Below are positions 1-35,461 of a stretch of DNA of 35,461 nucleotides, one piece after another. The stretch spans positions 1 through 35,461 of the forward strand of contig OMTG01000085.1 of assembly GCA_900313905.1 (NCBI GenBank), given 5' to 3'. A program made the translations under genes and the position numbers. The notes under the pieces were generated by a model. That model was not told where the DNA came from, searched no databases, and was given only the letters and a program-made list of their open reading frames with translations. This stretch comes from an uncultured Actinomycetes bacterium (GTDB taxonomy: Bacteria > Actinomycetota > Coriobacteriia > Coriobacteriales > Atopobiaceae). The first letter of the stretch is position 1. Every line of letters starts with the position of its first letter.

Positions 1-388
1 TCAGTGCAGGCGGCTGGACGTCGAAGGAACGACGCCAGATGAGGACCTGCTCCTCACCGTGCTCCTCAGCGGCCTTGGCCTTGTTGAGGCCCTGGAGGGC
101 GCCGTAGTGGCGCTCATTGAGGCGCCAGGTCTTGTAGACCGGCAGCCATGCGCGATCCATCTGGTCGAGGACGATGTTCAGGGTGTGGATGGCACGCTTC
201 AGGAGCGAGGTGTAGCACACGTCGAAGTCATAGCCCTGCTCCTTGAGGGCCTTGCCACCGGCAGCGGCCTCAGCACGGCCCGTGTCGGTGAGGTCCACGT
301 CCGTCCAGCCGGTGAAGAGGTTGAGCTTGTTCCACTCAGACTCACCGTGACGGATAATGACGAGATGCATGTTCTGATCGTCTGCCAT
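1..388 (-). CDS. gpmA: 2,3-bisphosphoglycerate-dependent phosphoglycerate mutase, 5' part (runs off window)
   Basis: Cytoplasmic glycolytic enzyme interconverting 3- and 2-phosphoglycerate through a phosphohistidine. The visible 129 codons start [20 protein letters not shown] and contain the RHGE motif with the catalytic His at residue 14, then [14 protein letters not shown], a [10 protein letters not shown] segment and [12 protein letters not shown]. All are hallmarks of the dPGM (GpmA) family rather than cofactor-independent GpmI. The ATG complements 386-388 and is preceded on the minus strand by AGAAAGGAA, a good ribosome binding site. The family is usually about 230-250 residues, so a little under half lies beyond position 1. 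It is divergent from the small gene at 529. Identification is firm; only truncation by the window edge limits it. Confidence 0.95.
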
Positions 389-464
389 AGCGTTCCTTTC
401 TCCGTAGCGCTTATGCGAACTTTCCTTGGGCTGTGCCGCAGCACGGCTCAAGATGTGCCCAGAA

Positions 465-478
465 GGGTATAGTAACCC
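465..478. promoter_or_regulatory. GGGT-N6-ACCC inverted repeat with TATAGT/TACTAT core in divergent region
   Basis: The 140-bp divergent spacer between gpmA and the small Cys-rich gene contains a short perfect palindrome. Its core reads TATAGT on the plus strand and TACTAT on the minus strand, both passable -10 hexamers. No convincing -35 is seen for either direction. It could be a promoter with an overlapping operator, but the evidence is thin. Confidence 0.25.
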
Positions 479-528
479 ATGACTAACAGTTGAGGCTTCC
501 ACAAGCCCGCCCTGAGGAGGGTTGCCAT

Positions 529-762
529 ATGAATATTCTAGACGTCCTTATCATACTTGCGGTCGTCTTTGCGTTTGTCGGTGCCATTCGTTCGCTCATC
601 AAAGGATCAAAGAATGGATGCGCCGGATGCGCTTCGGCGCCTTCCTGCACGGCAGCGCAGACGGGCGGGAAGTGCCCTGCGGCCGAAGACATGCTCGCCC
701 GTGCCGAGAAGGCGGTGGACGAGGGGAAGATCCCGCCCGCCCATACAAAGAGGTCAGCATAG
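529..762 (+). CDS. Small Cys-rich membrane protein (FeoB-associated type)
   Basis: A 77-residue protein. One membrane helix at about residues 4-24 ([20 protein letters not shown]) is followed by a cytoplasmic tail with CAGC, then two further cysteines and a hydrophilic C-terminus. Size and order resemble the FeoB-associated Cys-rich membrane proteins often found beside ferrous iron transporters. No feoB is visible here, so any iron link is by family resemblance only. The ATG at 529 is chosen because GAGGAGG lies at 514-520 with good spacing; a TTG 13 codons upstream has no such site. Function unknown. Confidence 0.7.
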
Positions 763-804
763 CAGGGAGAATGCGGTCCCTACTGCAGCCTTGGGCCAAG
801 CAGC

Positions 805-830
805 TCCCCGCTGCGCGGCTAAAGTGGGGA
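805..830 (+). terminator. Hairpin downstream of the small Cys-rich gene, possible terminator
   Basis: TCCCCGCT pairs with AGTGGGGA (one G-U) around a 10-nt loop, 43 bp after the stop at 762. There is no T-run behind it, so termination is uncertain. Confidence 0.3.
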
Positions 831-1005
831 TGCATGGTGCGAGGCGCGTTTCGGGAGGACTGGCAGCGCAACGCAACAAATGCAGTTTTTGATGCATGTC
901 CCTGGCCCTGTGTGGTTTCTGTCCACTCGGCGAACGGTCTTTCCACAATGCTGAATGGTCGCGGTGAGCAGGGCTTTGTTTCTGTTCCGCGTAGCTTCCG
1001 GGCAT

Positions 1006-1021
1006 GAAACATGGCCGTAAC
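1006..1021 (+). promoter_or_regulatory. Candidate GlnR-like half-site pair GAAAC-N6-GTAAC
   Basis: GAAAC at 1006-1010 and GTAAC at 1017-1021 are exactly 11 bp apart, one helical turn, as expected for tandem binding of an OmpR-family regulator. Actinobacterial GlnR boxes are described as alternating gTnAC and GaAAC elements with 6-bp spacers, and this pair fits two consecutive boxes. The flanking box positions (995, 1028) do not match. It lies 101 bp before the GS-like start. Assignment to the regulator at 7201 is inference. Confidence 0.4.
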
Positions 1022-1121
1022 ATGTGTATGCCAAAGTTGCAGGACGAGAGATAAGCAATCGGTATAGAGATGGCGGCATGAGGGAAAGCGTGCTGCTGTC
1101 GCATAGCCGGGGGGTTTGAGC

Positions 1122-2462
1122 ATGTCTAACGATAGGAATGTCGACTTTGTCCTTCGCACCGTGGAGGAGCGAGACATCCGTTTCATCCGTCTGTGGTTCT
1201 CCGATGTCATGGGGAACCTCAAGTCATTCGCCATTTCGCCGGAAGACCTCGAGGAGGCATTCGAGGAGGGTGTCGGCTTCGATGGCTCGGCTGTGGATGG
1301 CTTTGCCCAGCTCGAGGAGTCCGATATGCTGGCCTTCCCGGTGCCGGATACCTTCCAGGTCCTGCCGTGGCGCCCGAGCTCCAATGGCGCTGCCCGCATG
1401 TTCTGCGATGTATGCACCCCGAACCGAAAGCCGTTCGAAGGCGATCCGCGTGCTGTCCTGACCCGTGTCTTCATGGATCTCGACAAGAAGGGCTATGTGC
1501 CCTGCGCCGCACCGCGCATCGAGTACTTCTACTTCGGCGATTCCAAGGACCCGATCCCGCAGGACAATGCGAGCTACTTCGATCTCACGCCGTGGGACTC
1601 CGCCCGCGACCTGCGCCGCGACACGACGCTCATGCTCGAGCGCATGTCCATCCCTGTGGAGTACTCCTTCCACGCCCAGGCGCCTTCCCAGAATGGCATC
1701 GAGCTGCGCTGGTGCGAGGCCCGCTCCTGCGCTGACAACATCATGACCGCCCGCCTGGTGATCAAGCAGGAGGCCTTCGCGAACGACCTCTTCGCGTCGT
1801 TCATGCCGAAGCCGTTCAGCGAGACCGAGGGCTCGGCCATGTTCCTCTATGAGTCGCTGATGGACCACGAGGGCAACAACCTCTTCTGGGGTCCGAGCTC
1901 GAAGTATCCTGACCATCTCTCCGAGCTGGCCAACCACTTCATCGCCGGCGTACTCAAGTATGCACCGGAGTACACCCTGATCACGAACCCGACCGTGAAC
2001 TCCTACAAGCGCCTGCGCCCGAATGGGGAGGTGCCCTGCTACACCACGTGGGGACACCGCAACCGCTCCGCCCTGGTCCGCGTCCCGATGCACAAGCCGG
2101 GCAAGCACCAGTCCACGAGGATCGAGCTGCGTGGGCCCGATCCCACCTGCAACCCGTATCTCGCCCTCGCGATCACCTTCGCAGCCGGTGTCCGCGGCAT
2201 CGAGGATGAGCTCAAGCTCCAGGATGAGGCCACGCAGGAGGACATCACGGCCACCGAGGCCGAGCTCGCGAAGAAGGGCGTCAAGCGCCTGCCGCGCGAC
2301 CTGCGTGAGGCCATCGACAGCTTCGAGGCAAGCGACTTCTGCCGCGAGGTGCTGGGCGACCACATCTGCGACTACCTCGTCTCCGAGAAGCGCCGCGAGT
2401 GGGAGGACTACAACACGACCGTGACCGACTGGGAGCGCTCGCACTATTACGCAGGCTTCTAG
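1122..2462 (+). CDS. Type I glutamine synthetase-like protein with altered metal-binding residues
   Basis: A 446-residue protein collinear with type I glutamine synthetases of the GSI-alpha size class. It has GFDGSAVDGFAQLEESDM near residue 52, YFDLTPWD, FMPKPF, NPTVNSYKRLRP, NRSALVRVP, TRIELRGPDPTCNPYLA and the C-terminal WERSHYYAGF. The GSI-beta adenylylation motif NLYDLPP is absent. By eye alignment with Bacillus/Salmonella GlnA, four of six Mn/Mg ligands are replaced: E129 by R132 (APRIEYF), E212 by A185 and E220 by G192 (HAQAPSQNGIE for HHEVAPGQHEI), and H269 by F241 (GSAMF for GSGMH). E131 (E134) and E357 (E335) remain. Ordinary GS activity is therefore doubtful; a regulatory or different ligase role is possible. 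The ATG at 1122 follows a GGGG-rich SD at 1109-1114; a TTG at 1116 is less likely. It is monocistronic, ended by the terminator at 2486. Confidence 0.85.
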   Translation: MSNDRNVDFVLRTVEERDIRFIRLWFSDVMGNLKSFAISPEDLEEAFEEGVGFDGSAVDGFAQLEESDMLAFPVPDTFQVLPWRPSSNGAARMFCDVCTPNRKPFEGDPRAVLTRVFMDLDKKGYVPCAAPRIEYFYFGDSKDPIPQDNASYFDLTPWDSARDLRRDTTLMLERMSIPVEYSFHAQAPSQNGIELRWCEARSCADNIMTARLVIKQEAFANDLFASFMPKPFSETEGSAMFLYESLMDHEGNNLFWGPSSKYPDHLSELANHFIAGVLKYAPEYTLITNPTVNSYKRLRPNGEVPCYTTWGHRNRSALVRVPMHKPGKHQSTRIELRGPDPTCNPYLALAITFAAGVRGIEDELKLQDEATQEDITATEAELAKKGVKRLPRDLREAIDSFEASDFCREVLGDHICDYLVSEKRREWEDYNTTVTDWERSHYYAGF

Positions 2463-2485
2463 CCCACGGCACAGACCGCTTTGCC

Positions 2486-2523
2486 AGAGGAGGGATGGGC
2501 AGCCATCCCTCCTCTTTTGTTTC
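2486..2523 (+). terminator. Intrinsic terminator after the GS-like gene
   Basis: A perfect 13-bp stem, AGAGGAGGGATGG (2486-2498) with CCATCCCTCCTCT (2503-2515), has a GCAG tetraloop and is followed by TTTGTTT. Confidence 0.95.
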
Positions 2524-2669
2524 GAGGATGCATCAAACATTTATCGCGAGCTTCATCGGCAGCAGCAGAGAGGATGCCGGTGCGCGCCTTGCGCTCCATC
2601 CAACATCCGCAGACGGACGCACGGACGCCCTTTTGGGGCATGAGCGGCGCACAGGCGCTGGGAAGCCCA

Positions 2670-2699
2670 TTGGAGCTGGCAAAGGAAAATGTATATAAA
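2670..2699 (+). promoter_or_regulatory. Candidate sigma-A-type promoter for the ABC transporter operon
   Basis: TTGGAG at 2670-2675 lies 16 bp from TATATA (2692-2697) or 18 bp from TATAAA (2694-2699). This is the best -35/-10 pair seen in the window, in an AT-rich island before the first binding-protein gene. Confidence 0.45.
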
Positions 2700-2736
2700 T
2701 CAGTAAATATGAGGAAAAACATTATGACTGCGATTA

Positions 2737-2784
2737 GAAACAGCAGCTTAACATAGTGACGATTGAGTTAAAGGATTATGAAAC
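2737..2784 (+). promoter_or_regulatory. Cluster of GlnR-like half-sites upstream of the amino-acid transporter
   Basis: GAAAC (2737-2741), then six bases, then TTAAC (2748-2752) repeats the 11-bp arrangement seen at 1006. GTGAC at 2756-2760 and GAAAC at 2780-2784 are further matches to GlnR-type boxes, but off the 11-bp register. The cluster would lie downstream of the promoter at 2670, so it could act by blocking that promoter or serve a second, unseen one. Confidence 0.35.
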
Positions 2785-2890
2785 GGGACACTTTGCAGGC
2801 TGAGAAGTAGAAACTCTTGCTCATGAGCTTCCATGCTCGGGATAGGCTTTCTCCCACGATAGGACGCGCTTCAAAAGGAAGGTCGAAGAT

Positions 2891-3745
2891 ATGAGTCTGA
2901 ATCAGATGTCCCGCCGCGAATTCTTCAAGGTCTCTGGCGCTCTCGGAGGAGGTCTGGCCGCTGCCGGCATGCTGGGCGCCTGCGGCAGCTCTTCGAGCTC
3001 GAGCACGGATTCCTCTTCGAAGTCGGATGATTCCTACACGCTGGTGACCGATGGCAAGCTGACCTGTGTCTGCAATGCCGCCTTCCCGCCGTTCGAGTCG
3101 ATGGATGAGAACACGGGCGAGATGCAGGGCTTCGATATCGACCTGGCTGCTGCGCTGGCCCAGAAGATGGGCCTCGAGTCCGAGTGGCTTCCCTCCCAGT
3201 CCTTCGACAGCATCGTCCCCCTCATCAAGCAGGGCGGCAAGGCCGACTGCACGATCACGGGAATGACGATCACGGACAAGCGCAAGCAGGAGATCGACTT
3301 CACCGACCCCTACATCGACTCCAACCAGGCCATCGTCGTCCTGAAGACCGCCACGGCCAAGACCGAGGATGACCTCAATGTCGCGGGCACCCAGATCTGC
3401 GCACAGTCCGGCACCACCGGCGGCGACTGGGCACAGGAGAACCTTTCGAATGCCACCTATGTCCCGCTGGACGATGTCGTGCAGTGCCTGACCGGCGTCT
3501 CCACCGGCCTCTACGCTGCAGCTGTCTGCGACCTGCCGGTTGCCTCCAACCTCGTCTCCAAGTCCTACACCGACCTCGAGATCTGCGAGCAGATCCCGAC
3601 GGGCGAGCAGTTCGGCATCGGCGTCTCCAAGGACAACCCGAACCTCACCAAGGCGCTGAATAAGGCCTTGGCCGAGATCAAGAGCGACGGCACGATGGAC
3701 AACCTGCAGACCCAGTGGTTCGGTTCCGTCATCTCCTCCTCCTAG
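2891..3745 (+). CDS. Polar amino-acid ABC transporter, substrate-binding lipoprotein 1
   Basis: A 284-residue family 3 (HisJ/GlnH-like) binding protein. The N-terminus has a twin-arginine-like SRREFFK motif, a hydrophobic stretch and a lipobox LGAC giving Cys37 as the lipidated residue, followed by a Ser-rich linker. The ligand-site pattern of the family is visible: AFPPFE, GFDIDLAAALAQKMG, GMTITDKRKQEIDFTDPY (with the carboxylate-binding Arg), AQSGTTGGDWA and AAVCDLPVA (with the amino-binding Asp). The substrate is therefore an alpha-amino acid, plausibly glutamine or glutamate given the nitrogen genes around it. The start at 2891 has AAGGAAGG just upstream. It heads the operon with permease, ATPase and a second binding protein; a weak hairpin at 3767 may lower readthrough into the permease. 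Confidence 0.93.
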   Translation: MSLNQMSRREFFKVSGALGGGLAAAGMLGACGSSSSSSTDSSSKSDDSYTLVTDGKLTCVCNAAFPPFESMDENTGEMQGFDIDLAAALAQKMGLESEWLPSQSFDSIVPLIKQGGKADCTITGMTITDKRKQEIDFTDPYIDSNQAIVVLKTATAKTEDDLNVAGTQICAQSGTTGGDWAQENLSNATYVPLDDVVQCLTGVSTGLYAAAVCDLPVASNLVSKSYTDLEICEQIPTGEQFGIGVSKDNPNLTKALNKALAEIKSDGTMDNLQTQWFGSVISSS

Positions 3746-3766
3746 TCTCCAGCCGCGTACATACAA

Positions 3767-3806
3767 GATGGGGTCTCCGCGGATGCGAAGGCCCCATCAA
3801 GCTTTT
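3767..3806 (+). terminator. Weak intercistronic terminator/attenuator between binding protein and permease
   Basis: GATGGGGTC (3767-3775) pairs with GGCCCCATC (3790-3798), with one wobble, then AAGCTTTT. This is a common arrangement where the binding protein is made in excess over the membrane subunits. The permease SD (AAGGAG at 3807-3812) follows directly. Confidence 0.5.
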
Positions 3807-3821
3807 AAGGAGCCCTGTTTC

Positions 3822-5264
3822 ATGGAGTTGTCATACGAAAGAACGCACGAAGGCAGGATGCATCTGCATCTGGGCGCCTTCCTTGCTGCCCTGATGGTGG
3901 CCTGCGCCTTTGCCTTTGCCTGCATGCCGGCAACGGCAGAGGCACTGACCGTATCGAAGGCGACTGCCCGCCCGAATGAGGATGGCGGCTCGTCGGTCAT
4001 CGGCGGCATCAATACGCGCCTCACCTGGGAGGCGACGGTCGACGAGGGCGAGGAGGTCTCCTCGATCACGCTGGCGCTGCCTGATGATGCCTCATTCGAC
4101 GATTCGAGTGCGAAGGTGACCGTCCTCGACGGGCTGACCCGCATTCCCACCGACGCCACGGCAACTGCCAATGGCAACGAGATCACGATCGACTTCGCAT
4201 CGCCGGTCGCTTCCGGATCGCTTCTGCGCCTCGAGATCGAGGGCATGAAGTTCCCGACAGCAGGCGGCGATGTGGCCGTCTCGGGAACCTACACGAACGA
4301 CGCAGGGACGCAGACCCTGGAGGATTCGCCGGCAATCACGACCATCGCGAATACGCCTCTGCAGTCTGCCATCAGCTGGCTCGACAATCAGGCTTGGGTG
4401 CAGGCATGGAACTCGGTGCCCTTCCTGAGCATGTTCCTGCGTCCGCAGTACGTGCTGACCTCCTTCTCGTCGCTCTTCTCTGGCTGGCTCATCTGCCTCA
4501 CGATCACGATTGCCTGCTACCCGTTCGCGATTATCCTGGGCCTGCTCTTCGCCTTCATGAAGATCTCGAAGCACAAGTGGGTCCGCGCCATCGCTGTCGT
4601 CTACATCAACATCCTGCGCGGCACGCCTTTGTTCCTGCAGATCTACATCCTGTTCTTCGGTCTGCCGATGATGAACATCAATGTGAACAACTATCTCCTG
4701 GGTGGCATCGCGCTTGCGATCAACTCCTCTGCCTACCTGGCCGAGATCTTCCGCGCTGGCATCCAGTCCATCCCGAAGGGGCAGTATGAGGCAGCATCGT
4801 CTCTGGGCATGACCTATTCGCAGACGATGCTCTCGATCATCCTGCCGCAGACCATCCGCCGCGTCCTGCCGACCGTCACGTCCGACTTCATCACGGCCTA
4901 CAAGGACACGTCGCTGCTCTCCTCTGTCGGCGTGATGGAGCTCATGATGTACTCCAAGAACCTCACGACCGTCACCGGCAACATGACGCCATACATGACA
5001 GCAGCCATCTACTACCTGATTGTCACCCTGCCTCTCATCAAGGTCGTCTCCATCGTCGAGAAGAATCTTGCCCGCTCCGAGACCGGTGCTGGCCCGCGTC
5101 CGAAGGGCGGCTCCGTGAAGGATGCAGCCGAGCAGGGCGCCGAGGACTCTCTTACGATGAACGCCGCACACATGGAGGCAAAGGAGCCGAGTGCTGCTGT
5201 GATCGATGTCCTCGCTGGCCCCTTCCGCTCCCATCCTGTGAAAGAAGGTGGTGCAGATGCCTAA
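3822..5264 (+). CDS. Amino-acid ABC transporter permease with fused extracytoplasmic beta-rich domain
   Basis: A 480-residue protein, roughly twice the length of an ordinary HisM/GlnP permease. Residues 10-38 look like a signal peptide or first helix ending MPATAEA. Residues about 40-205 form a Thr/Asp-rich, strand-alternating region with no helices ([28 protein letters not shown] and similar), suggesting an Ig- or SdrG-like beta-sandwich outside the membrane. The permease proper begins near residue 215 with several membrane helices. The family EAA loop [20 protein letters not shown] is at about 307-326, which docks the ATPase. About 50 hydrophilic residues follow the last helix. The ATG at 3822 has AAGGAG upstream. 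It overlaps the ATPase gene by 8 bp, indicating translational coupling. The N-terminal domain's role is unknown. Confidence 0.9.
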
Positions 5265-6120
5265 GCATCAGAAGCACACCTTGGAGATCCACAAGGTCCC
5301 CGATGCCCTGCCTGCCGACGAGGCGGCCCGTACAGCCTATGCCCACGACCTGAATCTTTCCCATCATCATTTTGTGGAAGGGGAGCACCCGATTGTCCGG
5401 ATCGAGCATCTGAACAAGACCTTCGACGGCGAGACCCAGGTCCTGCGTGACGTGAACCTCGACGTGTGGCCGGGCGAGGTCGTGGTCGTCCTCGGCCCCT
5501 CCGGCTCCGGCAAGTCCACGATGCTGCGCTGCATCAACCTGCTTGAGACTCCGACGGCAGGCCACATCCTGATCGAGGACAAGGAGATCACGGCCCACGG
5601 CACGGACGTGAACAAGCTCCGCCAGAACCTCGGCATGGTGTTCCAGCAGTTCAACCTCTTCCCGCATCTCACGGCCAAGGAGAACGTGATGATCGGGCAG
5701 ACGAAGGTCCTGAAGAAGCCGAAGGCCGAGGCCGAGAAGGAAGCCCTGAAGCAGCTCGAGGCCGTTGGCCTTGCCGACCGTGCCGACTTCAAGCCGGCCC
5801 AGCTCTCCGGCGGCCAGCAGCAGCGTGTGGCAATCGCCCGCGCTGTCGCGATGCATCCGGACGTGATGCTCTTCGACGAGCCGACCTCGGCCCTCGACCC
5901 GGAGCTTGTCCGTGGCGTCCTCGACGTAATGCGCGACCTTGCGGAGAATTCGGGAATGACGATGATCGTCGTGACGCACGAGATGGGATTCGCCCGCGAG
6001 GTCGCCGACCGCGTCGTCTTCATGGAGGGTGGCGTCGTCGTCGAGCAGGGCAAGCCGGAGGATGTCTTCGACCATCCGCAGAATGAGCGCACCGCAGCCT
6101 TCATCGGCAACATCAAGTAG
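5257..6120 (+). CDS. Polar amino-acid ABC transporter ATP-binding subunit
   Basis: A 287-residue GlnQ/HisP-type ATPase that powers uptake with the permease upstream. Visible motifs are Walker [10 protein letters not shown], the Q-loop region [11 protein letters not shown], signature [14 protein letters not shown], Walker [15 protein letters not shown] and switch His in VTHEMGF. The first 48 residues, before [11 protein letters not shown], are an extra His-rich extension (HQKH, SHHHF) not typical of the family, which usually starts within a few residues of the first strand. The ATG at 5257 is chosen because AAGAAGGTGG lies 6-15 bp upstream. GTG codons at 5248 and 5251 are possible but poorly placed. 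The start lies inside the permease gene. Confidence 0.93.
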
Positions 6121-6150
6121 TGGCTTCATAGCAAATAGCTGAATATATGA

Positions 6151-6170
6151 GCCCATGGAAGGCCATGGGC
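6151..6170 (+). repeat. Perfect hairpin in the ATPase-to-second-binding-protein gap
   Basis: GCCCATGG and CCATGGGC form an 8-bp perfect stem with a 4-nt loop, immediately before the GGGGGGAG SD of the next gene. No T-run follows, so it is more likely an mRNA stability or translation element than a terminator. Confidence 0.5.
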
Positions 6171-6185
6171 TGGGGGGAGTCAATC

Positions 6186-7016
6186 ATGAAGAAGCAGAAC
6201 ATCACCCGTCGCGGCTTCGTGGCCGCGGCGGGCCTCGCCTTCACCTCGCTTGCTGCCTGCTCCACAGGCACCACATCGAGCACGACGGCATCAAGTGGCG
6301 ATTCGAGCGACCTGGGGCTGGTGACGGAGGGGAAGCTGACCTGCGTCTCCGATATGGCCAACCCGCCCTTCAGCTACTATGACACAGGTTCCACAGAGCC
6401 CAAGGGCTTCGAGGTCGACCTGATGGCCGCCATCGCGGAGGAGATGGGACTCGAGTCCGAATGGCTGCCGGCAACGAAGTTCGACACAATCATCCCCCTC
6501 ATCAAGCAGGGCGGCAAGGCGGACCTCGGCGTCGCGAACATCACGATCACCGACGAGCGTGCCCAGGAGATCGACTTCTCCGACCCGTATATCGACTCCA
6601 ACCTCGGCGTCGTGACCCTGGCTTCCAGCACCGAGAACACCGAGGAGGCCTTGAACCAGGAAGGGAAGAAGATCGCTGCCCAGGCTGGCACGACGGGCGA
6701 GGCATGGGCGACCGAGAACCTCACAAATGCCACGATCGTCTCCCTGGATGACCCGGTCCAGGCTCTGACGGGCGTCGAGACCGGCCTCTACGATGCTGCG
6801 GCAGCCGACCTTCCCGTCATGAAGTACCTGTGCTCCAAGTCCTATTCCGATCTGGCAGTCTCGATCGAGATCCCCACGGGCGACCAGTACGGCATGGCTG
6901 TATCGAAGGAAAACAGCAATCTCCTCAAGGCGGTGAACGAAGCCCTGCAGAAGGTCATAGACAGCGGAAAGCGCGACGAGATCGAGACCACCTGGTTCGG
7001 CGAGGCCCTCTCGTAG
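6186..7016 (+). CDS. Polar amino-acid ABC transporter, substrate-binding lipoprotein 2
   Basis: A 276-residue paralogue of the binding protein at 2891, with the same fold and key residues: ANPPFSY, GFEVDLMAAIAEEMG, NITITDERAQEIDFSDPY, AQAGTTGEAWA and AAADLPVMKY. The N-terminus has TRRGFV and a lipobox LAAC with Cys22 as the predicted lipidated residue, then a Thr/Ser-rich linker. It lies 65 bp after the ATPase gene with only a small hairpin between, so it is probably the last gene of the operon. It would compete with or extend the substrate range of the first binding protein on one permease. The ATG at 6186 has GGGGGGAG upstream. Confidence 0.93.
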   Translation: MKKQNITRRGFVAAAGLAFTSLAACSTGTTSSTTASSGDSSDLGLVTEGKLTCVSDMANPPFSYYDTGSTEPKGFEVDLMAAIAEEMGLESEWLPATKFDTIIPLIKQGGKADLGVANITITDERAQEIDFSDPYIDSNLGVVTLASSTENTEEALNQEGKKIAAQAGTTGEAWATENLTNATIVSLDDPVQALTGVETGLYDAAAADLPVMKYLCSKSYSDLAVSIEIPTGDQYGMAVSKENSNLLKAVNEALQKVIDSGKRDEIETTWFGEALS

Positions 7017-7047
7017 TGCGCGTACGCACGCAGAAATATGGATACAG

Positions 7048-7080
7048 GCAGCGGTTTCACGTAAATCGCTGCACTTATTC
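7048..7080 (+). terminator. Probable terminator of the amino-acid transporter operon
   Basis: GCAGCGGTTT (7048-7057) pairs with AAATCGCTGC (7063-7072), 10 bp with one G-U, loop CACGT, followed by a weak T-rich stretch ACTTATTC. Confidence 0.55.
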
Positions 7081-7200
7081 ATCATAAAACCTCATAGATA
7101 AGCTGCTAAGATAGCAGTCGAGCAAAACACCTGTCTTTGGAGTGTGCTATTCTCTGAATACTGTTAGATAGGTGCCTATATCGATGATTGGGGAGTCTCG

Positions 7201-7875
7201 ATGCATCACAAGAACATACTCCTCATCGCGCGTACCACTCGCCACCACGACCGCATGCGCGAGCTGTCACACGCATTGGATGTGTCTACCCTTCTTGCCA
7301 CGCCAGATACCTTCAACCAGGCAATCACCTCTGGCCATGAATTTGACCTTGTCATTCTCGACGCTGTCGGCTGCACCCAGGACACCTTCAATGCAGTCGA
7401 TGCCTATGTGGTCGACAACGGCTTCATTCCCATCCTCTTCATCACGGACGAGGACAAGCTTTCATCGCTGCACATGCCGGTGCAGGGCAAGAGCGACTTC
7501 ATTCTTTCTTCGGCGGGAGAGGCAGAGTTCGAGGTTCGCTGCTCGCAGCTGCTTTGGCCCGGCGAAGAAAGTGCACCGGCCGATATCGTCACGATTGACA
7601 ACATGACGATCAACCTGGCGACCTATCAGGTCTACATCGACGACAAGCCCGTCGATCTGACGCTGATGGAGTACTCGCTGTTGTCCTTTCTGGCGACGCA
7701 TCCGTCGCGTGCCTACTCGCGCGAGACCCTGCTCCACCGTGTCTGGGGCTTCGAGTACTGCGGTGGCACCCGTACGGTGGATGTCCACATCCGTCGTGTC
7801 CGCTCGAAGGTGGGCCCGCAGGTCGCGAACCACATCGTGACGGTTCGCGGCGTCGGCTACCTCTTCAAGATCTAG
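7201..7875 (+). CDS. Orphan OmpR-family response regulator, GlnR-like
   Basis: A 224-residue transcription regulator. The receiver-like half (about 1-118) keeps Asp54 (LVILDAVG) at the phospho-acceptor position but lacks the usual N-terminal acidic pair (ILLIARTT instead of ILLVDDE) and the KP motif, so it is probably not an ordinary phospho-switch. The C-terminal winged helix (about 125-224) contains MEYSLLSFLATHPSRAYSRE, LLHRVWGFEY, GGTRTVDVHIRRVRSKVGP and TVRGVGYLF. Both this and the stretch GKSDFILSSAGEAEFEVR resemble, from memory, actinobacterial GlnR, the unphosphorylated nitrogen regulator. No histidine kinase is adjacent. The ATG at 7201 has GGGGAG six bases upstream. It is monocistronic, with a terminator at 7893. 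Position beside amino-acid transport and GS-like genes fits a nitrogen role. Confidence 0.85.
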   Translation: MHHKNILLIARTTRHHDRMRELSHALDVSTLLATPDTFNQAITSGHEFDLVILDAVGCTQDTFNAVDAYVVDNGFIPILFITDEDKLSSLHMPVQGKSDFILSSAGEAEFEVRCSQLLWPGEESAPADIVTIDNMTINLATYQVYIDDKPVDLTLMEYSLLSFLATHPSRAYSRETLLHRVWGFEYCGGTRTVDVHIRRVRSKVGPQVANHIVTVRGVGYLFKI

Positions 7876-7892
7876 CCTTCATAGCAGCATGG

Positions 7893-7927
7893 AAAGGCGC
7901 TGGCCATCGGGCTGGCGCCTTTCTTGT
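7893..7927 (+). terminator. Intrinsic terminator after the GlnR-like gene
   Basis: A 13-bp stem, AAAGGCGCTGGCC with GGCTGGCGCCTTT (two G-U pairs), loop ATCG, ends in TTTCTTGT. Confidence 0.85.
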
Positions 7928-7933
7928 AGGCGC

Positions 7934-7960
7934 TTTTCAAGTTTTCAGGAAACTTGAAGA
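7934..7960. promoter_or_regulatory. Inverted repeat TTCAAGTTT-N5-AAACTTGAA upstream of the HtrA gene
   Basis: A perfect 9-bp inverted repeat (7936-7944 with 7950-7958) around TCAGG, about 140 bp before the protease start. It lies just after the preceding terminator and has no T-run, so an operator is plausible. No regulator is assigned. Confidence 0.35.
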
Positions 7961-8098
7961 GTGATGCGGCTTGCGTGTCGAAGTGCCTGAAAGCTCCGGG
8001 TCCGCGAACATCTGGGCCGAATGGGTACCATACAGATTGTCTTATCACATGAAGCTCGATGACATCAGGGCATTATCGAATGAGGAAAGGAAGGCTCT

Positions 8099-9400
8099 AT
8101 GAGCGATATGGAAGGGGAGCGTCCCCCGTATCCAGGGCAGGAGGAACCCACACAGGTGCAGGTGAAGCATGTCGGCGGAAATGATGAGGGGGATGGCCCG
8201 AAGCCGCCCAAGAAGCAGGGCGGGTCGAAGACCGTGCTCGTGGCCGTCCTCGGCGGCGTGATCGGCGCTGCCCTCATCTGCGCGATCCTTGCCGGCTTTG
8301 GCGTCTTCAGCAAGACAACGGCCAAGTCGACATCCTCTGGCACAAGCCAGAACATCACGATCAATGCTGACACGGAGGATGCGACCGTGGCAGAGGCAGT
8401 CGCTGCCAAGGCCGTGCCGTCGGTCGTCTCGGTCTATGTGACGACGAGCAGCTCCGAGGGCCTCGGCTCTGGCGTCATCCTCGATACGGAGGGCAACATC
8501 CTCACGAACTACCACGTGATCGATGGCGCAGACACGATATCCGTCACGATCGAGGGCCAGAGCTATACCGCCTCGGTCGTCGGCTCCGATGAGTCCTCCG
8601 ACCTTGCTGTCATCAAGGCAGACCTCAATGGTGCAAGCGTCACCCCGATCGAGGTCGGCGACTCCTCCTCCCTCGTTATGGGCCAGTGGGTCATGGCAAT
8701 CGGCAGCCCGTATGGCCTTGAGCAGTCCGTCTCCACGGGCATCGTCTCGGCCCTGTACCGCTCCACGATGATGCAGAGCTCGAGCGGCAACACGATCTAC
8801 ACCAACCTGATCCAGACCGACGCTGCCATCAACCCGGGCAACTCCGGTGGCGCGCTTGTCGACTCCGAGGGCAAGCTTGTCGGCATCAACACCCTGATCG
8901 AGTCCGAGAGCGGCTCCAACGCCGGCATCGGCTTCGCAATCCCGGCCAACTACGCCATCCAGGTCGCCAACACCATCATCTCTGGCCAGCAGGTCGTCCA
9001 TCCCTACATCGGCCTCACGATGCAGACGGTCACCTCGGCCATGGCACAGCGGTACAACCTCGGTGCCACGAGCGGCGCCTACGTCGTCGAGGTCACCTCG
9101 GGCAGCCCGGCTGAGACGGCAGGCCTTCAGTCTGGCGACATCATCACCGCTGTCGACGACGAGTCGATCACCTCTGCCGATGGCCTGATCCTTGCCATCC
9201 GTTCCCACAATGTGGGCGATACGGTGACGATCACCTACGTCCGCAATGGCCAGGAGCAGACCTGCCAGGTCACGCTCGGAAGCGATGAGAGCCTCCAGGC
9301 TCAGCAGCAGGAGGACCAGAATTCCAATAGCGGCTCCGGCCTCTTCGGCTACGGCTATGGCAACAATGGCTCGAACGGCCTCTTCGGCAATGGCCAGTAG
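8099..9400 (+). CDS. htrA: HtrA/DegP-type membrane-anchored serine protease with PDZ domain
   Basis: A 433-residue extracytoplasmic quality-control protease. The hydrophilic N-terminus of about 43 residues is followed by one membrane helix (about 46-69), so the catalytic part is outside. The trypsin-like domain carries the full triad: His139 (LTNYHVID), Asp168 (SDLAVIKAD) and Ser249 (NPGNSGGALV). A PDZ domain covers about residues 315-395 (YIGLTMQTVT to TVTITYVRNGQ). The protein ends in a Gly/Asn-rich tail (GYGYGNNGSNG). The order is that of Gram-positive and actinobacterial HtrA proteins. ATG 8099 follows GAGGAAAGGAAGG. The gene stands alone between terminators; the inverted repeat at 7934 may control it. 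Confidence 0.95.
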   Translation: MSDMEGERPPYPGQEEPTQVQVKHVGGNDEGDGPKPPKKQGGSKTVLVAVLGGVIGAALICAILAGFGVFSKTTAKSTSSGTSQNITINADTEDATVAEAVAAKAVPSVVSVYVTTSSSEGLGSGVILDTEGNILTNYHVIDGADTISVTIEGQSYTASVVGSDESSDLAVIKADLNGASVTPIEVGDSSSLVMGQWVMAIGSPYGLEQSVSTGIVSALYRSTMMQSSSGNTIYTNLIQTDAAINPGNSGGALVDSEGKLVGINTLIESESGSNAGIGFAIPANYAIQVANTIISGQQVVHPYIGLTMQTVTSAMAQRYNLGATSGAYVVEVTSGSPAETAGLQSGDIITAVDDESITSADGLILAIRSHNVGDTVTITYVRNGQEQTCQVTLGSDESLQAQQQEDQNSNSGSGLFGYGYGNNGSNGLFGNGQ

Positions 9401-9429
9401 GCCAAGATCCTGAAGCAGCATGAAGCTTC

Positions 9430-9472
9430 GGCGCCCCTGCCTTCCCAAGGGAGGCGGGGGCGCCTTTCTTTG
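9430..9472 (+). terminator. Intrinsic terminator after htrA
   Basis: A very GC-rich stem, GGCGCCCCTGCC with GGCGGGGGCGCC extended by TTCCC/GGGA, is followed by TTTCTTTG. Confidence 0.9.
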
Positions 9473-9545
9473 TGGTGCACATTCCTGTCGGACCCATGGG
9501 ATAGGATGGGGAAGAGAGCGGGAACAGGTGTGGAAGGAGTCCATG

Positions 9546-11141
9546 ATGCAGGAGATCAGATGTCCCCATTGTGGGAAGGTGTTCACGGTCGACGAGGCGG
9601 GATATGCCGACATCGCGAAGCAGGTCAGGGACCGCGAGTTCAGGTCCGAGATCGAAGCGCGCCAGAAGATGATGGAGCGCGAGCGTGAGCAGGCCGTGCA
9701 GCATGCTGAGGATGAGGCGAAGGCACGCCTTCTTTCTGAGACCACCAAGCGCGACAACGAGATCGAGGTCCTGAAGCAGCGGCTTGCCTCCCAGAAGGAG
9801 GAAGCAGACCGCCAGCTCGAGGGGCAGAAGAAGGAGTCCGAGCTCTCTCATGCCGCCAATGTGAAGGATCTTGAACACCAGGTCGAGGAGCTCAAGAGCC
9901 AGCTTGCCCATGCCCAGGAGGCAGCGCGGCAGGCAGAGGATGCGCACAAGGCGAAGGAGGCCCAGGCAGAGGCCGAGCGCAAGGCCAAAGAGGCGCAGAC
10001 GGAAGCCATGCACAAGGAGCAGCTCTCCCAGGCGGTGGATGGCTACAAGCTCGAGATCCAGCGGCTGAAGGACGAGGCGAGCTCGAAGCAGAAAGAATTC
10101 GAGAGCCAGAAGGAGCTCGCGGTGACCCAGGCCACCTCCGAGCTCAAACAGCAGATTGTCGGGCTCGAGGGGCAGGTGAGCCAGGCTCAGACCGAGCGCG
10201 ACAAGACCGAGGCGACGCTCAGGCAGGAGATGACAGAGAAGCTCCGCGACAAGGACGTCGTGATCAAGGACAAGGACGACGAGATTGAACGGCTCCGCAG
10301 CCAGCGTGCCCATCTCTCGACGAAGCTCATCGGCGAGACGCTGGAGCAGCACTGCGAGATGGAGTTCAACAAGTGGCGAATGACGGCATTCCGCAATGCC
10401 GAGTTCCACAAGGACAACGACGTCGTCAATGGCAGCAAGGGCGACTATGTCTACCGCGAGGTGGATGAGTCCGGGTGCGAGATCGTCTCGATCATGTTCG
10501 AGATGAAGAACGAGGATGAGGCATCCGCCCAGGCGAACCGCCACAAGAATGCCGACTTCTTCAAGAAGCTCGACCAGGACCGCAGGAACAAGCACTGCGA
10601 GTACGCGGTGCTCGTGACGATGCTCGAGCCGGACAACGAGTTCTACAACCAGGGCATCGTGGATGTGAGCTACGAATATCCGAAGATGTATGTCATCCGT
10701 CCCCAGTTCTTCATCCCGATGATCACCCTGCTCAGGAATGCCGCGCTCAATGCCGTCGATGCCAGGCGGGAGCTTGCCGAGGTGAAGCAGCAGAACATCG
10801 ATATCACGAACTTCGAGGATGCGCTCGAGGACTTCAAGCAGCGGTTCGGGAAGAACTATGTCGCGGCCTCGAACAAGTTCAATACGGCGATCGAGGAGAT
10901 CGACAAGACCATCGACCACCTGAACAAGGTGAAGGAGAGCCTCCTCTCCTCGGAGCGCCAGCTCAGGCTCGCGAACGACAAGGCGGAAGGCCTGACGATC
11001 CGGAAGCTCACCTACCGGAACCCGACCATGAAGGAGAAGTTCGCTGAAGCCCGCGATGCGAAGGCCGAGGCGCAGAAGAAGGCCTTGGGGACTCCGGATG
11101 AGGGGGACGACGAAGTGGTCGAGCCCGACGAGGTCGAATAG
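9546..11141 (+). CDS. DUF2130 family coiled-coil protein with N-terminal zinc ribbon-like motif
   Basis: A 531-residue, probably cytoplasmic protein. It starts with [17 protein letters not shown], a single CxxC knuckle. A long charged coiled coil (about residues 25-250) follows, rich in E/K/Q/A heptads. The conserved DUF2130 region (about 255-440) includes [37 protein letters not shown] and [13 protein letters not shown]. The GDYVYRE ... FEMKNE spacing looks like a D-Xn-ExK nuclease signature, which is my inference. A second short coiled coil lies near 460-490. ATG 9546 is preferred over ATG 9543 because GAAGGAG at 9533-9539 gives better spacing. It is monocistronic. No biochemical role is established that I know of. 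Confidence 0.85.
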
Positions 11142-11165
11142 GGCTTGGATGCAGCTGCACGGCTC

Positions 11166-11198
11166 AAGGGGCGCCCCCACGGGGACGCCCCTTCTTTG
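11166..11198 (+). terminator. Intrinsic terminator after the DUF2130 gene
   Basis: AAGGGGCG-CCCC pairs with GGGG-CGCCCCTT with one mismatch, ending in TTCTTTG. Confidence 0.85.
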
Positions 11199-11234
11199 TG
11201 GCCAAACAATGGAGACGCCGCAACGGTTTGCAAC

Positions 11235-11251
11235 ATACCCCTGAGGGGCAT
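11235..11251. promoter_or_regulatory. CsoR operator 1 (upstream of csoR)
   Basis: The 17-mer ATACCCCTGAGGGGCAT is a near-perfect GC-tract palindrome of the copper-operator type recognised by CsoR repressors. It shares length and layout with the two sites at 11269 and 11723. Confidence 0.75.
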
Positions 11252-11268
11252 AAAGTAGTCAGCGAACA

Positions 11269-11285
11269 ACACCCCCAGAGGGTAT
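11269..11285. promoter_or_regulatory. CsoR operator 2 (immediately upstream of csoR)
   Basis: The 17-mer ACACCCCCAGAGGGTAT is a degenerate copy of operators 1 and 3. It ends 17 bp before the csoR start codon, so binding would block initiation or early elongation and give autoregulation. Confidence 0.65.
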
Positions 11286-11302
11286 AGATGAAGGAGTCCA
11301 TC

Positions 11303-11656
11303 ATGGCAGAGGAAGTCCTGGAGAAGCCGGAGCAGGCTGAGAAGAAGGCCGGGGAAGGCAGCTGCCCTGCCTGCTCAAGCCACAAGCACACGCCGCGCTC
11401 CGATCAGATGAAGCGCGATGTGGACCGGCGCATCAACCGTGCGATTGGCCAGCTCAATGGCATCAAGAACATGGTCGATTCCGACCGCTACTGCGGCGAT
11501 GTGCTGACGCAGCTCGCGGCAGTCGAGTCTGCCGTCAAGGCCATCTCCCGCATCGTTATGCGCGACCACCTCGAGACCTGCGTCGTCGAGCAGGTGCAGG
11601 AGGGCAATGTCGAGGTCGTGGACGAGGTCATGGACCTCTTCAAGAAGTTCTACTAG
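11303..11656 (+). CDS. csoR: CsoR-family copper-sensing transcriptional repressor
   Basis: A 117-residue all-helical repressor that releases DNA on binding Cu(I). The family's copper triad is intact: Cys64 (DRYCGDV), His89 and Cys93 (DHLETC). The Cys-to-His distance of 25 and the H-x3-C spacing are those of the founding CsoR. The core starts near residue 35 (DQMKRDVDRRINRAIGQLNGI). Unusually, residues 1-34 form an acidic tail carrying CPAC followed by HKH, possible extra metal ligands. The ATG at 11303 is preferred because AAGGAG (11291-11296) is six bases upstream; the ATG at 11288 has no SD. Operators lie on both sides, and copA follows 100 bp downstream. Confidence 0.95.
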   Translation: MAEEVLEKPEQAEKKAGEGSCPACSSHKHTPRSDQMKRDVDRRINRAIGQLNGIKNMVDSDRYCGDVLTQLAAVESAVKAISRIVMRDHLETCVVEQVQEGNVEVVDEVMDLFKKFY

Positions 11657-11664
11657 CACGGAAG

Positions 11665-11703
11665 GCTGCCACTGCGGCTCAAGCAGCAGCGGCAGCTAGT
11701 TTG
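11665..11703 (+). terminator. Weak hairpin between csoR and copA
   Basis: GCTGCC (11665-11670) pairs with GGCAGC (11691-11696), with a further 4-bp inner stem, then TAGTTTGG. It may partly separate csoR and copA transcription; copA has its own operator. Confidence 0.4.
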
Positions 11704-11722
11704 GCACTATCAGCTTGATGAG

Positions 11723-11739
11723 ATGCCCCTAGAGGGCAT
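11723..11739. promoter_or_regulatory. CsoR operator 3 (upstream of copA)
   Basis: The 17-mer ATGCCCCTAGAGGGCAT (extended G...C on the outside) is almost perfectly symmetric and matches operators 1 and 2. It lies 17 bp before the copA start, the same distance as operator 2 from csoR. Confidence 0.75.
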
Positions 11740-11756
11740 CGAAAGAAGGAATGATC

Positions 11757-14363
11757 ATGGCAGCAGCCACAAAGGAGACCTTCGATATCACCGGGATGAC
11801 ATGCGCAGCATGCGAAGCAAGGGTGCAGCGTGCAGCATCTGGGGTGCCCGGGGTCAAGGAGGCCAACGTCAACCTCCTGAAGAACTCGATGGAGCTCACC
11901 TACGACGGGAACCCGACGACGGTCGAGAAGGTTGTCGCAGCGATAGACAAGGCAGGCTATGGGGCGCATCCGCGCTCTGCGGCAGCAGCCTCCTCGAAGG
12001 GGAAGAGCACCTTCGTCGACCCCAAGGTCAATGCGCAGAAGGCAATCGCAGCAAAGCAGAGCCAGCTTGTCTGGTCGCTCGTCTTCGGCGTGCCCCTCTT
12101 CTACCTTGCGATGGGCCCCATGCTCGGCTGGCCCGAGATCCCCGGCCTTGCCGGCATGGAGGGGATGATGGCTTCTGCCATCACGCAGCTCCTGCTCGCG
12201 ACCTTGGTCCTCTTCGTGAACCGCAGCTACTTCACGATGGGCTTCAAGACGCTTGCCCATCTCTCCCCGAATATGGATTCGCTCATCGCTATCGGCTCGG
12301 CTTCGTCCTATGCCTATAGCCTTGTGGGCGTCTACCAGATGGCGCTTGCCCTGGGGCAGATGGACATGGAGGCGGCGCACTATGCGATGATGCACAGCCT
12401 CTACTTCGATTCTGCCGGCACGATCCTCGTGCTGATCACGCTCGGCAAGTACTTCGAGGCCCGCGCCAAGGGCAAGACGACGAGCGCCCTCTCCGAGCTC
12501 ATGAACCTCGCGCCGAAGGTGGCACATGTGGAGCGTGATGGGGAAGAGGTCGAGATCTCGTGCGATGAGGTGCGCGAGGGCGACATCCTCGTCGTGCGTT
12601 CGGGCGAATCCGTGCCGGTCGACGGCGAGCTCGTGGAAGGCACCGCCTCGATCGACGAATCCGCGATCACAGGCGAGCCGGTCCCTGCCGAGAAGCAGGC
12701 AGGCGACAAGGTGACAGGCGCCACGGTCGTCCAGAGCGGCTGGTTCCGCATGCAGGCGACGGCCGTCGGTGACAATACCACCCTGGCCCATATCATCCAT
12801 CTCGTCGATGAGGCGACGAACTCGAAGGCTCCGATCGAGCGTACGGCAGACCGCATCGCTGGCGTCTTCGTGCCGGTCGTGATCGCAGTTGCCGCCGTGA
12901 CCTTCGCAGCCTGGATCGCCTTCTTCGCACCGGGCGACTTCGCGGTCGCCTTCAACCATGCGGTCTCGGTCCTCGTTATCTCCTGCCCTTGCGCCCTGGG
13001 CCTTGCAACCCCTACCGCCATCATGGTCGGCACGGAGCGTGGCGCGAAGGTCGGCATCCTGATCAAGAGCGCCGAGTCCCTGGAGACGGCAGGCAACCTC
13101 GATACGGTCGTCCTCGACAAGACCGGCACCATCACCGAGGGCAAGCCCCAGGTCACGTCCTATGTGCTTGCCGATGGAGCCGACGGGGAGGCTGTCCTCT
13201 CCTGGGCAGCTGCCCTGGAGAGCCGCTCCGAGCATCCGCTTGCCCAAGCTATCGCCACCTACGCCGAGGAGCAGCACGCTGAGCTTCCCGACGAGGTGGA
13301 CGGCTTTGCCCAGATCCCGGGCGGCGGCCTTTCCGGCACCGTCGCAGGCCATGCAATCCTGATCGGAAATGCCCGCCTGATGGCTGCCCACAAGATTGCG
13401 CTGGGCGGACTTGCCGAGAAGGCGGAGGCAGCAGCCGCCAAGGCCGAGACCCCGCTTTTCGTCGCTGTGGATGGCACCGTGCAGGCGCTCTTCGCAATCG
13501 CCGATGTGATCAAGGAGAGCTCGCCTCAGGCCATCGCCCGTCTCCACCAGATGGGCATCCGCACGATCATGCTCACGGGCGACCAGCCCAAGACCGCTTC
13601 CGTCATCGCCTCTGCGGTCGGCGTCGACGAGGTCGTGGCAGGCGTGCTGCCTGACCAGAAGGAGCAGAAGGTCCATGAGCTCCAGCGCCAGGGCCACAAG
13701 GTCGCGATGGTCGGTGATGGCATCAACGATGCGCCGGCCCTTGCCCGTGCCGATGTCGGCATTGCTATCGGCGCTGGCACCGATGTGGCGATCGGCTCTG
13801 CCGATATCGTCCTCATGCACTCGGATCCCGCCGATGTCGCGACCGCCATCGAGCTCTCCTGTGCGACGATGCGCGATATCCACCAGAATCTCTTCTGGGC
13901 GCTCTTCTACAATGCCATCTGCATCCCGGTGGCGATGGGCGTCCTGACGCCGTGGGGCATCACGCTGAACCCGATGGTTGGCGCAGCGGCAATGGGCTTC
14001 TCGTCGGTCTTCGTGGTCTCCAATGCCCTGAGGCTCTTCGCCTGGAAGCCGAGCACGGCCAAGAAGGGGTACAAGGCACCTGCGGCGATCGTCACTGAAA
14101 GCGGACAAACCGGGACAGACGAGGCTCTGTCCGGAGAGGAAGGAACAGATATGGCTCACAAGACACTTTCCATCGACGGCATGATGTGCGAGCACTGCGT
14201 GCAGCATGTGACCGAGGCCCTCGAGGGCGTCAAGGGCGTCAAGAACGTGAAGGTCTCGCTCGACGACAAGCAGGCAACGCTCGACGCGGGACTTCTTGTC
14301 TCCGACGACAAGCTCAAGAAGGCCGTCGCCGATGCGGGCTACACGGTGACTGCGGTGAACTAG
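11757..14363 (+). CDS. copA: Copper-exporting P1B-type ATPase with C-terminal CopZ-like domain
   Basis: An 868-residue Cu(I) efflux pump of the cytoplasmic membrane. The N-terminal heavy-metal-associated domain has GMTCAAC (Cys16, Cys19). The transmembrane Cu site CPC is at 410-412 (SCPCALGLATPTA), the phosphorylated Asp454 is in DKTGT, and the SEHPLA motif, GDGINDAPAL hinge, TM7 YN (LFYNAICIP) and TM8 MGFSS are all present; together these define the P1B-1 copper class. After the last helix a 25-residue linker leads to a complete second HMA domain (residues 799-868, GMMCEHC) that looks like a free CopZ chaperone. An internal ATG there has a strong SD (see the nested copZ entry). ATG 11757 has AAGGA six bases upstream, better than ATG 11751. 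CsoR operator 3 precedes it. Confidence 0.95.
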   Translation: MAAATKETFDITGMTCAACEARVQRAASGVPGVKEANVNLLKNSMELTYDGNPTTVEKVVAAIDKAGYGAHPRSAAAASSKGKSTFVDPKVNAQKAIAAKQSQLVWSLVFGVPLFYLAMGPMLGWPEIPGLAGMEGMMASAITQLLLATLVLFVNRSYFTMGFKTLAHLSPNMDSLIAIGSASSYAYSLVGVYQMALALGQMDMEAAHYAMMHSLYFDSAGTILVLITLGKYFEARAKGKTTSALSELMNLAPKVAHVERDGEEVEISCDEVREGDILVVRSGESVPVDGELVEGTASIDESAITGEPVPAEKQAGDKVTGATVVQSGWFRMQATAVGDNTTLAHIIHLVDEATNSKAPIERTADRIAGVFVPVVIAVAAVTFAAWIAFFAPGDFAVAFNHAVSVLVISCPCALGLATPTAIMVGTERGAKVGILIKSAESLETAGNLDTVVLDKTGTITEGKPQVTSYVLADGADGEAVLSWAAALESRSEHPLAQAIATYAEEQHAELPDEVDGFAQIPGGGLSGTVAGHAILIGNARLMAAHKIALGGLAEKAEAAAAKAETPLFVAVDGTVQALFAIADVIKESSPQAIARLHQMGIRTIMLTGDQPKTASVIASAVGVDEVVAGVLPDQKEQKVHELQRQGHKVAMVGDGINDAPALARADVGIAIGAGTDVAIGSADIVLMHSDPADVATAIELSCATMRDIHQNLFWALFYNAICIPVAMGVLTPWGITLNPMVGAAAMGFSSVFVVSNALRLFAWKPSTAKKGYKAPAAIVTESGQTGTDEALSGEEGTDMAHKTLSIDGMMCEHCVQHVTEALEGVKGVKNVKVSLDDKQATLDAGLLVSDDKLKKAVADAGYTVTAVN
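14113..14132 (+). repeat. Hairpin in the copA linker just before the internal copZ ribosome binding site
   Basis: GGACAGA and TCTGTCC form a perfect 7-bp stem with a 6-nt loop inside the coding linker. The purine-rich SD begins two bases downstream. It may be a relic of a former intergenic region or may tune internal initiation. Confidence 0.5.
14151..14363 (+). CDS. copZ: Probable CopZ-like copper chaperone from an in-frame internal start within copA
   Basis: The last 70 codons of copA, starting MAHKTLSIDGMMCEHCVQHV, match a free-standing CopZ in length and content: one HMA fold with MxCxxC and no extra residues. The in-frame ATG at 14151 is preceded by GAGAGGAAGGA (14134-14144) at six bases, as good as any SD in this window and unexpected inside a gene. 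I infer that the ribosome makes both full-length CopA with a tethered chaperone domain and a separate soluble chaperone that delivers Cu(I) to CopA or CsoR. Escherichia coli also makes a chaperone from its copA frame, by frameshifting. The alternative is a plain gene fusion with a leftover SD that is not used. Confidence 0.55.
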   Translation: MAHKTLSIDGMMCEHCVQHVTEALEGVKGVKNVKVSLDDKQATLDAGLLVSDDKLKKAVADAGYTVTAVN

Positions 14364-14390
14364 GGCAAACGCAGGATTGCAAGAGCGCAT

Positions 14391-14431
14391 GAAAAGGGCG
14401 GACGGAGCTGCGGCTTCGTCCGCCCTTCCTG
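14391..14431. terminator. Bidirectional terminator between copA and the ClC gene
   Basis: A 15-bp stem, AAGGGCGGACGGAGC with GCTTCGTCCGCCCTT (one G-U), has a TGCG loop. On the minus strand it runs into TTTTC; on the plus strand the tail is only moderately T-rich. Confidence 0.85.
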
Positions 14432-14447
14432 TTCGGTCGCCTGTCCG

Positions 14448-15710
14448 CTACTTGCCTGCCTTGGATGCGGGATGGGGAAGTTTTGCCGCGATCCAGGAGC
14501 TGACGAGCACGCAGGGAAGCGTCTGGGGCGGGAAGCAGAGGGCGAGGACGGCGGTCGTGAGGAGCGGCTTTCTCGTCCAGGCGGCGACGATGCCCGATGT
14601 CGCCAGGGCGATGGGCAGAAGCGGCTCTGCGCCTGCAAGGAGCGCTATCGCATAGCCCAGGGCCACGCCGCAGAAGATGGTCGGGAAGAACTCTCCTCCG
14701 ACCCAGGAGGAGGCGACGCAGAGCTTCGTCAGGAAGAGCTTGCAGGCGGCAAGGAGGATGAGCGCTGCCGGTGCCCAGCTTTCCCAGGACTCCATGAGGG
14801 AATTGATGCCCGACTGCCCGGAGAAGAGGACCAGCGGCATGAAGCAGGCGCAGGCGCCGAGCACCAGCCCGCAGACGACAGCACGGATGAGGGGATCTGC
14901 GCCAAGGGCCCCTGAAAGCTTCCCTGCTGCCTTCTGGCAGAGGTCTCCGAAGAGCGCTGCCACATACCCCGCAGCCAAGGCGATGAGCCCTGCTGCCCAA
15001 TCTGCTGTGGCATAGGGCACGGCAGCGAAGCGTGGCATCTCGCCGGCAGGGCCCAGGAGCTTCGTGACCGTGAGGCACCCATAGGCGAAGGCAAGGCCGG
15101 CAAGCGCCCAGAGCAGGGCCTTCGCAGCCTTCCAGTGGGAGAGCTCCTGGAGGCGGGTGCGTCCCGCCTGCGCTGCCTCGTCCTCGTCGTCTGCCTCGGC
15201 GAGCGAGCGCACGGCATCGGACAGAGGATGGCCTTCCCCGTCAAGCGCGCCTGCTCCGCCGATGCGGATGCGGCGCAGGACCGAGGAGAGCCCGGCTGCC
15301 GCGAAGCCCGAGATGCCTGCCTCAGGGCCGACCGAGCCGCCGAAGACGATAGGGGCGAAGAAGAGGCCCAAGGCCTGCTTCCAGTTCCTGATGCGGTAGC
15401 CGCCCTCTTTCCGGCAATGGACGATGACAGAAGCCATCGTGTCGAGCTCATAGCCGCAGTGGCGGGTCCAGAGGCCGACCACGATGCCGCCAGCAAGGCA
15501 GAGGATGAGCGGGGAGAGCGTGCGCGCAAGGGGAGGCAGATATGCAGCGGCGCCGTCCCAGACGAGCGCCTGGAGACGGTCGACCAGCCAGAGCACGAGC
15601 CAGGTGCCGATGCCTGCCATATAGCCTGGCACAGCAGCCAGAAGGATCAATGAGCAGACGATCTCTGCTTTTTCGGACAGGCTATGGGCAGGATGCGTGC
15701 TATCGGGCAT
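14448..15710 (-). CDS. ClC-family chloride channel/antiporter-like membrane protein
   Basis: A 420-residue polytopic membrane protein. ClC signatures are visible in order: GGSVGPEAGISG near residue 115-125, in the place of the GREGP filter motif, and WVGGEFFPTIFCG near 340, the GxFxP motif. Many hydrophobic helices surround them, and a charged loop (DADDEDEAAQ-like) lies near 155-165. It probably moves chloride or another halide, perhaps in exchange for protons; the exact ion cannot be read. There is no C-terminal CBS pair. The start is the ATG complementing 15708-15710, with AAGGAG six bases upstream; longer forms lack an SD. It is divergent from ligA and convergent with copA. Confidence 0.85.
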   Translation of the reverse strand: MPDSTHPAHSLSEKAEIVCSLILLAAVPGYMAGIGTWLVLWLVDRLQALVWDGAAAYLPPLARTLSPLILCLAGGIVVGLWTRHCGYELDTMASVIVHCRKEGGYRIRNWKQALGLFFAPIVFGGSVGPEAGISGFAAAGLSSVLRRIRIGGAGALDGEGHPLSDAVRSLAEADDEDEAAQAGRTRLQELSHWKAAKALLWALAGLAFAYGCLTVTKLLGPAGEMPRFAAVPYATADWAAGLIALAAGYVAALFGDLCQKAAGKLSGALGADPLIRAVVCGLVLGACACFMPLVLFSGQSGINSLMESWESWAPAALILLAACKLFLTKLCVASSWVGGEFFPTIFCGVALGYAIALLAGAEPLLPIALATSGIVAAWTRKPLLTTAVLALCFPPQTLPCVLVSSWIAAKLPHPASKAGK

Positions 15711-15782
15711 GGAATCTCCTTGGGAGTCGAAGCGGCAGCTGCATGCTGCCAGCCTTTCAGTTCTTACCCTTCTGCGTCCTGA

Positions 15783-18131
<2,349 letters not shown>

Positions 18132-18171
18132 GGAAAGGCATCAGCTCTGATAGCTGGGCATATATGGAAGA

Positions 18172-18208
18172 CGGACGCCTGGGGGCAGATGGGGCCCTGA
18201 GGCGTCCG
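18172..18208 (+). terminator. Hairpin terminator after ligA (no T-run)
   Basis: CGGACGCCT (18172-18180) pairs perfectly with AGGCGTCCG (18200-18208), with further GGGC/GCCC pairing possible inside. No T-tract follows, as in many high-GC actinobacterial terminators. Confidence 0.55.
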
Positions 18209-18401
18209 CCTGCATTCAGAGGCCTTTCGGCCCCACGTGAAGTGTGTCCAGCAGGCGCTGCGTATGTTTCGAGAATGCTTCTCTGGGATAACGAAACGAA
18301 TAAGGTTGCCGGGCTAATCGGTGATGCTCATGGGACCGAAACAATCCGTGCGTAGACTCACTTTCGAAGGCGAGAGGGAAATCACGTTAGGGAGAAAACC
18401 T

Positions 18402-21400
18402 ATGAGCGCTACCAGCCAGACGCGCACCGACGCGTGCGCGCAGGGATATGAGTCCCAGCCTCGCAGCAATGATGCTCCGCAGGGGCTCTACCGCCCCGAA
18501 TTTGAACATGATGCCTGCGGCATTGGAGCCTTGGCCCACCTCAAGGGCCAGCGTTCCCACCAGATGATAGATGACGCGCTGAGCGTCCTTGTGAACCTCG
18601 AGCATCGAGGCGGCAAGGGCCTTGAGCACAACACCGGCGACGGTGCGGGCATCCTGTTCCAGATCCCACATCGCTTCTTCCGCCGCGAGGCCCAGCGCTA
18701 TGGGTACCTCCTGCCGGATGAGGGCGACTACGGCGTCGCGATGCTCTTCTTCCCCCAGGATGCCGAAGGCCTCAAGGTTGCCAAGCGCGTCTTCGAGGAC
18801 GGCTGCGCCGAGCAGGGAATCCCCCTGCTCTTCTGGCGTGCCGTGCCGACCGACGACCACGATCTGGGCAGCACGGCCCGTTCCTGCATGCCGACGATCG
18901 TCCAGGCCTTCCTGGGCCGTCCTGAGGGCACTGCGCAGGGCCAGGACTTCGAGCGTGCCCTCTATGTATGCCGCCGCGTGATCGAGAAGAAGGCAGATGC
19001 AGAAGGCGCCCTCTCCGGCAAGATCTTCTATGTCTGCTCGATGAGCTCGCGCACGATCGTCTACAAGGGCATGCTGGTCTCCACCCAGATGCGCCGCTTC
19101 TATCCGGATCTGGCAGACGCCGACACCGAGTCGTCTCTGGCCCTCGTGCACTCCCGCTATTCCACGAACACGACGCCGAGCTGGGAGCGTGCCCACCCGA
19201 ACCGCTACATCATCCACAACGGCGAGATCAACACGCTGAAGGGCAATGTCAACTGGATCCGTGCCCGCGAGCCGAACCTGTATTCGCCGGTCTTGGGCGC
19301 TGACCTCAAGAAGGTCATCCCCATCATCAACCGCGAAGGCTCCGACTCCGCGATCCTCGACAATGTCCTCGAATTCCTGACGATGAACGGCAGGTCGCTG
19401 CCGCGTGCCGTCTCGATGCTCATGCCTGAGCCATGGGACAAGAACGACAACCTGTCCGACAAGCGCCGCGCCTATGACTCCTACCAGTCGATGCTGATGG
19501 AGTCCTGGGATGGCCCTGCCGCCATCGCCTTCACGGATGGCATCGTCACGGGCGCTGCCCTCGACCGCAATGGCCTGCGTCCGGCACGCTACTATGTCAC
19601 GCGCGACGACCGCCTGATCCTCACCTCCGAGGTGGGGGCGCTGCGCTGCGATGCGGAAGAGGTGCTCCAGACTGGATGCCTGGGCCCGGGCCAGATGCTC
19701 ATGGTCGATCCGCATGCGGGCCGCGTGCTCTGGGACGACGAGATCAAGGAGGCCTGCGCAAGCGAGAAGCCGTACCGCGACTGGGTCGCAGCGGAGACCT
19801 TGGACGTCGATGACCTGAAGCCGGCAGACTCCGATCCCTTCGAGCAGCATGATGCGAATGTGCCGCTGGTGACGCGCCTTGCCCGCCACGGCTACCACTT
19901 CGACGACGTGGAGGAGGCCATCCTCCCCATGGCACAGAAGGGGGCAGCGCCCATCGCCTCGATGGGTGCCGACATCCCGCTGCCGGTCCTCTCCCGCCAT
20001 CCGCGCTCGTTCTTCGACTACTTCAACCAGCTCTTCGCCCAGGTCACGAACCCGCCTATCGACGCCCTGCGTGAGAGCTTCGTGACGTCGACCCTGCTCT
20101 ATCTCGGCAACCACGGCAACATGCTCGAGGACATGCGCGACAACTGCCGCCTCGTGCGCCTCAAGACCCCGATCCTCACGAAGGACGAGTTCGACCGCAT
20201 CTGCGCAATCGACCATGAGGGGTTCGAGGCACGCCGCTTCTTCGCGACCTACAGGCGCGATGGCGGACCCGATGCCCTCGAGAAGGCTTTGGACGAGCTC
20301 GGAGACGCTATCGAGTCTGCCGTCAAGGACGGCGTCAACATCATCATCATCTCTGACCGCGCTGCCGATGGGGAAGTTTCGATCCCGTCGCTGCTCGCGG
20401 TGGGCTCGGTCCACAACCGCCTGCTCCGTGCCGGCATCCGCACCCGTGCCGACCTCGTGGTCGAGTGCGGCGATGCGATCACGCCGCATGACTTCGCGAC
20501 GCTCGTCGGCTACTCTGCCTCGGGCATCTACCCCTACATGGCGCATGACTGCATCCGCGAGCTGGCTGAAAAGGGCGAGCTCGGCAAGAGCGCCGAGGAA
20601 GGCATCGCGAACTACAACAAGGCGATTACCAAGGGCATCGTCTCCGTCATGTCCAAGATGGGCATCTCCACGATGCAGGGCTACCACTCCGCCCAGATCT
20701 TCGAGATCGTCGGCTTCTCCCAGGAGTTCGTGGACAAGAACTTCCGCAACACCGTGAGCCGCGTCGGCGGCCTCGGCGTGGCCGATGTGGAGCGCGAGTG
20801 CAATGAGCGCTACGACGAGGCAGAGGCCCTGAAGCTGAGCCCCGCCCCTGACCAGCTCGCAAGCTCCGGGATAACGAAATGGAGGCCCCTCGGCGGCGAG
20901 GACCACATGATCACCCCGCAGGTCATCTACTACCTGCAGCGTGCTGTCCGCGAGGGGTCCTACGATCTCTTCAAGGAGTACTCGAAGGCGCTCCATCCGA
21001 AGGGCCGCTCGATCGTCCTGCGCGACCTCTTGGAGTTCGTGCCGCTGGCTTCAGGCCCGGTGCCTCTGGACGAGGTCGAGCCGGCATCCGAGATCGTGAA
21101 GCACTTCACGACCGGCGCCATGTCGTACGGCGCCATCTCCGAAGAGGCCCACGAGTGCATGGCCATCGCGATGAACCGTCTCGGCGGCAAGTCCAACACC
21201 GGCGAGGGCGGCGAGAATCCTTCCCGCGAGACCACGCTCCCGAATGGCGATTCCAAGCTCTCCGCGATCAAGCAGGTGGCATCGGCACGCTTCGGCGTCA
21301 CGAGCCGCTACCTCATGAGCGCCAAGGAGATCCAGATCAAGATGGCGCAGGGCGCCAAGCCGGGCGAGGGCGGACATCTGCCGGGCCGCAAGGTCTGGCC

Positions 21401-23060
21401 GTGGGTCGCCGAGGTCCGTCGCTCGACCCCGGGCGTCGGCCTGATCTCGCCTCCGCCCCATCACGACATCTACTCGATCGAGGACCTCGCTGAGCTGATC
21501 TTCGACCTGAAGAATGCCAACCCGGGTGCTCGTATCTCGGTGAAGCTCGTCTCCGAGGCAGGCGTCGGCACCATCGCGACGGGCGTCGCGAAGGGTGGCG
21601 CGAACAAGATCACGATCTCGGGCGCCAATGGCGGCACCGGTGCCGCTCCACGCGACTCCATCTACCATGCCGGCCTCCCGCTCGAGCTCGGCCTCGCCGA
21701 GACCCAGCAGACGCTGCTCCGCAATGGCCTGCGCTCCCGCGTGGTCGTCGAGGCGGATGGCAAGCTGATGGATGGCCGCGATGTGGCCGTGGCCTGCCTG
21801 CTCGGCGCCGAGGAGTTCGGCTTCGCGACAGCGGTCTGCATCTCCATGGGCTGCCTCATGCAGCGCGACTGCCAGCAGGATACCTGCCCGATCGGCCTTG
21901 CAACCCAGAACTGCAAGCTCCGCAGCTGCTTCGCCGGCAAGCCTGAGCACGTTATCAACTTCATGATGTACGTGGCTGAGGAGCTGCGCGAGTACATGGC
22001 CCAGCTCGGCTTCCGCACCGTCGAAGAGATGGTCGGCCATCCCGAGTGCCTGCGCCAGGTCCCCGTGGAGAACAACTGGAAGGCCAACAAGCTCGACCTC
22101 TCGCCGGTCCTGGCCCAGGTCACGAACGAGTATGGCCGCGACATCCCCGGTGCCGAGGCGAAGCACTACCTCGACAGCATGGCCATGGACTCCGGGCTCA
22201 CGAGCACGCTCGATTCGACCCTCTTCATCCCCTATACGAAGAAGGCGCGCGAGTCGCTCACCCCGATCCACTTCCATGCGGACATCTCGAACGTGAACCG
22301 CTGCGTCGGCACGATGCTCGGCTCTGTCGTCACCGCATCGCATCCTGAGGGCCTCCCCGAAGGGTCGATCACGATCGACTGCGAGGGTTCGGGCGGCCAG
22401 TCCTTCGGCGCCTTCCTGCCGGCAGGCATCACGCTCAACATCTCGGGCGATGCGAACGACTACTTCGGCAAGGGCCTTTCCGGCGGCATCCTGACCGTCG
22501 CCCCGCCTGCGGATGCTACCTTCAAGTTCAACGAGAATGTCGCGATCGGCAACGTCGCCTTCTACGGCGCCACCTCGGGCAAGGGCTTCGTGAACGGCCT
22601 CGCCGGCCAGCGCTTCGGCGTCCGCAACTCGGGTGCCACGATCGTGTGCGAGGGCGTGGGCAACCATGGCTGCGAGTACATGACGGGCGGCGTGGCCCTG
22701 ATTCTGGGCGAGGTCGGCCTCAACTTCGCAGCAGGCATGTCGGGCGGCATCGCCTATGTTTACGACGAGCACAAGACGCTTGCCGACCGCACGAACATGG
22801 ACATGGTCAGCCTCCAGCCGATTGACGAGGATGATGCAGAGCTGATCCATAGCCTAATCGAGGAGCATGTCCGCCGCACGAAGAGCCCGCTTGGCATCAA
22901 GATGCTCTATCGCTTCAGCGATATCCTGCCGTATTTCGTGAAGGTCATCCCGCACGAGTACGCACGTGCTCTCTCGCTCACCCGTGAGGCAGAAGCCAAG
23001 GGCGCGAGCCACAAGGATGCGGTCGAGATTGCCTTCGAGACCATGAGGAAGGAGATGTAG
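18402..23060 (+). CDS. gltB: Glutamate synthase (NADPH) large subunit
   Basis: A 1552-residue GOGAT alpha subunit. It hydrolyses glutamine and transfers the ammonia through a tunnel to 2-oxoglutarate, giving two glutamates. The N-terminal nucleophile is Cys39 in EFEHDACGIG, implying removal of a 38-residue propeptide. The amidotransferase domain runs to about 430, then the central domain. The FMN/2-oxoglutarate barrel (about 840-1210) holds the 3Fe-4S cluster cysteines C1151, C1157 and C1162 (GCLMQRDCQQDTCPIG). The C-terminal GXGXG beta-helix spans about 1270-1480. ATG 18402 follows TAGGGAGAA; an upstream frame extension to 18321 lacks an SD. gltD starts 2 bp after the stop, so the two subunits are translationally coupled. 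With GlnN it forms the GS-GOGAT route. Confidence 0.97.
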   Translation: MSATSQTRTDACAQGYESQPRSNDAPQGLYRPEFEHDACGIGALAHLKGQRSHQMIDDALSVLVNLEHRGGKGLEHNTGDGAGILFQIPHRFFRREAQRYGYLLPDEGDYGVAMLFFPQDAEGLKVAKRVFEDGCAEQGIPLLFWRAVPTDDHDLGSTARSCMPTIVQAFLGRPEGTAQGQDFERALYVCRRVIEKKADAEGALSGKIFYVCSMSSRTIVYKGMLVSTQMRRFYPDLADADTESSLALVHSRYSTNTTPSWERAHPNRYIIHNGEINTLKGNVNWIRAREPNLYSPVLGADLKKVIPIINREGSDSAILDNVLEFLTMNGRSLPRAVSMLMPEPWDKNDNLSDKRRAYDSYQSMLMESWDGPAAIAFTDGIVTGAALDRNGLRPARYYVTRDDRLILTSEVGALRCDAEEVLQTGCLGPGQMLMVDPHAGRVLWDDEIKEACASEKPYRDWVAAETLDVDDLKPADSDPFEQHDANVPLVTRLARHGYHFDDVEEAILPMAQKGAAPIASMGADIPLPVLSRHPRSFFDYFNQLFAQVTNPPIDALRESFVTSTLLYLGNHGNMLEDMRDNCRLVRLKTPILTKDEFDRICAIDHEGFEARRFFATYRRDGGPDALEKALDELGDAIESAVKDGVNIIIISDRAADGEVSIPSLLAVGSVHNRLLRAGIRTRADLVVECGDAITPHDFATLVGYSASGIYPYMAHDCIRELAEKGELGKSAEEGIANYNKAITKGIVSVMSKMGISTMQGYHSAQIFEIVGFSQEFVDKNFRNTVSRVGGLGVADVERECNERYDEAEALKLSPAPDQLASSGITKWRPLGGEDHMITPQVIYYLQRAVREGSYDLFKEYSKALHPKGRSIVLRDLLEFVPLASGPVPLDEVEPASEIVKHFTTGAMSYGAISEEAHECMAIAMNRLGGKSNTGEGGENPSRETTLPNGDSKLSAIKQVASARFGVTSRYLMSAKEIQIKMAQGAKPGEGGHLPGRKVWPWVAEVRRSTPGVGLISPPPHHDIYSIEDLAELIFDLKNANPGARISVKLVSEAGVGTIATGVAKGGANKITISGANGGTGAAPRDSIYHAGLPLELGLAETQQTLLRNGLRSRVVVEADGKLMDGRDVAVACLLGAEEFGFATAVCISMGCLMQRDCQQDTCPIGLATQNCKLRSCFAGKPEHVINFMMYVAEELREYMAQLGFRTVEEMVGHPECLRQVPVENNWKANKLDLSPVLAQVTNEYGRDIPGAEAKHYLDSMAMDSGLTSTLDSTLFIPYTKKARESLTPIHFHADISNVNRCVGTMLGSVVTASHPEGLPEGSITIDCEGSGGQSFGAFLPAGITLNISGDANDYFGKGLSGGILTVAPPADATFKFNENVAIGNVAFYGATSGKGFVNGLAGQRFGVRNSGATIVCEGVGNHGCEYMTGGVALILGEVGLNFAAGMSGGIAYVYDEHKTLADRTNMDMVSLQPIDEDDAELIHSLIEEHVRRTKSPLGIKMLYRFSDILPYFVKVIPHEYARALSLTREAEAKGASHKDAVEIAFETMRKEM

Positions 23061-23062
23061 CC

Positions 23063-24523
23063 ATGGGAAAGCCAGGAGCATATCTCACGCTCGGCCGTGA
23101 GGAACATGGCATGCGTCCTGCACAGGAAGCGCTGCAGGACTTCGATGACCTGAGCCTGCCGCTCGACGACGAGAAGCAGATGGAGCAGGCAAGCCGCTGC
23201 ATGTACTGTGGCGTCGCCTTCTGCCAGACCGGCATGTCCTTCGGGCCTGCCCGCACCTCGGGCTGCCCGCTCCATAACCTGATCCCTGAGTGGAACGACC
23301 TCCTGTATCGTGGACTCTGGAAGGATGCCCAGGAGCGCCTGAGCCTCACGAACCCCTTCCCCGAGTTCACGGGCAGGGTCTGCCCGGCCCTCTGCGAGGT
23401 GGCCTGCAACCTGGGCCTCCACGAGGAGCCGACGACCATCCGCGACAACGAGCGTGCCATCTCCGATCACGCCTGGGCCGATGGCGAGATGAAGCCGCTT
23501 CCCAAGGCGGCAGAGGATGCGAAGAAGGTCGCGGTCGTGGGCTCCGGCCCCTCGGGCCTCGCTGCAGCCTGGGAGCTTGCCCGTCGCGGCTTCAAGGTCA
23601 CGGTCTTCGAGAAGAGCGACCGTGCCGGCGGCCTTCTGATGTATGGCATCCCGAACATGAAGCTGCCGAAGGACGTCGTCGAGCGCCGCACCCAGCTGAT
23701 GCAGGATTCCGGCATCGATTTCGAGCTCTCCAGCGATGTCTGCGATCCTGAGGTGGCAGCCAGGCTTGCTGGCTTCGACGCTGTCGTCGTGGCTGCAGGC
23801 GCAGGTGCTGCCCGCACCCTCAAGGTGCCGGGCGCCGATGCGGAAGGCGTCGTCCTCGCGGTCGACTACCTGACCTCGTCGACGAAGTCGGTCCTCTCCG
23901 GCACGGAGCCGGCCATCTCTGCCAAGGGCAAGGATGTGGTCGTGATCGGTGGCGGCGATACCGGCACCGACTGCGTCGCGACCGCCCTTCGCCAGGGTGC
24001 CGCATCGGTCCATCAGCTCGAGTTCCTGCCGGCGCCACCTGACAAGCGCCGTGCGGGCAACGCGTGGCCTGAATGGCCGAACGTGAAGAAGACGGACTAC
24101 GGCCAGCTCGAGGCTGCCGCTGTCCAGGGCGCGGATCCGCGCTCCTGGGCCTCCGATACCATGGAGGTGCTGACGGACAAGGCAGGCAAGGTCTCAGGCC
24201 TCAAGGTCGCCGACCTCGACTGGGCATCCGGCAAGCCGGTGCGCAAGGAAGGCTCGGAGCATGAGCTTCCTGCCCAGCTTATCCTCATTGCCATGGGCTT
24301 CTCCGGCCCGACCGCAGAGGTGCTCTCCGCGCTCGGTGTCGAGGACTATGACTTCCGTGGCGGCGTGCGCCCGACGCTCACCGCACAGGATGGGCATAGG
24401 GCCAAGGCGGCAGGCGATGTCCCCATCTTCGTGGCAGGCGATACCCGCAATGGCTCCTCGCTGGTCGTGACCGCCATTGCAGACGGTCTGGCCTGCGCAG
24501 CTGAGGTCGCAGCTGCCCTGTAG
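23063..24523 (+). CDS. gltD: Glutamate synthase (NADPH) small subunit
   Basis: A 486-residue beta subunit that passes electrons from NAD(P)H through FAD and two 4Fe-4S clusters to GltB. The N-terminal cluster cysteines are CMYCGVAFC (46, 49, 54), GCPLH and RVCPALCEVAC. The FAD Rossmann motif VVGSGPSGLAAAW lies near 155-168, the NAD(P)H motif VVIGGGDTGTDC near 291-303, and the second FAD contact VAGDTRNGSSLVVTAIADG near the C-terminus. ATG 23063 is served by the SD GAGGAAGGAG located inside the end of gltB. The operon ends in a strong terminator at 24533. Confidence 0.97.
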   Translation: MGKPGAYLTLGREEHGMRPAQEALQDFDDLSLPLDDEKQMEQASRCMYCGVAFCQTGMSFGPARTSGCPLHNLIPEWNDLLYRGLWKDAQERLSLTNPFPEFTGRVCPALCEVACNLGLHEEPTTIRDNERAISDHAWADGEMKPLPKAAEDAKKVAVVGSGPSGLAAAWELARRGFKVTVFEKSDRAGGLLMYGIPNMKLPKDVVERRTQLMQDSGIDFELSSDVCDPEVAARLAGFDAVVVAAGAGAARTLKVPGADAEGVVLAVDYLTSSTKSVLSGTEPAISAKGKDVVVIGGGDTGTDCVATALRQGAASVHQLEFLPAPPDKRRAGNAWPEWPNVKKTDYGQLEAAAVQGADPRSWASDTMEVLTDKAGKVSGLKVADLDWASGKPVRKEGSEHELPAQLILIAMGFSGPTAEVLSALGVEDYDFRGGVRPTLTAQDGHRAKAAGDVPIFVAGDTRNGSSLVVTAIADGLACAAEVAAAL

Positions 24524-24532
24524 CGATACATA

Positions 24533-24573
24533 CAGGCGCGAGCAGATGACGCTCGCGCCTGATTCTTTTTTCC
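24533..24573 (+). terminator. Intrinsic terminator of the gltBD operon
   Basis: A perfect 11-bp stem, CAGGCGCGAGC with GCTCGCGCCTG and a 7-nt loop, is followed by ATTCTTTTTT. Confidence 0.95.
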
Positions 24574-24609
24574 ACACGCCAGAGGCGTCGACTTGCTGGG
24601 AGGAGTGCC

Positions 24610-24909
24610 ATGGCGGAAAGCAAGGATATGAAGCAGGATCAAGGGCAGGCCGAACCACCGGCACCTCAATGGGTCGATGCCGCAAAGGAGCCTGGACAGG
24701 ATGAGCCGATCCCGCTCATGTGGGTCGAGGACGGCGCAGAGCATCCGTTCGAGCCTGTCGAAGGAGACCAGGAGCCTTGGCTCCAGGTCATGGGTTCGAT
24801 GCTTGCACGGGAGAAGGGCATGGCGGGAGGAGCTCCCAAGAAGGAGCCGATGGACCCCGAAGAGGAGGAGCGCCGCAAGATGGACGACGACCTGCTGAAA
24901 TGGGTCTGA
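24610..24909 (+). CDS. Small acidic protein of unknown function
   Basis: A 99-residue soluble, strongly acidic, Pro- and Trp-containing protein with no membrane segment or signal. Short echoes of W-V-acidic segments occur (QWVDAA, LMWVEDG, LLKWV), and the C-terminal third is charged and helical (DPEEEERRKMDDDLLKW). I recognise no family. It is taken as real because GGGAGGAG lies about five bases before the ATG at 24610, the frame is open between two terminators and codon use matches its neighbours. It stands alone between the gltBD terminator and a convergent gene. Confidence 0.65.
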   Translation: MAESKDMKQDQGQAEPPAPQWVDAAKEPGQDEPIPLMWVEDGAEHPFEPVEGDQEPWLQVMGSMLAREKGMAGGAPKKEPMDPEEEERRKMDDDLLKWV

Positions 24910-24934
24910 TCGGCCTGCCCAAACAGCTGAGGCA

Positions 24935-24977
24935 AGAGAAGGGTCCCGCCTTTGTGGCAGGGCCCTTCTCTCTTGTC
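24935..24977. terminator. Terminator between the small acidic gene and the convergent phospholipase-like gene
   Basis: AGAGAAGGGTCCCGCC pairs with GGCAGGGCCCTTCTCT (one wobble, one mismatch) around TTTGT, then CTTGTCT. It probably serves the plus strand and may work in both directions. Confidence 0.8.
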
Positions 24978-24993
24978 TCTGGATGGTCTGGGC

Positions 24994-25965
24994 TCAGTCG
25001 GCAGCAGCGCTCGTCTGCTCTGCGGCAGGCGCGCCCTCGCCCTCGCCCATGATCTCGCCGTTGTAGTTCCTGCCTGCGACGAGAGGGGCAAGCGGCTCGC
25101 CTGCCAGGAAGGATGATGCCGCCTCGGGCCAGCTTGCCTCGGCATCCTCGAAGACCTGGAGGAAGTCCTTCGTGGAGGAAGCGCCAGTGGCAGGGTCCTT
25201 CCATTCATGATGGGCGGTGTTGCCGGATGCGCAGGCTGCCTCCGCATGGGCAGGATGGACGAGGGCGCCGAGCATCGAATAGGTGCGTGCCATCTCCTCG
25301 GCGTTCGTGAGTGCAAGCTCGGAGAGCCTGCCTTTGGGCTCCAGGGCATGATAGACGCGGCGGTAGTCGCGCACGGCGTAGCCGTACTGCTCGCCATTGA
25401 CGGAGAGGCCGAAAATCTCGTGCGCCATCTGGGAGAAGAGGGCAGAGCCCACCTGCCCGATCCTGTCGGTCGTCTCGAGCGCTGCGAGGGACGCCTTGCC
25501 GGTCTCGGCTGCCTCCCTCCTGAGGAGCCAGAGGAGCCAGGAGTCGAGGTCTGCCTCGATCACGGCGTGCACCTCGCTCTGGGAGGAGGCAAGCTCAGGA
25601 TCTGCCTCGATCAGGGCATATTGCTGCGCATAGATGAAGGGATGAGCGTGGGAGTCGAGCCAGTAGTGGGAGAAGAGGCCGAGCACGAAGGCACGCCCCA
25701 GCCTCTGGTCCTCGCTCACGAGGCAGTCCACGCTCTTCCTGAGGCACGTCAGGGCATCCGAAACCTTCTCTGCATGCATATCGTGGGCAAGGACATGGCA
25801 GGCGTGGTTGTGCGTCACCGGGCCGGTCCAGCGGAAGTAGAAAGGATCGGGTCCTTGGGCGCCGAGCGCATAGGCGAGCTTCTCCTCCTCGTCTTTGAGC
25901 ACCTGGCCCGGAAGCGCAGAAGCGGTCCTTTCGGCGAAGAGGTTATGGGCGATCAAGGCAGGCAT
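24994..25965 (-). CDS. Zinc-dependent phospholipase C family protein
   Basis: A 323-residue protein resembling the zinc-dependent phospholipase C (PF00882-like) family of Gram-positive bacteria. It starts MPALIAHNLFAERTA (His7 as potential metal ligand), then ALGAQGPDPFYF, THNHACHVLAHDMH, GLFSHYWLDSHAHPFIYA and SEVHAVIEADLDSWL. The His/Asp/Glu spacing fits the trinuclear zinc site of that family. No signal peptide is seen, so it is probably cytoplasmic and its substrate is unknown; in this subfamily phospholipase activity is largely unproven. The Ala/Glu-rich C-terminus looks disordered. The start complementing 25963-25965 has GTGAGG upstream; an upstream Met at 25983 has no SD. It is divergent from mntP. 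Confidence 0.8.
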   Translation of the reverse strand: MPALIAHNLFAERTASALPGQVLKDEEEKLAYALGAQGPDPFYFRWTGPVTHNHACHVLAHDMHAEKVSDALTCLRKSVDCLVSEDQRLGRAFVLGLFSHYWLDSHAHPFIYAQQYALIEADPELASSQSEVHAVIEADLDSWLLWLLRREAAETGKASLAALETTDRIGQVGSALFSQMAHEIFGLSVNGEQYGYAVRDYRRVYHALEPKGRLSELALTNAEEMARTYSMLGALVHPAHAEAACASGNTAHHEWKDPATGASSTKDFLQVFEDAEASWPEAASSFLAGEPLAPLVAGRNYNGEIMGEGEGAPAAEQTSAAAD

Positions 25966-26118
25966 CGTGGCCTCACTTTCCATAGGATGTGTGGACGAAA
26001 GGCAGGGTTTGCAGGAATCGGCGTGCCGGCACATGGAAAGCCATAGAATGGATGCTTTGCTGGAACAAGGCATCCTCAAAGGTTCGTGAGCGGTGCATGC
26101 TTGGGAGAGGTCCTTCCT

Positions 26119-26706
26119 GTGAACTATGCCGAAATCGTCCTGCTGGGAGCGGCGCTCTCAGCTGACGCGTTTGCCGTGACGGTATCCAATGCTTGTACCT
26201 ATACCCATGAACGCCGCCGCCGGCTCTTCCTGATGCCGGTCTTCTTCGGATTCTTCCAAGGCTTCATGCCTGTCCTCGGCTATGTGCTGGGCAGCGTCGC
26301 GGCCAATCTGATCGAGACCTACTCCGGCATCGTCACCCTTGTGATCTTGGGCATCATCGGCGGCAACATGATTGTCGAAGGGGCGCGTGCCCTGCGTGGG
26401 GGAGAGGCCGAGGCTGAAGAGGAGGAAGAGGAGGCGCGGAAGAGGTCCCAGGGGCGCCTCACGGTCTGGATGATCTTCCTCCAGGCCATCGCCACTGCCA
26501 TCGACGCCTTCGCTGTCGGCGTCTCGCTGCGCGCCCAGGCTGTCGAGATCCTGCCGGCATCGGTCGTGATCGCGCTCACGACCTTCATCTTCAGCCTGGT
26601 CGCCCTCTTCATCGGCCGCAGGCTGGGAAAGCTTCTGGGAGACCGTGCCGAAGTGGCTGGCGGCATCGTCCTTGTCTGCATCGGCATCAAGGCCTGCTTC
26701 TTCTAG
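26119..26706 (+). CDS. mntP: Manganese efflux pump MntP
   Basis: A 195-residue, six-helix membrane protein that exports Mn(II). The two pseudo-repeats each carry the family's Asp motif: LSADAFAVTVSN near residue 13 and ATAIDAFAVGVSL near 130. GFFQGFMPVLGY and a GG-N segment also fit MntP/YebN. The central cytosolic loop is unusually acidic (EAEAEEEEEEARK). The GTG at 26119 is chosen because GGGAGAGG lies eight bases upstream; a GTG 11 codons earlier lacks an SD. The roughly 150-bp leader contains no recognisable yybP-ykoY manganese riboswitch, which often precedes this gene. No strong terminator is visible after it. Confidence 0.93.
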   Translation: MNYAEIVLLGAALSADAFAVTVSNACTYTHERRRRLFLMPVFFGFFQGFMPVLGYVLGSVAANLIETYSGIVTLVILGIIGGNMIVEGARALRGGEAEAEEEEEEARKRSQGRLTVWMIFLQAIATAIDAFAVGVSLRAQAVEILPASVVIALTTFIFSLVALFIGRRLGKLLGDRAEVAGGIVLVCIGIKACFF

Positions 26707-26833
26707 ACTGAGAAAACCTCACATTTGTGGCTAAGGTCTGAAGCCTGTCTGCTCTCCGTTTATTGGGAAGAGGGGGCGGGTAGAGTCTCATGTTGGTTTG
26801 AAACGAATAAGCCGTCACATGGGAGGCGTGCAT

Positions 26834-27367
26834 ATGGATTTCCTGAAACGCATCTATCGGCATGGCAAGTCAAGCACCATGCTCTCCGGCGCCTTCCTGG
26901 CGCTGCTTGGGGTCATCTGCCTGGGCTACGGCGAGCAGACCGTCCTCGGCATCGTCCGCCTGGTCGGCATCGTCTCGCTGATCCTCGGCATCTGCAAGCT
27001 CGTCGATATCCTGGTCCACAAGGCGAACGATTCGGCAATCCTGGGCGCAGGCGTCGTGGAGCTCGTCCTCGGCCTCATCCTGACCCTTGCCCCGGATGCC
27101 TTCATCACGATCGTCTTCATCATCCTCGGCGTCGCCGTGCTTGGCTGCGGCGTGACCGCCCTGAACGACGGGAAGAGCGCCAGCAATTCCGGCGAGAAGA
27201 TAGCCGGTGTCTGCAACATCGTGCTTGGTGTCATCATGGCCATCGCGCCCTTCGCCTTCCTCAATGCGGTGACGATCATCGCAGGCGTGGCCCTGCTCTT
27301 GGCCGGCATCACGCAGCTTGTCGCTGCGATGCGGATGCCGGAGGAGCCCTTCGCACAGGACCGCTGA
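26834..27367 (+). CDS. DUF308 (HdeD-like) membrane protein 1
   Basis: A 177-residue integral membrane protein of six short helices in three pairs with repeated GxxxLxxG patterns (LSGAFLALLGVICLGYG, GAGVVELVLGLILTLAP, GVCNIVLGVIMAIAPFA). This is the DUF308 layout known from HdeD, which is linked to acid resistance in enterics. Its function here is unknown. ATG 26834 has GGGAGG upstream; the ATG at 26819 is possible. A second member of the same family lies at 28912, on the other side of an orphan binding protein. Confidence 0.82.
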   Translation: MDFLKRIYRHGKSSTMLSGAFLALLGVICLGYGEQTVLGIVRLVGIVSLILGICKLVDILVHKANDSAILGAGVVELVLGLILTLAPDAFITIVFIILGVAVLGCGVTALNDGKSASNSGEKIAGVCNIVLGVIMAIAPFAFLNAVTIIAGVALLLAGITQLVAAMRMPEEPFAQDR

Positions 27368-27393
27368 GCGAAGCTGGCATGGCATGAAGCGCT

Positions 27394-27430
27394 GCGCCCA
27401 TCTGCCCTGTGCAGGTGGGCGCTTCCTTTT
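27394..27430 (+). terminator. Intrinsic terminator after DUF308 gene 1
   Basis: GCGCCCATCTG pairs with CAGGTGGGCGC (one G-U), loop CCCTGTG, then TTCCTTTT. An outer GAAGCGC/GCGCTTC pairing competes. Confidence 0.85.
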
Positions 27431-27581
27431 GGCGGACGAATTGCTGCAGAATATGGCAAGGCCCCATGTTTTAGGCATGATGGTCGGCGAAATGTAGGAC
27501 AATTGTGCATGAAATAGGAGAGCATTGATGCTGAAGGCCTCTCTCACGGGGGGACCGGGCACTCAGATGAGGGGGAAGACT

Positions 27582-28709
27582 ATGGGAAACGTCACTCGGA
27601 GGGACTTCTTCGGCGTGGCAGGACTTGCCGCTGCGACATTGGGCCTCGGCGCCTGTGGCCAGGGCAGCTCCTCATCGGGAAGCTCCACGCGAGATCCGGT
27701 CGGCGCTGATTCTGACCTGATCGATGCTGCAAAGGCCGAAGGCACCCTCAATGTCGTGGGATCGTGCGCAGAGGAATATCTGGCTGCTGCCTGCAAGCAT
27801 TTCAATGAGCTCTATGGGCTGCAGGTGAATTACAAGCACCTCTCGACCGCTGATGCACAGGCCCTGGTCGAATCCGAAGCAGGCGCTCCTACCCACGATG
27901 TCTGGTTCGGCGGCACGACCGATCCCTACAACATCGTGTCCGATGAGGGCTACCTCGACAATTCCTATCTGCCGAAGAACTCGTCCCACCTCATGAGCGA
28001 GTCCTACATGTCCTCGAACAATGACTGGTTCGGCATCTACAAGGGCCTTCTCGGCATCATGTACAACAAGGACGAGCTCGACCGCCTCGGCATCGATGCC
28101 CCGAAGGACTGGCCGGACCTCCTCGACACCTCCTGCCAGGGCCTCATCTGGACTTCGAACTACAGCACCTCCGGCACGGCCCGCCTCTTCCTCAATACGA
28201 TCATCCAGACGTATGGCCACGACCAGGGCCTGAACTATCTCCAGCAGCTCGACAAGAACGTGCAGGTCTACACGAAGGCAGGAGCTATGCCCGTGAAGAG
28301 CCTCGGCACTGGCGAGGCTGTCATCGCAATCGGGTTCCTGCACGACGGGATCGCCCAGATCGAGGACAATGGCTATGAGAACATCGAGCTTGTGGCTCCT
28401 GCCTCTGGCGTCTCCTATGAGATCGGCGCCACGGCGGTGCTCAAGGGGGCCGCGCATCCGAATGCCGGCAAGCTCTGGCTCGAGTATGCCCTCTCGCCTG
28501 AATGCGTCGAGCTGGCAGACGACAATGGCTCCTACCAGACCCTTGTCATCGACAATGCCCATCAGCCCTCCCAGGTGAGCAAGCATGGCCTCAACCCTGA
28601 CGATGTGATGGACTACGACTTCGATGATGCGAGGGAGCATACCGCCACGTATGTCCAGGAGATCATGGGGCTGATTGGCGGCACCGATTCGCGCTTCCAG
28701 GCGCAGTAA
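27582..28709 (+). CDS. Orphan ABC-type solute-binding lipoprotein (Fe3+/AfuA or phosphonate/PgtC-like)
   Basis: A 375-residue extracellular binding protein of the family 1/6 type. The N-terminus has a twin-arginine motif (TRRDFFGVAG) and a lipobox LGAC with Cys24 predicted as lipidated, then a Ser-rich linker. The mature part begins DLIDAAKAEGTLNVVGSC and has HDVWFGGTTDPYN, GIYKGLLGIMYNKDELD, LGTGEAVIAIGFLHDG and GATAVLKGAAHPNAGKLW. This pattern is shared by iron(III), 2-aminoethylphosphonate and phosphoglycerate binding proteins; the ligand cannot be told. No permease or ATPase gene is near. ATG 27582 has AGGGGG six bases upstream; an upstream in-frame start at 27525 would precede the signal sequence and is unlikely. 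It has its own terminator. Confidence 0.9.
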   Translation: MGNVTRRDFFGVAGLAAATLGLGACGQGSSSSGSSTRDPVGADSDLIDAAKAEGTLNVVGSCAEEYLAAACKHFNELYGLQVNYKHLSTADAQALVESEAGAPTHDVWFGGTTDPYNIVSDEGYLDNSYLPKNSSHLMSESYMSSNNDWFGIYKGLLGIMYNKDELDRLGIDAPKDWPDLLDTSCQGLIWTSNYSTSGTARLFLNTIIQTYGHDQGLNYLQQLDKNVQVYTKAGAMPVKSLGTGEAVIAIGFLHDGIAQIEDNGYENIELVAPASGVSYEIGATAVLKGAAHPNAGKLWLEYALSPECVELADDNGSYQTLVIDNAHQPSQVSKHGLNPDDVMDYDFDDAREHTATYVQEIMGLIGGTDSRFQAQ

Positions 28710-28724
28710 GATCTGCAGCGTGCA

Positions 28725-28752
28725 GGGGCTCCAGCGGTGGGGCCCCTTTTTT
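28725..28752 (+). terminator. Intrinsic terminator after the orphan binding-protein gene
   Basis: GGGGCTCC pairs with GGGGCCCC (one G-U), with a six-base loop, followed by six T residues. Confidence 0.93.
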
Positions 28753-28911
28753 GCATTGCCAAGGGCCGGAGACAGACAGAATGGCATCCGTCTGTGGAAA
28801 ACCGCTCTTGGCCGGTGCTGAAGAAAAAATCTAAGTGTGTCATGGGTAGATTATCTGCGAGCAGAACTGCAGGCATAAGGCGCTCAGCGCCTGTGAGAGA
28901 AGAAGGAAACC

Positions 28912-29451
28912 ATGGAATTCAAGTTTCAGCGTTCGAAGGCCGGGACCATCCTGGCTGGCATCGCAGCCATCATCTTGGGTGTTGTCTGCTTCATGCGTCC
29001 CTCCAATGCCGCGCTCTTCATCACGAACGTGACAGGCTGGATCCTCATCATCTTCGGCATCGTCGGCCTCGTCACGGCCTTCGGCCACATCTCGATCATC
29101 CTCTCGCAGCTCGACTTCTATAACGGCCTTCTGAGCCTGCTTCTCGGCATCATGATCGTGAGCTGGCCGCAGTTCTTCGTCGCCTGGATCTTCATCCTGC
29201 TCGGCATCTACGTCATGGTGGCAGGGTTCAACACGCTGCTCTCCGCCAATTCGCTCCGCCTGCTCGGCATCAAGGGCTCAGGCGCAGCGATTGTCGCTGC
29301 CATCCTGATGGTCATCTTGGGATTCATGGTCATGATGTCACCGTTCACGATGGCGGACGTGTCGATGATGATCGCAGGCGTGGCGCTCGTCTATGCAGGC
29401 ATCGTGTGCATCGGCGATGGGGTGCGCATGATCAAGGCGGACAAGGAATAG
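28912..29451 (+). CDS. DUF308 (HdeD-like) membrane protein 2
   Basis: A 179-residue six-helix membrane protein with the same paired-helix plan as the protein at 26834 (AGIAAIILGVVCFMRP, WILIIFGIVGLVTAF, GLLSLLLGIMIVSWP, IFILLGIYVMVAGFNTL). The N-terminus is short and cationic and the C-terminus ends MIKADKE. Function unknown; HdeD membership suggests a stress-related envelope role. ATG 28912 follows AGAAGGAA. The leader has a small AGGCGC/GCGCCT hairpin at 28878. It is monocistronic, with a strong terminator at 29482. Confidence 0.82.
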   Translation: MEFKFQRSKAGTILAGIAAIILGVVCFMRPSNAALFITNVTGWILIIFGIVGLVTAFGHISIILSQLDFYNGLLSLLLGIMIVSWPQFFVAWIFILLGIYVMVAGFNTLLSANSLRLLGIKGSGAAIVAAILMVILGFMVMMSPFTMADVSMMIAGVALVYAGIVCIGDGVRMIKADKE

Positions 29452-29481
29452 CATCCGCTCCCTGAGATAGGTGGCATCGGG

Positions 29482-29518
29482 GCCCCGGCTGTCCTTCATG
29501 GATGGCCGGGGCTTTTCT
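29482..29518 (+). terminator. Intrinsic terminator after DUF308 gene 2
   Basis: A 13-bp stem, GCCCCGGCTGTCC with GGATGGCCGGGGC (two G-U), loop TTCAT, then TTTTCTG. Confidence 0.93.
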
Positions 29519-29606
29519 GTGCCGATATGCTGATCCGGATGGCCGTCTTGCGGGAGGGACGTCTGCCGTGCGGGTCCCTGATACGACAAGAATGATTTAT
29601 CTGGGG

Positions 29607-29633
29607 GAAACAAGAGCAAACAATTGATGAAAC
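29607..29633 (+). promoter_or_regulatory. Triple (G/C)AAAC half-sites upstream of glnN
   Basis: GAAAC (29607), CAAAC (29617) and GAAAC (29629) sit on one strand, the outer two exactly 22 bp (two turns) apart. This resembles the spacing of paired GlnR boxes, although the intervening gTnAC boxes are missing. A GATGCC/GGCATC hairpin follows at 29661-29683. It is a candidate nitrogen-control site, 97-123 bp before the start. Confidence 0.3.
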
Positions 29634-29660
29634 AAAGCTGGGGTACTCTTTAGAGCATCA

Positions 29661-29683
29661 GATGCCGTGCAACTTGTGGCATC
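29661..29683 (+). repeat. Small hairpin in the glnN leader
   Basis: GATGCC pairs with GGCATC, with adjoining wobble pairs. No riboswitch match is recognised. Confidence 0.35.
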
Positions 29684-29729
29684 CTGAGACCAGATACGTG
29701 CCACCACTTCATAAGGGAGAGAGGCGTAC

Positions 29730-31820
<2,091 letters not shown>

Positions 31821-31845
31821 GGACGTTCGTCCACCAGATGCACCA

Positions 31846-31886
31846 CGTGCCCCATCTGCCACAGAGCGGATGGGGCACGCTTTTTG
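31846..31886 (+). terminator. Intrinsic terminator after glnN
   Basis: A 14-bp stem, CGTGCCCCATCTGC with GCGGATGGGGCACG (one G-U), loop CACAGA, then CTTTTT. Confidence 0.96.
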
Positions 31887-31926
31887 TGGCCTGGCATTGA
31901 GCCACAAGGCGCACATCCCTTCCCGG

Positions 31927-31932
31927 TACAAT
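31927..31932 (+). promoter_or_regulatory. Candidate -10 element for polA-rnhA
   Basis: TACAAT lies 32 bp before the polA start, between the glnN terminator and the gene. The nearest TTGAGC (31897) is 24 bp away, too far for a normal -35, so this is a tentative call. Confidence 0.35.
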
Positions 31933-31964
31933 GGAGCAAGAACGATTCAACCGGGGAGGTCCCG

Positions 31965-34682
31965 ATGACAGATACCGAAACCGCCACGCCAGAGGTGGCC
32001 ACAAGCGAGAAGCCACGCCGCACGATTGCCGTGATCGACGGCAATTCCCTCATGCACCGTGCCTACCACGCGATCATGCAGCCCATGAGCGCACCGGATG
32101 GCCGTGCCACGAATGCCCTCTTCGGCTTCTTCAACATGTTCATCAAGCTTGTGGAGACCTTCCATCCCGATGGGGTGATCTGCGCCTTCGACAAAGGCAA
32201 GCCCCAGGTCAGGATCGATATGCTGCCGCAGTACAAGGCACAGCGTCCGCCGATGGACGAGGCGCTCCACGAGCAGTTCCCGATGGTGAAGGAGCTCCTC
32301 AAGGCGCTCGATGTGCCGGTCTGCGAGTGCGAAGGCTGGGAGGGCGACGATATCCTCGGGACCCTCGCGAAGCGGGGCGAGGATGAAGGCTACGAGATGC
32401 TGCTCTTCACGGGCGACCGCGACATGTACCAGCTCGCGACCGATCACGTGAAGGTCGTCTCGACGAAGAAGGGCGTCTCCGATGTGCAGATCATGACGCC
32501 AGAGTCGGTGGACGATCTCTATCACGGGATCACGCCTGCCCTCGTGCCCGACTTCTATGGCCTCAAGGGCGACACCTCCGACAATATCCCGGGCGTCCCG
32601 GGCATCGGCCCCAAGAAGGCAGCAGCCCTCATCGTGAAGTATGGGGACCTCGATCAGGTGATCGCCCATGCAGACGAGGTCAAGGGCAAGATGGGGGAGA
32701 ACCTGCGCGCCCATATCGACGATGCGCTCCTCTCCCGCAAGGTCGCGACCATCCGCCGTGATGCCCCGATCGATATCGACCTGGCCGATGCGAAGTTCCC
32801 GACCTTCGACCCTGCCGAGGTCACGAAGGAGTTCAGCGCGCTCGGCTTCACGGGGATGACAAAAAGGCTCGTGGGCCTCGAAGGCGCAAAGGGCGGAGAG
32901 GCTTCCACAGTTGAGGAAGAGACCGTAGCGCTTCCGAAGGCAGTCTCCGGCGAGAAGGCCGAGAAGGCCCTGGATGCTGCACTCAAAGCTGGAGAGTGGG
33001 TCGGCGCTTCGTTCGAGTCGCCTGCCCAGAAGAAGCAGATGGCGCTCGACCTCTTCGACGATGAGCCGAAGCAGGTGCTCTGGCTTGCGACCGCCCATGC
33101 GCTCATGCGCTTTGCCGCCGGCGAGGCGCCAGAGGTCCTCGTGCGGCTCGTGCATGAGGGGAAGATCGCCTCAGGCGATGTGAAGGCGCTCCTCCATGCC
33201 ATCTATCCCATGGATTCAGCCGACGAGGCCCTGATCGAGGAGAACGACGTCGACCCTGCCCGCATCTTCGATGTGGCGGTCGCCGACTATCTGCTGCGCT
33301 CCGAAGGCGTCTCCTACCTCGTGCCGGACATCTTCTCCCGCGTGATGCCGAGCGCCCTGCCGGAGGCAACCGACAAGATCCCCGAGGCGGCACTCGATGC
33401 CTTCGGGTCCTGCCTTCTTGTGGAGCCGCTCCAGAAGCATATGGAGGAAGATGGGTGCCAGGAGCTCTTCTCTGAGGTGGAGATGCCGCTTCTTCCCGTC
33501 CTCCTCATGATGGAACGCACCGGCCTCCATGTGGATCCGGGCGAGCTCAAACGCCAGAGCGCAGAGCTTGGGGCCGAGATATCGGCGATGGAGGACAAGA
33601 TCCACGAGGAGGCAGGCGAGGACTTCAACATCGACTCCCCGCAGCAGCTCTCCCACGTGCTCTTCGAGGTGCTGGGCCTTCCGACCGCCGGCCTCAAGAA
33701 GACCCGCAAGGGCTTCTATTCGACCAATGCGAAGGTCCTCTCTGACCTTGCCCAGGACAACGAGATCGTGCAGGAGGTGCTCGACTACCGCGAGCGCAAC
33801 AAGATCCGCTCGACCTATCTCGATGCCCTGCCTGAGGACATCCGCAAGGATGGGCGCATCCATACGACCCTCAACCAGACCGTGGCAGCCACGGGCAGGC
33901 TCTCGAGCTCCGACCCGAACCTCCAGAACATCCCGACCCGTTCCGAGCTGGGGCACAGGGTGCGCACCGCCTTCACGGTGCCTGAGGGGTCGGTCTTTTT
34001 GGCCTGCGACTATTCGCAGATCGAGCTCAGGCTGCTTGCGCATCTCTCCTGCGACGAGCATCTGGTCGAAGCCTTCAATTCAGGCGCCGACTTCCATCGC
34101 ACGACCGCTGCCCGCGTCTTCGGGGTGCCGGTCGAGGAGGTCACGCCGGCCCAGCGCAGCCGCGCCAAGGCCGTGAACTTCGGCATCGTCTACGGGCAGC
34201 AGGCCTATGGCCTTGCGACCTCGCTCAAGATCCCCCGCGCAGAGGCCCAGCAGATGATCGACCGCTATTTCGAGGTCTATCCGGGCGTCCGCACCTATCT
34301 CGACTGGTGCGTGCAGTTCGCGCGGGAGAATGGCTATGCGCTCACCGCCTATGGCAGGCGCCGCTATACGCCCGATATCAAGAGCTCCAACTTCCAGAGG
34401 CGCTCCTTTGCTGAGCGCACCGCGATGAACCATCCGATGCAGGGCACCGCCGCTGACATCATAAAGATGGCGATGGTGGAAGTGCCAGCGAAGCTCAAGG
34501 AGGAGGGGCTCCGCTCGAAGCTCATCCTCCAGATCCACGACGAACTCGACTTCGAGGTGCCGGAGGACGAGATCTCTGCCCTCTCCGAGCTCGTGAAGGA
34601 CACGATGGAAGGGGTGGCCGAGCTCCGGGTCCCGCTGATCGCAGAGGTCAGCTATGGGAAGAACTGGGCTGAGGCGAAATAG
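31965..34682 (+). CDS. polA: DNA polymerase I
   Basis: A 905-residue repair and Okazaki-processing polymerase. The 5'-nuclease domain (about 15-290) has [34 protein letters not shown] and [21 protein letters not shown]. The middle domain (about 330-510) lacks the DEDD proofreading residues, as in Bacillus and mycobacterial PolA. The polymerase domain (about 530-905) carries motif A DYSQIELR (Asp682), motif [15 protein letters not shown] and motif C QIHDELD (Asp859, Glu860). ATG 31965 has GGGGAGG five bases upstream. rnhA starts 10 bp after the stop, so the two primer-removal enzymes are co-translated. Confidence 0.97.
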
Positions 34683-34692
34683 GAAGAGGCCA

Positions 34693-35235
34693 ATGGCTAG
34701 CTTTGATGAATTTGCCCGTGCAAACCATATCGAGGAGGCGCCTGAGCCTTCCCGGATGAAGGTCACGGTCTATACGGACGGATCGAGCCGGGGCAATCCT
34801 GGCCCCGGCGGCTACGGGGCGGTGATCCTCTACGAGGACCGCAGGGGAGAGGTGCACCAGCGCGAATTCTCGCAGGGCTATAGGCTCACGACGAACAACC
34901 GCATGGAGCTCATGGGCGTGATCGTCGCGCTCGAGGCGCTGAAGCGCCCCTGCGAGGTCGAGCTGCACTCCGACTCCCAGTACGTGGTCAATGCCTTCAA
35001 CAAGCATTGGGTCGAAGGCTGGCAGAAGCGGGGCTGGAAGACGGCCTCGAAGCAGCCTGTCAAGAACCCCGACCTCTGGAAGCGCCTCCTGGCTGCAAAG
35101 AAGCCGCACAATGTGCGCTTCGTCTGGGTCAAGGGCCATGCGGGGCATGAGTACAACGAGCGCTGCGACGAGCTTGCGACGACAGCGGCCGATGACAGGA
35201 GCTCCTGGATCGAGGATGCGGGCTTCGAGGGTTAG
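34693..35235 (+). CDS. rnhA: Ribonuclease HI
   Basis: A 180-residue RNase H1 cutting the RNA strand of RNA-DNA hybrids. The four carboxylates are present: Asp29 ([14 protein letters not shown]), Glu72 (NNRMELMGV), Asp94 (HSDSQYV) and Asp159 (NERCDELA), with the basic handle region [13 protein letters not shown]. About 20 extra residues precede the core ([14 protein letters not shown]). ATG 34693 follows GGAAGAGG, which overlaps the polA stop; a later Met (residue 22) directly before the core lacks an SD. It is convergent with the next gene, with only six bases between stops. Confidence 0.96.
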
Positions 35236-35241
35236 GGAGCC

Positions 35242-35461
35242 TCATTCCTCCAGGGTGCAGATATAGACGTCGCGCCTGCTGCCATAGAGCTCCACGCCGG
35301 TCTTGATGGCATGGAACCCGGACATGATGAAGTTCGAGGAGCTGTGCAGGTTGCAGGGCGAGACTGATGCCAGAAGCGTCGTGACGTTGTGCTTGCGGGC
35401 GACGAATTTCGCGATATCGATCATGCACAGCTGGAGGCCGAACCCCCGGCAGTCCGACTTG
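35242..35461 (-). CDS. GNAT-like acetyltransferase, C-terminal part (runs off window)
   Basis: The last 72 codons of a minus-strand gene whose start lies beyond the window. CRGFGLQLC near the edge resembles the R/QxxGxG/A acetyl-CoA loop of GNAT enzymes. It is followed by DIAKFVARKHNVTTLLASVSP, a helix-strand pair, and a final strand pair FHAIKTGVELYGSRRDVYICTLEE with the GF-x-tyrosine-type ending of the fold. The substrate is unknown. The call rests on fold pattern in a fragment, so it is moderate. Confidence 0.6.
   Translation of the reverse strand, partial: KSDCRGFGLQLCMIDIAKFVARKHNVTTLLASVSPCNLHSSSNFIMSGFHAIKTGVELYGSRRDVYICTLEE

Follow-up and report, generated by a model that had tools for sequence, protein, structure and literature searches.

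Why would a bacterium that carries a complete glutamine synthetase (GS) keep a second, GS-like protein from which most of the catalytic metal ligands are missing? This question is raised by the gene at 1122-2462 (+) in a 35,461-nucleotide stretch of DNA (contig OMTG01000085.1; here, the window) from an uncultured member of the Atopobiaceae. A sequence-only reading had described its product, here GS-A, as a full-length, unbroken protein that aligns end to end with type I GS (GS-I) and lacks four of the six metal ligands. All of this held up. The reading frame is open along its full length and covers both GS Pfam domains (PF03951 and PF00120, the beta-grasp and catalytic domains), and the protein aligns over its whole length with GlnA of Methanosarcina mazei (E 2e-115). 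Against the GlnA equivalog model TIGR00653 it scores 390.8 bits, below the curated 429.15. The top solved-structure match to an AlphaFold2 model built with 51 homologues (pLDDT 88.4, pTM 0.91) is M. mazei GS with Met-Sox-P/ADP (8tfk, TM 0.92).

Alignment with the M. mazei enzyme identifies the four replaced ligands as E129 (now R132), E212 (A185), E220 (G192) and H269 (F241), leaving only E131 (E134) and E357 (E335) in place. Further changes affect H210 (F183), H271 (Y243) and N264 (E236), and the glutamine-feedback residue R62 is Q63. One possibility is that re-alignment would restore the ligands. The structure-guided comparison that the earlier reading had put forward as a check retains the substitutions, with no conserved acidic or histidine replacement nearby, and this explanation was rejected. 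Judged by its residues, GS-A is very likely a pseudoenzyme.

To place these losses among relatives, we compared homologues from across the Coriobacteriia, as had also been proposed earlier. In the family of the window, Atopobiaceae (f1, with named loci from Olsenella and Atopobium), and in its sister family (f10), E212, E220 and H269 are absent from all 67 sampled full-length members (43/43 and 24/24, respectively), such that loss at these positions is fixed. Of the four losses, that of E129 is the least consistent: 31 of the 67 sequences retain glutamate there, and most others have lysine or arginine. Other families of the same order keep E212, E220 and H269, with a few changing E129 or E357, and all six ligands are present in GS copies from the class's other orders. 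When a tree was built without the ligand columns, the 38 ligand-deficient rows formed one clade, and the loss is counted as a single change; in a carefully built tree of a 58-row subset, support for this clade was 100/100.

The GS-A gene is under purifying selection, with a genus-level dN/dS of 0.09 to 0.11. Together with ligand loss in all 67 sequences, this value indicates that neither chance nor sequencing error accounts for the substitutions, and together with recurrence in the families it marks GS-A as a maintained protein. The four missing catalytic ligands might by themselves suggest a decaying pseudogene or a sequence artefact. However, the frames are full-length in dozens of independent genomes, dN/dS is about 0.1 and the promoter box (below) is conserved, which rules out decay or artefact and gives this explanation practically no chance of being correct. 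The earlier view of a conserved, intact pseudoenzyme, rather than one in simple decay, is thus strongly supported. In one relative, a partial GS-A copy (G026:C1:806509-808745; L101 1010-3240) lies immediately before the complete one, with a further copy on contig C16; this arrangement points to a tandem duplication in which one of the copies is broken or has been misassembled.

The earlier reading had also suggested a ligase with a new mechanism; could GS-A be such an enzyme, working without metal or on a new substrate? The active-site arginines are 99.6% kept in the ligand-deficient clade, and D50, E131 and E357 are retained as well, all of which would suit such an enzyme. Against this, both metal sites, n1 and n2, are dismantled, and their replacements are varied, small or aromatic residues (A/S/G/D/T, G/A/V/S/C and F/M/Y/L/R/P). 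No new conserved ligand was found in their place among the f1 and f10 sequences. Of 175 columns that are invariant in catalytic copies, only 4 have become fixed for a different residue, and no metal ligand is among these 4. Because the ligands of both sites are gone and a conserved acidic or histidine replacement is absent, a new-mechanism ligase is unsupported, and we consider it very improbable. In another family (f3), two GS-A sequences (L053 and L057, from G038 and G046) carry E129A/T and E357D but keep E212, E220 and H269; activity may have been lost here a second time, by an independent route.

The complete glnN gene noted earlier some 27 kb away is indeed present, at 29730-31820 (27.3 kb from the GS-A gene). 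Its product can be aligned throughout its length, including the catalytic motifs, with Bacteroides GS-III (3o6x), and the genes for GS-A and GlnN are the only two Gln-synt_C genes in this 2.78-Mb, 100% complete genome. We also considered GS-A as a hetero-oligomer partner of a catalytic GS-I subunit, and rejected this since the genome has no other GS-I, only GlnN. Type III GS was detected in 57 of 60 relatives. Five relatives (G010, G028, G038, G049 and G057) have two GSIII_N (GlnN-type) genes each.

The features of the locus are collected in Table 1. Downstream of the GS-A gene lies a regulator gene, at 7201, whose best sequence matches in the PDB (8hig, 8hih and 8hml) are the GlnR proteins of Saccharopolyspora erythraea and Mycobacterium tuberculosis. 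Its OmpR-type DNA-binding domain is closest to GlnR and is the only domain that Pfam recognizes, with no match to the Pfam receiver domain. In an alignment of orthologues, the receiver region lacks the acidic pair and the conserved lysine, and the phospho-acceptor aspartate is not conserved. The protein ends directly past its DNA-binding domain. It is an actinobacterial GlnR with a pseudo-receiver.

Table 1. Features of the GS-A/GlnR locus and of other nitrogen-related genes in the window.
Position	Strand	Feature	Remark
1006..1021	+	GlnR box GAAACATGGCCGTAAC, perfect GNAAC-n6-GNAAC	~100 bp before GS-A start
1122..2462	+	GS-A, GS-I-like pseudoenzyme (probable), 446 aa	metal ligands E129/E212/E220/H269 replaced (R132, A185, G192, F241)
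1515..1517	+	codon of R132	Salmonella E129 position
1674..1676	+	codon of A185	E212 position
1695..1697	+	codon of G192	E220 position
1842..1844	+	codon of F241	H269 position
2486..2515	+	terminator-like hairpin after GS-A gene	pattern match only
2737..2752	+	GlnR-box-like site before amino-acid ABC transporter genes	1 mismatch
2891..3745	+	ABC transporter substrate-binding protein (glutamine/polar amino acid type)	conserved neighbourhood
3825..5264	+	ABC permease with N-terminal extension	
5248..6120	+	ABC ATPase (GlnQ-like)	
6183..7016	+	second substrate-binding protein	
7201..7875	+	GlnR, OmpR-type regulator with pseudo-receiver	partner gene of GS-A
18266..18281	-	GlnR-box-like site before gltB	1 mismatch
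18399..23060	+	gltB (glutamate synthase large subunit)	likely GlnR target
29607..29635	+	weak GlnR-box-like repeat before glnN	
29730..31820	+	glnN, intact type III GS	genome's only other GS

GS-A and GlnR travel together. Among the 60 relatives, both are present in 49 and both absent in 11 (Fisher P=3e-12, uncorrected for phylogeny, with some of the 11 being incomplete genomes); four relatives have the two genes on different contigs. Sampling across the class gave 66 GlnR genes, of which 65 follow GS-A in the same orientation, at a distance of 19-304 bp or, in eight genomes, 2.7-4.8 kb, and the second, unlinked GS-I of other orders (GS-B) is never near GlnR. The pairing also occurs in six genomes outside the class that match GlnR strongly, where a GS gene lies 126-282 bp before the GlnR gene.

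A de novo motif search upstream of the f1 GS-A genes returned GaAAC-n6-GaAAC, which is the published GlnR box as given in Table 2 of PMC10704036. A perfect GNAAC-n6-GNAAC is found upstream of GS-A in 30/42 f1 promoters, 20/26 f10 promoters and 19/20 promoters of this copy in other orders, compared to less than 1% of shuffles. Within the window, the four highest-scoring PWM hits lie ahead of GS-A, gltB, the ABC transporter genes and glnN; the GS-A site, itself part of the PWM training set, ranks top. As a group, the glnN promoters from 20 relatives outscore both shuffles (P=1.7e-7) and random windows, and the box before this genome's own glnN is weak and degenerate. One-mismatch boxes are not above a reversed-pattern control genome-wide (50 versus 91), and within the window the loose pattern occurs at chance level. 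Because of this lack of genome-wide enrichment, only promoter-placed boxes were used. Since the terminator-like hairpin separates the GS-A gene from the next genes, they need not be co-transcribed here, and GS-A probably has its own transcript in this genome.

These targets raise the question as to whether GS-A acts directly on the transporter, GlnN or GOGAT as a protein partner, with its GlnR linkage reflecting co-regulation only. In most f1 genomes, the genes of the amino-acid ABC transporter separate GS-A from GlnR, and all three systems seem to be GlnR targets, going by the PWM hits in the window. However, reduced genomes that have dropped the transporter still have GS-A adjoining GlnR (L034, L037, L038, L112 and L114), the two are adjacent without a transporter in other orders, and GlnN persists in four genomes that lack both GS-A and GlnR (G009, G034, G040 and G056). 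We therefore judge such a partnership improbable. A functional tie between GS-A and GlnR themselves is, by comparison, very likely.

What might GS-A report to GlnR? The GS of M. mazei and that of Methanothermococcus bind 2-oxoglutarate (2-OG) between subunits, through residues F24, R26, S38, R87, R172, R173 and S189 in M. mazei numbering (PMC11957540, PMC10799026). GS-A holds all seven (F21, R23, S35, R84, R165, R166 and S182). Compared with intact copies, the ligand-deficient clade has a weighted identity of 90% at the 2-OG site versus 39% at the metal ligands, with R26 or R87 changed in a few members. In GS-B, R26 is histidine in 15/15 sequences and R173 is lysine, serine or glycine in 15/15, which indicates that the fold by itself does not depend on these two residues. 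The residue that locks GS in its glutamine-inhibited form, R62 (PMC10799026), remains arginine in 2/43 f1 and 0/24 f10 members and is otherwise mostly P/S/T/A. Retention of the 2-OG site together with loss of R62 in nearly the whole clade favours 2-OG over glutamine. In addition, GlnR is described as an activator of nitrogen genes under limitation (PMC10704036), and 2-OG, which is high in nitrogen starvation, fits such a role. Compared with conserved columns in general, retention of the site stands out only moderately (permutation P=0.033), and GlnR-linked GS proteins outside the class keep the whole site in four of six cases, with parts missing in L281 and L282, both of one other family. For these reasons, the residues make 2-OG a candidate ligand of GS-A at slightly short of even odds. 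In G042 (L063, L284), neither GlnN nor GlnR was detected; its GS keeps all six metal ligands and has changes in the 2-OG site (R26K, S38A and R87D), the reverse of the GS-A pattern.

Alternatively, GS-A may be a catalytically dead GlnR sensor that reads another metabolite (glutamine, glutamate or ATP/ADP) in the arginine-rich former active site, much as feedback-inhibited GS serves GlnR/TnrA in Firmicutes. R321, R339, R344 and R355 are kept throughout the clade, as is R359 bar one sequence, and the Firmicutes GS binds GlnR in its glutamine-bound form (PMC9249791). The near-complete loss of R62 argues against this option, as do the loss of N264 and H269 and the frequent loss of E327; we consider it rather unlikely.

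The retention of a dead GS-A beside GlnR across two families suggests that it survives as a gut bacterium's nitrogen sensor. We slightly favour the interpretation that GS-A has been kept as a metabolite-sensing subunit, probably for 2-OG, that informs GlnR, and we lean somewhat more firmly towards direct signalling from one protein to the other, which would involve contact between them. The earlier proposal of a nitrogen sensor or GlnR partner is supported by the linkage, the co-loss, the GlnR boxes, the pseudo-receiver and the retained 2-OG site. Its comparison with Bacillus fares less evenly. The GlnR and TnrA proteins of Firmicutes belong to the MerR family. Because the regulator at 7201 is OmpR-type, the analogy holds in its logic and not in homologous parts; the idea of a sensor stands, while the retained residues point to 2-OG rather than to glutamine.

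In the Firmicutes circuit, GS binds the C-terminal tails of GlnR and TnrA in its active site (PMC9249791). Both systems tie a GS-I protein to a regulator as a nitrogen sensor, with the genes as neighbours. However, the Firmicutes GS is a working enzyme that signals glutamine through R62, whereas GS-A appears dead and has lost R62, and the regulator here is an OmpR-type pseudo-receiver protein without a GS-binding C-terminal tail. The 2-OG-activated GS enzymes of archaea (M. mazei GlnA1, PMC11957540; M. thermolithotrophicus GS, PMC10799026) are the closest solved structures and share the 2-OG residues; they are active enzymes switched on by 2-OG, whereas GS-A has no catalytic metal site. The regulator at 7201 resembles actinobacterial GlnR (8hig, 8hih and 8hml; PMC10704036) in DNA-binding domain, box and pseudo-receiver. 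The part of that review drawn on here makes no mention of a GS partner and calls the GlnR signal, and any kinase, unknown (PMC10704036). Lengsin, a pseudo-GS of the vertebrate lens, is likewise a GS-I descendant without catalytic activity and keeps the dodecamer (PMC2667176), but it is eukaryotic and has a structural lens role without a link to a transcription regulator.

How could such a sensor work? GS-A may still assemble the GS ring, with 2-OG, as the nitrogen-starvation signal, bound in the retained allosteric site between subunits. The ligand-dependent state of the ring would then bind or release GlnR and so set its DNA binding, and active GlnR would raise GS-A itself, the amino-acid ABC transporter, GOGAT and GlnN. 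GS-A need not be the sole nitrogen sensor, since P-II is present in this genome and in about half of the relatives. This patchy presence also led us to reject the absence of P-II as the reason for a new sensor.

With respect to its history, a GlnR-linked GS-A and GS-B would have coexisted in the class ancestor. Members of the window's order no longer show GS-B alongside GS-A, and nearly all have GlnN. GS-A would then have lost R62, N264 and finally, a single time in the ancestor of f1 and f10, the metal sites, while keeping its link to GlnR, its promoter box, the pocket rich in arginines and the 2-OG site. As a tentative scheme that we hold at somewhat less than even odds, GlnR of Coriobacteriia would be under a dedicated GS-derived 2-OG sensor, in a class-wide GS-A/GlnR module from which catalysis was later discarded in two families once GlnN supplied GS activity.

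Among the papers searched, none treated GlnR and glutamine synthetase together with Coriobacteriia or Collinsella, or glnA with Olsenella. The signal for actinobacterial GlnR and the switching of pseudo-receiver regulators are described as unsolved in recent reviews (PMC10704036, PMC12632262), and the GS-A/GlnR pair is well suited to a clean test of both. If GS-A is without catalysis, as its residues suggest, whatever it does to GlnR could not arise secondarily from glutamine synthesis. If true, a bacterium would here have converted an essential metabolic enzyme entirely into a sensor, sister lineages would still hold the intact intermediate forms, and the pair would amount to a system akin to two-component ones, built from a pseudoenzyme and a pseudo-receiver.

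Two further observations concern the neighbouring genes. The permease of the ABC transporter has an N-terminal extension of ~190 residues, comprising a signal-like segment and a beta-rich region, before its transmembrane part. Across f1 and f10, GlnR is followed by a gene for an HtrA-like protease (8099-9400 in the window).
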